A stretch of 64,000 bases of DNA from Bacteroidota bacterium (lineage in GTDB: Bacteria; Bacteroidota; Bacteroidia; Chitinophagales; Chitinophagaceae), in the NCBI GenBank assembly GCA_013285905.1, contig JABDGU010000009.1:1-64000 (forward strand). Reading direction: 5' to 3'. Made by a program: the position numbers and the translations under genes. The notes below the pieces were generated by a model. The model searched no databases and had not been told where the DNA came from. It saw only the letters and a program-made list of their open reading frames with translations. Positions 1 through 64,000 of this stretch are shown here, one piece after another; position 1 is the stretch's first letter, and each line of letters opens with the position of its first letter.

Positions 1-1
1 T

Positions 2-565
2 ATTTACCCGCCTGGACCACTTATTTTTAATGCATTTAGCTGCACGCCTTTTGATAAAGTAAAAGTGGTGGTGCTGGGGCAAGACCCTTACCATAACCCA
101 GGGCAGGCACATGGTTTATCGTTCTCGGTTCCTGATGGTGTGACCCCTCCCCCATCTTTAGTAAATATTTATAAAGAGATAAAAGAGGATCTCGGCATAG
201 ACATTCCTGCGAAAAAAGGGAACCTGGAAAAATGGGCAAAACAAGGTGTATTGCTGCTCAATGCATCGCTCACCGTGGAGGCCAATACACCTATGTCGCA
301 CAGCCAGGCAGGCTGGCATATTTTTACGGATGATGTGATAAGGATATTATCTGCACACAAAGAAAACCTTGTTTTTATGTTGTGGGGCAAGTTTGCACAG
401 GGCAAAGAAATGCTGATAGATAAGAACAAACATTTAATTTTGAAGGCAGCGCATCCTTCCCCGTTTTCGGCTTATAATGGGTTTTTCGGTTGCAGGCATT
501 TCAGTAAAACAAATAAATGGTTACAGGACCATGCAGAAAAACCGATAGATTGGTCGCTTGACTAG
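2..565 (+). CDS. ung: Uracil-DNA glycosylase, family 1 (5' truncated by window edge)
   Basis: The protein removes uracil from DNA by cleaving the N-glycosidic bond, the first step of base-excision repair. The reading frame is open from base 2, so the N-terminus lies outside the window; an internal ATG at 65 is not the start. Visible family motifs are the water-activating loop GQDPYH with the catalytic Asp, the LLLNASLTV uracil-pocket strand, and the C-terminal [14 protein letters not shown] loop with the catalytic His, which inserts into the DNA minor groove. The C-terminal part matches the normal family length. plsC starts 10 bases downstream on the same strand, so the two may be co-transcribed. 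Assignment is very secure. Confidence 0.96.
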
Positions 566-575
566 TCCTTAATTT

Positions 576-1334
576 ATGATCAGATTTATTAAAAATATAC
601 CAGGGCATCTGTTTTTTATCTATAGCATGTTGCTATTCGTTATTACAATGCTAGTGGTCTTCATCCCCATTTGGTTGATATCGATCTTACCTGAGCCTAA
701 AAGAGCAAAGGCGCTGCATATAGCTTTCCAATGTTGGATGGGTACTTACCTTACTCTCACCTTCAGCCCGGTTTTCAGGAAGGGGAAAGAACATTTTAAA
801 AAAGGCAAGACCTATATTGTAGTTATCAACCATAATTCGTTAGCCGATATCCCGGTTTCATCACCCTGGATACCCCGGCCAAATAAGACATTGGCTAAAA
901 TAGAGATGTCCCGCATACCTCTATTTGGTATTATTTATAAAGCAGGCTCCATATTGTTAGACAGGAAAGATGGTGGCAGCCGGCGCGAAAGTTTTTCAAA
1001 AATGCAGGAAACACTTGATCTCGGAATCAATTTGTGCCTTTACCCTGAAGGAACGAGGAATAAAACCGGCAAACCCATGCAGCCCTTTTTTGACGGTGCA
1101 TTTATTACCGCTATCAGGGCGCAGAAGCCGGTGATGCCTGCATTGATATTTAATACAGGTAAAATAATGCCGCACAATAAAGTGGCATGGATGCGGCCAA
1201 TGCCGGTCTATTTCCATTTCCTGGAGCCGATTGAAACAGAAGGTTTAACTTTGGACGATGTAGTTGGGCTGAAAGAAAAGGTGCATAAACTAATGGAAAC
1301 ATATTACATCTCGCATCTGAAAAACAAAGCATGA
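576..1334 (+). CDS. plsC: 1-acyl-sn-glycerol-3-phosphate acyltransferase
   Basis: Transfers an acyl chain to lysophosphatidic acid to give phosphatidic acid, the precursor of membrane phospholipids. The 252-residue protein has an N-terminal hydrophobic segment (about residues 10-38) that anchors it in the inner membrane. It carries the acyltransferase HX4D box (NHNSLAD, His86/Asp91) and the LYPEGTR substrate box at about residues 155-161. The length is normal for the family. The stop overlaps the next start by four bases (ATGA), indicating translational coupling to the DUF2520 gene. The acyl donor (acyl-ACP or acyl-CoA) cannot be told from the sequence. Confidence 0.92.
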   Translation: MIRFIKNIPGHLFFIYSMLLFVITMLVVFIPIWLISILPEPKRAKALHIAFQCWMGTYLTLTFSPVFRKGKEHFKKGKTYIVVINHNSLADIPVSSPWIPRPNKTLAKIEMSRIPLFGIIYKAGSILLDRKDGGSRRESFSKMQETLDLGINLCLYPEGTRNKTGKPMQPFFDGAFITAIRAQKPVMPALIFNTGKIMPHNKVAWMRPMPVYFHFLEPIETEGLTLDDVVGLKEKVHKLMETYYISHLKNKA

Positions 1335-2122
1335 CTTACAGCATCATAGGCACAGGCAATATGGCATGGTTCCTCACAAAACGGCTCACTTCTGCGGGGC
1401 ATCATTGTGCAGGAGTGTATGGGCGTAATGAGGAGGCAGCAAAGGCCCTTGCAACATCTATAAATACCGATGTTTACACCAAAAGATCGCATATACCAGA
1501 TGGGGATGCTGATATTTGTTTCCTGGCTGTTTCTGATCATGCAATAGAAACAGTAGCCGAAAAAATATCGCTTGAAAAAACAGTATTGGTGCATACTTCC
1601 GGTTCTGTAAGTATTAAAGCTATTGCCCATGCCGCCAAAGACCACGCCGTATTGTGGCCAGTATATTCAATAGTAAAAAACAACCTCCCTAACCACAGAA
1701 ACATACCCTGTGCCTGGGATGCCTCATCTACAAAGGCACAGAAATACTTGCTTGCTATTGCTCACGGCATAACGGATATATTATTTGAAGCCAAAGATGA
1801 GCAACGCCGCTGGCTGCATCTGTCGGCTGTTATCAGCAATAATTTCACAACCCACCTTATTACTATTTGCGAACAGATATGCAAAGGCCATAATGTGCCC
1901 TACTCTATCCTGCAGCCCATTATCGAACAAACTTTCGAGCGAATTAAAAGAGAATCCCCCTATAATATACAAACTGGGCCTGCACGGCGGGGAGACGGGC
2001 CCACAATGGAAAAACATATAGAATTATTATCATCAAACCCCGACTGGCAGGCTATTTACAAAACAATATCAACATCTATAGAAAACACCTATAAAGCTGA
2101 TACCAAACAAAAGGATGTTTAA
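1331..2122 (+). CDS. Rossmann-fold oxidoreductase-like protein with DUF2520 domain
   Basis: Residues 1-120 form a Rossmann fold of the 6-phosphogluconate/F420-dependent NADP reductase type with the dinucleotide motif IIGTGNMA at the N-terminus. Residues about 125-255 form the DUF2520 helical domain (LWPVYSIVKN, then an HLSAVISNNF helix). Family members are conserved in Bacteroidota close to KdsC-type phosphatase genes, as here (kdsC-like at 2875), but no reaction has been established. The ATGA overlap couples it to plsC. By fold it should bind NAD(P); its substrate is unknown. Confidence 0.85.
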   Translation: MTYSIIGTGNMAWFLTKRLTSAGHHCAGVYGRNEEAAKALATSINTDVYTKRSHIPDGDADICFLAVSDHAIETVAEKISLEKTVLVHTSGSVSIKAIAHAAKDHAVLWPVYSIVKNNLPNHRNIPCAWDASSTKAQKYLLAIAHGITDILFEAKDEQRRWLHLSAVISNNFTTHLITICEQICKGHNVPYSILQPIIEQTFERIKRESPYNIQTGPARRGDGPTMEKHIELLSSNPDWQAIYKTISTSIENTYKADTKQKDV

Positions 2123-2124
2123 AC

Positions 2125-2132
2125 TACATTTG
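2125..2132 (+). promoter_or_regulatory. Candidate -7 promoter element (TACATTTG) for ferredoxin gene
   Basis: Matches the Bacteroidota -7 consensus TAnnTTTG, 26 bases before the ferredoxin start and just after the DUF2520 stop. No TTG lies at the usual upstream spacing, so support is partial. Confidence 0.4.
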
Positions 2133-2158
2133 CATCCTGTTTACGAATAAAACAATAC

Positions 2159-2494
2159 ATGTATAGCATAAAATTTAAATTTGAAGAAAAGGGTTTAGCA
2201 CCACTTACTTTAGAAAATATTGCTCCGGGCCAAAGCATATTGGAAATAGCCCTTGATAACAATATAGAACTGCATCATAATTGCGGTATGGTTTGCGCCT
2301 GCAGCACCTGCCACCTGTATTTAGAGAAAGGCGAAGAATTTGTACCGGAAATAAGCGACCGCGAAGAAGATTTTATCGACAGGGCGCGCAACCCCAAGAT
2401 CAACTCACGTTTGGGATGCCAATGTGTGCTGGAAGATGGCGGTGGCGAAATATGGGTGACAATACCGGACCAATCAGTGATAACAGGGGAATAG
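2159..2494 (+). CDS. fdx: [2Fe-2S] ferredoxin, adrenodoxin/Isc type
   Basis: Small 111-residue electron carrier. Cluster ligands follow the adrenodoxin-type spacing: Cys42, Cys48, Cys51 and Cys87 (C-x5-C-x2-C then about 35 residues to the last Cys, in the LGCQC segment). This spacing is that of ferredoxins that give electrons to the ISC iron-sulfur assembly machinery, unlike plant-type ferredoxins. The next gene encodes an IscX-like protein, which supports an ISC role. An additional Cys46 lies between ligands. A TAnnTTTG element precedes it, so it may start its own transcript. Confidence 0.88.
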   Translation: MYSIKFKFEEKGLAPLTLENIAPGQSILEIALDNNIELHHNCGMVCACSTCHLYLEKGEEFVPEISDREEDFIDRARNPKINSRLGCQCVLEDGGGEIWVTIPDQSVITGE

Positions 2495-2495
2495 C

Positions 2496-2575
2496 TACCC
2501 CTGCCCCCTAAAGAGGGACAAAAAGAATAAAAAATAATTCCAAACCTCTCCTCCCCTTTAGGGGCAGGGGGTAAA
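2496..2575. repeat. REP-like inverted repeat between fdx and iscX
   Basis: Two arms, one beginning CCCCTGCCCCCTAAAGAGG and the other ending TTTAGGGGCAGGGGG, face each other across an AT-rich spacer. The right arm is CCCC-TTTA-GGGG palindromic by itself. The same GC-rich palindrome style recurs inside genes at 34936 and 41278, so this looks like a dispersed REP family and not only a local terminator. Confidence 0.6.
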
Positions 2576-2585
2576 CAAATAAACA

Positions 2586-2825
2586 ATGGCTCATTACGAA
2601 CCACCCATACATTGGAAAGACCACGAGGACATAGCCATGAAGCTGTATGAACGCTTTGGTGATGATTTTGGCGAGAGCAAAATATACAGGCTGCGTTTTA
2701 CCGAGCTTATAGAATGGGTGATGCAGATACCTAATTTTGCCGGCAAGCGCGAAGAATGCAATGAAGGGCATTTGGAAATGATACAGTCCAAATGGGTGTA
2801 TGAATGGCGGGATAATCAGGGATAG
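2586..2825 (+). CDS. iscX: IscX/YfhJ-like iron-sulfur assembly protein
   Basis: A 79-residue acidic protein resembling E. coli IscX, a small frataxin-like modulator that binds the cysteine desulfurase IscS and iron. Shared landmarks are the WKDHEDIAMKLYERFG start, the RFTELIEWV helix, and the C-terminal NEGHLEMIQSKWVYEW segment (E. coli has RFTDMHQW and NEKILEAILLVW). The N-terminus is about ten residues longer than in E. coli. Placement directly after a [2Fe-2S] ferredoxin fits the ISC pathway, although iscS and iscU are not in this window. Confidence 0.8.
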   Translation: MAHYEPPIHWKDHEDIAMKLYERFGDDFGESKIYRLRFTELIEWVMQIPNFAGKREECNEGHLEMIQSKWVYEWRDNQG

Positions 2826-2858
2826 CCATCGTCCGCAGCATTTTGATTTTTGAATTAT

Positions 2859-2866
2859 TACCTTTG
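2859..2866 (+). promoter_or_regulatory. Candidate -7 element (TACCTTTG) for kdsC-like gene
   Basis: TAnnTTTG match ending 8 bases before the ATG at 2875. This would give a nearly leaderless transcript. No good -33 TTG is seen. Confidence 0.35.
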
Positions 2867-2874
2867 ATTTCCGA

Positions 2875-3381
2875 ATGAATATACTCGAACTTTTTAGCCC
2901 AATACGCACTTTTGTGTTTGATGTGGACGGCGTGCTAACAGATGGCTCTCTTTTGCTGACTGAAGATGGAGGAATGCTGCGCAGCATGAACATAAAAGAC
3001 GGCTATGCAATGCAGTTAGCCATAAAGAAGGGCTATAAGATATGGGTGATATCAGGTGGCAATTCTGAAGCTGTAAAAATTCGTTTACAAAAGCTGGGGC
3101 TCAGCGACGTGTATATCGGCATTGACAGTAAAAAGGAATTGCTTCTGAAACTTATTGGGGACAATCACACAGCCTATGATAGCATGTTATACCTGGGCGA
3201 TGATATTCCCGACTATGCTGTGATGCAGCTCTGTGGCCTGCCCTGCTGCCCTAACGATGCAGTACAAGAAATAAAACAAGTCTCCAAATACGTATCTCCT
3301 TATGCCGGGGGCAAAGGCTGTGTGCGCGATGTAATAGAAAAGGTTTTGAAATTGAACGGTGATTGGGAACTGCCAAGTTAA
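2875..3381 (+). CDS. kdsC: KdsC-type HAD phosphatase (Kdo-8-phosphate phosphatase)
   Basis: HAD-superfamily C0 phosphatase that releases phosphate from 3-deoxy-D-manno-octulosonate 8-phosphate, giving Kdo for the lipopolysaccharide core. The N-terminal FDVDGVLTDG motif carries the nucleophile Asp16 and general acid Asp18. The RSMNIKDGYAMQLA and VISGGNSEAV segments are typical of KdsC, as are the GDDIPDYAVM metal site and the glycine-rich C-terminal tail (YAGGKGCVRDVIE) that closes over the active site of a neighbouring tetramer subunit. The 168-residue length is normal. Lipid A genes lpxD, lpxC-fabZ and lpxA occur later in the window. A related phosphatase specificity cannot be excluded. Confidence 0.86.
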   Translation: MNILELFSPIRTFVFDVDGVLTDGSLLLTEDGGMLRSMNIKDGYAMQLAIKKGYKIWVISGGNSEAVKIRLQKLGLSDVYIGIDSKKELLLKLIGDNHTAYDSMLYLGDDIPDYAVMQLCGLPCCPNDAVQEIKQVSKYVSPYAGGKGCVRDVIEKVLKLNGDWELPS

Positions 3382-3457
3382 AGTAAAACATTAAGCCCTC
3401 TTCGCCTCGAACTTAAATAAGGTGACAGCATTTGTCTTTATCTCCACCAATAAAATG

Positions 3458-3991
3458 CTACCAGGAAGCTCCAAAAGTACCGCCAGTTATCTGCATTGAA
3501 TCGTAGCGACTAAAAATGAAAGTACCAGAAATGCTATTCGATGTTTTGTGTGAAACGACTATAGATCCGGTAATTGTTTGCATGTTTTCCAAAGCAGTAG
3601 CGGAAGTTACTGTGCTGTCAAAATATTCAATAATTATTTTTGAATTGGGAATATTATATGTGCCCGTATCAAAAGAGTTAAAATTTATAATACCTAATGT
3701 AAATATTTTATGAGAAGTATTGCCACTACCTACTGTGAGGCCATATACGTATTGAATGGTATCGTAGGTTGCTGTAATAATAGTTGGGGCGTTATAAGGC
3801 ACTCCATTGATTTTAGCATTAAAGTAATCTGTAGAATTGCTGCTTACATTAATTCCGGGCGCAACCCAAATTGGGTTCGGAGCCATACTTACATTGCCAC
3901 TAGGGTCAGCATTATAAGCACCATTGTTACAACTGTTAAAAGCAATAGTTACGCCTGATATTATTAGGATCGATAAGAAAAATCTCTTCAT
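3458..3991 (-). CDS. Putative lipoprotein, DUF6252-like
   Basis: 177-residue protein with a lipoprotein-type signal: basic start MKRFF, hydrophobic stretch, then Cys21 in the sequence AFNSC followed by NNG. The mature part is rich in Ser, Thr, Asn and Ile and predicted mostly beta, with the phrase FNAKINGVPYNAPTI that is typical of small Bacteroidota lipoproteins whose beta-sandwich binds no known ligand. It faces the kdsC-like gene convergently and diverges from the DUF5686 gene. Function unknown; family link is from recognition of the FxAxINGxxY pattern only. Confidence 0.7.
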   Translation of the reverse strand: MKRFFLSILIISGVTIAFNSCNNGAYNADPSGNVSMAPNPIWVAPGINVSSNSTDYFNAKINGVPYNAPTIITATYDTIQYVYGLTVGSGNTSHKIFTLGIINFNSFDTGTYNIPNSKIIIEYFDSTVTSATALENMQTITGSIVVSHKTSNSISGTFIFSRYDSMQITGGTFGASW

Positions 3992-4092
3992 GTTATAAAT
4001 TTACTGCCATAAAGATAATAAGCCTATTTATAATACAAAATATTATTTTGCAAGAACGTTTATTTATTCTGTTTCGGGTACTATATAACACA

Positions 4093-6534
4093 ATGCGCAA
4101 TACACTTTTACTATTATTTATACTGTTTTTTACACAAACGTCAGCGCAGGAATCGCTTAAAGGCCTTCTGACAGACGCTATTACCGGTCAAGCATTACCT
4201 TTTGCTACCATAAAATATGGCAATACAGGCCAGGGTAGTATTGCAGACCTGAATGGAAAGTTTGAAATATCACTTAGTAGCAATGTGACATATATTGTTT
4301 TTTCTTACTTAGGCTATGAATCAAAAAAATTAAACATTCAGGCCACTATGCCTTTTTTGAAAATCGCTTTGAAACCACAGGAGGATATATTAAGCGAGGT
4401 AGTTATTAAACCTCCTTATCAGAAAGTAAAGCGCATCCTGAACGAGGCAATTGCCCATACAGATGAAAACAACCCCGATAAATATGATTGGTATCGCTGC
4501 CATGTTTACTATAAAATGATAGCTGACATTGTCCCCGATTCTGCGCTTGCAAAAGACACAAGTGAAAATACCCGGTTATTAAAAAGTTTTAGCATCAATC
4601 AGCATCTTATTATGTCTGAAACATACAGCATACGTACCTGGCAAAGACCTGAGCATTTGCAGGAAGAGGTAGTGGCATCGCGTTTCTCCGGTTTAAAAAA
4701 ATCAATGTTTACCAGCCTTGTTACTGACGTACTGCCATTTCATTCTTATAATGACTATATAAACCTTAATGGTAAAGACTATCATAACCCGGTGTCAAAA
4801 GGATATGCACAGCGATATGAATTTAATCTTGTTGATGAAATGATGCAGGGAAAAGATACAGTATGGATTCTGAGTTTTTGCCCTAAGAAAGATGCTAATG
4901 AATTACGCGGAACTGTCTATATCAACTCAAATAAATATGCCATAGCCTACCTGATCGCAAAATCGCACGACAGCGACCTGAAACGCAGTGTGGGCCTGGA
5001 GCAACAATATCAGTACCTTGACCTGCCAGGCTCTAATGAAGGCAGATGGTTTCCAAGCCAATTGAATTATTTTATAGAAATGGAACATAAATCAGATAAG
5101 AATACCTATTACATCCACATGAATGGGAATTCTGTTATTGATTCCGTTAGCTGGAAGGAAGACCCGCATTTTCGTTTTGACAAAGTACATACTGTAAAGA
5201 TATCTCCGGACGCCGATGAACAGAATGATACTGCCTGGAGAAACCTGAGACCTGTAGCCCTTGATAGAAAAGAAGCGCGCACTTATAAGTTTGACGACAG
5301 CTTAATGGAAAAAGTACATGGGGAAAAAATAGTTTCATTGCTTTCAAAATTGCCACAAGGGAAATTGCCGCTTGGCATTTTTGACATAAACCTGAATCAC
5401 ATCATCCGCTTTAATGAATATGAGAATATAAGACTGGGCCTGGGTTTGCAGACAAATGAAAAGCTGGTGAAATGGCTGTCCCTCGGCGGATGGTTTGGGT
5501 ATGGTTTCTCAGATGCCGCTTGGAAATATGGTGTGTTTGCGGAAACCTATTTAGATCCCTACAAAGAATTTGTTATTAAAGTAGCCTATGATAATGATAT
5601 TATAGATCCCGGGCGCATCCTGCTGAATCGTGAACTGGACAAAACCGGCATCAGTATGTACCTGTTGGACAGAGTGGATTCGGTTGCATCCTATAGCGCA
5701 TCAATAAAAAAACGTTTTGGCTATTGGACGGCTGAACTTGGAGGCAGGCAGGAATATATTTCTGCAAAGTATGGCTACCAGTTCGATTATAACGGTTTGC
5801 TTAATTCGCGCTTCAAAGCAAAGGAAATTTCTCTTAATCTTCGCTATGCCTACGGGGAACATACAGCGCCTGTATTCGGCTATTACCAAAGCCTGGGAAG
5901 CAAATACCCGGTATGGTATAGCAGAATAACCAGGGGCAACATTGAAAGTAAGGATGCAAGCTATCAAACTTCCTATACACAGGCTGTAAGTGCAGTGGTT
6001 TATCATAAACATATTAACAGGCTGGGCATGGAAAATTTTATGCTGGAAGGGGGAAAGGTATGGAGTGATAAGAGCCTGCCGCTTGCAAAACTATTTGCCG
6101 GCAACGGCTTTCTATATAACAGCAATGGTTTCGTGTTCCAAAATGTTGGTTTATATGCCTTCAACGGGATGATGACTTTTTATCCCTACGATTACTATAT
6201 GGACCAATTTGCCAATTTTATCTTCCGGCACGATTTTGACTGGAAATTATATACTATCAAAACAAAGGACGCAAAATTCAGTTCTGCACCTTCATTAAGT
6301 GTTCAGTATAGTATGCTGTATGGCACACTTGCAAACAGGCAGGCGCAATTAATAAACATTTCAGTACCCGACAATGCTTATCACGAAGCAGGTATTATGC
6401 TTAATAACCTTTTTCGAATCAATGATCACTTCTATTATTCAGGATTGAATATTGGCTATTTTTATCACATCGCTTCCGCATTTGACCTGAGCAAAAACGG
6501 GCATTTTGTTATTGGCGCAGGAATAGAATTGTAA
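4093..6534 (+). CDS. DUF5686 outer-membrane protein with carboxypeptidase-regulatory-like domain
   Basis: An open frame extends to a TTG at 4048, but the ATG at 4093 gives a clean signal peptide (MRNTLLLLFILFFTQTSAQ). The mature protein (about 790 residues) begins with a CarboxypepD_reg-like beta-sandwich (GLLTDAITGQALPFATI to SYLGYESKKLNI), the module also found at the N-terminus of TonB-dependent transporters. The rest is a DUF5686 region ending in alternating amphipathic strands (for example GLNIGYFYHIASAFDLS, FVIGAGIEL), consistent with an outer-membrane barrel. It lacks an obvious plug domain, so it is not a standard TonB receptor. Role unknown; suspected cell-surface assembly or transport protein. 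Confidence 0.82.
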   Translation: MRNTLLLLFILFFTQTSAQESLKGLLTDAITGQALPFATIKYGNTGQGSIADLNGKFEISLSSNVTYIVFSYLGYESKKLNIQATMPFLKIALKPQEDILSEVVIKPPYQKVKRILNEAIAHTDENNPDKYDWYRCHVYYKMIADIVPDSALAKDTSENTRLLKSFSINQHLIMSETYSIRTWQRPEHLQEEVVASRFSGLKKSMFTSLVTDVLPFHSYNDYINLNGKDYHNPVSKGYAQRYEFNLVDEMMQGKDTVWILSFCPKKDANELRGTVYINSNKYAIAYLIAKSHDSDLKRSVGLEQQYQYLDLPGSNEGRWFPSQLNYFIEMEHKSDKNTYYIHMNGNSVIDSVSWKEDPHFRFDKVHTVKISPDADEQNDTAWRNLRPVALDRKEARTYKFDDSLMEKVHGEKIVSLLSKLPQGKLPLGIFDINLNHIIRFNEYENIRLGLGLQTNEKLVKWLSLGGWFGYGFSDAAWKYGVFAETYLDPYKEFVIKVAYDNDIIDPGRILLNRELDKTGISMYLLDRVDSVASYSASIKKRFGYWTAELGGRQEYISAKYGYQFDYNGLLNSRFKAKEISLNLRYAYGEHTAPVFGYYQSLGSKYPVWYSRITRGNIESKDASYQTSYTQAVSAVVYHKHINRLGMENFMLEGGKVWSDKSLPLAKLFAGNGFLYNSNGFVFQNVGLYAFNGMMTFYPYDYYMDQFANFIFRHDFDWKLYTIKTKDAKFSSAPSLSVQYSMLYGTLANRQAQLINISVPDNAYHEAGIMLNNLFRINDHFYYSGLNIGYFYHIASAFDLSKNGHFVIGAGIEL

Positions 6535-6536
6535 GG

Positions 6537-6842
6537 CTACGTTTTTTTATAAAGAATCTGTCCAACCCGATCAATATGATCTAACAGATCTTTATTATCA
6601 ATCTGATGGTAAATGGCAATATCAAAAGTATAAGGCAATGACAATTCATCAATAGCAAGAATGATTTTATTAAGGCTGGCTGTTTTTATTGATGTGCCCT
6701 TTAATGAAATATCAATGTCAGAACCATTTTTGTAATTTCCTTTTGCCCTGGAACCATACAATACGACTTCTTCCACTTCAGGAAAAGCAGCAACTACTTT
6801 TTGGATCTTTTGAATTACTTCTTCTTTTAGGCCAAATCTCAT
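6537..6842 (-). CDS. MNT-type nucleotidyltransferase (antitoxin of HEPN/MNT pair)
   Basis: 101-residue minimal nucleotidyltransferase. The active-site signature is present in full: GSRAKGNYKNGSDIDI, with Gly30-Ser31 and metal ligands Asp42 and Asp44. In HEPN/MNT toxin-antitoxin systems this enzyme AMPylates a Tyr near the HEPN active site and silences the RNase. It begins 2 bases after the HEPN stop on the same strand, so the two are co-translated. Both follow aspS on the minus strand. Confidence 0.88.
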   Translation of the reverse strand: MRFGLKEEVIQKIQKVVAAFPEVEEVVLYGSRAKGNYKNGSDIDISLKGTSIKTASLNKIILAIDELSLPYTFDIAIYHQIDNKDLLDHIDRVGQILYKKT

Positions 6843-6844
6843 AT

Positions 6845-7285
6845 TTACTCGCTCTTATTCAACAGTTCTTTTTGAATATCAGTCAGAAAGGTCAGCAATT
6901 TTTCTTTTAATTTTTCAAATAAGGGGTAATATTGATAAAGAATAGTTTCTTTTACTTCTTCAGCAGTTTTTCGATTGTACGTGTGTGCGGTTTTAGTTCT
7001 GCTCGCTATCATGTCCATCCAGCCTTCACCGTCCTCTATCAAACCTCTTTTATAAGCGAGCCGTATAGCATCTTTACTGCCTTGCATATTGGCCTCACCC
7101 TGGTTTTCGTAAAAATCTTTCATCACATTCCATCCAAGCTCATAAGTATATTCAAAAGACTTTATCAACCCTTGTTCCTCCAGTTCAGACAATGCCTCTC
7201 CTTTTGCGACAAATTTGGCAAGTTGGGTAAGCGCTTTATTGTAATTGCTAAAACGTTGTATCCAGCGTATGTCTTCATTGATCAT
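6845..7285 (-). CDS. HEPN-domain protein, nucleotidyltransferase substrate-binding family (HI0074-like)
   Basis: 146-residue helical protein of the HI0074/TIGR01987 type. Recognisable segments are KSFEYTYELGWNVMKDF and the GWMDMIASRTKTAHTY helix, which holds the HEPN RNase signature R-x4-H (Arg96, His101) followed by Tyr103, the kind of tyrosine that is AMPylated by the partner. Together with the MNT gene it forms a probable type VII toxin-antitoxin module. It starts 21 bases after the aspS stop on the same strand, so it may be read through from the aspS transcript. Confidence 0.86.
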   Translation of the reverse strand: MINEDIRWIQRFSNYNKALTQLAKFVAKGEALSELEEQGLIKSFEYTYELGWNVMKDFYENQGEANMQGSKDAIRLAYKRGLIEDGEGWMDMIASRTKTAHTYNRKTAEEVKETILYQYYPLFEKLKEKLLTFLTDIQKELLNKSE

Positions 7286-7306
7286 AACAGAACATTTTAA
7301 TCAACA

Positions 7307-9139
7307 TCAAATATTCACTTTCAGTTTCAACTCCTTCAGTTGCTTTTCATCAAGTGCAGATGGTGCATCCAGCATCATATCACGGCCGGCATTGTTTTTA
7401 GGGAATGCCATAAAATCGCGTATGGATTCCTGTCCGCCCAGCAAAGCACAAAACCTGTCGAAACCAAAAGCGATTCCACCATGTGGCGGAGCGCCATATT
7501 CAAAGGCACCCAACAGGAAGCCAAATTTTTCGTAAGCTTCTTCCCTACTCAGGCCTAATGCTGCAAACATTTTTTCCTGCAGGTCGCGCTGAAAAATGCG
7601 AATGGACCCCCCGCCTATCTCTGTGCCATTCAAAACTATATCGTATGCATTTGCTTTTATTTCACCAAACCTGTCAGGCATACTCATCAGCTCCACCTGT
7701 TCAGGTTTTGGAGCCGTGAAAGGATGATGCTTTGCAGCCCAGCTATCCGTTTCTTCATCATACTCAAACAGTGGAAAATCTATTACCCACATAGGTTTGT
7801 AAATGGCATGGTCGCGCAGGCCCAGCCTCTGCCCCATTTCCAGGCGCAGCTCGCTCATCGCCTTACGGGTGCGCGTTTCCGCACCTGCCAATATCATTAT
7901 CAAGTCGCCACTTTTCGCACCACAAAACGAAGCAAAGTCTTTCAGTTTTTCTTCACTAAAAAATTTATCTACGCTGCTTTTATAAGTACCATCCGTATTG
8001 CATTTTATATACACCAACCCGCTCATGCCTATTTGCGGGCGCTTCACCCATTCTGTCAGTTCATCCGTTTGTTTGCGGCTATACTCACTTGCACCCGGCA
8101 CACAAATAGCGAGAATGGTATCAGCATCATTGAACACTTTAAAATCAGTCCCATCAAACAGAGAGCATAACTTAGTAAAACTAATATCCCTATTAAACAT
8201 TTTAGATTTCTCGCCCTTATTGAGATATTCTATGTACGCATTTTTGACTTTTAGATTCTGAATTTTAAATTCAATCCTCAGATCGGGTTTATCATTGCCA
8301 TAATGCCACATAGCCTCATCATAGGTCATCCTCGGGAAAGCTTCTGTTATTTCTATGCCCTTTACATCTTTAAATACGTGCTTAAAGAGCCCTTCGAATA
8401 TATTCAGTACATCTTCCTGCTCCACAAAACTCATTTCACAATCTATCTGGGTGAACTCCGGTTGGCGGTCGGCCCTAAGGTCTTCGTCCCTGAAACATTT
8501 CACTATCTGGTAATAGCGGTCATAACCACTCACCATCAGCAATTGTTTAAATGTCTGCGGACTTTGCGGCAAGGCATAAAACTGCCCTTCATTCATCCTT
8601 GAAGGCACTACAAAATCACGCGCTCCCTCTGGTGTAGATCTGATAAGGAAAGGTGTTTCTATATCCCAAAAACCTTGTGCATCCAAGTAATTTCGTACGG
8701 AGCGGTTCACTTTATAGCGCAACTCCATGTTATGCTTTAGGGGATTGCGCCTCAGGTCCAGGTAACGATATTTCATTCTTAGTTCATCACCACCATCTGT
8801 TTCATCTTCAATAGTAAAGGGTGGAATATTTGCAACATTCATGATAGCGAAATCACTCACTTCTATTTCTACATCCCCTGTATCTATTTTTGCATTTTTA
8901 TTGCTGCGTTCCAGTACTTTTCCCACCACTTGTACTACATATTCCCTTCCAATAGGCGTTTCATCAAGGCGCTTGTTCAGGCTTTCGTTAAAAAGCAATT
9001 GTGTTATTCCGTAACGGTCCCTAATATCCACAAATGTAATGCTGCCAAATTTTCTTAATGTCTGCACCCATCCGGCAAGTTTTACCTCGGTGCCTGCGTT
9101 ATTTATACGTAATTCTCCACATGTATGTGTACGATACAT
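7307..9139 (-). CDS. aspS: Aspartyl-tRNA synthetase
   Basis: Class IIb aminoacyl-tRNA synthetase charging tRNA-Asp. The frame opens at a TTG at 9187, but the ATG at 9139 ([11 protein letters not shown]) matches the conserved bacterial N-terminus, giving 610 residues. It has an OB-fold anticodon-binding domain ([23 protein letters not shown]), class II motif 2 ([18 protein letters not shown]), a bacterial GAD insertion, and motif 3 ([17 protein letters not shown]). It may be non-discriminating; an asnS or gatCAB search of the genome would decide. The HEPN/MNT pair follows closely downstream. Confidence 0.97.
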
Positions 9140-9240
9140 AATATCTTTATTTAAAACACTGCAAGATAATTGATTTAGGGAAACCAAATCTCCATTGCTG
9201 CAGCATGGAATTCCCTATCTCTAACAATCAAGGATGTTTG

Positions 9241-9248
9241 TATATTTG
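9241..9248 (+). promoter_or_regulatory. Candidate -7 element (TATATTTG) for SRPBCC gene
   Basis: Exact TAnnTTTG match placed directly against the hairpin at 9249-9278, with the start codon at 9302. Transcription would begin inside the palindrome. Confidence 0.45.
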
Positions 9249-9278
9249 TGTAGAGACGCTACGCATGGCGTCTCTACA
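9249..9278. repeat. Perfect 11-bp inverted repeat in SRPBCC leader
   Basis: TGTAGAGACGC, an 8-base loop, then GCGTCTCTACA. It sits between a -7 element and the ATG at 9302, so it would form a hairpin in the 5' leader. This palindrome style is a common dispersed repeat in environmental bacteria, so it may be an inserted repeat and not a regulator. Confidence 0.75.
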
Positions 9279-9301
9279 AAGCAACTCCCGGAATATACAT
9301 A

Positions 9302-9760
9302 ATGAGTAAAGAATTAATTGTAACAAACGAGATCAGCATAAATGCACCTGCATCAAAAGTATGGGACGCATTGACCAATCCTGAACAGACAAAAAAATAT
9401 ATGTTTGGTTGCGAAACAGTTTCTGATTGGCAAAAAGGAAGCCCTTTATTATGGAAAGGAAGCTGGGAAGGTAAAGAAATGATCTTTGTAAAAGGTCATA
9501 TAGTTGATATAGAGCCGGGAAAATACCTTGCATATACCGTCATAGACCCCAACAATTCTGCAATACCAGATATTCCGGAAAATTATTTAACCGTTACTTA
9601 TACCCTTAGCGCGCATGAGGGGCAAACAAAATTAAGTGTAAGCCAGGGCGATTATGCTAGGGTGGCTGAGGGTGAAAAAAGATATAAAGAAACATACAAT
9701 AACGGCGAAGGCTGGAACCCTATTTTAGTGCAGATAAAAGAACTGGTGGAAACAAAATGA
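9302..9760 (+). CDS. SRPBCC (AHSA1/START-like) domain protein
   Basis: 152 residues covering one complete SRPBCC helix-grip fold: the N-terminal ISINAPASKVWDALTNPEQ helix pair, the central strands WKGSWEGKEMIFVKGHI, and the C-terminal helix GEGWNPILVQIKELVE. Such proteins bind hydrophobic ligands in a deep cavity, but individual ligands are rarely known. Its stop overlaps the start of the downstream amidotransferase-like gene by four bases (ATGA), so the two are translationally coupled. Confidence 0.85.
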   Translation: MSKELIVTNEISINAPASKVWDALTNPEQTKKYMFGCETVSDWQKGSPLLWKGSWEGKEMIFVKGHIVDIEPGKYLAYTVIDPNNSAIPDIPENYLTVTYTLSAHEGQTKLSVSQGDYARVAEGEKRYKETYNNGEGWNPILVQIKELVETK

Positions 9761-10539
9761 AACGACGATTCACTTATTACTTATTCGCAGCCCTACTTTT
9801 TGCTCAATGCAATGCCTTTGCAGGTAATGATACTCTTGTTATTGCCATCAGCAAATTTGATGCTAAAGGCGCGGATACTGTTTGGTTGAAACATTTTGCA
9901 AAAAATGTGCGCTTTATAAATCTCTACAAGTTGAGCCTCGGCCAGGCCATGGTGAAAATGAAACAATGCAATGCCTTATTACTAACCGGAGGCGAGGATG
10001 TGAACCCCGCATTGTACCATAAAGAAAATGAACAGAGCTTTTGCGAAGAGGCTGATAAAAGAAGAGACTCACTCGAAACAGCATCTGTATTGATGGCCAT
10101 GCAAATGCGCATACCCGTGCTTGGCATTTGCCGTGGGGAGCAGATAATGAACGTTACGAACGGCGGCAGCCTGATAACCGACATACCTCACAATCTTGGT
10201 ACAAGCGTTCAACACAATACCCTGAATGGCAAGACGGCCAGTCATACAGTGAAACTGGACCCAAACAGTCGCCTGTATGCTATCATCAAACAGGATTCCG
10301 GCACCGTCAATAGTTTTCATCACCAATGCGTGGAAAGAACAGGCGCCGATTTCAAAGCCGCTGCAAGAACGCACGACGGTGTGATAGAAGCTATAGAGTT
10401 TCGCGACCCGCAATATTTTGCAATAGGTGTGCAATGGCACCCAGAGCGTATGCCCATCAGTTCGCCTTTTGCTTACAATATCGGCTACCAGTTTATACTG
10501 GAGGCACAACGGAATGTGGCTGCGGCGAAGAGATATTGA
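9757..10539 (+). CDS. Exported class I glutamine amidotransferase-like (peptidase C26, gamma-glutamyl hydrolase type)
   Basis: 260 residues. An N-terminal signal peptide (MKRRFTYYLFAALLFAQCNAFA) predicts export to the periplasm, with Cys18 as a weak alternative lipid site. The remainder is a C26 hydrolase fold: LLLTGGEDVNPALY, nucleophile elbow VLGICRGEQ with Cys125, and the HPE pair in GVQWHPERM (His228, Glu230). This matches gamma-glutamyl-GABA hydrolases (PuuD), which are cytoplasmic, so an exported form probably acts on gamma-glutamyl peptides or poly-glutamyl compounds outside the inner membrane. Substrate is inferred only. It is coupled to the SRPBCC gene. Confidence 0.85.
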   Translation: MKRRFTYYLFAALLFAQCNAFAGNDTLVIAISKFDAKGADTVWLKHFAKNVRFINLYKLSLGQAMVKMKQCNALLLTGGEDVNPALYHKENEQSFCEEADKRRDSLETASVLMAMQMRIPVLGICRGEQIMNVTNGGSLITDIPHNLGTSVQHNTLNGKTASHTVKLDPNSRLYAIIKQDSGTVNSFHHQCVERTGADFKAAARTHDGVIEAIEFRDPQYFAIGVQWHPERMPISSPFAYNIGYQFILEAQRNVAAAKRY

Positions 10540-10545
10540 TTTGTT

Positions 10546-10848
10546 TTAAGCCCGTATATTAGCCCTGTAAGGGCTTAATTTAAAATGCTTCATTTTATCC
10601 TCAATGCTACGCAAATTATATTTCGTTTGCAGGTTTGCCCAGATATCCGGGCTACCTCCAAACACAGCAGCGATACGATAACACATTTCAGGGCTGATCT
10701 CTGATTTGCCATTAACAATATTAGACAATGTGGTGCGGGTAACACCTAACAATTTTGAAGCATCAGTAATGCTAAGTTCGTTAGCGTTTATCACTTCTTC
10801 TCTTAATATCTCGCCGGGATGGATATTTCTCATTGCTCTTTTTATCAT
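10546..10848 (-). CDS. higA: HigA-type antitoxin, XRE helix-turn-helix
   Basis: 100-residue XRE protein of the VapI/HigA type: NIHPGEILREEVI start, helix-turn-helix ITDASKLLGVTRTTLSNIVNGKSEISPEM, then ALFG-like segment AAVFGGSPDIWANLQTKYNL. It neutralises the HigB RNase and represses the operon. It lies 11 bases downstream of higB. The C-terminal tail (KLSPYRANIRA) is encoded by a palindrome, AGCCCTGTAAGGGCT at 10561-10575, that looks like a dispersed repeat which has supplied the stop region. Confidence 0.88.
   Translation of the reverse strand: MIKRAMRNIHPGEILREEVINANELSITDASKLLGVTRTTLSNIVNGKSEISPEMCYRIAAVFGGSPDIWANLQTKYNLRSIEDKMKHFKLSPYRANIRA
10561..10575. repeat. Palindrome AGCCCT-GTA-AGGGCT inside the 3' end of higA
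   Basis: Perfect 6-bp stem with 3-base loop. An outer pair, TTAAGCCC at 10546-10553 and GGGCTTAA at 10571-10578, encloses it. The similar GTCCTGTAAGGAC occurs at 36018. It may double as a terminator for the convergent amidotransferase gene. Confidence 0.65.
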
Positions 10849-10859
10849 AAAAATTCATT

Positions 10860-11144
10860 TTAATGGTAGTCAATATAATCGAGGTCATAGGCATTGCCGC
10901 TGTCAAACCTGAAAATTATCCTGTAGTTTTTATTCACTTTTACACTCCAGAAATCCTTAAACTCACCTGACAATTTATGCGGGTTCCAGTTCCTAAAAGC
11001 CTCAAAATCCTGTGGCAATTGTTTTACGCTATCAATCACCTCCAGTATTATCTCAATACGCGTTATAAGGTCAGCCGGTAATTTATTAGCATTACCTTGT
11101 TCCCACAATAATTTAAGGCCTTTATGCTGTATGCTTTTTATCAT
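10860..11144 (-). CDS. higB: HigB-type toxin, RelE/ParE superfamily RNase
   Basis: 94-residue RelE-fold toxin that cuts mRNA on the ribosome. Family landmarks are KGLKLLWEQGNANKLPADLI near the start, the NPHKLSGEFKDFWSVKVNKNYRIIFRF strand region with its basic residues, and the ending AYDLDYIDYH (GNAYDVDLVDYH in relatives). The toxin is first and the antitoxin second, the usual HigBA order. A perfect 14-bp palindrome at 11158-11171 lies just upstream and is a likely operator. Confidence 0.9.
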   Translation of the reverse strand: MIKSIQHKGLKLLWEQGNANKLPADLITRIEIILEVIDSVKQLPQDFEAFRNWNPHKLSGEFKDFWSVKVNKNYRIIFRFDSGNAYDLDYIDYH

Positions 11145-11157
11145 GTAGCATTGTATG

Positions 11158-11171
11158 GCGTAAAGTTACGC
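11158..11171. promoter_or_regulatory. Candidate HigA operator (GCGTAA-AG-TTACGC)
   Basis: Perfect 6+2+6 palindrome located 14-27 bases upstream of the higB start, where XRE antitoxins usually bind to repress their own operon. Binding is inferred from position and symmetry only. Confidence 0.45.
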
Positions 11172-11342
11172 TTTACAGATGATTTTACAAAATGGAGATT
11201 GATTATTGATTTACTATTCAGGCGACCAATAAAGCAAAAACCCCGGCTTCATCACCAGCATCTATATCTCGGAGAGGAAGTACCGGGACCGCAACACTGC
11301 AGATATACGAAATTTAGCGTAGGGCTTTGCTGCATCTTGCTG

Positions 11343-11420
11343 CTATTGCCAGCTCACGTTGCCGCCCGACATACAGTGCTTGGCTGCGGAACACAGACAA
11401 AGGCGGAAAAAGATGTATAA
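11343..11420. repeat. Degenerate intergenic repeat, copy A (TATTGCCA...GAACAC type)
   Basis: The 11145-11497 spacer holds no gene. This part resembles 12036-12112 and 38901-38960: each has TATTGCCA, a short CAC/TTGCC segment, ACATA, a GGCTG or AAGGGCG block, GAACAC and, in two copies, an (A)GGCGGAAAA or GACGGAAAA end. The rest of the spacer shows only the higBA operator and the promoter of the next gene. Confidence 0.5.
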
Positions 11421-11441
11421 TATTCAGGTGAAGCCCCTTTA

Positions 11442-11469
11442 TTGAATATTAAAATAAAACGTAACTTTG
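11442..11469 (+). promoter_or_regulatory. Bacteroidota promoter (TTG - 17 - TAACTTTG) for DUF4160 gene
   Basis: TTG at 11442-11444 and TAACTTTG at 11462-11469 match the -33/-7 pattern of the phylum with a 17-base spacer. The start codon follows at 11498. Confidence 0.5.
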
Positions 11470-11497
11470 TAGCTAGCATTGATAATAGATAACTTAC

Positions 11498-11758
11498 ATG
11501 CCTGAGATTGCCCGGTTTTATGGATTGATAATAAAGATGTTTTACAGGGACCATCTTCCTCCACATTTCCATGTAGAGTATGGAGAATTTGAAGGAATAT
11601 TTGACATTAAAACCATGGAAATGCTTGAGGGCGAACTACCTGCAAGAGCAAAATTACTTGCAATTGAATGGGCAATACTGCACCGTAAAGAATTAGAAGA
11701 AAATTGGGAAAGAAGAAACAAAGGAGAAACCATTAAAAGAATAGACCCTTTACCATAA
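11498..11758 (+). CDS. DUF4160 protein
   Basis: 86-residue small protein that is complete for DUF4160: MPEIARFYGLIIKMFYRDHLPPHFHVEYGEFEGIFDI with the characteristic HxPPHFHV segment, then a helical second half (RAKLLAIEWAILHRKELEENW). Such proteins are paired with DUF2442 proteins across many bacteria and are suspected, not proven, toxin-antitoxin modules. The stop and the DUF2442 start share one base (TAATG), so translation is coupled. Confidence 0.85.
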   Translation: MPEIARFYGLIIKMFYRDHLPPHFHVEYGEFEGIFDIKTMEMLEGELPARAKLLAIEWAILHRKELEENWERRNKGETIKRIDPLP

Positions 11759-11994
11759 TGATGCAGAGGATAACACATATTGAAACTCATCCTGATCTTA
11801 CTATTGACTTTACATTTAATGATGGAAAGAAGAAACATATTGACTTCAAACCATTTATTGGAACAGACAAACTAAGCGCTGCCCTAAAGGATTATGCCTA
11901 TTTTCAGCAAGTGCGCCTATACGAGAATGGCAGGGGCATTTATTGGCCCAATGAATTTGATTTTTGCCCCGATTACCTGCATGATTTTGCATAA
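11758..11994 (+). CDS. DUF2442 protein
   Basis: 78 residues, a complete DUF2442 domain: ITHIETHPDLTIDFTFNDGKKKHIDFKPFIG start and the ending GRGIYWPNEFDFCPDYLH, in which the WPN-x-xDxCPDxL motif is diagnostic. It is the standard partner of DUF4160. Proposed roles as DNA-binding antitoxin are not settled. A second ATG directly follows the first (11761). Confidence 0.85.
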   Translation: MMQRITHIETHPDLTIDFTFNDGKKKHIDFKPFIGTDKLSAALKDYAYFQQVRLYENGRGIYWPNEFDFCPDYLHDFA

Positions 11995-12035
11995 GTATGG
12001 GATGCAGATGATTAGGTTGAAAAACATGATTTGTT

Positions 12036-12112
12036 GGTATTGCCAACTCACTTTGCTGCCAACATATACAAGGGCGTGGCTGCTGAACACCAATAAAGAC
12101 GGAAAAGTCTGC
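12036..12112. repeat. Degenerate intergenic repeat, copy B
   Basis: Second copy of the TATTGCCA...GAACAC repeat (see 11343 and 38901). With 12123-12155 and 12179-12210 it fills the 296-base gap before the J-domain gene, which therefore consists largely of three different repeat elements. Confidence 0.5.
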
Positions 12113-12122
12113 CCGCTACACA

Positions 12123-12155
12123 AGATTTGTCAACTTTTGGAAAGTTGACAAATCT
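12123..12155. repeat. Perfect 15-bp hairpin (AGATTTGTCAACTTT / TGG / AAAGTTGACAAATCT)
   Basis: All 15 stem positions pair, with a 3-base loop. It is not followed by a T-tract on either strand in the usual position, so it is more like a dispersed palindromic repeat than a terminator. The AGATTT arm is also seen in the hairpins at 27023 and 28161. Confidence 0.8.
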
Positions 12156-12178
12156 GCTCGGTCGCAATAACACCGGTA

Positions 12179-12210
12179 TATCCCAGCGGGATAAAATGTT
12201 GGTAGAAAAA
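12179..12210 (-). repeat. TTTTCTACCAAC-family repeat, copy 1 (reverse)
   Basis: Read on the minus strand it gives TTTTTCTACCAACATTTTAT followed by the palindromic CCCGCTGGGA. The same unit is found at 14946, 15552, 36018 (reverse) and 36121. Confidence 0.6.
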
Positions 12211-12290
12211 CAAACCCTCCACGACACTTGCCCCGTAGCGGGCAATACAATTATAGAATATTATTATTCTTTTTCTATTTTTACTATTCC

Positions 12291-13262
12291 ATGACCACCC
12301 CGGCAATTGATATAGCTACCCTCCTCAAACGACTTGAAATATACAAGAATGCTATTGAAATAAAAGATACTGAAGACATAGCTTATCAAACAACCAAACT
12401 AAAAAAACTGACTGAAAATGCTGCCTTTATAGAATTGGGTGAAGATATTAATGAAATAATAACAGCTATCGAAAACAAGTCTTATGGCATTGCCATGCAG
12501 CTTATTTCCGGCTTTTTAGGGCGTTACCAATCGCTTACTAAATGGACAGACCCAGAAATTCAAGGTTTGCAATTAGAGATACATACCCTTTCCATACAGA
12601 TAAGCAGCCTTGAAGATGAACTGACAGACCTTGAAAAAACGATTCATGAATTTGAAGTAAAACATACACAGGAATTAGGTCTGGTAATACTAAATATACT
12701 TTCTTTAAAACGCAAACTTGCAGCTAAACAGGCACAGGCAAAACCCAATGATACGGAAGCCAAGAAAAATTACGAAGAGGCACAGACTGAGGAAGAACAA
12801 TATAAAGGCACTTATGAAGAAACGAAGAAGAACACCATACCGGCATTAAATGATGAACAAGAAAAGGAACTGAAAACTAAGTTTAGGAAAATAACCAAGA
12901 TGACACACCCCGACCTGGTAGATAAAAGCTTTGAAAAAGAAGCCACTGAATTGTTTATGAAAGCAAAACATGCAAAAGACAATAACGACCTGAAAACAAT
13001 TAATGAGATTTTAGATTATCTCGAAACAGGCAAACCATTTACCCTTAAACACGAAACCATTACAGAGAATGAAGCATTGAAGACCGAAACAACCCGATTG
13101 CGTTATACTATAGAGCAATTAGTGCAAAAGATCAGCACCATAAAAAACAGCGAAACCTACCAGGCTATTGCTGCTATTACAGACTGGGACCAATATTTTG
13201 CCCAAACAAAAAATAAATTGCAAACTGAACTGGAACAACTTGAAAACCTAAGCAATGAGTAG
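12291..13262 (+). CDS. Coiled-coil protein with J-domain-like segment (HPD motif)
   Basis: 323 residues from the ATG at 12291; the frame is open from 12228 but the extra N-terminus is low-quality. Residues about 95-165 are predicted coiled coil (LEIHTLSIQISSLEDELTDL). Residues about 190-245 resemble a J domain: a helix ELKTKFRKITKMT, the HPD tripeptide at 206-208 (THPDLV), then a helix FEKEATELFMKAKHA. HPD stimulates Hsp70 ATPase in DnaJ proteins; here it sits mid-protein between coiled coils. The last residues overlap the WG-repeat gene by 8 bases. I infer a co-chaperone that brings DnaK to a partner, possibly the WG protein; this is not a described family to me. Confidence 0.65.
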   Translation: MTTPAIDIATLLKRLEIYKNAIEIKDTEDIAYQTTKLKKLTENAAFIELGEDINEIITAIENKSYGIAMQLISGFLGRYQSLTKWTDPEIQGLQLEIHTLSIQISSLEDELTDLEKTIHEFEVKHTQELGLVILNILSLKRKLAAKQAQAKPNDTEAKKNYEEAQTEEEQYKGTYEETKKNTIPALNDEQEKELKTKFRKITKMTHPDLVDKSFEKEATELFMKAKHAKDNNDLKTINEILDYLETGKPFTLKHETITENEALKTETTRLRYTIEQLVQKISTIKNSETYQAIAAITDWDQYFAQTKNKLQTELEQLENLSNE

Positions 13263-14412
13263 CGAAGAGCAAAATAGCAGTTTGATAAAAACAAATACAG
13301 GTTTACAAAGAGTAAACCAACAAATTGCTATTACTAATAAACTCTTACAAACCATTGACCCAATTTTAATTCCTTACCGTAAAAAAGATAAATGGGGATT
13401 TTGTACTCCTGATAAGAAGATTGTCATTGATTGTATCTATGATGAAGTGAAAAGATTTTATGAGGGCTTTGCTGCTGTTAAAATAAATAATAGATGGGGA
13501 TTTATTAACAAAGCCGGAATAGAAGTAATTCCATGTATTTATAATGGGTTTCCATCTACTAGTACACCAGGACCTTTTAATGATGGCTTAGCGATTGTAG
13601 CGTTGAACGGAAAAAAAAGTGGATATATTGACAAAACTGGTAAACAAGTACTTCCATTTATTTATAGAAGCGTGTCTCCGTTTTCAGAAGGATTAGCACT
13701 TGTACACTTAAGCGGTGAGGGTTTGGGATTTATTGACAAAAATGGAAAAGAAATAATCTCTTGTTTTTATAACGAAGGAACATCCTTTTCTGAAGGACTA
13801 GCATGTATGGGATTATATGACGAAGAAGTGCGTGAAGAAATTTGGGGTTATATTGATATCACTGGTAATGAGGTAATACCTATTATTTATGATTACGCAG
13901 AATCATTTTCAGGAGGATTGGCATGTGTGGAATTTGATAAAAAATATGGATTTGTCGATAAAACAGGTAATGAAATAATCCCTCTTATTTATGATAATGC
14001 AGAATCCTTTTCTGAAGGATTGGCACGTGTTGAATTAAATGGGAAATATGGATTTGTTGATAAAACAGGTAATGAAATAATCCCTTGCATTTACGATGTT
14101 GCAGAATCCTTTTCTGAAGGGTTAGCAATGATATTAAATGAAAAATGTGGGTATATAGATAAATCTGGGAAATTGATAATTCCTTGCATTTATGATAACG
14201 CTCATTCCTTTTCTGAAGGGTTAGTAGCAGTTATGCTTAATGAAAAATGGGGATTTATTAATAAGTCTGGAAAGCTGATAATCCCTTATGTATATGATAT
14301 TGTCTGGTCATTTGACAATGGGTTAGCAAAAGTAAGTCCAAATGAGAATGCAAAATTTGTAAATAAGTATGGTTATATTGATAAAAATGGCACGGAATAT
14401 TGGGAAGATTAA
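13255..14412 (+). CDS. WG-repeat protein
   Basis: 385 residues. After a 45-residue helical lead there are nine full repeats and a partial tenth of the pattern WGFIDKTGKEIIPCIYDxAxSFSEGLAxV, each about 34 residues. Repeats 6 and 7 are nearly identical at the DNA level with an exact 102-base period (13942 and 14044), showing recent duplication. WG repeats fold as small beta units used for protein binding, and no enzymatic domain is present. No signal peptide, so it should be cytoplasmic. The start overlaps the end of the J-domain gene, strongly implying joint function. AT-rich compared with the flanking core genes. Confidence 0.85.
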   Translation: MSSEEQNSSLIKTNTGLQRVNQQIAITNKLLQTIDPILIPYRKKDKWGFCTPDKKIVIDCIYDEVKRFYEGFAAVKINNRWGFINKAGIEVIPCIYNGFPSTSTPGPFNDGLAIVALNGKKSGYIDKTGKQVLPFIYRSVSPFSEGLALVHLSGEGLGFIDKNGKEIISCFYNEGTSFSEGLACMGLYDEEVREEIWGYIDITGNEVIPIIYDYAESFSGGLACVEFDKKYGFVDKTGNEIIPLIYDNAESFSEGLARVELNGKYGFVDKTGNEIIPCIYDVAESFSEGLAMILNEKCGYIDKSGKLIIPCIYDNAHSFSEGLVAVMLNEKWGFINKSGKLIIPYVYDIVWSFDNGLAKVSPNENAKFVNKYGYIDKNGTEYWED

Positions 14413-14513
14413 AACATTTGTATGTCTATAGATAATTTCAAAACTGACCCTGCGATAACGGAAACTAAAAATTAATTTTGCTTTCTTTATTATATATCAA
14501 TTCAAATATTCGG

Positions 14514-14521
14514 TATATTTG
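14514..14521 (+). promoter_or_regulatory. Candidate -7 element (TATATTTG) for small ORF
   Basis: TAnnTTTG match 16 bases before the ATG at 14538; this supports the reality of that small gene. No -33 TTG at the right distance. Confidence 0.35.
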
Positions 14522-14537
14522 TTTAAAATATTAAATA

Positions 14538-14729
14538 ATGGAAAAGATTACATCAAATGTAGGAGATATTATAACATTTAAGCAAAATATTTCATACAGA
14601 ATCATTAAAATTGAAGGAGAAACTATTGAGTTTGAACTGATACCTAAAACAACAAATGAAAAAGATAGAAACAATGCAATGGAAATTGCTTTTGATAAAC
14701 TTGTTGCTAATCCAGATTACAGGATTTAA
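14538..14729 (+). CDS. Small hypothetical protein (63 aa)
   Basis: Not recognised. 63 residues, with an N-terminal beta-like part (VGDIITFKQNISYRIIKIEGETIEFELI) reminiscent of small SH3-like barrels and a C-terminal helix. It follows the WG-repeat gene after 125 bases with its own candidate promoter element, and shares the low GC of the J/WG pair, so it may belong to the same acquired unit. Codon usage looks like real coding sequence, but there is no family evidence. Confidence 0.5.
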   Translation: MEKITSNVGDIITFKQNISYRIIKIEGETIEFELIPKTTNEKDRNNAMEIAFDKLVANPDYRI

Positions 14730-15183
14730 AAGTCTAAAAGTTCCTTTATTTCTATCTCTAAATTGCTTGCTATTTCTCTACTGGCTCTACTGGCGCGGGT
14801 CTGTCGTAGAGATTGTGCGTTTGCAGACCCATGTCTATGTAGTCCTGCCAGTTTGTTGCAAATCCCGACTCAACGCACAGAAGCCCTATAGCCACATTAT
14901 GTAAATATTCAGCCCGCCCTGGGGCTGGTGTAGGTGGGCAATACGTATTTTCTACCGACATGTTACCCCGCCGGGGTAAAAAAACAAAACGCGGATTTTC
15001 CCCGTTAAGCGTAATTTATTAAAATTACTGTTCGGCGTATGTCTCCGGCTACGTCGTAGAGGTTTGCAATCTCAGATTGCAGGCAATGCTTTTGTAAAGA
15101 ATCAGTTATTGTATCACCTTTTTTAATAACTTGGAAAAGAAAACCCGCATAAATCACAATAATAAAAACGTCACAGTTCAGAT
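14730..15183. repeat. Gene-free spacer built of dispersed repeat fragments
   Basis: No credible gene. It contains TTTGTTGCAAATCCCGAC at about 14850 (also at about 29606 and 30966), a TTTTCTACC-family unit with palindromic CCCCGCCGGGG at 14946-14980, and at 15030-15090 a segment (TTCGGCG, TCTCCGGC, ACGTCGT, then hairpin TGCAATCT-C-AGATTGCA at 15065-15081). That last segment parallels 26985-27040 and 28125-28178. Confidence 0.55.
14946..14980 (+). repeat. TTTTCTACCAAC-family repeat, copy 2
   Basis: TATTTTCTACCGACATG followed by TTACCCCGCCGGGGTAA, a 15-plus-base palindrome. It continues AAAAAACAAAACGCGGATTTT, which matches the sequence right of the MITE at 15717-15750. Confidence 0.65.
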
Positions 15184-15482
15184 ATGAAGCAACAAGATGC
15201 CATAAAAATATTTGAAGATAAAAAAGTAAGGGCCCTTTGGGATGTGCAGCTTGAGAAATGGTATTTTTCGGTTATAGATGTAATCCAGGCTTTAACAAAT
15301 GGAAACAGGCCACGGAAGTACTGGAGCGACCTGAAATCCAAACTGAAAAAAGAAGGCAGTGAACTGTCCGAAAATATCGGACACTTGAAAATGGCTGCCG
15401 AAGACGGTAAAATGAGGGCAACAGACGTTGCCGATGCAGAACAGCTTTTCGCCTCATCCAATCCATTCCATCCCTCAGTTGA
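15184..15482 (+). pseudogene. Bro-N / phage antirepressor-like gene, frameshifted and truncated
   Basis: The first about 89 residues are a Bro-N (prophage antirepressor) domain: IFEDKKVRALWDVQLEKWYFSVIDVI, RKYWSDLKSKLKKEGSELSENIGHLK, ATDVADAEQLF. At this point relatives continue RLIQSIPS. Here that peptide is encoded in another frame from 15450, so one base has been lost in the T run at 15446-15449. The shifted frame stops at 15480-15482, well short of the usual 250-280 residues; the unshifted frame ends at 15498. The gene is therefore a remnant. Relatives are accessory genes of phage and islands, consistent with the repeat-rich surroundings. Confidence 0.75.
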
Positions 15483-15551
15483 ACGCAGTCTTCAATAAAT
15501 AATATTCTATAGCGGGGCAGCCAGCCTAGTTTGGTATAGAGGAGCGGTTAT

Positions 15552-15750
15552 GTATTTTCTACCAACATATTACCCCGCTGGGCAATGTCATTAAGTTAAG
15601 GATTAGTACTTCACTAAATAATATCACCCCGTTGGGGTTTATATACATTTTGCTATGGTTTTTGCTATAATCATATCAGTCCTTCGGACTTTTTTCTTAA
15701 CTTAATGACATTGCCCTCCAAGGTAAAAAATACCAAAACGGGATTTTCAT
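15552..15750 (+). repeat. TTTTCTACCAAC-family repeat, copy 3, split by a MITE
   Basis: Left part TATTTTCTACCAACATAT plus TACCCCGCT ends at 15579. The right part AAGGTAAAAAATACCAAAAC then GGGATTTT (15720-15750) matches what follows the palindrome in copy 2. The 137 bases between are the inverted-repeat element below, so the insertion happened into an existing repeat. Confidence 0.65.
15580..15716. mobile_element. MITE-like element with perfect 21-bp terminal inverted repeats
   Basis: Left end 15580-15600 begins GGGCAATGTCATTAAG; right end 15696-15716 is its exact reverse complement over all 21 bases. The total length is 137 bases with no coding capacity. The interior holds two small palindromes (ACCCCGTTGGGGT around 15626 and AGTCCTTCGGACT around 15678). 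I see no clear target duplication. It fits a non-autonomous transposon mobilised by a DDE transposase encoded elsewhere. Confidence 0.75.
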
Positions 15751-15810
15751 TTTATTTTTTAACAAAACCCACAAAAATATTTAATCTAAATTTATGGCTT
15801 GTATTAACGT

Positions 15811-18417
15811 ATGAATATTCAGCGCGCTACGCCTGTAAATGAATTGCTGGCCAAACTTATTTTTTTAATTCTGCCTACAGCCCTTGTGGGCTACTTTTTA
15901 TTATGGAATGCCAACGAGTATTATTCCATATTGCATGCACAGGCGTTTCAGCAAACTTTGTATCTGGCAGCAGGGATGGGCATTGCAGCTATCTTTTATG
16001 CTTTTCGTTTTCGCTTTCTGCCCAGTTTTGCTTTATTGCTCATTGGGCTATATGTCATTTATAAAGGTTTAGACCGGCTGGCGGTCAGCGAGTTCGATTC
16101 CTTTTTTATTTCGGTGCAGTTCCTGGTGTTTGCCATACTCTTTGCCACAGGTTGGCTGGTGGGCTGGGGTTTTGTGCGTTTAAGGTATTGGGCAGTGCTG
16201 CTGTCTGTTACTTTATTATGCTCCTGCATCCTGCTGATAGCCAAGGCCAATACAGAATCGGTTATGGGCCTCTTAAAAGCCTTCGTCCCTGCCCTGCTCT
16301 ATGCTGTATATATTGTTTTTACCGCCGAACAGATATATGGCTATAAAGACAAGTCTAAAAAATTCTGGTGGTTTCTCAGCAGGCGTTTGGTGTTCTTTGG
16401 CATACTGGCTGCTTTATTATTAGGTGGCGTTGTGCTGATGATGAAGAAAGAGATAAAGGAGACAGTGGCAAATTATGGTGGCGGCGGCAAGGGCGGCAAG
16501 AACAATATGATGCACAAAAACAGGGACGGCACTTTTGACCTTGACAGTATGATGCAGCCACGCGGCAGCATCAGCAGGGACAAAGAACTTATGTTTTGCG
16601 CGCATATTGATAATTATTTCCCCAATACGCAGATACCGAACCCGCTGTATATGACAGCGTTTTACTACACTAAATTCGACACGCTTACCGAGACTTTCGA
16701 AAAAGATTCCACTATACCTTATAACGACCTTTTTGCACCTGATCCTACTCAGGTCCCTCTATTCTCCATGAAGAGCGATTCCAGCGTTATTAAAAACGCT
16801 ATGGGTGATAAATTCCGCAAAACGGTGGAAGTGGAAGTATATACAAAAATGCTTTCGCCAAGCACATTTATTGCACCCAACACCGGTTTTTTTGTGCAGC
16901 CTATAACCGTAGAGAAAGATTTCAGGGATGAATTTAAAACGGCGTTCAGGGCCAAGAGTTATGTTTCTGAATTGAACAGTGCCTATTTCGTTTATAATTC
17001 GCCCAAGCCCGAAATCAGGAAATTCCAGGAGCAGCGCTTCGAGGTAATGCGGAAATATACCGACTATTCAAAAATGGACCCTAAGTTCATGCGCTACTAT
17101 ACCTATATGCCCTCTGATGCAAAGTTTAAAACTATTTCAGACCTGGCACATAAAGTAACAGCCAATGCACAAACACCCGCAGATAAAATAATTGCTATAA
17201 GGGACTATTTTATGTCGAAAGACGAGAATGGCGACCCACTATATCATTATACAGATAACCCCGGCGTGCCGGACATACCCAATGCTTCGAAACTGCTGTA
17301 CTTCCTGAACGAAAATCACAAAGGCTATTGCGCTTATTTTGCCGGTGCTACCCTCTTCATGCTGCGCTCATTAGGCATACCATCCCGCATTGCCGTTGGC
17401 TTCCTTACCATGGACCGAAGCGATAAGAACAAGGGCTGGTATTGGTATTACGCCGACCAGGCACATGCATGGGTGCAAGTTTACTTTCCGGGCCTGGGAT
17501 GGATGGATTTTGACACCACAGTTGGTAATTCTGATGCAAGGGAAAGCCCTAAACCAGATGGCACACCACCCATGCAACCGCCTAAGGCATGGCTGGCTGC
17601 AGATGGTATCATTGAAAATATAGACACCCTGAAAAAGACCATGAACCTTAGAGTGAAGCATTTCATTTTTCACGACAAGGAATATAATTTACAAGACTCC
17701 ATGACGGTGAGCATGGACTTGAAAATTGCCGAGATAAAGCGGGACAGCATAGACGTGCCTTTGAGCACTGTGCAAAAAGGAGAGGAGGCTACGGCCGTAT
17801 CTTATGCCGAAGCGCTGAAAAAAATGGAAGTGGGAGAAAAGGAAAACGGCGCTTCCATAGTTAAGCGTTTCCCCAACCCTGCACCTATTGACGAAGTATA
17901 CCTGCACAAAAAAGATGTGCTGAAAAAGGAAGACAAACAAGCTGCAAAGACGCAGGAAAAACCTGTCTCTATCCAAAAAATATTATGGACAGCTGTGGGC
18001 ATTATTGCTGCCCTTCTTTTGTTCTTATTGTTATTGCCCCGCCTTATCCTTGCTTATTATGTTTTCCGATATAAGAAAGCGGATGCTGCCGGCAATAAAT
18101 CTTACTGGGCATACAAGGGGGCAACTTATTACCTGCACCAGGTCGGTGTTTTCCGTGGCAATCGCACGCCAATGCAATATGCAAACAGCGTGGTTGACCC
18201 CAAACTGGGCAGCAACTTTGCCGGATTTATGAATATCTATCTGAAAAAGAAATATGCCAAACAGGCCCTGGCGAGTGCAGAACAGGAAAATGTGGACAAT
18301 TTTTTAATGCCTTTCTTGCAGACTGCACGCAAAAGCATTAAGTTTAAAACACGTTTGTATGGATTTATCAATCCTGTAAGGACTGTTGGGTATTTTGTAA
18401 CAGATGAGGAAGTGTAA
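15811..18417 (+). CDS. Membrane-anchored transglutaminase-like protein
   Basis: 868 residues. The N-terminus has about six transmembrane helices (residues 12-225), followed by a large extracytoplasmic region with a papain-like transglutaminase core. Catalytic triad: Cys507 (HKGYCAYFAG), His552 (QAHAWVQVYFPG) and Asp568 (GWMDFDTT). A further transmembrane helix (about 712-740) precedes a C-terminal cytoplasmic DUF4129-like tail. The architecture matches bacterial TgpA-like transglutaminase proteins, usually associated with MoxR ATPase operons, but no MoxR gene is adjacent here. It probably acts as a cysteine protease or crosslinker in the periplasm; substrate unknown. Confidence 0.85.
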   Translation: MNIQRATPVNELLAKLIFLILPTALVGYFLLWNANEYYSILHAQAFQQTLYLAAGMGIAAIFYAFRFRFLPSFALLLIGLYVIYKGLDRLAVSEFDSFFISVQFLVFAILFATGWLVGWGFVRLRYWAVLLSVTLLCSCILLIAKANTESVMGLLKAFVPALLYAVYIVFTAEQIYGYKDKSKKFWWFLSRRLVFFGILAALLLGGVVLMMKKEIKETVANYGGGGKGGKNNMMHKNRDGTFDLDSMMQPRGSISRDKELMFCAHIDNYFPNTQIPNPLYMTAFYYTKFDTLTETFEKDSTIPYNDLFAPDPTQVPLFSMKSDSSVIKNAMGDKFRKTVEVEVYTKMLSPSTFIAPNTGFFVQPITVEKDFRDEFKTAFRAKSYVSELNSAYFVYNSPKPEIRKFQEQRFEVMRKYTDYSKMDPKFMRYYTYMPSDAKFKTISDLAHKVTANAQTPADKIIAIRDYFMSKDENGDPLYHYTDNPGVPDIPNASKLLYFLNENHKGYCAYFAGATLFMLRSLGIPSRIAVGFLTMDRSDKNKGWYWYYADQAHAWVQVYFPGLGWMDFDTTVGNSDARESPKPDGTPPMQPPKAWLAADGIIENIDTLKKTMNLRVKHFIFHDKEYNLQDSMTVSMDLKIAEIKRDSIDVPLSTVQKGEEATAVSYAEALKKMEVGEKENGASIVKRFPNPAPIDEVYLHKKDVLKKEDKQAAKTQEKPVSIQKILWTAVGIIAALLLFLLLLPRLILAYYVFRYKKADAAGNKSYWAYKGATYYLHQVGVFRGNRTPMQYANSVVDPKLGSNFAGFMNIYLKKKYAKQALASAEQENVDNFLMPFLQTARKSIKFKTRLYGFINPVRTVGYFVTDEEV

Positions 18418-18436
18418 TTTCTTAATGGCGGAATGG

Positions 18437-18590
18437 CTCAATTGCTCAATGTTGGCTTATGTAGATAAGCCAGTTAACTTATAAAATGAAGAATGCCCTG
18501 TATGGGCAAAAGCAAAAAATTGGAATTAAACCCGAATATTGAGCAATTGAGTATTGAGCAATTGAGATATTGTATAATTGAGTAATTGAG
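18437..18590. repeat. Inverted and direct CAATTGAG repeats upstream of PBP1A
   Basis: CTCAATTGCTCAAT at 18437-18450 is the exact reverse complement of ATTGAGCAATTGAG at 18538-18551 and again at 18553-18566. A third copy with one change lies at 18577-18590. The array sits in the 230-base gap before the PBP1A promoter. Confidence 0.8.
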
Positions 18591-18602
18591 TTATTTTTTA
18601 TG

Positions 18603-18610
18603 TAGGTTTG
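18603..18610 (+). promoter_or_regulatory. Candidate -7 element (TAGGTTTG) for PBP1A
   Basis: TAnnTTTG match 38 bases before the TTG start at 18648, at the end of the CAATTGAG repeat array. Confidence 0.45.
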
Positions 18611-18647
18611 GGAACTATATAGCGTTTTAAATTAAAAGAACAAATAA

Positions 18648-20969
18648 TTGTCAAGAGTAAGCAGGTATAGCCAACATAGCAGGCACAGTAAGAGCAAGTC
18701 AGGAAGTTCCGGTCGGGGTATTAAGATACTATGGCTGGTATTTCTTTTAGGCGTGCTGGGTTTAACTTCATTTGTGCTGATGGTAAACGCGGGCTGGATG
18801 GGCTATATGCCATCCATGGAAGAACTTGAAAATCCCAACAGTGCCATATCATCCGACGTAATAGCCAACGACGGCACAGTAATAGGCCGTTATTATGTTT
18901 TAGACAGGTCGACCAGTAAGTTCAGCGAAATATCGCCCAATATCATTTCTGCATTGCTTGCTACAGAAGATGCACGTTATTATGAGCATTCAGGCATTGA
19001 TGCCATCGGCACTATTGCCATACCATTTTATGTATTGACCGGCAAAAAAAGAGGTTCTTCTACTATTACACAGCAGCTTGCCAAGAACCTTTTCCCCAGG
19101 AAAAACGAAAGTAAGCTCACCATGCCGCTCATAAAACTGAAAGAGTGGATAATGGCGGTGAAGCTGGAAAAAAACCTTACCAAAAACGAGATCATTACTT
19201 TATACCTCAACATTGTTCCTTTCAGTGATAATGTGTATGGCATCAAAAATGCCTCAATGACCTTTTTTAATAAAACACCAGACAAAGTAAGTGTGGAGGA
19301 AGCAGCCGTGCTCATCGCCATGCTGAAAGCAACCAATACCTACAATCCCCGCACCCACCTCAAATTGTCAATGGAGCGCCGCAATACAGTGTTGGAGCAA
19401 ATGTCCAAATATGGCTATATCTCTGAAGCAGAAGCGGGAAAACTATCCCAAAAGCCTATTGTACTGGATTATCACAAACAGGATTATCATGAAGGCGTGG
19501 CGCCTTATTTCAGGATGGTGGTAGAGCAGCAGGTGAAACAAATTTGCAAAGACCTTAAGAAACCTGATGGCAGCAAATATGATATATACAAAGACGGCCT
19601 CAAGATATATACCACCCTCGACATAAAAATGCAACAATATGCCGAAGAGGCTGTTGAAGAGCACCTTACTACTTATCAAAAAGTATTCATGGGCCAGCAT
19701 ATGTACCAAAGCGGCAACATTTGGGACAACCAGGATGCAAAGAACGTAGTGAACAATGCGATAAAACAATCCGACCGCTACCAGGCAATGAAGGACATGG
19801 ACGTGCCGGAAAGCCAGATAGATATTGAAATGCACAAACCTGTGAAGATGAAAGTATTTTCATGGGCCCCGGGTCATAATAAAGACACAATAATGAGCCC
19901 TATAGATTCCATCAAATACATGAAGCTCTATTTACAGGCTGGCTTCATGTGCATGGACCCTTTCACCGGCGAAGTGAAAGCATGGGTGGGCGGCATCGAC
20001 CACACTTATTTTCAGTACGATCACGTAAACATCAATACCAAAAGGCAGGTAGGCTCTACGATAAAACCTATATTGTATTGCCTTGCTGTTGACAATGGTT
20101 TTTCGCCTTGCGGCACTGTGTCCACTTCTCCCCAGGAATTTCCGCAATATATGACAAAGCCCTATGATGCCGATCACCAGGGATATGGCACCGTAAGTAT
20201 GGCGGTTGCGCTGGCGAAATCTATAAATAATGCTGCCCTTTATATAGAAAAGCAGGTGGGGATAAATGCCTTTGTAGATTTCATTCATAAATGCGGTATC
20301 AGTTCCAAGATAGACCCTGTGCCCGCCGCGGCGCTTGGCGTTGCCGATATATCCCTTTATGAAATGCTGGGCGCCTACAGCATGTTCCCGGATGGCGGGA
20401 TCAATACCCAACCTTATTATATAACCAAGATAGAAGACAAGAATGGCCTGGTGCTTAAAACCTTCGCGCCTGTACAAAAAGAGATCATAAATAACAGTAC
20501 CTCCTTCAAAATGATAAAGCTGATGCGCGAGGTGGTGAACCAGGGCACCGGCCATCGTCTGAGGTTCAGGTACAATTTCACAAATGATATTGCCGGCAAA
20601 ACGGGTACTACCAGCAACCAGGCTGATGCATGGTTCATTGGTTATACCCCACAGATAATAGCAGGCGGCTGGGTGGGCCATGACGACCGTGTTTTCCGTT
20701 TCGGGACTGAGGATATGGGACAAGGCGCTGCGGCAGCCTTACCCGTTTGGGCTATCTTTATGAAAAAGGTTTATGCGGACAAATCGCTCAGGATAAACAA
20801 TGAGAAGATAGATTACGACGCAGTTTTTAAAGAACCCGATGGCTTTGATGATTGCGATGTAACTGACCCTGTAAGCGAGGCGCGCAAATCGACCTATGGC
20901 AGCAGCAGGAGCGAAGCCGAGCCTGTAGAGCATACTTCCACAGATGAATGGGACAATGGACATAAGTAA
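18648..20969 (+). CDS. Class A penicillin-binding protein (glycosyltransferase/transpeptidase)
   Basis: Bifunctional peptidoglycan synthase of 773 residues. The start is a TTG at 18648, because the first in-frame ATG lies after the membrane anchor. A basic cytoplasmic tail precedes one transmembrane helix (about 26-46). The GT51 domain shows ATEDARYYEHSG with catalytic Glu107 and RGSSTITQQLAKNLF. The transpeptidase domain has SxxK (Ser470-Lys473, GSTIKP), SxN (Ser525-Asn527) and KTGT (651-654). All active-site motifs are intact. The HD hydrolase gene begins immediately after its stop codon, so the two are probably one transcript. Family is PBP1A-like (mrcA/ponA). Confidence 0.95.
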   Translation: MSRVSRYSQHSRHSKSKSGSSGRGIKILWLVFLLGVLGLTSFVLMVNAGWMGYMPSMEELENPNSAISSDVIANDGTVIGRYYVLDRSTSKFSEISPNIISALLATEDARYYEHSGIDAIGTIAIPFYVLTGKKRGSSTITQQLAKNLFPRKNESKLTMPLIKLKEWIMAVKLEKNLTKNEIITLYLNIVPFSDNVYGIKNASMTFFNKTPDKVSVEEAAVLIAMLKATNTYNPRTHLKLSMERRNTVLEQMSKYGYISEAEAGKLSQKPIVLDYHKQDYHEGVAPYFRMVVEQQVKQICKDLKKPDGSKYDIYKDGLKIYTTLDIKMQQYAEEAVEEHLTTYQKVFMGQHMYQSGNIWDNQDAKNVVNNAIKQSDRYQAMKDMDVPESQIDIEMHKPVKMKVFSWAPGHNKDTIMSPIDSIKYMKLYLQAGFMCMDPFTGEVKAWVGGIDHTYFQYDHVNINTKRQVGSTIKPILYCLAVDNGFSPCGTVSTSPQEFPQYMTKPYDADHQGYGTVSMAVALAKSINNAALYIEKQVGINAFVDFIHKCGISSKIDPVPAAALGVADISLYEMLGAYSMFPDGGINTQPYYITKIEDKNGLVLKTFAPVQKEIINNSTSFKMIKLMREVVNQGTGHRLRFRYNFTNDIAGKTGTTSNQADAWFIGYTPQIIAGGWVGHDDRVFRFGTEDMGQGAAAALPVWAIFMKKVYADKSLRINNEKIDYDAVFKEPDGFDDCDVTDPVSEARKSTYGSSRSEAEPVEHTSTDEWDNGHK

Positions 20970-22190
20970 ATGAGCACAAAAGGAAAGATCATCAATGACC
21001 CGGTTTATGGATTCCTGCGCTTTCCTGAGCCGGAACTTTTACAAATAATTGCACACCCCTGGTTTCAAAGGCTTAGAAATATAAAGCAAATGGGGCTTGC
21101 TACCCTCGTCTATCCCGGTGCAACACATACCCGCCTGCATCATTCCCTTGGTGCCTGCCACCTTATGGAGCGCGCACTGGATGAATTGAAAGCAAAAGAT
21201 ATTCTAATCTCAAAAGATGAATGCCTGGCTGCACGCATAGCCATTCTGCTGCACGACATAGGCCACGGCCCCTATTCTCATTCTTTAGAGCATTCTCTTG
21301 TCGATGGCATCTCGCACGAAACGATATCCCACCTCATTATGCAGAAACTGAATGTGGAATATTCAGGCATGCTCGATAAAGCCATCGATGTATTCGACCA
21401 CTCTTACAAAAATAAATACCTGCACCAGTTGGTGTCCAGCCAGTTGGATGTAGACAGGATGGACTACCTGAACCGTGATAGCTTTTACAGCGGTGTTTCG
21501 GAAGGTGTAATTGGCTACGACCGTATTCTTAAAATGCTTACGGTTAAAGACAATGAATTAATGGTTGAGGAAAAAGGCATCCACTCCGTTGAAAAATTCA
21601 TTATCGCACGCAGGCTAATGTATTGGCAGGTTTACCTGCATAAAACAGTATTGGGAGCAGAAATGTTACTTATCAATATTTTAAAACGCGCTAAAGAGCT
21701 TGCTCAAAATGGGGAGGAATTATTTGCGACACCCGCATTACGACATTTTTTGTACCGACAGCTCACCGAAAAAGATTTTAAAGAAGATCCCCGGCATTTA
21801 GAAGAATTCTGCAAATTGGACGACTCAGATATTTATGTTTCTATTAAAGTATGGCAAACGCATAGCGACAAAACCCTATCTATGCTATGCAAAATGCTAA
21901 TTTTAAGAAAATTGTATAAAGTAATCCTCAGTTCTCAATCTTTGGCAGAGATTTTGGTGCAGAAGAGGAGCGAAGCAGAAAAGCTAAATGGTATAGATAA
22001 GGAAAATGTGAATTATTTTGTATTTGATGGCACAACCTCCAATAGCGCTTATAGCCCGGCAGACGAGCAGATATTGATCGCTATGAAAGATGGAAGTTCA
22101 AAAGATATTTACGAAATTGATGATTCATTGGTGAACCAGGCACTTGCCCGACCCGTTCATAAGAACTACATTTGCTATGTTCAGGCTTGA
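20970..22190 (+). CDS. HD-superfamily phosphohydrolase (dGTPase/SAMHD1-like)
   Basis: 406 residues with a complete HD metal site: HTRLHHSLG (His57/58), LLHDIGHGPYSHSLEH (His95-Asp96, His99), and a downstream QLDVDRMDYLNRDS Asp, the pattern of deoxynucleotide triphosphohydrolases of the YdhJ/SAMHD1 type. This would hydrolyse a (d)NTP, although many members have unknown substrates. It is fused in transcription between PBP1A and lpxD, an arrangement I recognise from other Bacteroidota, where the HD gene precedes lpxD. Start is the ATG directly after the PBP1A stop. Confidence 0.88.
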   Translation: MSTKGKIINDPVYGFLRFPEPELLQIIAHPWFQRLRNIKQMGLATLVYPGATHTRLHHSLGACHLMERALDELKAKDILISKDECLAARIAILLHDIGHGPYSHSLEHSLVDGISHETISHLIMQKLNVEYSGMLDKAIDVFDHSYKNKYLHQLVSSQLDVDRMDYLNRDSFYSGVSEGVIGYDRILKMLTVKDNELMVEEKGIHSVEKFIIARRLMYWQVYLHKTVLGAEMLLINILKRAKELAQNGEELFATPALRHFLYRQLTEKDFKEDPRHLEEFCKLDDSDIYVSIKVWQTHSDKTLSMLCKMLILRKLYKVILSSQSLAEILVQKRSEAEKLNGIDKENVNYFVFDGTTSNSAYSPADEQILIAMKDGSSKDIYEIDDSLVNQALARPVHKNYICYVQA

Positions 22191-22252
22191 CAGACTATAA
22201 AAAATGGTAACATTTAATTAATGTAAGACAGAAATTGTAATTTCAACCGTTC

Positions 22253-23326
22253 ATGCAGTTCACAGCATTACAGATAGCTACCCTTATTAAAGGGAAAATA
22301 GATGGCAAGCCAGATGCCAAGGTGAGCCATGTTGCAAAAATTGAGGAAGCTACTGAAGGCTCTCTGAGTTTTATAGCTAACCCCAAATATGAAGAATACC
22401 TTTACACATCAAAAGCATCTATAATTATCATTAATGATTCCCTGGAGCTTTCTCAAAAAATAAGCCCTACACTTATCAGGGTAAAAGATGCCTACAGTGG
22501 TTTTGCCTTACTCCTCGAGAAATATAATGAGATCATTTCCCGCAGCGGCAAGCATGGCATCGAACAACCTTCTTTTGTTTCTAAAACCGCATCGCTGGGT
22601 AAAGACGTATATATAGGTGCCTTTACTTACATAGGTGATAACGTGATGATAGGCGACAGGGTGAAAATATATCCCGGCTGCTATATAGGCGACAATGTGA
22701 TAGTGAACGAAGATTCTAAAATATACGCAGGCGTAAAAATATACGATGGCTGTTCATTAGGTAGCAGGGTTGTTATTCATTCGGGCACTGTTATAGGTGG
22801 CGATGGTTTTGGTTTTGCACCGCAAAAAGACGGTTCTTATAAAAAAGTGCCGCAGATAGGCAATGTGATAGTGGAGGATGATGTGGAAATAGGCGCTAAT
22901 ACTACTGTTGACAGGGCTACTATGGGCTCAACCTATATCCGCCGGGGGGTGAAATTGGATAACCTTATACAGATAGCCCACAATGTAGAAGTAGGAGAAA
23001 ATACGGTTATCGCTGCACAAACAGGTGTTTCGGGCAGCACAAAGGTTGGTAAAAACAGTGTGATAGGCGGCCAGGTTGGTATGGTTGGGCATATACAGAT
23101 AGCTGATGGCACAAAGATCAATGCGCAAAGCGGCTTGTCAAAATCTGTAACTACGCCCGATTCAGTTCTTAACGGAACGCCGGCATTCGATTATAAAAGT
23201 TCATTAAAAAGTCAGGCAATTTTTAGAAATTTGCCTGAGTTACAGCAAAGGCTTCTGAAACTGGAAGAAACAGTGCAGGAGCTTACAGCGATATTGAGCA
23301 ATCAAAACATGGAGATCAAGAAGTGA
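22253..23326 (+). CDS. lpxD: UDP-3-O-(3-hydroxyacyl)glucosamine N-acyltransferase
   Basis: Third step of lipid A synthesis: N-acylation of UDP-3-O-acyl-glucosamine from hydroxyacyl-ACP. 357 residues. The N-terminal uridine-binding domain (to about residue 100) is followed by a left-handed beta-helix of isoleucine-hexapeptide repeats (IGDNVMIGDRVKIYPGCYIGDNVIV and onward) and a C-terminal helix. The catalytic His is in QIAHNVEVG. The gene overlaps lpxC-fabZ by four bases. Confidence 0.95.
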   Translation: MQFTALQIATLIKGKIDGKPDAKVSHVAKIEEATEGSLSFIANPKYEEYLYTSKASIIIINDSLELSQKISPTLIRVKDAYSGFALLLEKYNEIISRSGKHGIEQPSFVSKTASLGKDVYIGAFTYIGDNVMIGDRVKIYPGCYIGDNVIVNEDSKIYAGVKIYDGCSLGSRVVIHSGTVIGGDGFGFAPQKDGSYKKVPQIGNVIVEDDVEIGANTTVDRATMGSTYIRRGVKLDNLIQIAHNVEVGENTVIAAQTGVSGSTKVGKNSVIGGQVGMVGHIQIADGTKINAQSGLSKSVTTPDSVLNGTPAFDYKSSLKSQAIFRNLPELQQRLLKLEETVQELTAILSNQNMEIKK

Positions 23327-24792
23327 GTACGGATATTTTAACACAGACAGAGGCAAGGCAAAAAACCACAGAAATAGTGCATCAACAAACATCTGCCCAA
23401 AACCAGCAAACACTAAAGGGCTCAGTTACCCTGCAGGGTGTAGGGCTGCATACGGGCGAAAAAGTAACAATGACCATGAAACCTGCCAACGCGGGTTTCG
23501 GGATACGCTTTCAACGCATCGACCTGCCCGATAAGCCGGTTGTAAAAGCAGATTGCGATTATGTGGTTGACACATCCCGCGGAACAACTATTGAATATAA
23601 CGGGGCAAGGGTAAGCACTATTGAACATACTTTATCTGCCCTTGTGGGGATGGAAATTGATAATGTGCTGATAGAACTTGACGGACCGGAAGTACCGATA
23701 CTGGATGGCAGTGCAAGGTTGTTTATAGAAGCGATAGAAAGTGTGGGCATACAGGAACTGGAAGCCAAACGCATTGTTTATACGATAGACAGCAATATAC
23801 ATTATTACGACCCCGTAAAGAATGTGGATATGCTGGCTGTTCCTTCCAACGAATACCAGATCACCACATTGATCGACTTTAACTCTCCTGTGCTGGGCAC
23901 TCAACACGCTACCTTAAAGCATATTTCAGAGTTCCGCGATGAGATCGGGCCTTGTCGTACTTTTTGCTTTTTGCACGAACTGGAATATCTCTTGGACAAC
24001 AACCTGATAAAAGGTGGAGATCTAAGCAATGCTATAGTAGTTGTAGACAAAGTGGTAAGCCAGGAAGAACTGAACCATCTTGCAAAAGTTTTTAACAAGC
24101 AGAAAATAGAGGTTAAACAGGAAGGTATTTTGAATAATATTCAAATGCATTTCCCTAATGAACCTGCAAGGCATAAATTGCTGGATGTTGTAGGCGACCT
24201 TGCTTTGGTTGGTTACAATATCAAGGCACATATCATAGCCAGCCGTCCCGGCCATGCGAGCAATGTGGAGTTTGCCAAGAGGATCAAACATTTCATCAAA
24301 AGGAATAAGCACCTTTCTGATGTACCGCATTACGATCCTTCACAGCAGGCTATTTACGATATTAACCAGATATCAAAAGTATTACCACACCGTTTCCCTT
24401 TCCTGTTGGTAGATAAGATCATAGAGCTGAGCGATAACCATGTGGTGGGTATAAAGAATGTTACCTGTAACGAGCATTTTTTCGAAGGGCATTTTCCGGG
24501 CAATCCTATTATGCCGGGCGTATTGCAGATAGAAGCGCTGGCACAGGCAGGCGGTATATTGGCGCTTAATAATTACAGCGACCGCGAAAACTATGATACC
24601 CTGTTTATAAAAATTGATAAAGCAAAATTCAAACAAAAAGTAATTCCGGGCGATACCCTTATACTGAAACTGGAATTACTCAACCCGATACGCCGTGGTA
24701 TTTGTGAAATGCGCGGCACCGCTTATGTTGGCAATAAACTCGCTACCGAAGCTGAATTGGTAGCCCAAATAGTTCGAAAAGATAAGAAATGA
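23323..24792 (+). CDS. lpxC-fabZ: Bifunctional LpxC deacetylase / FabZ dehydratase fusion
   Basis: 489 residues joining two enzymes, as is usual in Bacteroidota. The N-terminal LpxC part (about 30-330) deacetylates UDP-3-O-acyl-GlcNAc. Zinc ligands His102 (EHTLSAL), His284 and Asp288 (HKLLD) are present, as is catalytic His311 (RPGHASN). The C-terminal FabZ hot-dog domain (about 347-489) dehydrates 3-hydroxyacyl-ACP, with His356 (PHRFPFLLVD) and Glu404 (QIEALAQAG). Fusion couples lipid A commitment to fatty-acid elongation. It overlaps both lpxD and lpxA by four bases. Residues 1-28 are a poorly conserved Gln-rich lead. Confidence 0.97.
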   Translation: MSTDILTQTEARQKTTEIVHQQTSAQNQQTLKGSVTLQGVGLHTGEKVTMTMKPANAGFGIRFQRIDLPDKPVVKADCDYVVDTSRGTTIEYNGARVSTIEHTLSALVGMEIDNVLIELDGPEVPILDGSARLFIEAIESVGIQELEAKRIVYTIDSNIHYYDPVKNVDMLAVPSNEYQITTLIDFNSPVLGTQHATLKHISEFRDEIGPCRTFCFLHELEYLLDNNLIKGGDLSNAIVVVDKVVSQEELNHLAKVFNKQKIEVKQEGILNNIQMHFPNEPARHKLLDVVGDLALVGYNIKAHIIASRPGHASNVEFAKRIKHFIKRNKHLSDVPHYDPSQQAIYDINQISKVLPHRFPFLLVDKIIELSDNHVVGIKNVTCNEHFFEGHFPGNPIMPGVLQIEALAQAGGILALNNYSDRENYDTLFIKIDKAKFKQKVIPGDTLILKLELLNPIRRGICEMRGTAYVGNKLATEAELVAQIVRKDKK

Positions 24793-25589
24793 TCCACCCA
24801 TTAACGTACATCCACCCGGATTCTAAGATCGGACCTAATGTAAAAATAGACCCTTTCACTACGGTCCATAAGAACGTGGAGATAGGTGAAGGCACATGGA
24901 TAGGCTCTAATGTAACTATTATGGAAGGCGCCCGCATCGGCAAGAACTGCCGCATCTTTCCAAGCTCAGTTATATCTGCCATACCGCAGGACCTGAAGTT
25001 TAAAGGCGAAGATACCCTTACCATCATAGGTGATAATACTACCATCCGCGAGTGCGTGACCATCAATCGCGGCACTTCTGATAAAAACAAAACCAAGATA
25101 GGCCACAATTGCCTCATCATGGCATATACCCATATCGCACACGATTGCGAAGTGGGTAATTACTGCATTTTCTCAAACAACACTACCCTAGCCGGCCATA
25201 TTATTGTGGGCGACAATGTGGTGCTTGCGGGCCTTACCGCTGTGCAGCAATTCGTACGCATCGGTTCCCACGCATTTATCACAGGGGGCTCCCTGGTGCG
25301 CAAAGATGTGCCGCCTTATGTAAAGGCAGCGCGCGAGCCGCTGTCCTATGTTGGTGTAAACTCGGTGGGCCTCAAACGCAGGGGTTATACAATCGACCAG
25401 ATCAATCATATCCTCGATATTTACCGCATCCTTTTTGTGCGTGGCTATAATGTTTCCAAAGCCCTTAGCATTATCGAGACCGAGATACCTGTATCTGACG
25501 AGCGCGATGAGATCATCACTTTTGTACGCGAAACCGGGAGAGGCATCATGAAAGGTTATATCCGCCGCCACAATGAAGATATGCCTTGA
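24789..25589 (+). CDS. lpxA: UDP-N-acetylglucosamine O-acyltransferase
   Basis: First step of lipid A synthesis: transfer of a 3-hydroxyacyl chain to UDP-GlcNAc. 266 residues. Left-handed beta-helix repeats run from HPLTYIHPDSKIGPNVKI onward, with the catalytic His in THIAHDCEVG and the helical C-terminus GYTIDQINHILDIYRILF. Full-length. It is the last lipid A gene of the lpxD-lpxC/fabZ-lpxA run and overlaps the ABC ATPase gene by 17 bases. Confidence 0.96.
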   Translation: MIHPLTYIHPDSKIGPNVKIDPFTTVHKNVEIGEGTWIGSNVTIMEGARIGKNCRIFPSSVISAIPQDLKFKGEDTLTIIGDNTTIRECVTINRGTSDKNKTKIGHNCLIMAYTHIAHDCEVGNYCIFSNNTTLAGHIIVGDNVVLAGLTAVQQFVRIGSHAFITGGSLVRKDVPPYVKAAREPLSYVGVNSVGLKRRGYTIDQINHILDIYRILFVRGYNVSKALSIIETEIPVSDERDEIITFVRETGRGIMKGYIRRHNEDMP

Positions 25590-26223
25590 ACATATAAGTA
25601 AGCGCTTTATAAAGCATTGGATATTTAAAGACATTTCTTATTCCTTTAATCAGCCAGGCGCTTACGCCCTGCTTGGCCCGAACGGTTGTGGCAAGTCCAC
25701 CCTATTGCGCATCATCGCAGCTATGCAAGCCCCTTCGCTTGGAAAAGTTCAATATACGGCCAACGATAAAAATCCAGATTCTAACGCCATTTTCCCCCTT
25801 ATTAGTTTTTGCGCACCGGGGCAGGAAATTGTAGAGGAACTTACCTTTCGCGAATTCCTGGAATTCCATTTCTCATTCAAGCAACCCTTACAAGGGATTA
25901 ATATAGAATCAATAATAGAGCTATCCGGCATAAAACAGGCAGCGGACAAACCCATTGCAGATTATTCATCAGGCATGAAACAAAGGGTGAAACTGGCACA
26001 GGCTATTTTCTCAAACACCCCTATATTATTGCTCGATGAACCTTGCACCAACCTCGACCAGCAAGGTGTAGAACAATACGCCGCATGGATAGAGCAATAC
26101 GGAAAGGGCCGCCTCATTATAGTAGCCTCCAACGACCCCAGGGAGTATTTCTTTTGCCGGGAGCGCTTGGTATTGGAGGATTATAAACCCAATGATATAC
26201 CAAACGCACGTAAAGCAGATTAG
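25573..26223 (+). CDS. ABC transporter ATP-binding protein
   Basis: 216-residue stand-alone ATPase domain: Walker A LGPNGCGKST (about 34-43), Q-loop region, signature YSSGMKQRVKLAQ, Walker B ILLLDEPCTNLD and a short H-loop region (IVASNDPRE), in which the usual His after Walker B is replaced by Asn-Asp. It overlaps lpxA, so it is co-translated with the lipid A genes. No permease is adjacent. A gene in this position is typical in Bacteroidota, and its substrate is unknown. The atypical H-loop deserves a structural check. Confidence 0.88.
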   Translation: MKICLEHISKRFIKHWIFKDISYSFNQPGAYALLGPNGCGKSTLLRIIAAMQAPSLGKVQYTANDKNPDSNAIFPLISFCAPGQEIVEELTFREFLEFHFSFKQPLQGINIESIIELSGIKQAADKPIADYSSGMKQRVKLAQAIFSNTPILLLDEPCTNLDQQGVEQYAAWIEQYGKGRLIIVASNDPREYFFCRERLVLEDYKPNDIPNARKAD

Positions 26224-26372
26224 CGGCTTCGCCGTGAATGGTCTGTTGAAATGGCGATTTACTGAAATTAACTAAATCCATACAGAGATGTGTGGATTTT
26301 ATCTGGATGCAGACATACAAAATTGTCTGCGTTTTGTTATGTTAAGTTGGATTGGAGTAATAATAGATAATG

Positions 26373-26861
26373 TTATTTACCCCCTATTTTCAAAGAAGTA
26401 TCCTTCAGAGGTAAGGTATCATGCGTGGAATTTGGTGTGTTCAGTTGTTGCGGTGGTAGTAGCAATATACGCTGTGTATCATTCGGAGACTTCACAACCG
26501 AGTATATGGATAATACAATTGCGATAACTGATAACATATAAGACCAATGTCGTGTTTTGTAAAGAAAACTCTTATGGTAGTTGTCTATATCCCATCTTTT
26601 TCTTCTGGCAACGAATGTATCTGTGTTTAGAAAGGCTACCCCTTTATCAGTCATTGAATAGCCATCAGGTGTCCTTGATATTAAACCCTCGGTAACTAAA
26701 ATTGATGTAACATCATTAACGGATGAAATCAACGAATAATTGCTATTAGCTATTTGCGGTATTTTAGCTAAATCATGTCTCGATACGCTATGACTTAGTG
26801 TTTTATACTGCAAATCATAGATGTACCCCAAGAATATATCGCATTCTATTTCGTAAGCCAT
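26373..26861 (-). CDS. Hypothetical winged-helix-like protein with one transmembrane helix
   Basis: Not recognised as a named family. 162 residues from the ATG at 26861; a TTG at 26900 would extend it. Residues 1-85 look like a winged helix (DVTSILVTEGLISRTPDGYSMTDKGVAFL, the helix-turn-strand pattern of MarR/PadR folds). Residues about 105-122 (SYMLSVIAIVLSIYSVV) form a transmembrane helix, and the rest is a Pro/Leu-rich tail. It is flanked by the ABC gene and repeat copy 1. A DNA-binding domain on a single-pass membrane anchor suggests a small regulator, inferred only. Confidence 0.6.
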   Translation of the reverse strand: MAYEIECDIFLGYIYDLQYKTLSHSVSRHDLAKIPQIANSNYSLISSVNDVTSILVTEGLISRTPDGYSMTDKGVAFLNTDTFVARRKRWDIDNYHKSFLYKTRHWSYMLSVIAIVLSIYSVVKSPNDTQRILLLPPQQLNTPNSTHDTLPLKDTSLKIGGK

Positions 26862-26946
26862 AATATGGATATAATTTAAACGACAGTAAACATATACCAA
26901 ATTATTAGTATTATATACTACTATTTAAGTATATACCATTAAATAT

Positions 26947-27178
26947 CCCCTGTTGCCTATCGTCTTCTAAAGCTAAGAAAACTATTGTTCGGCGGCAATC
27001 TCTGATTCCGTCGTGGGGGGTAGCAAATCTTGAGATTTGCGAGAAATGTAAATAAGCAAATTTACTTCCCTTGGGAGTCTCCTTTTCGGGACTCACAAGC
27101 AGATTATTAGCATTACATAAGCTCATTTTAGAACCCTGCAACACTACAAAAATGTGGACATCTTTTTTTGAAAAGACC
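26947..27178 (+). repeat. Long dispersed repeat, copy 1 (left part only)
   Basis: About 230 bases, about 95% identical to 28086-28306. Contains hairpin GCAAATCT-TG-AGATTTGC (27023-27040), hairpin GGGAGTCTCC...GGGACTC (27073-27096) and the end block AATGTGGACATC plus seven T (27152-27179). It joins the decapitated T9SS gene at about 27178. No gene is present, although a chance frame runs across it. Confidence 0.85.
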
Positions 27179-28075
27179 CATGTGGATGCAGGTGGATTGG
27201 ATACTATCCCTGTTATTTCACAAGTAGGCAATTTACCTGTGTTTGGGACTAATCCAAGTATTGGCGGATATTGGGCAGGTGTAATAAAATGCTCGCCTGA
27301 TAGGACTAAGATTGTATTATGTAATATTGCTCTATCTCTGATTGGTGATGGAGTTGAATTGTTTAATTTTGATCCTGCTACAGGCATAGTGAGCTCTAGC
27401 ATCGGAATAATAAGCCAAGGTAGTACCTACAATGGAAAAAACGATGATCCATACGGCGCTTGTTTTTCTGCCGATAATTCAAAGCTGTACGTACAAAACT
27501 ATCAATCCATTTATCAATACGACCTAAGCGTTCTTAACATAGCAGACATTATCAACTCTGCATATACAATTGATTCCAGTGGCGATTATTATATAACAGA
27601 TATGCGGTTAGGACCGGATGCTAAAATATATTTCAATAACCAAACGAGTAAAGATTCGATTTCAGTAATAGTACAACCTAATTTAGCGGGCGCCTCCTGT
27701 GCTTTTATGCCTGATGCTATTGGCTTACTATCTGGCGATTCTGTTTTTTTTGGTTTGCCCCAAATGTATATTAAGCCTTGCGATACAGAGCAGGTGGCAG
27801 TAAGGCCCCTGCAGCCTCTGCAAACTAAAGTAAGCGTGTGGCCGAACCCCAACAATGGAAGTTTTAGGGTTTCGGGAGTGATAAATAATAGCAATACAGT
27901 TGTTATGGAAATAAGAAACATGCTAGGCGAACTTGTGTATAAGGATGAGTTTGCGATCAGCAATAATAATTTTCAAAAAGAGATCAATTTGAAAACCGCA
28001 AATGGGCTGTATTTACTGCAACTTAGAGATTCAAACGGGCGCAATTATTCATACAAGTTCGTAATTGATAATTGA
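27179..28075 (+). pseudogene. 5'-truncated T9SS-secreted protein (C-terminal part)
   Basis: An open frame starts at 27071, but its first about 35 codons translate repeat copy 1, so the real gene begins abruptly at about 27179 with no signal peptide. What remains (about 298 residues) is a beta-propeller-like region (IKCSPDRTKIVLCN, YGACFSADNSKLYVQNYQSIYQYDL) and a complete type A sorting domain (VWPNPNNGSFRVSG through YLLQLRDSNGRNYSYKFVIDN). Repeat copies 1 and 2 flank it in direct orientation. The N-terminal half was probably lost by insertion or recombination at the repeat. Confidence 0.75.
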
Positions 28076-28306
28076 GCCAATTCCGCCCCTGTTGCCTGTC
28101 GTCTTCTAAAGCTAAGAAAACTATTGTTCGGCGGCAATCTCTGATTCCGTCGTGGGGGTAGCAAATCTTCAGATTTGCGAGAAATGTAAATAAGCAAATT
28201 TACTTCCCTTGGGAGTCTCCTTTTCGGGACTCCCAAGCAGATTATTAGCATTGCCTAAGCTCATTTTAGAACCCTGCAACACGACAAAAATGTGGACATC
28301 TTTTTT

Positions 28307-29570
28307 GGGTGCAATTCAGATTTTCGCAGATAAAAAACTGTAACTTGTGTTGAACCAAAAGCAACCTGTTATGACAAAAGAAGAATTTCTTCGAATTGCA
28401 GGAACTCGTTATGATGAACTGCAAGCACTTAACAAATTGGACAATTTCTATGATTATGAGAAAGGGTTTGTTTCTATATGGCAAAGTTTGGGTCGTTCTG
28501 TTTTAGAAAAAAATATTGGTGAGTTGCCCAATGATAAGCGTAAAAAAAAACCTCACGACCCTGGGTCAGGTGACAATAAGTAATGAGCATCCATATAGCA
28601 AAGGGCATCAAGGCTATCAAATAAGCGGTTTGATGCAGGAGTTAATGGTGTATGCAGGCCATTTGGATTGTTATCAAAAATGCAACGATATTATCAATAA
28701 GTTTTTATCGGTTAAAGTCAGTGCGAGCCAGGTATATCGTGTAACGGATACTTATGGGGAACAAATAGGGAAAACAACAAAGCCGGATGAGCGCACATTA
28801 ACACCCGTGAAGCGGGATGAGATGATGTACGTGGAAGCTGACGGAGGAATGATATTAACCCGCAATGATGATTGGAAAGAAGTAAAAGTTGGAAGGATTT
28901 TCAAATCCGGAGATTGCATCAGGGCAAGCGGAAAGCCAGGCTGTATAAGCCATTCGCAATATATGGCGCATTTAGGTGACAGTAAAATCTTTACCGGGCA
29001 GATGGATGGCTTAATAGAATCCTATGGTGTATCAAATCATCACCTTGTTTTTATCTCTGACGGTGCATCATGGATTAAGAACTGGATAGAAGATGCTTAC
29101 CCATATGCTGTATCAATACTTGATTATTACCATGCTATAGAACATCTTTATGGATTTACAGAGCATCATTTTAAAGATAAGCCCGAGGCAATAGGATGGG
29201 CTAAAGAACAGGGGGATTTATTATTAAAAAGTAAAGTTGACATTGTTATACAAAACATAGAGAAATTAAGTGATGGCAAAGAAGCAAGAAAACTTATAGA
29301 CTATTATAAAGGTAACCGACAACGAATGAACTATAAAAAATACAAACAAATAGGGGCTGGAATTATAGGTTCAGGTGCTATAGAATCTGCTCATAGAACA
29401 GTGGTACAAAAAAGAATGAAATTATCGGGGCAAAGGTGGAGTAAAAAAGGAGCGCAAAATATGCTTAACCTGAGAGTGGTCAGTATGAATGGGCGATGGG
29501 ATAAAATTATCGCATTAACAAAAATTGACTTTAAACAGGCTGCTTAGAAGCGAAAATTTGAATTGCACCC
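28307..29570 (+). mobile_element. Complete insertion sequence, ISKra4-like (1264 bp)
   Basis: Terminal inverted repeats of 21 bases match at 20 positions: left 28307-28327 (GGGTGCAATTCAGA...) and right 29550-29570. Both flanks carry the 8-base direct duplication TCTTTTTT (28299-28306 and 29571-29578), and the empty site is visible in the other two repeat copies, so the boundaries are exact. It carries one transposase gene split by a +1 frame change at an A9 run. Family assignment rests on the transposase motifs and the GGG ends. Confidence 0.88.
28371..29547 (+). CDS. ISKra4-like DDE transposase, two frames joined at A9
   Basis: Frame 1 (ATG 28371, stop 28583) encodes the N-terminal helical region (FLRIAGTRYDELQ, KGFVSIWQSLGRSVLEKNI). 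Frame 2 (open 28516-29547) encodes the catalytic part: YVEADGGM, FISDGASWIKNW, DYYHAIEHL and GSGAIESAHRTVVQKRMKLSGQRW, i.e. DDE with the SGxRW tail of ISKra4. The run of nine A at 28542-28550 lies at the junction. With eight A the frames join as RKKNLTTLG into 391 residues. Either the gene is broken by a homopolymer change, or RNA polymerase slippage on A9 makes the fused enzyme, a mechanism known for other IS elements. Confidence 0.82.
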
Positions 29571-29959
29571 TCTTTTTTTGAAAAGGCCCTCCCAAAATCC
29601 TACCTTTGTTGCAAATCCCGACCCTTCCGGGACATGAAATTAAGATCTACTTTTTCTGCTGGAGTCAAGCTAAAACTTCCTTAAAAATTTAGACTTTTAC
29701 AGTAGTAAAACCACACTTCGTAATCCACAATTTTCCACTTTCATTTTTCTCAATAAATCGGAAATTTAAAATTAAAACATTGATTATCAATAAATTACAA
29801 CAATTTCAAATTTCCACAAGCGGAAAAAACCGGAAAAAAGCGGCAATTTCAATGTGGATTAATACAGACGCTCTTTGTGTACCTTGTGAATACCTTTGTG
29901 AACTTAGTGGTTAAAAAATGAACCTTTTTATAAACGACAAGTACTAACTAACACTGAAA

Positions 29960-30114
29960 ATGAAAACCGAAAAAAGATCAAAAATAAAATTACATCTTGG
30001 GATATTCATTTAGACAAAAAATATGGAGTACTTGGCACAGCTTCAAGAACCGAATTTGAAATGAGATCACAAACTTTTATTATCAGTGAATTGCTAAAAG
30101 ATAAAAAGGGGTAA
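29960..30114 (+). pseudogene. Antitoxin N-terminal fragment, frameshifted (repeat copy 2)
   Basis: Begins ATG as MKTEKRSK, then loses frame by one missing A compared with the copy at 31319. The remaining codons resume in another frame (SWDIHLDKKYGVLGTASRTEFEMRSQ) and stop near 30114. The peptide resembles the start of Bacteroidota XRE antitoxins in which the DNA-binding domain would follow; that domain is absent. Confidence 0.5.
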
Positions 30115-30204
30115 AGTATAGATAAAATAACCCCTTGTGATTGAAAAAAAAATCACCCCTTCAGGGTTTTTAAAAAATAAAAAAACAATTTTCTATAATA
30201 ATCC

Positions 30205-30250
30205 CACCCCTTCGGGGTTTTTGTATGATATTTAAAACCCCGAAGGGGTG
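30205..30250. repeat. Perfect 17-bp inverted repeat (CACCCCTTCGGGGTTTT)
   Basis: Arms 30205-30221 and 30234-30250 pair completely; each arm also contains the smaller CCCCTTCGGGG/CCCCGAAGGGG palindrome. A partial third arm (CACCCCTTCAGGG) lies at about 30156. No T-tract context, so I read it as a dispersed palindromic repeat between repeat copy 2 and the RelBE-like pair. Confidence 0.75.
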
Positions 30251-30351
30251 AAATTATTATAAATTGAACGACATGTTAAAATAGCAAATTCATTATGCAG
30301 TTCGTTTGTTATTTTGCAAACCATTTCATCTCTTTTTTGTAAATTGCATAT

Positions 30352-30555
30352 ATGGAAAGCTATGTTTTAACTCCTAAAAACAAAAAGCAGGCAGAACGTT
30401 TAAAAGCACTTGCCGACGAACTTAAATTGAGTATTGGCATTCTTAATGACGAAGATAAAGAAGATGCAGGCTTACTACGTGCTATGAAAGAAGGCGAAAA
30501 CGATAAAAGGAAAGTTTCTCTAAAAACTTTTTTCAAAAACCTGCAAAGTGAATGA
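30352..30555 (+). CDS. RelB-like small antitoxin (DUF2683-like)
   Basis: 67 residues: MESYVLTPKNKKQAERLKALADELKLSIGIL then an acidic linker and the C-terminal helix TFFKNLQ. The pattern of a short N-terminal strand, a helix and an acidic tail is typical of Bacteroidota antitoxins partnered with RelE-fold toxins. Its stop overlaps the toxin start (ATGA). The pair lies between long direct-repeat copies 2 and 3. Confidence 0.8.
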   Translation: MESYVLTPKNKKQAERLKALADELKLSIGILNDEDKEDAGLLRAMKEGENDKRKVSLKTFFKNLQSE

Positions 30556-30815
30556 AAGTAATAGTAAGGCCTTCTATCAATAAAGACATCAAAAGTCTGC
30601 CTAAACTTATAAAACAAGAAGTAGAACAGATAACATTACAAATATTAGATGTTGACTCTGTGATACAAATAAAAAACGTCAAAAAGCTCAAAGGTTCGTC
30701 AAAAGCATATAGAATAAGAATCGGCGACTATCGTTTGGGATTTTTTCTTGAAAATGATACCGTTATTTTAAGCAGAATATTAAATCGCAAAGAAATCTAT
30801 CGCTATTTCCCGTAA
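30552..30815 (+). CDS. RelE-type toxin
   Basis: 87 residues with the RelE fold: helices INKDIKSLPKLIKQEVEQIT, then strands KKLKGSSKAYRIRIGDYRLGFFLENDTVILSRILNRKEIYRYFP. The KLKGs-x-xYRIRIGdYRlgf motif and the terminal R-x2-IYryFP are standard for translation-dependent mRNA interferases of this family. Translationally coupled to the antitoxin. A complete and probably functional module. Confidence 0.88.
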   Translation: MKVIVRPSINKDIKSLPKLIKQEVEQITLQILDVDSVIQIKNVKKLKGSSKAYRIRIGDYRLGFFLENDTVILSRILNRKEIYRYFP

Positions 30816-30829
30816 AATGGACAATCAAG

Positions 30830-31468
30830 TTTACTTCCCTTGGGAGTCTCCTTTTCGGGACTCCCAAGCAGATTATTAGCATTACCTAAGCTCATTTTAG
30901 AACCCTGCAACACAACAAAAATGTGGACATCTTTTTTTGAAAAACCCTCCTCAAAGTCCTACCTTTGTTGCAAATCCCGACCCTTCGGGGACATGAAATT
31001 AAAGTCTACTTTTTCTGCCGGAGTCAAGCTAAAACTTCCTTAAAAATTTAGACTTTTACAGTAGTAAGACCACACTTCCTGATCCACAAATTTGCCACTT
31101 TCATTTTTTTCAATAAATCGGAAATTTTAAATCAAAACATTGATTATCAATAAATTACAACAATTTCAAATTTCCACAAGCGGAAAAAACCGGAAAAAAG
31201 CGGCAATTTCAATGTGGATTAAAATAAGCTCTTTGTGAACCTTGTGAATACCTTTGTGAACTTAGTGGTTTAAAAAACGAACCTTTTTATAAACGACAAG
31301 TACTAACTAACACTGAAAATGAAAACGGAAAAAAGATCAAAAAATAGAATTACATCTTGGGATATTCATTTAGACAAAAAATATGGAGTACTTGGCACAG
31401 CTTCAAGAACAGAATTTGAAATGAGATCACAAACTTTTATTATCAGTGAATTGCTAAAAGATAAAAAG
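30830..31468 (+). repeat. Long dispersed repeat, copy 3
   Basis: 639 bases matching 28199-30108 of copy 2 without the IS. Contains hairpin GGGAGTCTCC...GGGACTCCC (30842-30865), AATGTGGACATC plus seven T, AAATCCCGACCC, and the antitoxin-like fragment at 31319. With copy 2 it flanks the RelBE-like pair in direct orientation. The 30816-31638 stretch holds no complete gene. Confidence 0.85.
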
Positions 31469-31486
31469 CAAAAAAAACACAGATAA
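31319..31486 (+). pseudogene. XRE antitoxin N-terminal fragment (repeat copy 3)
   Basis: 55 residues, ATG at 31319: KNRITSWDIHLDKKYGVLG, TASRTEFEMRSQ, TFIISELLKDKK, then QKKHR and stop. In relatives the segment continues from SELLKdARK into a helix-turn-helix (LTQEQLAxK); here that part is missing. It is contained in the repeat, and its sister at 29960 is frameshifted, so both copies are decayed remnants of an antitoxin gene carried along by the repeat. Confidence 0.5.
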
Positions 31487-31615
31487 AATGCTAAATTTAT
31501 CATGTCTGTTTTCAGCGGGTTTCTGCGGGAAAAAACCTGTTATCTTTAAATCATGCAAACGGCGAAGCACTTATTGAGGCAAAAAAAAATAATTAAAATC
31601 GAAATAATCAAGGTC

Positions 31616-31623
31616 TATCTTTG
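31616..31623 (+). promoter_or_regulatory. Candidate -7 element (TATCTTTG) for ftsE
   Basis: TAnnTTTG match 16 bases upstream of the ftsE ATG at 31639. Confidence 0.4.
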
Positions 31624-31638
31624 TATAAATAGTATCCG

Positions 31639-32328
31639 ATGAATGATAATATAGTATCCCTGCGTTATGCCAATATTTTTCAGGGCAGCAGTTTGATATT
31701 GTCCAATATAAATTTCGAGGTAGGTGTTGGTGAGTTTGTGTATATGATAGGCAAGACAGGCAGCGGCAAGTCCAGCCTGCTTAAAACCTTATACGGCGAT
31801 TTGTACCTTAAAGAAGGAGAAGGTGAGGTGGCAGGCTTTGACCTCAAGCACCTGAAATGGCAGAATGTACCTTTGCTGCGCAGGAATTTAGGCGTGGTTT
31901 TCCAGGATTTCCGACTGCTTACCGACAGGAATGTATATGACAACCTGGAGTTTGTGCTGAAAGCAACCGGCTGGAAAGACAAAATGCTGATGAAGGAAAA
32001 AATCGAAAACGTACTGGGCAAAGTGGGCCTCAAAGGCAAGGGTTATAAAATGACTTACGAAATGTCGGGCGGCGAGCAACAACGTGTGGATATTGCCCGT
32101 GCATTGCTCAACAATCCCAAATTAATACTGGCAGATGAGCCTACAGGTAACCTCGACCCCGAAACAACAGATGAGATCATGCAATTGCTTTTCAATATCT
32201 GCCGCGATTACCATACTGCTTTCATCATGGCCACACACGATTACAGCATCATACAGAAATTTCCAGCACGCGTAGTGAAAATAGAACAAGGCGCTATTAA
32301 AGAAGTATCTGCCGCAGGTATGATCTAA
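31639..32328 (+). CDS. ftsE: Cell-division ATP-binding protein FtsE
   Basis: 229-residue ABC ATPase of the FtsE/MacB clade: Walker [12 protein letters not shown] (about 37-46), [21 protein letters not shown]-loop, signature [15 protein letters not shown], Walker [13 protein letters not shown] and H-loop MATHDY. The [10 protein letters not shown] sequence is characteristic of FtsE, which with FtsX drives periplasmic peptidoglycan hydrolases at division. ftsX is not adjacent. Its 3' end overlaps the convergent glycosyltransferase gene by 4 bases. Confidence 0.92.
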
Positions 32329-33461
32329 TGCGGCAACAGGGCTAAAATCCGCCCTGCATTCACTTCATTATTATACCGTTCTTTCAATATTTCCGAACGC
32401 GATAAAATATCGGCTTCCGTAAAAGGAAGCTCCATGAGTTGCTTTATTTTATTACACATCTCTTCGTTGGTATTAGCAATCGCACAAGTGCCCTCAAGGC
32501 CTGTGCTTTGCAGCATAGCATCATTTGCCAATATATGCCTGCCATAAAACAAGGCGATTAGCAGTTTTGTCTTCATACCCGTTGGCTGAAAAGTGATCAT
32601 TACATGCACCTGTGCTTCCTTCATCAGCTGTTCCATTTCATCTGTTGAGGGATTCTCAACCAGTTTGCAATTAGGCAGCCTGGCACAAGCATCTTTCATT
32701 TCCGCCGATGGGTTCCTTCCTGCAATAACAAAGGGCACATCTATTTTAGAAAATACTTCATTCAGCAGATAAAAAACAGCCTCGCTATTCTCTATATGCG
32801 CCAGGTTGCCATGAAATAAACAGTAGGAGCCCTTGCCGGTTGCTGATAATACTTTCTTGTATGGATGGAAAGGAGGCGTCAACGAAAACTTTGCTCCAGG
32901 ATATAATTTCTTTAAAAAATCAAAATCCGAAGTGGAGATGGGCAGAAAGGCCTGTATATCTTGCAGGTTGTGTTCATATTTATTTAGTAAGCGGCTTTCT
33001 ATGCTGTAATAGAGTTTTTTAAACGGATGTTTTGCTTTTTCATAAAGCTGCTGAAAATAGTCATGCTCAATATTGTGATTGCGGATGATCTTGAACCTGT
33101 TTTTCAGTATCGGGTCAGACTTGTAATAAGAGCAATGCACTCCCTCAAACAATATGGGCGCTTCAATGTCCTGTAGCCTTTTTAGCAGCAAGGCATCCCT
33201 GCGGGAGAATATCATGTAAGGAATGCTGAGCGACAAGCCTGCCAATCCGGTTTTGCGGGGATAATACCATACCTCTTTGCACCACTTATTAAGTTCGCCC
33301 GATTCCTGCCTGCCATTATACTGAAAACAATGCAGGTATATCTCCGCGCCTGCATCATGCAAATACCTTATCCTGTGATACATATCAATAGCCGCTCCGT
33401 AATCCAAGGGATAGGGAATGTCTAAGGCTACTATATGTAATTTAATTGGCGGCAAGGTCAA
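32325..33461 (-). CDS. Glycosyltransferase, GT4-like
   Basis: 378 residues starting at a TTG (33461); no ATG occurs between the upstream in-frame stop and residue 27, so TTG is the best start. N-terminal Rossmann domain begins KLHIVALDIPYPLDYGAAID with the DYGAA loop. The acceptor domain includes IIRNHNIEHDYF. The C-terminal nucleotide-sugar domain contains CLFHGNLAHIENSEA, VIAGRNPSAEM and a degenerate donor motif FQPTGMKTKLLIALFYGRHILAND, in which the usual glutamates of the EX7E motif are partly replaced. Close relative of the divergent gene at 33608. Sugar and acceptor unknown. Confidence 0.82.
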   Translation of the reverse strand: MTLPPIKLHIVALDIPYPLDYGAAIDMYHRIRYLHDAGAEIYLHCFQYNGRQESGELNKWCKEVWYYPRKTGLAGLSLSIPYMIFSRRDALLLKRLQDIEAPILFEGVHCSYYKSDPILKNRFKIIRNHNIEHDYFQQLYEKAKHPFKKLYYSIESRLLNKYEHNLQDIQAFLPISTSDFDFLKKLYPGAKFSLTPPFHPYKKVLSATGKGSYCLFHGNLAHIENSEAVFYLLNEVFSKIDVPFVIAGRNPSAEMKDACARLPNCKLVENPSTDEMEQLMKEAQVHVMITFQPTGMKTKLLIALFYGRHILANDAMLQSTGLEGTCAIANTNEEMCNKIKQLMELPFTEADILSRSEILKERYNNEVNAGRILALLPH

Positions 33462-33587
33462 AATATGTTTTACGAATTCTCATTGTCACATTAAATGCAA
33501 TAAAAACCCCATAATTAAAGGCTCGTTACGGCTGCAATGCTAATTTTCTTTGTGTCAGGTAAAAATAACTCTTTCAAACTTGCGTTT

Positions 33588-33595
33588 TATATTTG
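33588..33595 (+). promoter_or_regulatory. Candidate -7 element (TATATTTG) for glycosyltransferase
   Basis: TAnnTTTG match 12 bases before the ATG at 33608, implying a very short leader. Confidence 0.4.
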
Positions 33596-33607
33596 TTGAC
33601 GGCAATA

Positions 33608-34813
33608 ATGCAAAAAAAGCGCTTTTTAGTTCTCACCAACAGAATACCCTATCCGCTGACAGACGGGGGCAACCTGGCTATGAACGCTATGATAGACGGC
33701 TATCACAATGCCGGCAAGGAGGTCTATCTCCTGGCCATGCATACCACCCGCCATCCCGTATCTGCCGAGCAATTATCTAATTTGTATCAGCATACTAATG
33801 GTTTCAGCACGGTTGATATTGACAATAGCATCCATTTTTTCGGCACATTAAGTAATTTACTATTTAGCAAACGGCCCAATCATGCAGATCGTTTTTACCA
33901 TGCTTCTTTTATTAAAAAACTGGAAGAAGTAATAAATAGTTTCAAGCCTGATGTGATACAAATAGAAAGTGTTTTCCTCAGCACTTATATTCCATTTATT
34001 AAAAAGCATACTTCGGCCGCTTTAGTGCTAAGGGTACATAATATTGAATACCAGGTCTGGCAAAGGCTGGCACATGATACTAAAAGCATTTTCAAGAAAT
34101 ATTACCTCGGCAACCTGGCAAAACGCATGTTGCATTTTGAGGAGCATGCATGGCAACAATACGACCTTCTCTTGCCCATCACAAGTGCAGATGCCGCGCT
34201 TATTGCGTCGTCGGGAAATAAGACGCCTTATATCATTGCGCCTTATGGAATTGATATGAGGGAGATCATGCCGGGGCAGAACGAAAAATGGGAAGCTTAC
34301 CACATTGGCGCAATGGACTGGCTGCCCAATATGGAAGCTATAAAATGGTTCCTGCAGGATATATGGCCACTTGTGCATGAGGCATTGCCGGATTTCAGGT
34401 TTTCTTTTGCAGGCAGGTATATGCCGGATAGTTTTAAGAACATGGGTATAGAAGGTGTGTCTTGCGAAGGAGAAGTACCGGACGCTGCGGCTTTCATAGC
34501 CGATAAAAAAATACTTATTGTACCGCTAAAAGCGGGGGGAGGTATTCGTGTTAAAATACTGGAAGCCATGGCCGCAGGCAAAATAGTTATCAGTACGGAT
34601 GTGGGCATGCAGGGCATAGAAGCCACGTCCGGCACGCATTACCTGGCAGCCAACAAGCCTGCCGAATTTGCAAGTGCTATAAAATGGTGCCTGGAAAATA
34701 AGGGCCTTGCAGAAGCGATAGCCACGAATGCGCTTTCTCTTATTAAGGACAAATACGAACAAAACGAAATAATGAAACGGGTTATAGAAGGCATTAGCGA
34801 CATAAGGCATTGA
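33608..34813 (+). CDS. Glycosyltransferase, GT4 family
   Basis: 401 residues from the ATG at 33608 (upstream TTG codons are in frame but fall inside a promoter-like element). GT-B fold: N-terminal FLVLTNRIPYPLTDGGNLAMNAM with the TDGG loop, VLRVHNIEYQVW acceptor-side helix, and the C-terminal donor site IVPLKAGGGIRVKILEAMAAGKIVISTDVGMQGIE with an intact EX7E-like region. It transfers a sugar from an activated nucleotide to a glycan or lipid acceptor at the cytoplasmic face of the membrane, probably for surface polysaccharide. Divergently arranged with its paralogue at 32325. Confidence 0.9.
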   Translation: MQKKRFLVLTNRIPYPLTDGGNLAMNAMIDGYHNAGKEVYLLAMHTTRHPVSAEQLSNLYQHTNGFSTVDIDNSIHFFGTLSNLLFSKRPNHADRFYHASFIKKLEEVINSFKPDVIQIESVFLSTYIPFIKKHTSAALVLRVHNIEYQVWQRLAHDTKSIFKKYYLGNLAKRMLHFEEHAWQQYDLLLPITSADAALIASSGNKTPYIIAPYGIDMREIMPGQNEKWEAYHIGAMDWLPNMEAIKWFLQDIWPLVHEALPDFRFSFAGRYMPDSFKNMGIEGVSCEGEVPDAAAFIADKKILIVPLKAGGGIRVKILEAMAAGKIVISTDVGMQGIEATSGTHYLAANKPAEFASAIKWCLENKGLAEAIATNALSLIKDKYEQNEIMKRVIEGISDIRH

Positions 34814-34891
34814 GTATTCTGTTGATAATGCTATTTTTAAGAAAATGAATTATTAAGCCAGTCTTATTAAATTTACCCTTTCATAATCATT

Positions 34892-35926
34892 TTGTCAAAC
34901 TACCCCACTCAAAAAAGCGACTTTAGGTCATACCTCCCTCTCCTTTGGAGAGGGTTGGGGAGAGGTTTTTATTTTCTTCTCATTACAATCATTTTTTCCT
35001 TGTCCTGCAAAAAAGACCTGCTTTATTTTCAGAATGTACAGCAATTAGACAGCCATACATCTGTTGACCGCCTTAACAGGATATTTTTCGTAAATGATAC
35101 TCTGGGCTTTATAGCAGGCGGGCAGCGCTTTTACAATGCAGTCATCCTCACAACCCGTGACGGGGGCTATACCTGGAAAAAGGATACTTTCCCGCAGGCT
35201 GGGAAGGAAATGTTTGGACTGGTGCAGTCTGCATCCAGTACTATCTACTCCTGTGGTTATGATGGCAAACTGCTTTACACAAATGATATGGGCAATAGCT
35301 GGAATTTTTCGCAGATGCAGTACCTGCCTGAAAATGATATTGCATTTACTGATTCCACACATGCTATAGTTGTGGGGGGGCAGAGTTTTTACAGCGGCTA
35401 CATGTCATACATCAATAATTACGGCGGCTTTATAAAATGGGATTCTCTTAACTACCAGATCAACAGGATAAAGATGGTGAATGGCAATACAGGTTACCAG
35501 TGCGGCTATGGTGTGATATCGAAAACTACTGACAAGGGCCAAACATGGAATATACTGCAAGTGCAGGGCGATGATTTTACAGGCATGGACATTCATAACA
35601 ACGGAAATGAATTGTGGGTATGCGGCTATAATGGCAGTGTTTTTCATAGTTCTGACGGCGGCAATAGCTGGGAGCGATTGAGAAATGGCAATGACCTGAC
35701 AATTGCCCATTATAACCTGCTGGATATTTTTTTCCAGGATAGCCAAAACGGCTGGGCTGTGGGCGAAAACGGACTGGTATTGTACAGTAAGGATGCCGGC
35801 CACCACTGGATGCAATACAATCATTTTACAGACAATGGCCTTCGCAGCTTATCCCTGCGCCCAAACGGAGACCTTATTGTATGCGGCGATAATGGCGCCC
35901 TGTATAGGATAAGCCCTCAACACTAA
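34892..35926 (+). CDS. YCF48/BNR-repeat lipoprotein with REP-derived N-terminus
   Basis: About 322-344 residues. The body is a beta-propeller of YCF48/sialidase-type repeats (LTTRDGGYTWKKD, LYTNDMGNSWNFS, KTTDKGQTWNI, HSSDGGNSWERL, YSKDAGHHWMQ). The N-terminus is a lipoprotein signal ending FSLSC followed by KKD. The longest frame starts at TTG 34892, but residues 15-25 (LPLLWRGLGRG) are encoded by a palindromic repeat, so the working start may be the TTG at 34955 inside that repeat. The protein should be exported and lipid-anchored. Homologues fold YCF48 propellers for photosystem assembly; here the role is unknown. Confidence 0.78.
   Translation: MSNYPTQKSDFRSYLPLLWRGLGRGFYFLLITIIFSLSCKKDLLYFQNVQQLDSHTSVDRLNRIFFVNDTLGFIAGGQRFYNAVILTTRDGGYTWKKDTFPQAGKEMFGLVQSASSTIYSCGYDGKLLYTNDMGNSWNFSQMQYLPENDIAFTDSTHAIVVGGQSFYSGYMSYINNYGGFIKWDSLNYQINRIKMVNGNTGYQCGYGVISKTTDKGQTWNILQVQGDDFTGMDIHNNGNELWVCGYNGSVFHSSDGGNSWERLRNGNDLTIAHYNLLDIFFQDSQNGWAVGENGLVLYSKDAGHHWMQYNHFTDNGLRSLSLRPNGDLIVCGDNGALYRISPQH
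34936..34954. repeat. REP palindrome CCCTCTCC-TTT-GGAGAGGG in a signal-peptide region
   Basis: Perfect 8-bp stem with 3-base loop followed by TTGGGGAGAGG. This is a common dispersed repeat form in Bacteroidota, and here it is translated. Confidence 0.7.
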
Positions 35927-36017
35927 GCCCCAAATCTTAAAAAATACAAATACCAACCGCACAAGATTTCATAGCAGAAAGTTGGTTCTCGCGGACATTT
36001 GGAACTTTTTAAAAAAA

Positions 36018-36153
36018 GTCCTGTAAGGACTAAATATTGGTAAAAAACAAGAACAATATTCAAGTGTGCCATAGGTACACCATATTCCGTGCCTACGGCG
36101 CGGTGATGAGGCTGGATTTACGTTTTCTACCAATATATTGCTCCTCTGGAGCA
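36018..36153. repeat. Paired TTTTCTACCAA-family repeats (copies 4 and 5) in inverted orientation
   Basis: The 35927-36237 spacer contains no gene. Copy 4 (36018-36049, reverse) has hairpin GTCCT-GTA-AGGAC and TATTGGTAAAAAA. Copy 5 (36121-36153, forward) has TTTTCTACCAATATATTG and hairpin GCTCC-TCT-GGAGC. Facing copies about 70 bases apart resemble a BIME-like unit. The remainder before lysS is a run of CTTTTTAACC-like 8-10-base repeats (36178-36226). Confidence 0.6.
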
Positions 36154-36225
36154 AGGTTCGAATTCTACATTCTATTTATTTAAGCTTTTACCTTTTTAAC
36201 CCTTTAACCTTTTAGCCTTTTAACT

Positions 36226-36233
36226 TACTTTTG
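36226..36233 (+). promoter_or_regulatory. Candidate -7 element (TACTTTTG) for lysS, near-leaderless
   Basis: TAnnTTTG match whose last base is 4 bases from the ATG at 36238. Transcription would start at or beside the start codon. Confidence 0.4.
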
Positions 36234-36237
36234 CGCC

Positions 36238-37761
36238 ATGCAAACCACACTTAGCGAACAGGAAATAGTACGCAGGGACAAGCTTACAGAGATACAGGCA
36301 CTGGGTATAGACCCCTACCCCGCCCCATTATATGAAATAACACATACTGCCCAATATATAAGAGACAATTATACCGACGAAAAAGCAGAGCAGTTCAAAT
36401 CTGTTTCTTTTGCCGGGCGCATTATGAGTGTGCGCGACATGGGTAAGGCCAACTTCGCGGTGTTGCAGGACAGCACAGGCAAAATGCAGGTATACATACG
36501 CCGCGATGATATTTGCCCAGGCGAGGACAAAACACTGTACAATACCTTATGGAAAAAACTGCTTGACATTGGAGACATCATTGGTGTGAAGGGTTTTGTG
36601 TTCATTACAAAAACAGGGGAATTGTCCATACATGTAGAGCAATTTACTTTGCTCACCAAATCCTTGCATCCCCTGCCTGTTGTTAAGGAAAAAGACGGTG
36701 AAGTGTTTGATGCTGTTACCGACCTGGAGTATAAATACCGCCAGCGCTATGCTGACCTGATAGTAAACCCCAATGTGCGTGAAACTTTTATGCGCATCAC
36801 GAAAATGAAGAATGCCATACGCAATTTTCTCAACGAGCGTGGCGCGCTGGAAGTGGACACACCTGTGTTACAAAGCATACCCGGTGGGGCTATCGCCCGC
36901 CCTTTTGTAACACACCACAATGCCCTGGATATGCCCTTATACCTGCGCATAGCAAACGAACTATACCTGAAACGCCTTATAGTAGGCGGTTTTGAGTGGG
37001 TATATGAGTTCAGCCGCAATTTCCGCAACGAGGGTATGGACAGGACGCACAATCCTGAATTTACCATTCTTGAATTCTACGTAGCCTACAAGGACTATCT
37101 CTGGATGATGGAGATAACAGAGCAGATGCTGGAGCAAACGGCTATTGCTACCAATGGCAGCTGCCTCAGCAATATTAACGGCACAGAAATAGACTTTAAA
37201 GCCCCTTATAAACGTATCAGCATCTATGATGCCATAAAAGAACACACAGGCATAGATATCAGCACGATGGATGAAGAAGAGCTGCGCGATGTTTGCAAAA
37301 AGCTGCATATAGGTGTTGACAATTCTATGGGCAAGGGCAAACTGATAGATGAGATATTTGGCGGCAAGTGCGAAGCTCATTATATACAACCTACCTTCAT
37401 TATCGACTACCCTGTTGAAATGAGCCCACTGACCAAGAAACACCGCGACAAACCGGGGCTGGTGGAGCGTTTTGAGCTTATTATAAATGGCAAAGAAATA
37501 GCCAATGCCTACAGCGAGCTGAACGACCCTATAGAGCAGCGCGGACGCTTTGAGGAGCAGGTGAAACTGATGGAACGCGGCGATGAAGAAGCCATGTATA
37601 TCGACTACGACTTCCTGCGCGCGCTGGAATATGGCATGCCACCTACCGCGGGCATAGGCATAGGTATAGAACGCCTTGCTATGCTGCTCACTGGCCAGGT
37701 ATCTATACAGGATGTGATTCTGTTTCCGCAAATGAGACCGGAGAAGGCTGGGGGAAATTAG
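36238..37761 (+). CDS. lysS: Lysyl-tRNA synthetase, class II
   Basis: 507-residue class IIb synthetase. N-terminal OB-fold for anticodon binding (VSFAGRIMSVRDMGKANFAVLQD). Motif 2 is FEWVYEFSRNFRNEGMDRTHNPEFTILEFY, and motif 3 includes GMPPTAGIGIGIERLAMLLTG. The segment RYADLIVNPNVRETF and the signature HNALDMPLYLRIANELYLKRLIVGG are diagnostic of bacterial LysRS. Full-length with no disruption. Start is the ATG shortly after a TAnnTTTG element. Confidence 0.97.
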   Translation: MQTTLSEQEIVRRDKLTEIQALGIDPYPAPLYEITHTAQYIRDNYTDEKAEQFKSVSFAGRIMSVRDMGKANFAVLQDSTGKMQVYIRRDDICPGEDKTLYNTLWKKLLDIGDIIGVKGFVFITKTGELSIHVEQFTLLTKSLHPLPVVKEKDGEVFDAVTDLEYKYRQRYADLIVNPNVRETFMRITKMKNAIRNFLNERGALEVDTPVLQSIPGGAIARPFVTHHNALDMPLYLRIANELYLKRLIVGGFEWVYEFSRNFRNEGMDRTHNPEFTILEFYVAYKDYLWMMEITEQMLEQTAIATNGSCLSNINGTEIDFKAPYKRISIYDAIKEHTGIDISTMDEEELRDVCKKLHIGVDNSMGKGKLIDEIFGGKCEAHYIQPTFIIDYPVEMSPLTKKHRDKPGLVERFELIINGKEIANAYSELNDPIEQRGRFEEQVKLMERGDEEAMYIDYDFLRALEYGMPPTAGIGIGIERLAMLLTGQVSIQDVILFPQMRPEKAGGN

Positions 37762-37800
37762 TCGTAAGTCATAAGTCGTAAGTAATTAGCAGTTTTAGAA

Positions 37801-38475
37801 ATGAGGAAAGCCTTTTTATTTTTGTTGTTATGTGCGTTTGCCCTGCAAAGCCATGCCCAGAGCTATAAAGACAGCATTGCTCTTTTTCGGGAACAATACC
37901 GGGATAGTTTTCTTACCGATGCGCACAGCCCTTTAAAGGCTGCTGATACTAGTTTCCTCAGATTCTATTCTGTTGACCATGCATATTGTATGGTTGCAAC
38001 ACTGGCCTTGACGAAAGACGCAAAGCCTTTTGCAATACAGACACACAGCGGCAAGACCAAAAACTATATAGAGTATGGGCTGCTGAGCTTTAAACTGCAT
38101 GGTAAAAAATATGCACTGCATGTTTACCAGGGCATAGACCTTATTGCCAAAGACCCTAAGTTTAAAGACTACCTTTTCATTCCATTTACAGATGAAACTA
38201 ATTATACCGAAACCTTTGGTGGGGGCCGATATATTGACTTGTCGGTAAAAGATATAAAGAGTAATAAGATCATCCTCGATTTTAATAAATGTTATAACCC
38301 TTATTGCGCATTTGCCGATGGCTATTCATGCCCCATACCGCCCCAAAGAAAATTCTCTGCATGTAAAGATCAGGGCCGGGGAAAAATTGTTTGGGAAGCC
38401 CGGGTAAAATTTCCCGCAGAGACTCGCAGAAAAACGCTGATTTTATTATGCAGGAAAATGGTAAGTTTCATTTAG
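37801..38475 (+). pseudogene. DUF1684 protein with a C-terminal frameshift
   Basis: Exported protein (signal MRKAFLFLLLCAFALQSHAQ) with DUF1684 residues intact to about 180: SPLKAADTSFLRFYSVD, TKNYIEYGLLSFKLHGKKYALHVYQ, LFIPFTDETNYTETFGGGRYIDL, DFNKCYNPYCAFADGYSCPIPP. Just after PIPP the frame breaks. A second frame from 38345 encodes KENSLHVKIRAGEKLFGKPG and stops at 38405-38407, which is the normal family ending. One extra C in the run at 38341-38344 explains it. The 38475 stop gives an unrelated 40-residue tail. Family function unknown. Either a recent mutation or a base-calling error. Confidence 0.78.
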
Positions 38476-39178
38476 AAACTCGCAGACCTGCATGGTAATA
38501 AAATGCTTAATATTAGAAAATGTTGATGTGCAAAAAAGTGCCCGTAATTTCCCATACTTTCCCGTACTTTCCCATCTATTTCACGTGATTTTCACATAAG
38601 GTAATCGTCCTTATTTATTGATTTTCAATTAATTATATCATTTGTGAAGATAAAAATGCACATAGGAAATAAAAAATGGGAAATGAGAAAGAACTTAATA
38701 ATTGCTGGGGTTTAAATTTGCTGTAAAGGTAAGATTTTGAGGTGTGGGTCGCAAAAAAAGATGTCCACATTTTTAAGGTCCGCCTGCCAGTCCTCCTGCC
38801 TTCATAGATATTTCATTCGGGCAGGCAAAACGCGGCACAAACCCCTTTCGCTGGCACAGAGAGCCCCGGCTAAAGGGGAATTAAATAAGCCGAAGAATGC
38901 TTGGTATTGCCAGTGCACATGCCACCCTACATACCAACAAGGGCGAAAATCAATGAACACTGCCAGGTCCCGAAGGCGGAGACCCGATAGAGAAGTAGCT
39001 TTATACATTTTGACATTTGCTTTCTCAGCCGATGTCTTCAGCTCGGGACTCAGCGGCAATTAAAGAGAAGGGCAAATATTTGCTTATCTTCGATTTGTCT
39101 AAATGAACACTGCCGAGTCCCGAAGGGGAGACTCGGCAGAGAAGTAATTTAGTAGCTTTATAATATAAAAGGATAAGT
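38476..39178. repeat. Repeat-rich spacer, no credible gene
   Basis: Contains, in order: 38753-38774, an inverted copy of the AATGTGGACATC plus seven T end block of the long repeat; 38901-38960, copy C of the TATTGCCA...GAACAC repeat; and two direct copies of a unit AATGAACACTGCC + GTCCCGAAGG... + AGTAGCTTTATA at 38952-39008 and 39102-39173. The second holds palindrome GCCGAGTC...GACTCGGC (39112-39137). Open frames here are chance. Confidence 0.65.
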
Positions 39179-41524
39179 ATGAAGCAGTATTTGCATTGCC
39201 TTTTTCTTCTTTTTTTTCTTTATTTTTCATCATTGGGTCTTGCGAATCAGAACCTGTTTGCTCAAATGCCCCTATGTTCAGGGCTAGGCTCAGGGTTAAT
39301 TTATAGTGTGGGTGGGCCAGGTGGTTCAACTATTTATAATTACGACCCATCCTTACCTCTTTCTTCCACTAATCCATCCCTTAATGCGCTCCCCCTTAGT
39401 GGCGTAGGAGTAGCCTTAGCTGTATCAGAAAACCTGAATGGTGTGGGGCCTTCCCCTACTTTCTATTCTATTGCTGATTCTGCCGGAATGCCTTGCTATA
39501 TTTATTATAACGGTACAAACTGGGTGAATACAGGACATTATATTGGGGCATCCTTAGCAGGAACAGGGATAGGTGCCGGTGGTGGGTTTATCTATGCTAT
39601 TTTGAGCAATAGCATTTATAAATATGACGGCACCGGTAATGCAAGTTTCCTTTTAGCTTTACCTGTTGGCTCCCAAATCACATATGATATTGCAGTGGAT
39701 TGTGCCGGCAATTTTTATATACTAAATGCATTTTATGGAGGGGGGTGGCTGAACGAATATAGTTCAAGTGGCAGTTTAGTTAATGCATGGACAACAAGCG
39801 GTATTCCCATGGGTAACGCTGGAGGTAGTTTAGCTATTGTTGGCAACCAGATATATTGTTTGTATGCTTCAGTTGTTGGAACTTATACTTTAGGTTTATT
39901 AAGCGGAACTATCAGCAATAGCAGCAGTAATATTAGTTTTAGCTTTACGGCTACATCTGCTTTTTCAGGTAGCACTGATTTTGCTTCCTGCCCCTTCGGC
40001 AATAATATAGTTATGGCCAATACAGATACGGCCTATTATAATTGCGGCAGCGGGCTGGCAGATAGCCTGAGTGCCAGCGGCATAGGGCCTTTTAGCTGGG
40101 CTGTGCTTAGCGGACCTGCCGTGCTAAACGGAAGTGGAGATAGTGTTACTGTGAGCAGCACCGGCCTTTCCACAATTGTGTTAAGTACATCGGCTTTTGC
40201 GCCCTGCGCTAATACAGATACTGTTACTGTAATACCATATATAAGCCCGCCAACAATGAACAGCAATAGCCCGGTGTGTACAAATGGGAATTTGGTATTG
40301 GGAATTGGGAATTTGCTGGCCGGCGCTACTTATAGCTGGACAGGACCAGGCGGTTTTGCAAGCGCTAATCAGAATGCAACTGTTTACAATATACAATTAG
40401 CGGATTCAGGTTATTATACTGTCAGAGATTCCCTGAATGGCTGTGTATCTTCAGACAGTATTTTAGTAAGCGTGCTGCAAAGCCCTTTGACGCCGCAGGC
40501 TAGCCATAACACGCCCTGCGCGGGTGATAGTTTGGGCCTGGCAGTAAACAGTCCACAAGCTGGCTGCACATTTAGCTGGAGTGGGCCACAGGGTTTTAAT
40601 GCTAATGCGGAGGACACTTTTATAGCCCATGCGCAAAGTGGCAATGCGGGCAATTATATACTTACTGCACACCTGAATGGCTGCACCAGCCCTGACACTA
40701 CGCTTGTTATTGTAACACCCACGGCAGGGCCGCCCATTATACAAATAGCAGGCGTACCTACCGATACCATGTGCATAGGTGGCAGTCTGAGCCTTGATGC
40801 CACGGCAACGAATGCAGGCAGCGCGCCTAGCTACCAATGGAAGAAGAACGGGAGCAATATAATAGGGGCAACAAACGCAAGCTATACCACAAGCGGACTG
40901 AGTAATGGCGACATAATGAGTTGCGAAGTAAGAGGCAATGCCACCTGCCAACCAGTGGACACGACCATAAGCGCAGGACTGTACATACATGTGCTGCAAT
41001 TATCGCCGCCAAGTCTCAGCCTTAGCATTTTTCCGCTTATATATACCAACGGCCAGCTTGTAACCTTTTCGAGCCATATACCTGCAGGCAGCACAGGTAT
41101 ATCTTACCAATGGACAAAGAATGGCGTGGATATTGCAGGCGCCATACAACCCACTTATTCAAGCACGAATTTAAGTTTGAACGACACTATCTGCCTGATC
41201 GTTTATGACCATTTGCAATGCACGGAACCTGACTCTGTGATAGCTTGTGTGGAGCTGACGAATGGGATTCCCCCCAGCCCCCTGAAGGGGGAGTTTGTGG
41301 TTTATCCGAACCCTGTAACGAATCAGTTGACAATTCAGATTGCTGGTCAGGCGAGCAACAATGGCGTAAAGATATTTGATATGGTGGGGAGGATAGTTTA
41401 TAGTGGGTTCATCAGTCAAAACAAAACAATTGTTTCTACAAGTGATTTTTCTTCGGGTGTTTATTTTGTGCAAGTGCTATCTGCGAATGGGGATAAGGAA
41501 ATAGTGAAGGTGATAAAGGAATAA
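39179..41524 (+). CDS. T9SS-secreted protein with Ig-like/PKD repeats
   Basis: 781 residues. Signal peptide about MKQYLHCLFLLFFLYFSSLGLANQNLFA. Residues 30-270 form a beta-rich propeller-like domain (GGSTIYNYDPS, DIAVDCAGNFYILN). From about 285 there are four or five Ig-like/PKD repeats of about 80 residues, each with paired Cys (NSPVCTNGNLV...DSLNGCVSSDSI; PCAGDSLGL...LNGCTSPDTT; MCIGGSLSLD...ATCQPVDTT). C-terminal type A sorting domain: VVYPNPVTNQLTIQI through YFVQVLSANGDKEIVKVIKE. It is exported by the type IX system to the cell surface or medium. The linker before the sorting domain (PPSPLKGE) is REP-derived. Confidence 0.88.
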   Translation: MKQYLHCLFLLFFLYFSSLGLANQNLFAQMPLCSGLGSGLIYSVGGPGGSTIYNYDPSLPLSSTNPSLNALPLSGVGVALAVSENLNGVGPSPTFYSIADSAGMPCYIYYNGTNWVNTGHYIGASLAGTGIGAGGGFIYAILSNSIYKYDGTGNASFLLALPVGSQITYDIAVDCAGNFYILNAFYGGGWLNEYSSSGSLVNAWTTSGIPMGNAGGSLAIVGNQIYCLYASVVGTYTLGLLSGTISNSSSNISFSFTATSAFSGSTDFASCPFGNNIVMANTDTAYYNCGSGLADSLSASGIGPFSWAVLSGPAVLNGSGDSVTVSSTGLSTIVLSTSAFAPCANTDTVTVIPYISPPTMNSNSPVCTNGNLVLGIGNLLAGATYSWTGPGGFASANQNATVYNIQLADSGYYTVRDSLNGCVSSDSILVSVLQSPLTPQASHNTPCAGDSLGLAVNSPQAGCTFSWSGPQGFNANAEDTFIAHAQSGNAGNYILTAHLNGCTSPDTTLVIVTPTAGPPIIQIAGVPTDTMCIGGSLSLDATATNAGSAPSYQWKKNGSNIIGATNASYTTSGLSNGDIMSCEVRGNATCQPVDTTISAGLYIHVLQLSPPSLSLSIFPLIYTNGQLVTFSSHIPAGSTGISYQWTKNGVDIAGAIQPTYSSTNLSLNDTICLIVYDHLQCTEPDSVIACVELTNGIPPSPLKGEFVVYPNPVTNQLTIQIAGQASNNGVKIFDMVGRIVYSGFISQNKTIVSTSDFSSGVYFVQVLSANGDKEIVKVIKE
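41278..41291. repeat. REP palindrome CCCCCT-GA-AGGGGG inside the T9SS gene
   Basis: 6-bp stem, translated in frame as PSPLKG between the last Ig repeat and the sorting domain. Same family style as 2496-2575. Confidence 0.65.
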
Positions 41525-41546
41525 AATAGGAGCAATACAAGTGTGT

Positions 41547-41573
41547 GCGAGTCCCGATGGAGGAGACTTGCGC
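41547..41573. repeat. GAGTCCCGA...GACTTGCGC palindrome (repeat family member)
   Basis: GCGAGTCCCGATGG/AGGAGACTTGCGC 23 bases after the T9SS gene. The same GAGTCCCGAAGG core is found at 27073, 28211, 30842 (reverse), 38965 and 39112. It may act as the terminator of the T9SS gene or of the convergent gene. Confidence 0.5.
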
Positions 41574-41614
41574 AGGTTGTATATCTTGCTTGAATTCCTT
41601 TATGCAGATGCGAT

Positions 41615-42142
41615 CTACTGCCCGATATTCTGGGCCAGGCCAATGGCCAGTAAGAGCACTATGAAACCTAATACAATGCCTGAAACAGCTTTGATAAGGT
41701 GGGGAGTGTGGTTCTTGATACCCCATATACCTAATATGATGCCCCCGAGGCCGAATAAACCAAGGAGTATATAAAACAAAACCAAAGGGATATGAAAAAG
41801 AGCCAATAAAATAAGATCAAGCAAAAGGCCCCAGCCTGCCACATGCGGTGCGAACACAGCGGGATCGTACTCATCATCATCGTCCCCTATCATGCTTCTG
41901 AAACCATGCCTGATGCGCTGAAAGAAATTTGCTTTATGTGCTATACTATTATGAGCGCCTGAAAAGCCTGCGCCTTCGCTATTTTCGGGAAGCCCTGTTG
42001 ATAATGCAAGCGCTTCGCTATGCTCATCATTATTAGTGGCAAGCTCTTTATTTTCTTTCTTTACGAGGAAGGCTGCATCTGAACGCAGTGCGCAATTAAA
42101 AATAAAAAACGACAGGAATAAGAACGCGCATTTTAAGTTCAT
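41615..42142 (-). CDS. Small exported membrane protein, hypothetical
   Basis: Not recognised. 175 residues with a signal peptide or N-terminal anchor (MNLKCAFLFLSFFIFNCALRSDA), a hydrophilic acidic loop including DDDDEYD, then two strongly hydrophobic helices (GWGLLLDLILLALFHIPLVLFYILLGLFGLGGII and IKAVSGIVLGFIVLLLAIGLA). The glycine-rich second helix resembles small DUF4190-like envelope proteins. Convergent with the T9SS gene. Function unknown. Confidence 0.7.
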   Translation of the reverse strand: MNLKCAFLFLSFFIFNCALRSDAAFLVKKENKELATNNDEHSEALALSTGLPENSEGAGFSGAHNSIAHKANFFQRIRHGFRSMIGDDDDEYDPAVFAPHVAGWGLLLDLILLALFHIPLVLFYILLGLFGLGGIILGIWGIKNHTPHLIKAVSGIVLGFIVLLLAIGLAQNIGQ

Positions 42143-42218
42143 CGGTGTGATTTTGATTAAAGCTACACAAATATCCGCTTATATCATGCATACAGCTTTG
42201 AAAACATGTGTATTTGCA

Positions 42219-42252
42219 ACAAAAAAGCAAATTGAATACTATCAATTTGCTT
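42219..42252 (-). terminator. Rho-independent terminator after the skp cluster
   Basis: On the minus strand: AAAGCAAATTGA, loop, TCAATTTGCTTT followed by a T-tract (TTTTTTG). 12-bp perfect stem with a 6-base loop, 35 bases past the last skp stop. Confidence 0.8.
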
Positions 42253-42286
42253 TGCTGCTATAGCGCTGTGGCGCTAAAAATAAATA

Positions 42287-42793
42287 TTATTTCAAGCCCA
42301 GTTTTGCTTTTACGAGGCCCAGGACGTTGTCGCCATCCTTGCCATACAATATAGCCTGCTGTGCGGTATCGAAAATATAGTCATAACCTTTTTCTTTGGC
42401 TACTTCTTTAATTGCCTTGTCTGCTTTCTCCAGCAGTGGTGTATAAACTTCCTGCTTTTTCTGCCCTACTTTTTCCTGCGCACTTTGCGAAAAACTTTCT
42501 ATACGCGCCTGGAGGTCCTGTATCTCTTTTGCCTTCACTTCCTTAATAGCATCTGTCATTGTTTTTTCGCCGGCCTGGTACTGCTGTATTTTGGTCTGGT
42601 ATTCCTTCTGCATAGCCTCGCCTTCATCCTGGAATTGCTTGGCATATTTCTGCAGCATGGTATCGGCCTTAGCACGTTCCGGCATAGAAGCTAACAATTC
42701 CTGGGAGTTGATATACCCGAGTTTAGGTGATTGTGCGTAAACAAAATTGCCTATTAAGAGGCCGCAGATCAGTACGAGGGAAAATCGTTTCAT
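42287..42793 (-). CDS. OmpH/Skp-family periplasmic chaperone (paralogue 3)
   Basis: 168 residues: signal peptide MKRFSLVLICGLLIGNFVYAQ then the OmpH domain. The YINSQELLASMPERAKADTMLQKYAKQF start and long central coiled coil (DLQARIESFSQSAQEKVGQKKQEVYTPLLEKADKAIKEVAKEKGYDYIFDT) give the Skp tentacle fold, a trimeric holdase that carries unfolded outer-membrane proteins. About 75% identical in recognisable blocks to the upstream paralogue at 42954, so it is a tandem duplicate. A separate hairpin terminator lies before it. Confidence 0.92.
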   Translation of the reverse strand: MKRFSLVLICGLLIGNFVYAQSPKLGYINSQELLASMPERAKADTMLQKYAKQFQDEGEAMQKEYQTKIQQYQAGEKTMTDAIKEVKAKEIQDLQARIESFSQSAQEKVGQKKQEVYTPLLEKADKAIKEVAKEKGYDYIFDTAQQAILYGKDGDNVLGLVKAKLGLK

Positions 42794-42910
42794 TATGTAT
42801 TTTTGTTATTTTTAAAAAATAAGTTTTGCAAATTAAAGCCCATTATTTGTTTATTCCAAGATTTTTCGAAAAACATAGTGGTTTTTACAGGCAAGCCTCC
42901 TGTGGCATTA

Positions 42911-42935
42911 AAAAGCCGCCCATAAGAGCGGCTTA
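42911..42935 (-). terminator. Rho-independent terminator after skp paralogue 2
   Basis: Minus strand: AAGCCGC, 8-base loop, GCGGCTT, then TTTTAAT. 7-bp perfect GC-rich stem with U-run, placed 20 bases after the paralogue-2 stop, so it may attenuate expression of paralogue 3. Confidence 0.75.
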
Positions 42936-42953
42936 TATTAAATACAGTAAGTT

Positions 42954-43475
42954 TTATTTAAGGCTTAATTTCTGTTTTACGATCGGCATTATATTATCTC
43001 CATCTTTGCCATACAACAAAAAGCCCTGCCCTGCATCGAAAATGTAATCGTAATTCTTTTCTTTGGCAACATCTTTAATGGCCTTATTGGCTTTCTCATA
43101 TATAGGGGCCAGCACTTCCTGTTTCTTCTGCCCTACTTTTTCCTGAGCGCTTTGCTGAAAACTTTCTATGCGTGCCTGCAGGTCCTGTATCTCCTTCATC
43201 TTCACTTCCTTAATAGCATCGGTCATGGTCTTTTCTCCTGCCTGGTATTGCTGCCCCTTGGTTTGATATTCTTTTTGCATGGCTTCGTACTGGTCCTGGA
43301 ATTGTTTGGCATATTTCTGAAGTGTAGTATCAGCTTTGCCGGTTTCGGGCATGGCAGCCAAGAGCTCCTGGGAATTAATATATCCAAGTTTCAAAGGGGC
43401 CGAACTGCCCTGCGCCCTTGCGATATTGCCAAGCGACAAAAGGCTACAGCTAAGTATTAATGCGAAACGTTTCAT
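42954..43475 (-). CDS. OmpH/Skp-family periplasmic chaperone (paralogue 2)
   Basis: 173 residues with a signal peptide ending in LGNIARAQG. It has the same layout as paralogue 3: LGYINSQELLAAMPETGKADTTLQKYAKQF, coiled-coil arm, then IKDVAKEKNYDYIFDAGQGFLLY. The two differ mainly in the signal peptide and a few positions of the arm. It should work as a holdase for BamA substrates, consistent with bamA upstream in the same cluster. Confidence 0.92.
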   Translation of the reverse strand: MKRFALILSCSLLSLGNIARAQGSSAPLKLGYINSQELLAAMPETGKADTTLQKYAKQFQDQYEAMQKEYQTKGQQYQAGEKTMTDAIKEVKMKEIQDLQARIESFQQSAQEKVGQKKQEVLAPIYEKANKAIKDVAKEKNYDYIFDAGQGFLLYGKDGDNIMPIVKQKLSLK

Positions 43476-43528
43476 TCTTAATTTTGATTGTTATTATTTT
43501 TTTTAAATACAGTAAGGACGTTTAAACC

Positions 43529-44069
43529 CTATTTATTGTTATTATTGCTGTTACTATTAGTTACACCCAGTATTTTCAACACATCGTCACTCCTGTCCAG
43601 TTTAGGGTCGGCATAAAACAGGGTAACACCACCCGCTTTGTCCAGCACTATATCAATAGCTTTGCCTGTTGCCATTTTTTGCACTGCGTTAAACACTTTG
43701 TCCTGTATGGGCTTTACCAATTCCTGGCGTTTTTTAAAGAGGTCGCCTTCGTAGCCAAACCTTTGTTTTTTGCAGATCTTTGGCGTCTTTTTCTTTGCTT
43801 ACTATTTCGTCTTCGCGTTTTTTGCGCATATCGTCAGTAAGCATAGGTCGCTCTGCCTGGTAAGCCTTATACATCCTGTCCACCTCTGCCATCCTGTCGT
43901 CTATCTCTTTTTGCCATACTTTCGACACATTGTCCAGTTTGATCTGGGCGTCTTTGTAATCGTTTAATTTATCCAGTATGTATTTGGAATCTATTGTGCA
44001 ATACTTCTGCGCAGTAGCTACTGTGGCAAAGGCCAGCATCAGCGCTAAACTTGTTATTATCCTTTTCAT
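43529..44069 (-). pseudogene. OmpH/Skp-family gene (paralogue 1) split by a frameshift
   Basis: Two adjacent frames together form one Skp: an N-terminal piece (44069-43734; MKRIITSLALMLAFATVATAQKYCTIDSKYIL, coiled coil) and a C-terminal piece (43720-43529; LVKPIQDKVFNAVQKMATGKAIDIVLDKAGG). At the break the first frame reads DLQKTKVW; with one A fewer in the run 43766-43771 it reads DLQKQRFGYEGDLFKKRQELVKPIQ and joins into about 180 residues. The third member of a tandem triplet, it is either inactivated or affected by a homopolymer error. The C-terminus ends in an unusual Asn/Ser run (NSNSNNNN). Confidence 0.78.
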
Positions 44070-44170
44070 ATACTTGGTTTTATAAAAAAAACAGAACTAT
44101 TTAATAACGTTGCTTCTTATAATAAATTATTCTTCAAACTATACAAATTCCCTGCCACTTATTTAAACGC

Positions 44171-46834
44171 TTATTCCGGCTCGAAACCTAACATGAAGGT
44201 GAACTTGGCCATATCTGTAAGCTTGGTTACACCGTTTACAGGATCGTACCTGTCAAAACCTACACCATAGTCAAGCCCGAGCATACCAAACATAGGAAGA
44301 AATATCCTTACACCCAAACCGGCATCCCTGTTCAACTGGAAAGGATTGAAGGACTTGAAATCACTCCAGGCATTGGCAGCATCAAAAAACGCGAGGCCGT
44401 ATATAGTAGCTGTTGGTGCAAGTGAGAAAGGATACCTTAACTCTACAGAGTATTTATTGAAAATGGTGGCATCCTGTGCATATACTTCATAACCACGCTG
44501 CGAAATGATATCCCGACCTATGAAATAAGAATAACCTGACAAGCCATCACCACCCAACTGGAAGCGCTCGAAAGGAGAGAAACCGATGCCGGAATTATAA
44601 TAACCGAGGAAGCCGTATTTGGTAACAAACCTAAGCACCAAGTTGCCTGTGAGGCGCTGGTACCAATCTGCCAGGAAACGGTATTTATGTTATTCTATCC
44701 ATTTGTATTTTTCCTGCGGGCTTTCGTTGGTATAATCTATGCCTGTAAATGCACTGTATGGCGGTGTGAACTGGAAGGTTAAGCTGATATTAGAACCGCT
44801 TCTTGGGTAAAGAGGCTGATCTATAGAGTTGCGCCCCAAAACGATCTTTGCATAAAGGTTGTTACTGAAACCGTCAGTAAAGTTCGGCACCAGTGCATAA
44901 TCTACCAGGCGGTAATTGTTATAATAAAGCCCGTAGGTAAGTATGCAAAAATCATCCGTCCATTTTATACGTTTGCTCATGGCAAGGCCGCCACCCGTCA
45001 TCCTGAGGTAAGAGAGATTAGGGTCGGTACCCACGGCTGATGCAGAGTATTTACTATACACAATATTCGCCGTCAGCGCATTGGGCCTGTGGCCACCCAA
45101 CCAGGGCTCGGTGAAAGAGGTGTTTAAGGAATTATAATAAGCACCGTTTGAAGAGTAGTTTATGGAAAACTTCTGCCCGTCGCCCACCGGCAATGGATCC
45201 CAGAATTTAGGTTTGAAGATATTCCGGATGGAAAAGTTATTAAAGATGATGCCTATGTTGCCATAAAAATTGATACCACCACCAAAACCTGCTGATAAGC
45301 TCAACTGGTCGCTTGATTTTTCTACTACGGTGTAATCTATATCCACGGTTCCATCTTCAGGGTGCGGCTTGGGTTGGATACCTATTTTTTGTGCGTCAAA
45401 AAAGCCTAATGTAGCTATCTCCCTTTGTGAACGAACCAGGTCTTCGCGGCTGAACTTATTGCCAGGCAAGGTGCGTAATTCCCTGCGTATCACATGCTCA
45501 TTCGTACGGTCATTGCCCGCTATAGATATATCCCTGATGGTTGCCTGAGAACCCTCGGTTATACGCATTTCAAAATTTATGGTGTCGCCTCCTGTTACGG
45601 AAGTTTCTGTTGGGTCAACATTAAAGAACAGGTAACCATCGTTCATGTAAAGGCTGCTAACATCTTCGCCGCCCTCTGGATTCAATTGACGACCTATGCG
45701 GGTCTCCAATAATTCCTGGTTGTATATATCTCCTTTCTTTATTGCCAAGACCCTTGATAATTGTTCGTCGGAGTATTTAGTATTACCCTTCCATGTTATG
45801 TCGCCAAAATAATACTCGTGACCTTCTTTTACCTTTATCTCTACATTGATATTGCCGTTTTCAACAGCGTACTCAGTGTCAGCAACAACAGAAGCGTCAC
45901 GGTAACCCAAAGAGTTATAATAAGTAACTAAAGACTGTTTGTCGTCTTCAAATTTCTGCGGATTGAATTTGGAGGAAGAGAATAATTTAAACCTGAAATA
46001 GGGTTCAATGGCATCAAGTGTTTTGGTGGGTGAAAGAAAACCGAAATTGCGGACATACTTGCCAAAAGAACGTTTGGTGCTACCATACACACTTTTCTCC
46101 GCAGGGGGATGCAATGTGAGGCGCATATTTTCTTTTGTCGATTTCAATGTGCGTTTCAGGCGCATTTCGCCTGCATGCTCATTACCGGCAATATTTATCT
46201 GGTTGATATGGGTTTTATAGCCCTTATCTATATTGAAGGTTAGTATTATTTTATTTACAGCCAGGGTATCGGGCCTTTCCGTTACAGTAACCTTGCACTT
46301 ACCATAGCCTTTATCGGTAAAAAATTTGGTAATGCGCACTACAGCTTCTTTCTTGGTTGCCTCTGTTACCACACGCTCTTTTACCAGTACCAGTTTTTCT
46401 TTCAGTTCTTTTGCTTCGCCGGGCTTTATACCTTTAAAGTTATACTTGCTCAGGCGCGGCCTTTCCTCCACACTAATGTTCAGGAACACCTTATTGTCAA
46501 TAAATTTTGTGATGGTGATGCTGGCATTCGAGAAAAACTCCTGTTTCCAGAGGTTGCGGATGGCCTTGGCAATATTTTCATCGTTCGGCAAATGCACTTT
46601 CTGGCCCACGCTGAGGCCTGTTACTGCCATCAGCAGTTCCTCATCAAGATATTTAGCGCCTGTAACCGTTATACCACCAATTTCATATTCCTTAGGCCTG
46701 TCTGCTTCTGCAGTGGCCGGGGCTAATGCAGAATGCATCCCTTTTCCGCCCTGCATGCCTATCTGCGCGTGCAAATGCAGCGTAGCTAAAACAGCAAGAA
46801 CTAAGAGGCAAAAATGCAAGGTCTTTCTATACAT
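44171..46834 (-). pseudogene. bamA: BamA outer-membrane assembly protein, one in-frame TAA
   Basis: Omp85-family insertase. It has a signal peptide from ATG 46834 (MYRKTLHFCLLVLAVLATLHLHAQ); a TTG at 46876 also lies in frame. Five POTRA domains (from EYEIGGITVTGAKYL to about residue 400) and a C-terminal 16-strand barrel follow. Codon 715 (44690-44692) is TAA where relatives have Tyr: PQEKYKWIE*HKYRFLADWY. The rest of the barrel continues in the same frame to 44171 and ends FTFMLGFEPE, so the full gene is about 887 codons. It overlaps uppS by 8 bases. BamA is essential, so this stop is either a sequencing error, or the cell has another copy, or the fragment is a relic. Confidence 0.85.
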
Positions 46835-47588
46835 GGTGGGGATCGTTCGTTTGAATTTGTTCACTTGTTTTGCCAAAGCGGCGTTCTCTTTGCTGGTAGT
46901 TCAGCAAAGCTTCATATAAATTCTGCCTCCTGAAAGCGGGCCAATGCACATTGGTAAAGTACAATTCTGCATAGGCCAGTTGGTACATTAAAAAATTACT
47001 TATCCGGTGTTCGCCGCTTGTTCGTATCATCAGTTCCGGATCGGGGAATGCGGCGGTATTGAGGTAGGAGTTGAAAAGCTTATCGTCTATTTGTACCGGG
47101 TTTATTTTTCTTTCAGAAATATCTACTGCAATATTCTTTACTGCTTCTACTATCTCCCAGCGGGAGCTATAACTTAAAGCAAGCACAAGGTTTAGCCCGG
47201 TGTTCATCGCGGTCATGCTTTTAGCTTCATCCAGTTCTCTTTGGCATATTTCCGGCAGACTTTTAAAATCGCCTATGACATGCAGCCGCACATTATTTTT
47301 TTTCAGCTCTTCAGCTTCCTTTCGTATCGTGTTCACCAGTAATTCCATCAGGGCGTCCACCTCGGTTTTGGGGCGTTTCCAGTTCTCGGTGCTGAAAGCG
47401 TACAGGGTAAGATATTCTATACCAAGCTCTGCACTGGCATTCACAATGTCCCGCACGCTTATCACCCCCTCATGGTGGCCATAAACACGGTCTTGTCCGC
47501 GCTCTTTTGCCCAGCGGCCATTGCCATCCATAACGATAGCTATATGCCGTGGCAGGTTGTTGCGGTCAAGAGATTGCAAAACATCCAT
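46827..47588 (-). CDS. uppS: Undecaprenyl-diphosphate synthase
   Basis: Cis-prenyltransferase that makes the C55 lipid carrier for peptidoglycan and surface glycans. 253 residues with all family blocks: catalytic Asp21 in HIAIVMDGNGRWA, LTLYAFSTENWKRP, and the C-terminal PDPELMIRTSGEHRISNFLMYQLAYAELYF followed by W-PxF-x-x-L. Full-length. It is the first gene of the uppS-bamA-skp-skp-skp cluster and overlaps the bamA start. Confidence 0.97.
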   Translation of the reverse strand: MDVLQSLDRNNLPRHIAIVMDGNGRWAKERGQDRVYGHHEGVISVRDIVNASAELGIEYLTLYAFSTENWKRPKTEVDALMELLVNTIRKEAEELKKNNVRLHVIGDFKSLPEICQRELDEAKSMTAMNTGLNLVLALSYSSRWEIVEAVKNIAVDISERKINPVQIDDKLFNSYLNTAAFPDPELMIRTSGEHRISNFLMYQLAYAELYFTNVHWPAFRRQNLYEALLNYQQRERRFGKTSEQIQTNDPHHV

Positions 47589-47634
47589 ATTAGGTAATAC
47601 TGTTACCAGCTGATAATTTTTCTGAAAAGGTGTG

Positions 47635-47642
47635 CAAAGCTA
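47635..47642 (-). promoter_or_regulatory. Candidate -7 element (TAGCTTTG) for uppS cluster
   Basis: Reverse-strand TAnnTTTG match 46 bases before the uppS start. The 47589-47859 gap holds this and the upstream region of the next T9SS gene, otherwise nothing recognised. Confidence 0.4.
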
Positions 47643-47859
47643 CAAAAATAGCCGCTTGTACTTTGGATAAAAATCCTGCCTTACAGTTTAACGCCATTTT
47701 AACTGCTTTTTCGTTGAAAATCAAGGGATGGAGGGGAGATAATTGGAATATGATGCTACCCAAGATTAATTTTCGGATAAACAAAATATTTACTTGGGAA
47801 TAATATTACCAATCGAAACTTTGTTACTTTTATTTTATTAGACTTCAAATTAATTTTTT

Positions 47860-50556
47860 ATGCCTCTAAAATCTATCCTTAGGTTTTGCTTTGCATCATT
47901 AGCAATTATCTTTTGCCATAGCGCTGTAAGAGCACAATGTGGTTCGTGGAGTGTTGTTGGCCTGGGTGGATTTTCCGCAGGAGGGACAAGCAGTGCCCAT
48001 TTGGCATTAGATCATAATGATGTGCCATATATGGACTATGATGACGGGTCCGGTGCCACAATGATGAAATATAACGGAAGTTCGTGGGTAAATGTTGGAA
48101 ACACTGCTTTTTCAGGAGGGCAAGTGGAATATGTGGATATAGCTATTGATACGGCTAATATACCTTATGCTTCGTATGTGGACATAAACCATGGAACCAA
48201 AGTAAGTGTAATGAAATATAGTGGAAGTTCCTGGACTTATGTAGGTTCTCCTGGTTTTACAACACCGGACCCGGAGTTTGTAAGAATAGCCTTTGATAAA
48301 AATGATACACCTTACGTAGCATTTTCAGATCTTACTAATAATACTGCTACTGTAGAGAAATTTAATGGAACTTCCTGGGTGATAGTTGGTGCAGGGTATG
48401 GTTACGCCACGCATACCTGTATAGCAATTGATGGCTTTGGAACACCGTATGTTCTTTTCGCAGACTGGAACAATAGCGGAAAAGCTTCTGTAATAAAATA
48501 TAATGGGAGCTCTTGGGTGGCAGTTGGTTCTGCAGGTTTCTCGATGGCTGATATCAGTGATGAATCCATTGCAATTGATAAGTATAATACTCCTTACGTT
48601 TCTTTTAGAGACTGGGGCAACAACCAAAAGGCTTCTGTAATGCGATATAATGGAAGCAATTGGGTCTATGTGGGTAATTCAGGCATTTCCAGCGGGGCAG
48701 CCTTGCTTACTTCTTTAGCAATTGATGGAAATGCGACGCCTTATGTTGCTTATATGGATAGCTGGATTGCAGATCCTTGTTCGGTACAAAAATGGAATGG
48801 CACGTCGTGGGCATATGTTGGTCCACAAGGGTTTTCTATTCAAGACGTTGAAAACACAAGTATGGCCATCAATAAGAGTGGCGTGCCTTATGTTGGCTAT
48901 TCAGACTATAATTATAACTTAAAAACAACCGTGCAAAAATATCAACAAACTGTTACTATTGATTTACAGGACAGCCACATCAATATATGTGCAGGAACTA
49001 CAAGCGCCAGTATGCCATACCTCGATACCACCGGCGGCCCAACCCATTACAGCATTGCATGGACCTCTGCGGCCACAAGCGCCGGCTTTACCAATATAAC
49101 TAATGCAACATTCCCGGCAAATTCTTTTTCTATAGCTGTTCCGTCTACAGCAAGTCCCAATACCTACACCGGCAAACTAACGGTATCAAACGCAAGTTGT
49201 GATAATGGCGGGATAGAAATAAGCATCACTGTGAATCCCATTATTACTCCTTCTCTTTCTGTTACGGGCAGTAGCACTGTATGTGCAGGAAACCCATCCA
49301 CATATACTGCTAATTCAAATATTACGGCTGCAACATATCAATGGCAGCTAAATGGCAGTAATGTAGGAACAAATAGTAGCACCTATTCTTATACTCCTTC
49401 AAATTCGGATATTGTAAGCTGTATTACCACTATACCAAGCGGCTGCTTCACGTCTTCAAATCCGGACACCAGCAATAGTATTACTATCAGCATAAGCCCT
49501 TATACAACTCCAAGCCTTTCCATAAGCGGCAATAGTGCAGTTTGCTCAGGTACACTCGTTACTTATGGTGCTGCCTCCAATGTACCGGGTGCGACTTATC
49601 AATGGAAGGTGAATGGTAATAATGTTGGAACGAACAATAGTACGTATGCTTATAGCCCGGCAAACGCTGATATTGTAAAATGTATCACAACCATGCCCTC
49701 AGGTTGCTATACAGCCGATGCTGATACAAGTAACATTATTGTTATGGCCGTAACTGCAAATACTACACCTACTCTCTCTATTTCGGGTAGCAACACAATC
49801 TGTACAGGTTTGCAGGATACTTTTACAGCAACATCCAATGTTACAGGCGTAATATACCAATGGCAGGTAAATGGAATTAATGTAGGTAGTAATTCCAACA
49901 GTTACACTTACTCAGCCATCAATGCGGATATTATTAAGTGTGTCGCAACCATGCCGGCGGGTTGTTACACTACTGGTGCTGATACGAGCAACACTATTAC
50001 AATGACTGTAAACCCATATATAAGTCCTACCATTGTGCTTAGCGGACCGGGCATTGCTTTGCAAGGTAGTTCCGTAACCATTAGTGCAACATTAGTCAAT
50101 GCAGGGACTGCTCACAGCATTGAGTGGAAAAATCGCGGCACACCTTTTAACACCACTACTGTTCCATCTGTTACTTACACAAAAGCTACAGGTACGGATA
50201 CCATAACTGCTATTATTACAGTTACATCACCCGGTTGTTATAATACAGACTCTGCTCTGGGATGGGTAGTTAATGATAGCACTACAGGAGTAGGCACCGC
50301 CGTTTTTTCTAACCAAGAAATAATAGTTTACCCAAATCCATTCGGTGATCGTATTATTGTAAGCGGTTTGCGAGCAGGTGATAATGTATGTGTTTATGAC
50401 CTTTTGGGAAGAAAACGAACTATTACCAGGGAAATACAAAATAAGCAAGCCGAACAAAATTTCTCATTAAAAGAACTTCCTGTTGGTACTTATTTCCTGC
50501 ATGTATGGGATGAAAAAGGTAATACAATAGGTAATATTTCATTGCAAAAATTATAA
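47860..50556 (+). CDS. T9SS-secreted propeller plus Ig-like protein
   Basis: 898 residues. Signal peptide about MPLKSILRFCFASLAIIFCHSAVRA. Residues 25-350 contain seven repeats of about 46 residues, of the form WxxVGxxGFSxG...SIAIDxxNTPYVxYxD, with MKYNGSSW in between, consistent with a seven-bladed propeller. From about 360 there are four Ig-like segments (GSSTVCAGNPSTYTANSN, GNSAVCSGTLVTYGAASN, GSNTICTGLQDTFTATSN) with a conserved W-LNGSNVGTNSS-TY motif and pairs of Cys. The C-terminal sorting domain (VYPNPFGDRIIVSG ... TYFLHVWDEKGNTIGNISLQKL) is complete. Exported to the surface; probable adhesin or matrix protein. Confidence 0.87.
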   Translation: MPLKSILRFCFASLAIIFCHSAVRAQCGSWSVVGLGGFSAGGTSSAHLALDHNDVPYMDYDDGSGATMMKYNGSSWVNVGNTAFSGGQVEYVDIAIDTANIPYASYVDINHGTKVSVMKYSGSSWTYVGSPGFTTPDPEFVRIAFDKNDTPYVAFSDLTNNTATVEKFNGTSWVIVGAGYGYATHTCIAIDGFGTPYVLFADWNNSGKASVIKYNGSSWVAVGSAGFSMADISDESIAIDKYNTPYVSFRDWGNNQKASVMRYNGSNWVYVGNSGISSGAALLTSLAIDGNATPYVAYMDSWIADPCSVQKWNGTSWAYVGPQGFSIQDVENTSMAINKSGVPYVGYSDYNYNLKTTVQKYQQTVTIDLQDSHINICAGTTSASMPYLDTTGGPTHYSIAWTSAATSAGFTNITNATFPANSFSIAVPSTASPNTYTGKLTVSNASCDNGGIEISITVNPIITPSLSVTGSSTVCAGNPSTYTANSNITAATYQWQLNGSNVGTNSSTYSYTPSNSDIVSCITTIPSGCFTSSNPDTSNSITISISPYTTPSLSISGNSAVCSGTLVTYGAASNVPGATYQWKVNGNNVGTNNSTYAYSPANADIVKCITTMPSGCYTADADTSNIIVMAVTANTTPTLSISGSNTICTGLQDTFTATSNVTGVIYQWQVNGINVGSNSNSYTYSAINADIIKCVATMPAGCYTTGADTSNTITMTVNPYISPTIVLSGPGIALQGSSVTISATLVNAGTAHSIEWKNRGTPFNTTTVPSVTYTKATGTDTITAIITVTSPGCYNTDSALGWVVNDSTTGVGTAVFSNQEIIVYPNPFGDRIIVSGLRAGDNVCVYDLLGRKRTITREIQNKQAEQNFSLKELPVGTYFLHVWDEKGNTIGNISLQKL

Positions 50557-50662
50557 TAACAATGTTAAGGCACAGCTCCACAGCCTTCAGATAGCAAAAA
50601 TCGAAATTAATCTCACTATCAAAAAAAATATCTAATTTTAGATTAGATATATCATTTGGTCA

Positions 50663-52057
50663 ATGAGAAGTGTCTTACTGGTCTTTTATTGTTTTTGCCT
50701 ATTTAGCTTTAATGTTTCAGTTGCCCAGGTTAAATGGGAAAAGTGCGGCTATGATATTGTGAGATCGGCAATGATGGTCAAAAACCCAGATTTTGAACAA
50801 CGCCTTGAAGCACAATTAAATGCGAGACAAAAAATGCTTGCGGCAAAAACCACCAAAACTACTGTAAACATTAATATCCCTGTTGTTTTTCATTTTATCC
50901 TTAATCAGCAACAACTGCACCAGGTCGGTGATTCTTCAGGGATTGCACAGCGCATCATCACGCAGATGCAGGTGCTGAACGAAGATTATAACAGGGGCAA
51001 CGGAGACAGTTCAAAAATACCCGGCGCTTTTAAGTCGCTTTATGGCAACCCGAATATAAAATTCGGATTGGCCCATACCGATCCTAATGGCAACAGTACC
51101 GATGGATGGGAGATCAAAACTACGACCCTGCAAGGATTTGATGTATTTGCAAACTCCGGCAGTGCAGCTAAATACGACAGCAGCGGGGGTACTAATGCCT
51201 GGGATGTGAGCAGCTATCTGAATATATGGGTTATCAATATGCTGGAAGGAACGGTACAATCAGGGGTAATAGGACTTACCGTACCGCCAAGCTTTACAGA
51301 TTCCTCTATCTATTCCAATGCTAACCCTAAAGTAGAAATGGGGGTTTTGATACGATACGATGCATTTGGCAGAAGGACAAACTCATCAGAATATTTTTAT
51401 CCCGGTATAGACCTTGGCAGAACCACTACCCATGAAATAGGACATTATTTTAATTTATTCCACCCTTGGGGTGATGATGATGATGATGATATATGCCGTT
51501 GTCCATGGCCCAGGTTTCTGAACGGCTCCTGGCAGACAGGCCACGATGACGGAATTGCAGATACACCACCTGAAGGCTGCCGTCATTATGGAGGCTATAC
51601 ATTCCCTGTTTATGATAGTTGCTCCCCTAGTTATCCCGGACTTCTGTTCATGGATTATATGGAATATGTAGATGACAGCAGTATGAGCATGTTTACAAAT
51701 GACCAGGCATATGTGATGGACAATGATATTTCTATAGGATATACCCATTCCCTTATATCCCACCCCCAGTTGTTAGATTATCCGGGAACAACGAATCCTA
51801 ATTCTGACAATATTTATTCCCTATACCCTAACCCTGCCATTTTGGGCCGCACTTCAGTTAATTTTAACCTCTTGCCTGAGGGATTTGAGTCTATCTCAGT
51901 TTACAATTCTTTTGGACAGCATATTATGGATATAAATACATCCAATCAACTTACCACATACTACCCCATTGACCTCTCAGGCCAAAAAAAGGGCATGTAT
52001 TTTGTCAAGCTACATTTTGCTAACCGCACCGATGTAAGGAAACTTGTAGTGCTGTGA
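50663..52057 (+). CDS. M43-family metalloprotease (pappalysin/cytophagalysin type), T9SS-secreted
   Basis: 464 residues. Signal peptide about MRSVLLVFYCFCLFSFNVSVAQ, then a propeptide region and a zinc metalloprotease of the metzincin clan. Zinc motif HEIGHYFNLFH (His257, Glu258, His261, His267) and a Met-turn (GLLFMDYMEYV). The Asp-rich stretch DDDDDD (about 273-277) follows the zinc site and may bind calcium. C-terminal type A sorting domain (YSLYPNPAILGRTSVNF ... FVKLHFANRTDVRKLVVL). Cleaves extracellular proteins, perhaps for nutrition or surface processing. All active-site residues are present. Confidence 0.93.
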   Translation: MRSVLLVFYCFCLFSFNVSVAQVKWEKCGYDIVRSAMMVKNPDFEQRLEAQLNARQKMLAAKTTKTTVNINIPVVFHFILNQQQLHQVGDSSGIAQRIITQMQVLNEDYNRGNGDSSKIPGAFKSLYGNPNIKFGLAHTDPNGNSTDGWEIKTTTLQGFDVFANSGSAAKYDSSGGTNAWDVSSYLNIWVINMLEGTVQSGVIGLTVPPSFTDSSIYSNANPKVEMGVLIRYDAFGRRTNSSEYFYPGIDLGRTTTHEIGHYFNLFHPWGDDDDDDICRCPWPRFLNGSWQTGHDDGIADTPPEGCRHYGGYTFPVYDSCSPSYPGLLFMDYMEYVDDSSMSMFTNDQAYVMDNDISIGYTHSLISHPQLLDYPGTTNPNSDNIYSLYPNPAILGRTSVNFNLLPEGFESISVYNSFGQHIMDINTSNQLTTYYPIDLSGQKKGMYFVKLHFANRTDVRKLVVL

Positions 52058-52093
52058 TGAAATACTTTGTAAATTGCAGCCCATAAGTTTATC

Positions 52094-53254
52094 ATGATGA
52101 GCACCGAAGCATTTAGTTTATCCGTGGCCCTGAAAGGAACAGGCATTAGCAAAGAATTATTACAAATAGCTGAAAAAGTTGAACATCAGCAACGCATTAC
52201 AGAAGCAGAGGGAATGCTGCTCTTTGAAAAAGGAGAACTTGGTTTCCTGGGTGCTTTAGCCAGCCATATTGCAGGCCGCCTGCATCATAACAAGGTCTAT
52301 TTCAACCGCAATTTTCATATCGAACCCACCAATGTTTGTGTTTTCACCTGCAATTTCTGTTCTTATTCGCGCTTATATAAAAACAGGGACGATGGTTGGG
52401 AATTGAGTATGGAACAAATGCTGGACATGGTGCGCAAATATGACGGACAGCCTGTTACAGAAGTGCATATTGTGGGCGGGGTACATCCCAAAATGAACCT
52501 GGAATTTTTCTGTGAGCTGGTAAGCAAAATAAAAGCACATCGTCCTGATCTGCACATAAAAGGATTTACTGCCGTGGAACTTGATTATATGTTCCGTAAA
52601 GCCAAATTAAGCGTGGAAGAAGGCATGATGAAATTTAAAGAAGCCGGCCTGCAATCGCTGCCCGGTGGAGGCGCTGAAATATTTCACCCTGATGTGCGCA
52701 TGGAAATTTGCGCTGATAAAGTAGACGGTGACGGTTGGCTGCTGATACATGAAACGGCCCACAAACTCGGTATGCACACCAATGCCACCATACTATATGG
52801 CCATATAGAAAAATACGAACACCGAATAGACCACATGAGCCGCCTGCGCAATCTGCAGGATAAGACAGGGGGATTTAATTGTTTCATTCCGCTCAAGTTC
52901 CGTAATAAAGATAATGACATGTCTAATATACCGGAACTATCGGTTGTGGAAGACCTGCGCCTATATGCCATATCACGCATATTCATGGATAATTTCAGAA
53001 ACCTGAAAGCCTACTGGCCTATGCTGGGAAGGCAGTCGGCACAGCTCACTTTATCTTTCGGTGTAAACGACCTGGATGGCACCATAGATGACACTACAAA
53101 AATATACTCTATGGCCGGCAGTGAAGAACAAAGCCCTGCAATGAGTACAGAAAATCTTTGCGACCTGATACTTGCCGTAGGAAAGATACCTGTGGAAAGG
53201 GATACATTATACAACGAGCTAAAAGTTTACAAAGAACCGGAATTAGCACATTAA
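52094..53254 (+). CDS. mqnE: Aminofutalosine synthase (radical SAM)
   Basis: Catalyses formation of aminofutalosine from chorismate-derived 3-[(1-carboxyvinyl)oxy]benzoate and S-adenosylmethionine, a step of the futalosine route to menaquinone. 386 residues. The radical SAM cluster motif is Cys82-x3-Cys86-x2-Cys89 (CVFTCNFC). HIEPTNVC and the MqnE-type SLPGGGAEIFHPDVR and LYGHIEKYEHRIDHMSRLR segments favour MqnE over MqnC. The organism therefore likely uses futalosine menaquinone synthesis; other mqn genes are not in this window. Convergent with the barrel gene, four bases apart. Confidence 0.93.
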   Translation: MMSTEAFSLSVALKGTGISKELLQIAEKVEHQQRITEAEGMLLFEKGELGFLGALASHIAGRLHHNKVYFNRNFHIEPTNVCVFTCNFCSYSRLYKNRDDGWELSMEQMLDMVRKYDGQPVTEVHIVGGVHPKMNLEFFCELVSKIKAHRPDLHIKGFTAVELDYMFRKAKLSVEEGMMKFKEAGLQSLPGGGAEIFHPDVRMEICADKVDGDGWLLIHETAHKLGMHTNATILYGHIEKYEHRIDHMSRLRNLQDKTGGFNCFIPLKFRNKDNDMSNIPELSVVEDLRLYAISRIFMDNFRNLKAYWPMLGRQSAQLTLSFGVNDLDGTIDDTTKIYSMAGSEEQSPAMSTENLCDLILAVGKIPVERDTLYNELKVYKEPELAH

Positions 53255-53258
53255 TCAA

Positions 53259-53903
53259 TCACATAAGATATCGAAGCCCTACCGTGATCGGTATGTAGAA
53301 GAGGCGATAATGATATGGGTCCTGCAAAATAGTGCCAGGAATAGTGTAGTTATAGTCTGTATATCTTAATGCAGCCTCCACATTCGCACCCAATTGCTTG
53401 CTTATCATAAAAACAGCGCCTGTCTGCAGCCCAGCGGTAAAACCAATAGCTGAGTTATAGCTTGTGCTATAACCGGTTGGATTGCCATAAGGTCCGTTTG
53501 CATATTCCCAAGTATTTAGACCAATTTTTGCAATGGCAAGCCCACCCATAAGGCCCGTATATAAATATCCGTTGATGATGTTGCGCCAGGTTCTGTTATA
53601 GAAAGCGTAAGGGCTTATCAACGGATTAGCAACATGGTCATAGACTTTGTTGGTATATACGGGCATCAGGTAATTATATTGCGAAAAGTTCACCACATCA
53701 ACACCTACTCCTATCTGCGCAGAAGGCAAAACAAGATCTGCTTTAAAGCTGGCTGCATAACCAATTACTGCTTTATCTCCAGCAGTGTAAATATTATGTA
53801 TAGGCAGGAAATGAAAATTGCATCCTCCGTTTAGGCCAAATTCGAAATTTTGAGCCTTGCAATACAAAGGCAGCATAACGACTAATAACAACAGTTTCTT
53901 CAT
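53259..53903 (-). CDS. Outer-membrane beta-barrel protein
   Basis: 214 residues with a signal peptide (MKKLLLLVVMLPLYCKAQ) and alternating amphipathic strands (FEFGLNGGCNFHF, VGVDVVNFSQYNYL, AAFKADLVLPSA, AIGFTAGLQTGAVFMISKQ), ending with RLFYIPITVGLRYLM. The pattern matches the OmpA-like or porin-like 8-stranded barrels grouped as outer membrane beta-barrel domain. No named specificity. Its own promoter is not evident. Confidence 0.82.
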   Translation of the reverse strand: MKKLLLLVVMLPLYCKAQNFEFGLNGGCNFHFLPIHNIYTAGDKAVIGYAASFKADLVLPSAQIGVGVDVVNFSQYNYLMPVYTNKVYDHVANPLISPYAFYNRTWRNIINGYLYTGLMGGLAIAKIGLNTWEYANGPYGNPTGYSTSYNSAIGFTAGLQTGAVFMISKQLGANVEAALRYTDYNYTIPGTILQDPYHYRLFYIPITVGLRYLM

Positions 53904-54014
53904 AACACGCTATTACACTAACATAAAGTTAGTCGTTTTATTGCGTTCTGTGCCAATCAAAAATTTAAGCTTGCAGCTTCAGTCAGCAAACACACTGATA
54001 TTCAGGCTCATGCG

Positions 54015-54869
54015 TTATGCGCCGATGCTATCCTTTGAAAAAATGGTCCAATTTTTATGTCCGTTCCCCTTCTCTATTTCTTTGTCCATAGCTTTTGCAA
54101 TGGCAGGTATCACATTCAGCGGCATTCCTTTGCTTTGTGCACCTTCCATCATTAAGCGTGCGTCTTTACGGGCCATGTTCAACTCCCATGTGGGTTCGTC
54201 AAAATTCTTAGCCATCATGCCCTTTGTGCGTCCCGCAACCATTGTCGCAGGATTAAAGAACTCGAATAAAGACAAGACATCAGCACCCGGAATATCAAGT
54301 GCATTAGCGAGCGCTAATGTATCGGAGATCGCTCCGGTCATACAAATAAGAAAGAGATTGCCCAATAACTTTGTTCCTGCTGCCTTTGCCGGGTTCTCGC
54401 CCAGGTACATTAATTTCCCTGTCATAGCAGCAAGTTCTTTTTCTACTGTATCGAACAAGTTTTTATCCCCCGAGGCTAACATGCTACCCGTACTTTCCAA
54501 AGCATTCTGCGGCCCCATGAACACGGGTGCATGCAAATAAAGGAAGCCACGGTCTTTCCATAATTGACTACGCTTTGCAGCCCCGTCAGCAGATGTAGTG
54601 GTATGATCAATAATAATTACACCTTTTTCAAACCCTGTTTTTGCGCGCTCTAATACCTCTTCTACTGCAGCGTCGTCAGACATGGTCAAGTGTACCCTGT
54701 TGCACCCTTTCACAGCATCTTCTACATTTACAAACGCTTTAGCACCAAATTCTTCAAGGGCTTTTGCTTTAGCGCCGGTCCTGTTCCATACCTGCACCTG
54801 TACACCTTTTTTCAACATCGCACGTACAAAATTCGCACCGAGAAGACCTGTTCCGAGATAAGCTACCAT
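54015..54869 (-). CDS. NAD(P)-dependent oxidoreductase, 3-hydroxyisobutyrate dehydrogenase-like
   Basis: 284 residues from the ATG at 54869 (a TTG at 54890 is in frame). N-terminal Rossmann motif AYLGTGLLGANFVRAMLKKG and the domain boundary VHLTMSDDAAVEEVL, DHTTTSADGA; the helical dimerisation domain follows (GPQNALESTGSMLASGD, KLLGNLFLICMTGAISDTLALANAL, with the catalytic-Lys position K-LLGN). Belongs to the beta-hydroxyacid dehydrogenase group; substrate not assignable. Preceded by a reverse TAnnTTTG element at 54888. Confidence 0.86.
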   Translation of the reverse strand: MVAYLGTGLLGANFVRAMLKKGVQVQVWNRTGAKAKALEEFGAKAFVNVEDAVKGCNRVHLTMSDDAAVEEVLERAKTGFEKGVIIIDHTTTSADGAAKRSQLWKDRGFLYLHAPVFMGPQNALESTGSMLASGDKNLFDTVEKELAAMTGKLMYLGENPAKAAGTKLLGNLFLICMTGAISDTLALANALDIPGADVLSLFEFFNPATMVAGRTKGMMAKNFDEPTWELNMARKDARLMMEGAQSKGMPLNVIPAIAKAMDKEIEKGNGHKNWTIFSKDSIGA

Positions 54870-54887
54870 TTTACTTAGTTTAGAGTA

Positions 54888-54895
54888 CAAATGTA
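54888..54895 (-). promoter_or_regulatory. Candidate -7 element (TACATTTG) for oxidoreductase
   Basis: Reverse-strand TAnnTTTG match 18 bases before the ATG at 54869. Confidence 0.4.
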
Positions 54896-54991
54896 AAGCA
54901 GAATTGCATCTGAATTGTATGATGCTGGTTTGGCTTGTTTAAATATTTTTTAATTTGGATTTTCATTAACTTTACAGAAATATATATAAAG

Positions 54992-55198
54992 ATGAAGGTG
55001 TTATTGGATATAAAAGATGCAAAAGCCCCTTATTTGTTGGAGGTGTTGAAAGGTTTATCCTATGTAAAAGCAAAAACACTCACCCCATATAAGGCAAAAA
55101 TACTGGAAGACATAAAGGAAGCAGTCGAAGAAATGATCTTAATTCAGTCTGGTAAATTAAAGGGCCGTAACGCAGAAGACCTTTTTGATGAGCTATAA
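54992..55198 (+). CDS. Antitoxin of a RelE-type pair
   Basis: 68 residues from the ATG at 54992 (the frame opens earlier at 54935 with an unlikely hydrophobic lead). Sequence DIKDAKAPYLLEVLKGLSYVKAKTLTPYKAKILEDIKEAVEEM looks like a short strand plus long helices with an acidic tail, as in Bacteroidota antitoxins that precede RelE toxins. The stop overlaps the start of the toxin gene. No established family name. Confidence 0.72.
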   Translation: MKVLLDIKDAKAPYLLEVLKGLSYVKAKTLTPYKAKILEDIKEAVEEMILIQSGKLKGRNAEDLFDEL

Positions 55199-55514
55199 AA
55201 TAATTTCAATCCCAAAATTTGAAAAAGAGCTGAAAAGGCTTGCCAAGAAATATCCTTCTCTTAAAATAGAATATATTAACCTTGTGCAAAGTTTAAAAAC
55301 AGAACCCGGACAAGGTGCTTCGCTGGGTAATAATTGTTACAAAATCCGTTTATCTATCGCATCCGAAGGTAAAGGCAAATCAGGTGGAGCAAGGGTAATT
55401 ACTTGTTTAAAAGTCATGGAAACAAGTGTTTACTTACTAACCATTTATGACAAAGCAGAGAAGGAAAACATACAAGACATCGAACTTGCTGAATTGCTTA
55501 AATGGATCCCTTAA
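55188..55514 (+). CDS. RelE-type toxin
   Basis: 108 residues from ATG 55188; a TTG at 55185 is also possible. RelE/ParE fold: ISIPKFEKELKRLAKKYPSLKIEYINLVQSL, then LGNNCYKIRLSIASEGKGKSGGARVITCLK with the basic loop, and the terminal helix EELAELLKW-IP. These features match the HigB/RelE superfamily endoribonucleases known from plasmids and islands. Coupled to the preceding antitoxin. Confidence 0.86.
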   Translation: MSYKIISIPKFEKELKRLAKKYPSLKIEYINLVQSLKTEPGQGASLGNNCYKIRLSIASEGKGKSGGARVITCLKVMETSVYLLTIYDKAEKENIQDIELAELLKWIP

Positions 55515-55528
55515 ATAACACGCAGCAT

Positions 55529-56845
55529 TTAACTCAACATCAACTCGCTCAATTCAAGTCCCTTCTCGATCAGGTCTATAGTAAAGTTCTCCTCAACCCC
55601 GTGCATATTGCAATCATTATTGCCTAATGAGATAAGAAAAGCATCAATACCCAGCACATTCTTAAAGTCTGCAACAACGGGGATGCCGCCACCTACATTC
55701 TTTATTACAGGTTTTACTCCATATACCTTCTCCTGCCATGCCATTATCTTTAGTATCTCAGGCTCGGTAACATTTACCTTCACAGGATAAGACAATTTAT
55801 CTAATTGGATATTATAATCAATATACTTAGGCGTATTATCGGCAACATATTTTCTGAACATTTCAACAAAGTCTTCAGGCTTTTGCGAAGCAACTAAGCG
55901 AAAATTGATCTTTGCAAATGCGCTGGCCGGGATGATGTTTTTATAACCTTCGCCGGTATAGCCAGCATTAAACCCGCTTACTTCCACAGCGGGCCATATT
56001 CCCACCATTGTGTGGAAATCATATTTACCGATGGTTGCTTTAACGCCTGCAGTTGTAATAGGGTCATCGATCTTTAACAGTGCGAGGTTCCTTTCTATTT
56101 GTTCGGGTTTTATTTTGTCAACCGCATCATAAAATCCCGGAATAGTTACTGTGCCATCGGGCAAGAGCATTTTTGACAGGAGTGCAATAAGTTCTTTTGT
56201 TGCACTTGGCACACCACTGCCAAACAAACCTGAGTGCAGGTCATTTTTTGCAGATGTGAATTTAAGGGTTAGGTTACCGCCGCCACGAAGGGATTCTTCG
56301 ATAGTAGGCGTAGCACCCAATATTTCCCCATCCGAAATAATGATCTGGTCACTTTTCAGCAGCTCCGCATTATGGCTTACAAGGTCAGTCATATCAGGGT
56401 TACTGGTTTCTTCATTACCCTCTATCATGAATTTCAGATTGCAACCAAGGCGCTTTTCTTTTATCAGTTTGATAGCTGTAAAAATATGAATGAAATTCTG
56501 GCCTTTATTATCAACCACCCCGCGCGCCACGAGTTTTCCGTTAGCTTCGGTCAGTTCAAATGGTTCCGTTTTCCAGCCATCTTCTTTTGCCGCCGGCTGC
56601 ACGTCGTAATGCCCGTATATGAGTTTTGTTTTCAGGTTGTCCGCTACATGATATTCGGCAACAACAACAGGATTGGTTTTGGGGCCCTTAAGTATTGTTA
56701 CTTTAAAGCCATTGTCTTTCAAAAGTGTGCTTAACCATTGTACTGTAGCATCCATCTGCGATGTAAATGCAACATCTGTTGAAATACTTTTAAAAGCGAT
56801 ATACTCTGTGAACAGGCGCGTAAATTCTGTAAGGTCTTTTTTCAT
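55529..56845 (-). CDS. M20-family dipeptidase
   Basis: Zinc exopeptidase of the M20/ArgE/CPG2 clan. 438 residues: zinc ligands in IYGHYDVQPA (His79), ARGVVDNKGQ (Asp112) and EGNEETSNP (Glu145/146), later zinc-site residues at SISDGEILGATP and the C-terminal GGGIPVVADFKNVLGIDAFLISLGNNDCNMHGVEENF (His near the end). The two-domain layout and length match the peptidase M20A dipeptidase group (similar to cytosolic non-specific dipeptidase). Cytoplasmic, no signal peptide. Confidence 0.92.
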   Translation of the reverse strand: MKKDLTEFTRLFTEYIAFKSISTDVAFTSQMDATVQWLSTLLKDNGFKVTILKGPKTNPVVVAEYHVADNLKTKLIYGHYDVQPAAKEDGWKTEPFELTEANGKLVARGVVDNKGQNFIHIFTAIKLIKEKRLGCNLKFMIEGNEETSNPDMTDLVSHNAELLKSDQIIISDGEILGATPTIEESLRGGGNLTLKFTSAKNDLHSGLFGSGVPSATKELIALLSKMLLPDGTVTIPGFYDAVDKIKPEQIERNLALLKIDDPITTAGVKATIGKYDFHTMVGIWPAVEVSGFNAGYTGEGYKNIIPASAFAKINFRLVASQKPEDFVEMFRKYVADNTPKYIDYNIQLDKLSYPVKVNVTEPEILKIMAWQEKVYGVKPVIKNVGGGIPVVADFKNVLGIDAFLISLGNNDCNMHGVEENFTIDLIEKGLELSELMLS

Positions 56846-56992
56846 TTTATATTTGCTGATTGAGCAGGTAAATTAAATATTTTAATTGATTTGGGACTCA
56901 AATACCTACAACAGGGCCGTATAGCTCCACCCAAGAACGTTTTGGCTAGTTTATAATTTTGATTTAGTTTTAATTTATTCAGTAGTATTCAA

Positions 56993-59900
56993 ATGAAAAA
57001 AATCGCATCTCTATTCCTTATTCTGTTTCTATATTGCCAGGCATTTAGCCAACCCCTGAGTGTTTCGCTCGCAGGAAGTGGTATCTGCACAGGTGATACT
57101 TTATTTCTTACAAGCAACCATAATCCCGCACAGATAATTTGGGAACTTAATGGTATTGTTGTTAACCCTGTAGATGCCTACTGGCATGCCAATGCTACCA
57201 CAGTGGCAGGCAATGGCATTTTTGGCAGCGGCGGTGCCCAGCTTGATACACCGGGCGGCATCTTTGTTGATAAGAGTGGTTATATCTATATAGCAGATGA
57301 GAAAAATAACCGCGTGCAACAATGGGCGGCGGGCGCTAACGTAGGCATTACCGTCGCCGGCAGCACCACAGCCGGGACCGACAGCACCAAACTCAGTAGC
57401 CCCGCAGATGTGTGGGTCGATACTTCGGGCAATGTTTATATTGCTGATGCAGGAAATAACAGGGTGCAGAAATGGGCGCCTTTCGCCATACATGGCACCA
57501 CAGTTGCCGGTGGCAATGGCGCCGGTAATGCTGCTAACCAATTGAGCAATCCCCAGGGAGTTTTTGTAGATACTTTTGGAAATGTCTATGTATCGGATGC
57601 TGCGAACAGCAGGGTGCAAAAATGGACACCGGGCGCTACTTCGGGTACTACCGTTGCAGGCGGTAATGGCGCCGGCAGCGCCGCCAACCAGTTAAGTAAT
57701 CCCGCAGGCCTCTATGTTGATAAGACTGGCAATATCTATATAGCAGACCAGGGCAACAACCGTATCCAGAAATGGGCCGTGAGTGCTATAACAGGCACTA
57801 CCGTTGCGGGCGGCAATGGCGCGGGTGCAAACAGCAATCAGCTTAATAGCCCCTCTGATGTATACGTGGACGGCAACAGCACTGCCTATATTACAGATAA
57901 AACCAACAGCAGAATACAGGAATGGCAAACAGGGGCGAGCACCGGCTATACCATAGCCGGCGGAAACGGTAACGGGTCTGCTCCCAACCAGTTCTATTAT
58001 CCTACCAGCATTATTTTAGATAGCGAAGGTGTGATGTATGTTTCAGACAGGTATAACCACAGGGTACAGAAATTTGTTACCAACACCGACACTACATTAT
58101 ACGTTCCCCTGCCCGGAAATTACAAAGCTGTAGTTTACACTTTTACCGGAAAGATCGACTCTACGGGCATTGATACCATCCACACTAAAACACGCCCTGA
58201 TATTACCGTAACACCACATCCCGGAACGGTGGTAGCCGGCGGCACTACAGTGAACTATACAACCGTGGCTACCTGGGGAGGCCTTTCTCCAACTTATCAT
58301 TGGTATCTTAACGGCGCTGCCGTAGGCACTAACGCGGCCACCTATTCCAACAGCAGTTTGCAAAACGGAGACATAGTTGCCTGCGTAATGATAAGCGATG
58401 CTGTCTGTCCCTATCCTGATTCTGTATTTCATGCAGTGCAGGAGACTATCATACCTGCCGACACGATTTCAGGAACTACAAACTGTGTGGGCAGTGTACT
58501 CACCGTCAACAGTAATATACCCGGAGATAAAATAGTCTGGAAGAATAACGGCAACGTAGTGCAAACACAGATCGGTGGCTGGCAAAAAAACGGCACCACT
58601 GTAGCCAGTAATCCCGGCATTTATTGGCAGCCTATCGGCCTCTTTGTTGATAATATGGGCAACATGTATGTGGCAGATCAGCAATATGACCAGGTGACAA
58701 AATGGGCACCAGGCGCCACTTCGGGCGTAGTGGTTGCTTCAGGCTATGTTTTCTACGATGTCTTTCTTGATGGCCTGGGCAATATGTATACCGCTGATGA
58801 ATCATCAGTAATGAAATGGGCACCGGGCGCCAGCAATGGCGTACTTGTGGCAGGAGGGAACGGATTTGGCCCTGCTTCCAACCAACTGAACATTAACAGC
58901 ATTTTTGTTGACGATAAAGGCGCCATCTATGTAACCGATTTCGGTTTTCACAAAGTGATGAAATGGTTACCCGGTGCAGACACAGGTATTGTTGTGGCGG
59001 GAGGCAATGGCCAGGGCAGCGCTGCAAACCAATTTAACTATCCCGGGGGCATCTATGTTGATACCGCGGGCAATATGTATGTATCGGATATTTTTGGCTG
59101 CCGCGTTCAGAAATGGGCGCCTGGTGCTACTTCGGGCACCACAGTTGCTGGCGGCAATGGCTGCGATACGGGCGCTAACCAGCTTTACGAACCCGATGGC
59201 ATTTATGTGGACAGGAAAGGGTATCTTTTCATTGCTGACCAGGTAAATCACAGGGTCCAGCTATGGACACCGGGCGCCACCACAGGCATTACGGTTGCGG
59301 GTGGTAACTACCAATCTGCTTCTTCAGCCAGTCAATTATCTATTGTGACTGATGTCTTCCTCGATGTTTCGGGCAATTTATATGTTACTGACGTCAATTA
59401 TAATTACCGTGTCCAGAAATTCTCCGACTCCATTATCAATACTTATACCACAACTGCAGCGGGCATTTACACCGCCGAACTTACATCGGCACGCAATGCC
59501 AAAGGTGTGTCTCCACCCGACTCCATCTATGCCAATGTAGCTCCTACTGCGCATATTTCTGTTAGCCCCGGCACCTCCATCGGCACGGGACAGAATGCTA
59601 CCTTCAGCGTAACGACAACTAACGGAGGCCCTGCCATTACTTACCAGTGGAGAAAGAATGGTGTTAATATCCCGGGGGCAACTGGCAGCACTTATTCAAC
59701 CACCACCCTTGCCAATGGCGACATTATTACCTTGTCTGTAAACAGCCATAGCCCTTGCGCCAGCACGGATACTGCGGCGAGCAACCAGCTAACAATGAAT
59801 GTTACTACCGGCGTAACTAACGTCAGCCCGGGTGCTGAACAGAACATCATTTACCCTAATCCCAATGATGGTAATTTCTCTATACAGTTTGCGCCGTCTC

Positions 59901-60091
59901 TTTACAAGGCATCGGGCGAGTTGCAAATAGAGGTGCTGGACATGAACGGAAAGAGCATGTACTCAAACAAGCTAGTGGCCAATACCACTACCTGCAATAT
60001 TCATCTCAATATTGCTGCCGGGGTTTATTTTGTACAGTTCACTGACATGAGCGGCCAACGTAGCACCCAACTAATGGTGAAAAAAGATTAA
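56993..60091 (+). CDS. T9SS-secreted protein with NHL and Ig-like repeats
   Basis: 1032 residues. Signal peptide MKKIASLFLILFLYCQAFSQ. Two blocks of NHL beta-propeller repeats are present, each unit of the form AGGNGxGSAxNQLxxPxGIYVDxxGNxYIADxxNxRVQKW (about six in residues 85-370 and six in 530-815). They are separated and followed by Ig-like segments (AVGTNAATYSNSSLQNGDIVACVM; TYQWRKNGVNIPGATGSTYS). C-terminal sorting domain: IIYPNPNDGNFSIQFAPS ... VYFVQFTDMSGQRSTQLMVKKD. NHL blades in secreted Bacteroidota proteins are ligand- or matrix-binding. The blocks look like an internal duplication. Confidence 0.88.
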   Translation: MKKIASLFLILFLYCQAFSQPLSVSLAGSGICTGDTLFLTSNHNPAQIIWELNGIVVNPVDAYWHANATTVAGNGIFGSGGAQLDTPGGIFVDKSGYIYIADEKNNRVQQWAAGANVGITVAGSTTAGTDSTKLSSPADVWVDTSGNVYIADAGNNRVQKWAPFAIHGTTVAGGNGAGNAANQLSNPQGVFVDTFGNVYVSDAANSRVQKWTPGATSGTTVAGGNGAGSAANQLSNPAGLYVDKTGNIYIADQGNNRIQKWAVSAITGTTVAGGNGAGANSNQLNSPSDVYVDGNSTAYITDKTNSRIQEWQTGASTGYTIAGGNGNGSAPNQFYYPTSIILDSEGVMYVSDRYNHRVQKFVTNTDTTLYVPLPGNYKAVVYTFTGKIDSTGIDTIHTKTRPDITVTPHPGTVVAGGTTVNYTTVATWGGLSPTYHWYLNGAAVGTNAATYSNSSLQNGDIVACVMISDAVCPYPDSVFHAVQETIIPADTISGTTNCVGSVLTVNSNIPGDKIVWKNNGNVVQTQIGGWQKNGTTVASNPGIYWQPIGLFVDNMGNMYVADQQYDQVTKWAPGATSGVVVASGYVFYDVFLDGLGNMYTADESSVMKWAPGASNGVLVAGGNGFGPASNQLNINSIFVDDKGAIYVTDFGFHKVMKWLPGADTGIVVAGGNGQGSAANQFNYPGGIYVDTAGNMYVSDIFGCRVQKWAPGATSGTTVAGGNGCDTGANQLYEPDGIYVDRKGYLFIADQVNHRVQLWTPGATTGITVAGGNYQSASSASQLSIVTDVFLDVSGNLYVTDVNYNYRVQKFSDSIINTYTTTAAGIYTAELTSARNAKGVSPPDSIYANVAPTAHISVSPGTSIGTGQNATFSVTTTNGGPAITYQWRKNGVNIPGATGSTYSTTTLANGDIITLSVNSHSPCASTDTAASNQLTMNVTTGVTNVSPGAEQNIIYPNPNDGNFSIQFAPSLYKASGELQIEVLDMNGKSMYSNKLVANTTTCNIHLNIAAGVYFVQFTDMSGQRSTQLMVKKD

Positions 60092-60126
60092 TTACAACTT
60101 AATTTTATTTTGCCTGAATTGTGATT

Positions 60127-61199
60127 TTAACCTCTTTTTGCTAATAGTTTTTTTAATTCTTCTTTGCTTGGCAATATAGTTTGATAGCGGCTTGCAAATA
60201 CCTGGTCATTCCCTTCAGGTAAAGTTATTTCGACTAATGTTTCACTTTTGTCGCGGCAAAGAACAATACCAATTGTTTTATTTTCTTCCTCTATTTTTAC
60301 GTAACGGTCATAATAGTTCACATACATCTGCATTTGGCCTAAGTCCTGGTGCTTTAATTCCCCAATTTTCAAATCAATGATTACAAAGCAACGCAATATG
60401 CGGTTGTAAAAGACTAGGTCAATGTAAAAATGTTTTTCGTCGAATGTGATGCGCTTTTGCCTCGCTACAAAAGTAAAGCCTTTGCCCAGTTCTAATAAAA
60501 AATGTTCCAACTTTTCTATTAACTCATTTTCCAGTTATTTTCAGAATAAGAGTAATGTTGCTTTAAGTTTAAAAACTCCAGGATATAAGGGTCCTTAACG
60601 GCATCTTTTGGTGTTTCTAATATCTGCCCTTGTGTGGCTAAAGATTTAATTCCCTCCTTATCCGTACTTAGAGCAAGACGCAAATATAACGCACTATCAA
60701 ATTGTCTTTTCAACTCCCGCAGGCTCCATTGGTTTTTAGCGGATTCAATTTCATAAAACCTTCGTTCATCTTTATCTCCTATCCTGATAAGCAATAAATA
60801 ATGAGACCAACTAAGCTGAAAATCCGGGGTTTGCAATTTCTGAGACGGCGTCTCTGAAATTGGGCTCATTTTAGAATTACGAGACAGTGTCTCGTAATTT
60901 GAGGCTGTTTGTAATTCCGCAGACGGCGCCTGCGAAATTGGGTAAGCAATATAAAAAAGCCTCATATTCTGTAGATTGTCAACAGAGAACCCCTTGCCAA
61001 ATTCATTTAGCAGTTGTTCCGACAGATTTTTCAATAGAGCTTTCCCATAGGTGGCCCTGCTTTCGCCCTGTTGTTCTTCTTCTACTATGCGTTTGCCTAC
61101 AAGCCAATATGCATCCAGCATAGTTCTATTGATGCTACGTAAAGCATTTTGCTGTGCCTGTCTTAATATTTGTTGTATGTCTGATACGATTGGCATCAT
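60127..61199 (-). pseudogene. YhcG/DUF1016-family PDDEXK nuclease, frameshifted
   Basis: Two abutting frames make one gene. The N-terminal part (61199-60519): DUF1016 helices RTMLDAYWLVGKRIVEEEQQG, YGKALLKNLSEQLLNEFGKGFSVDNLQNMRLFY, a low-complexity linker, and LSWSHYLLLIRI. The C-terminal part (60510-60127): PDDEXK core FYIDLVFYNRILRCFVIIDLKIGE, QMQMYVNYYDRY. The first frame ends SENNWKMS while the second holds LENELIEKLEHFLLELGKGFTF, which relatives have after SEN; one base is missing near 60530-60536. The linker is encoded by three palindromes. Known members are putative nucleases, some associated with defence. Confidence 0.8.
60835..60938. repeat. Three tandem palindromes in the yhcG linker
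   Basis: 60835-60861 (about AATTTCTGAGACG-G-CGTCTCTGAAATT, one mismatch), 60875-60899 (AATTACGAGACA-G-TGTCTCGTAATT, perfect 12+1+12) and 60913-60938 (CGCAG core, CTGCG). Together they encode the peptides ISETPSQ, NYETLSRN and ISQAPSAE. Confidence 0.8.
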
Positions 61200-61344
61200 T
61201 TACCTGTCTTTTTCATTATTATATTTGCTGATTGAGCCAACAAATTAAGTGTTTTATTTGATTTGGGGGGCGACCACTAATTCGACCACCATTCATTTGT
61301 TTTGATAATTATCCTTACTTTGTTACCTGTGCAAAGAGGCAGCT

Positions 61345-61773
61345 ATGAGGACACTTGCAGCGCTTATCTTATTCTTATTGACCAATACCTGCACGCAGGC
61401 GCAGGATATGTATTGTGTAAAGGCCAATGAATATACCCGCACCAAAGGAAACACCGAAAGCATAGAGCGCGACAAACTAAGGGGCGAAATAAGCCTTTGC
61501 TTCCGCGATGGCGCTTTTATGGTGGCGCTGAACGGGGACATCCTGTCACTGAAGATGAGCGGCCATGCCCATATAGAGTCTCAATCGCAAAGGGGATATA
61601 TGGAAGACCGTATAGACTGCGAGGATGGCTACTCTATCATCATTACCTATTCCCAGCCTGGTGTGGTGCATATCCTTGGTGTATCATTCAAGGCTGAGGC
61701 AACTTATGGTTATACCTTTACTACCAATAGTTTGCCTGTAATAAGAATAGAGGATGAAGCCACAAAGCATTAA
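61345..61773 (+). CDS. Hypothetical exported protein
   Basis: Not recognised. 142 residues with a signal peptide (MRTLAALILFLLTNTCTQAQ). The mature part is small and mixed-charge: YTRTKGNTESIERDKLRGEISLCFRDGAFMVALNGDILSLKMSGHAHIES and a C-terminal strand pair YGYTFTTNSLPVIRI. It contains two Cys in the central part (FCFRD... and IDCEDGY) that could form a disulfide. No T9SS domain. Flanked by yhcG and the delta-60 gene. Confidence 0.7.
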   Translation: MRTLAALILFLLTNTCTQAQDMYCVKANEYTRTKGNTESIERDKLRGEISLCFRDGAFMVALNGDILSLKMSGHAHIESQSQRGYMEDRIDCEDGYSIIITYSQPGVVHILGVSFKAEATYGYTFTTNSLPVIRIEDEATKH

Positions 61774-61785
61774 CGCGCAAATGCC

Positions 61786-63474
61786 TTATTTGACCAAAGT
61801 CACAGGATGCACTTGCTTTTCGCCATTGCTGTTTTGCAGCACTATATAATACATGCCTCCCGCTATGCCCGAAGGCGCATTGTAAGTTATTTCGCCACTG
61901 CCGCCGGATAATGATTCTGTCTGGCAATCCATTAAGCGCCCATTTATATCATATAGCATCAAAGAGCCTGTGCCGGGCTGACCTGTGTTGGTATAATGGA
62001 CGGATATCTTACCTAAGGCAGGATTAGGAAATACGTAGCCAGTAAATGCAGGGCTGGCCGAAGACAATATATTATGCACCACTGTTGCTATGGTATCGTG
62101 TTGGTTGGTGAAACGCATACAGATGCCGGTGGCAGACAGTGTGTCGTAGCCGGCCAGTAGTATCTTGCCATCCGGCTCAATAGCGGCTGCGATGCAGAGG
62201 TCGTGGCGATTGGTGTCTCTTTGTGTTATTATCTGCCCGCCTGTGTTGAACGATGTATCCAGGTTGCCCGCTGTATCTAAGCGGTAAACTATGAACTTAT
62301 CGGTAAAGCCATTTGTATAATCATGGTAAATGTTTGATATGATCGCCCTGCCATCTTTTTGCACTGCAAAGGCATAAGAACCTGCATTTGCAACCGGCAG
62401 TTGCAAATAAGACACGCCATTATAACCATAAGTGCTTACCCTATGCCCATTCTGGTCTACTTTTATCACAGCGAAGTTTGAATCAGAGAATGGCGGCGTC
62501 CACCTGGCTATGTGGGCAAGCACATAACTATTTCCCATGCTATCAGCTGCTACAGCGTTGGCCTCGTAATCCTGGTTGGGGGCCTTGATGAGGGTGATGC
62601 CATTTGCCTCTCCAAAACTCATATCAGGGGAGCCATCTGTATCGTGCCTTACAATAAAACACTGGTAGGCATTATATATAGACCCACTGTCTGTAAACCT
62701 ACCCACAACTACAAATTTATTGTCATGCTGCATATACCCACATATCGCCGAAGCTTCATTGGGGCTGCTGCCTATTGGGGTATCCAGCATCTGGTAAGGG
62801 TCTATTTCTATCCCGGCTGAGCCATAGCTGGCATCAACGCTGCCATTGGGCTGCAACCTCGTCAAGCCATAAGTTTCAATACCATTTATCGACGTGCCTC
62901 CCATTATCACGATCTTGCCGTCGCTTTGCACGCCGCAAGCGTATGGATAAGAATATACCAGGGAAGTTGTAAGGCCAACCATGGCTACACCACCTGTGCC
63001 GAAGCTTGTGTTAAGGCTGCCATTGGAGTTGAAATTGAAAACAGACATATACTCCCAACCGGTGGAGATATCAAGCCATTGAGATGCCGTGATGATCTTT
63101 GAAGTATCGTATAAAGTAGCTGCAGACGGTGGCGTTTGTATATAGCCATGTGTGGCAACTACTTTACCCGAGTCATTAAATGTAGAATCAAATGTGCCGT
63201 CATAATTCAGCCGCATCACTTCCACAGAGGTGGCATAGTAAATGGAGCCTACTAAAACAATTTTATTGTCCAGCTGGGGCAGCACAAATACAGGGCGGTG
63301 TATAATGCCGGTGGCAATATTGCCCTGAAAGGTATCTATGCCGGTATGAGCAAAACCGGTGTCGAGGAAAAAGTGCTGGGCCTGTGCCGCGGGCACCAGG
63401 CAGCAGGCAGACAATAAGAAAATAGCAAAAAAGCGAAAGGGCTTCTTAATATCAGTATTCATCAAACAAATCAT
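61786..63474 (-). CDS. T9SS-secreted delta-60 repeat protein
   Basis: 562 residues. Two candidate ATGs at 63474 and 63462; the second gives a cleaner signal peptide (NTDIKKPFRFFAIFLLSACCLVPAAQA). Delta-60 type repeats of about 55 residues are visible, of the pattern MRLNYDGTFDSTFNDSGKVV, FNSNGSLNTSFGTGGVAMVG, RLQPNGSVDASYGSAGIEID, RHDTDGSPDMSFGEANG, RLDTAGNLDTSFNTGGQI, forming a beta-propeller. The C-terminal sorting domain is YVFPNPALGKISVHYT ... YYIVLQNSNGEKQVHPVTLVK. Exported by T9SS; function unknown. Confidence 0.9.
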   Translation of the reverse strand: MICLMNTDIKKPFRFFAIFLLSACCLVPAAQAQHFFLDTGFAHTGIDTFQGNIATGIIHRPVFVLPQLDNKIVLVGSIYYATSVEVMRLNYDGTFDSTFNDSGKVVATHGYIQTPPSAATLYDTSKIITASQWLDISTGWEYMSVFNFNSNGSLNTSFGTGGVAMVGLTTSLVYSYPYACGVQSDGKIVIMGGTSINGIETYGLTRLQPNGSVDASYGSAGIEIDPYQMLDTPIGSSPNEASAICGYMQHDNKFVVVGRFTDSGSIYNAYQCFIVRHDTDGSPDMSFGEANGITLIKAPNQDYEANAVAADSMGNSYVLAHIARWTPPFSDSNFAVIKVDQNGHRVSTYGYNGVSYLQLPVANAGSYAFAVQKDGRAIISNIYHDYTNGFTDKFIVYRLDTAGNLDTSFNTGGQIITQRDTNRHDLCIAAAIEPDGKILLAGYDTLSATGICMRFTNQHDTIATVVHNILSSASPAFTGYVFPNPALGKISVHYTNTGQPGTGSLMLYDINGRLMDCQTESLSGGSGEITYNAPSGIAGGMYYIVLQNSNGEKQVHPVTLVK

Positions 63475-63628
63475 AATGCGTCGTTTTGTAAGGAGTTATT
63501 TATCCCCTAAGACATTCTTATTGCAAAATGGGTTGGGGAAAGCTGATAAAAAACTATCGTTTATGTTTAAGGGTTTGGTGACCAGCTATGTCTCGCATGC
63601 CGCGGGAAACATTAAATCCGAAAATGAA

Positions 63629-64000
63629 CTATTCTTTAATGATCTTTAATGTTTGAGAATATCCATCAGCATTTACGACAACAAAATACAAGCCTTTGGC
63701 ATAATCACTTAAATCTAACTCTGTAGAGACCTGTTTATTTACACTTTGATATTCATGATCAAATATCAGCTGCCCTATGGTGGAACTAATACTGATTTTT
63801 GTTTTGTCCGGGGAATAGCCCTTTAGAATAAACTTCCCTTTTGTAGGGTTCGGGGAAATAGAAAAAGAATACTTATTTTCAAATGTCGATACTTCCGCTG
63901 ATGCATTTTTAAAAACTATTAAAAAATCTTTTGTCTCACCAGAGGTATAGAAACCGCAAGCATCATCAGAGGCCGTACTATTACTAATATCATTGTTTAG
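63629..64000 (-). CDS. T9SS-secreted GEVED-type protein, C-terminal part (cut by window edge)
   Basis: An open minus-strand frame runs in from the right window edge and stops at 63629. The visible 123 residues begin LNNDISNSTASDDACGFYTSGETKDFLIVF, the end of a GEVED-like domain (GETxDF pattern), then a complete type A sorting domain: SISPNPTKGKFILKGYSPDKTKISISS, IGQLIFDHEYQ and LYFVVVNADGYSQTLKIIKE. The start lies outside the window, so only the C-terminus is known. It lies next to the delta-60 gene and is read in the same direction. Confidence 0.85.
   Translation of the reverse strand, partial: LNNDISNSTASDDACGFYTSGETKDFLIVFKNASAEVSTFENKYSFSISPNPTKGKFILKGYSPDKTKISISSTIGQLIFDHEYQSVNKQVSTELDLSDYAKGLYFVVVNADGYSQTLKIIKE

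Follow-up and report, generated by a model that had tools for sequence, protein, structure and literature searches.

The bamA gene of this Bacteroidota genome is interrupted in the assembled sequence by an in-frame TAA at codon 715, and the frame beyond it encodes the last part of the barrel in an intact and constrained state. As read from the sequence and its relatives, the interruption is very probably an error of the consensus in a small patch or, in a less likely form of the same explanation, a rare dead allele that entered the assembly. A second break, in the adjoining ompH/skp gene, lies close by.

The bamA locus and its in-frame stop

The gene occupies 44171–46834 on the minus strand of the window (the whole stretch of DNA that was analysed, 64,000 nucleotides), from an ATG at 46834 to a natural TAA at 44173–44171. 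When its open reading frame is translated through the interruption, the product passes the curated BamA model of NCBIfam (TIGR03303, 306.1 bits against a cut-off of 297.15) and contains five POTRA stretches identified with Pfam. The part after the stop matches Pfam Omp85 (50.1 bits); the whole read-through is not listed for that family. The solved chains that match the read-through best are 9hj3 and 9hiv, which both carry the name outer membrane protein, and 9n2d (Bam A, surface antigen D15). One unbroken reading frame, as expected of a BamA, is not present: codon 715, counted from the ATG, is TAA (44690–44692, minus strand), and the translation around it reads ...SPQEKYKWIE*HKYRFLADWYQ.... 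The sequence-only reading of this DNA had reported this stop, and translation of the minus strand confirms it at 44692–44690. A total of 28 query proteins, including some from the same genome, align across the stop in frames that are open apart from it, so it is not a chance stop. The frame goes on past it for 172 sense codons (44174–44689); the figure of 173 given previously counts the terminal TAA. Upstream of bamA on the same strand is an intact uppS (undecaprenyl diphosphate synthase, 46827–47588, with matches to PF01255 and TIGR00055), and three OmpH/Skp family genes lie downstream.

In the available text of PMC12578637, the BAM complex of Bacteroidota has an essential core made up of BamA, BamD, and BamG; that of PMC8546649 gives BamA as essential in Bacteroidales, and that of PMC12611786 reports BamA depletion. 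The present gene has in common with the Bacteroidota BamA of PMC12578637 and PMC12611786, so far as the available portions of those papers describe it, the POTRA stretches, the barrel, and, on read-through, a passed BamA model, but it differs at codon 715, which the assembly gives as a stop and where 9hj3 has Tyr in the corresponding column. If real, the interruption would be a surprising departure from the rule that BamA is needed. As the sequence stands, it matters for annotation: automated gene calling will yield a shortened BamA and a skp in two pieces for this species, and this bamA should be left out when draft genomes are surveyed for the loss of essential genes. Our literature search found no paper that combined premature stop codons with assembly errors in genomes assembled from metagenomes.

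Codon 715 in relatives and constraint on the frame

From 58 matched relatives, 29 came back as loci (1 from the same genus, 27 from the same family, and 1 from the same order); one relative, G018, matched only the first 117 residues of the query. The equivalent of codon 715 specifies Tyr in 23 of the 29 relatives read and Phe in the other 6, and it is a stop in none, so that the previous statement that related barrels have Tyr is nearly right. The same-genus genome, itself a metagenome-assembled genome, has TAT at this codon, and its BamA is 90% identical in protein sequence over residues 375–901 of the query. A second set of 80 loci from named genomes, which shares members with the set of 29, covers the codon in 78 cases, two loci falling short of it, and these comprise 68 with Tyr, 9 with Phe, 1 with Leu, and 0 with a stop. 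The TAA is private to one genome among the relatives read.

Comparison with the same-genus copy gives a dN/dS of 0.035 for the 172 codons past the stop, 0.036 for the 234 codons of the barrel before it, and 0.021 over all 353 comparable bamA codons before the stop; these values are rough because dS between the two genomes is near saturation (2.0 to 3.0). For this reason an amino acid test that is independent of dS was also made. Of the sites that are invariant among the other relatives, this bamA is changed at 0 of 42 beyond the stop and at 2 of 67 before it, and so falls within the range of the intact relatives (0–4 past the stop and 0–9 before it). The bamA gene is not measurably decayed around the stop, and the sequence beyond it, described earlier as strong barrel sequence, is intact and constrained and has the Omp85 match.

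A second break in the adjoining skp gene and the state of the assembly

The first of the three ompH/skp genes (43529–44069, minus strand) is split by a frameshift that the sequence-only reading did not mention. Its opening part, which has an OmpH match in Pfam, and its last part occupy different frames, as judged by a frame break relative to 31 query proteins, and the difference is one extra A. The frameshift is placed at a run of six A residues on the minus strand (43766–43771), where the frame of the relatives fits five. The second and third ompH/skp genes, at 42954–43475 and 42287–42793 on the same strand, are intact (OmpH, 119.6 and 115.5 bits). In the first gene, there are 5.5 nonsynonymous differences in the 67 codons after the frameshift and 14.5 in the 100 codons before it. 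On the sequence comparisons for both genes, the bamA stop and the skp frameshift would be either very young or absent from the organism itself. The distance between them is 919 bp; by post hoc arithmetic, the chance of so small a gap is approximately 1.5% if the two accepted interior breaks in the 123.5 kb compared fell randomly. Large secreted repeat proteins are encoded on the plus strand to either side of this group of genes, at 39179–41524 and 47860–50556, and their ends, examined by eye, resemble what we take to be a type IX secretion sorting tail.

The genome assembly comprises 129 contigs and 2.5 Mb and is 60.8% complete, with about 39% of the genome missing. A survey of breaks was made with the proteins of relatives as the ruler, by which 123.5 kb were comparable out of 446.7 kb of the genome scanned. 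It yielded 13 events, of which 4 were accepted, namely the two breaks described above (in bamA and skp), a frameshift in nth, and a gap of N residues. The nth frameshift, in which five A residues have become six at positions 165–170 of contig 5 (L210:165–170), is near the contig start and is the same kind of fault as that in skp; the gap is a 10-N filler at about position 162 of contig 12, where a relative has 6 bases. The remaining 9 were not accepted, being antisense frames, regions that precede a start codon, or matches to a single genome, a judgement made by close examination for the event near position 2500 of the window and from the printed lines for the rest. Frame breaks at 37.7 and 38.3 kb were weaker, in alignments of 43–55% identity, and were likewise not accepted. 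No in-frame stop other than that of bamA was accepted in the 123.5 kb compared. The remainder of the compared interior is nearly clean, and the assembly is not sloppy throughout. In a reverse control, the loci of the relatives were scanned (451 kb, with overlapping loci counted more than once) and gave 9 events, 4 of which represent one antisense place; two stops in a repeat protein and one frame break near the end of a same-genus contig may be real. Because some of these events may be real, other drafts would appear to have breaks too.

A chimeric patch at the bamA stop was considered and rejected, there being no step in composition or in identity to the same-genus genome at this point. The GC content varies between 0.38 and 0.47 over 41.5–48 kb, and identity to the same-genus genome varies between 0.63 and 0.85 per 150 columns, with minima near 43.5 and 44.1 kb that fall between genes. 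The 14-base word around the stop has a single occurrence in the 444 kb checked.

Explanations for the interrupted frame

Three explanations had been offered for the stop, namely a base error, a rare recoding event, and a relic next to a functional copy elsewhere, and the results favour the first; the second and third gained no positive support. An error is most likely because the stop is private to one genome and there is no sign of decay, and it is further favoured by the presence of a second private break so close by in a draft assembly that has the same kind of indel elsewhere. The organism would in that case possess one normal bamA, or have possessed it until very recently; the TAA would most likely be a wrong base in the assembled consensus at codon 715, and the neighbouring skp would have gained its additional A in the same small faulty patch. 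We infer that the cause was thin coverage or faulty base-calling and that the two breaks share it; less likely, the assembly may have caught a rare dead allele of the population. In the available text of PMC3711429, homology-supported frameshift singletons are expected to be sequencing errors, and the breaks described here have in common with such singletons their occurrence in one genome only and protein homology on both sides. That work, in the portion available, covers frameshifts, a class that the skp break fits and from which the bamA break differs in being a nonsense substitution. It also speaks for an error that all three broken genes (bamA, skp, and nth) are conserved, since errors hit such genes blindly. 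Against an error stand the location of the patch in the interior of a 66.7-kb contig, unlike the faults in nth and at the N gap, the otherwise nearly clean state of the compared interior, and the absence of a step in GC content or same-genus identity at the stop.

It is unlikely that the stop is instead a real and very recent nonsense mutation, either in a dying bamA relic whose intact counterpart lies in the portion missing from the assembly or in a short-lived subpopulation. The missing 39% leaves room for a second bamA, and a young relic would likewise show no decay yet. However, the search for another Omp85/BamA that had been proposed was made by protein query, which matched only the gene in the window within the 2.5 Mb of this 60.8% complete genome, and most of the 58 relatives have one full-length BamA match by the same kind of search, so that a spare copy is not the rule. 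An Omp85 family search of the genome found three other hits, which are TamL (contig 19) and two barrels of approximately 400 residues (contigs 64 and 53); because it missed the bamA of the window itself, this search is not a complete screen. The copy in question also adjoins uppS and the three ompH/skp genes and is under full constraint, and the break in skp next door would need a second event.

Recoding, in which UAA would be read as an amino acid through a suppressor tRNA, a changed code, or local readthrough, is highly improbable. The open and constrained frame past the stop is what it would predict, and local folds are slightly more stable than those of shuffled sequences (12 and 10 of 200 shuffles were equally stable). 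A general change of the genetic code is ruled out because the end of bamA is itself TAA, whereas under reassignment TAA would be a sense codon throughout and never a terminator. Furthermore, no other in-frame stop was accepted in the sequence compared, no relative read has a stop at codon 715, and a TTA anticodon occurs in 0 of the 25 tRNAs that were typed by ARAGORN among 27 Rfam matches in this incomplete genome. Recoding would also leave the skp frameshift unexplained. The least probable explanation is that BamA is split, with the last part of the barrel made separately from TTG 44641 and joining the first part. A 156-codon frame with this TTG as its start does extend over 44641–44171, but the TTG is 16 codons past the place of the stop codon, so that the conserved residues between them would be lost; no relative read shows a split here, the frames were listed mechanically, and chance alone can be expected to supply a TTG. 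A combination in which both breaks, in bamA and in skp, are genuine and fixed in a living lineage is scarcely more credible; a working outer membrane would then depend on readthrough of this one UAA or on a two-piece BamA, and the second and third Skp would replace the first.

The two tRNA matches that were not typed are a weak match and a copy of tRNA-Arg(TCT) that carries two inserts. The latter, which is the upstream of two copies, differs from the intact copy only by two near-palindromic inserts of 20 bases each, the first in the D loop and the other beside the anticodon loop, a pattern that was found neither in the window nor in 387 kb of further sequence. The two copies, at 62185–62298 and 62565–62638 of contig 8 (L398:1501–1614 and 1881–1954), flank a small GIY-YIG gene (58 bits).
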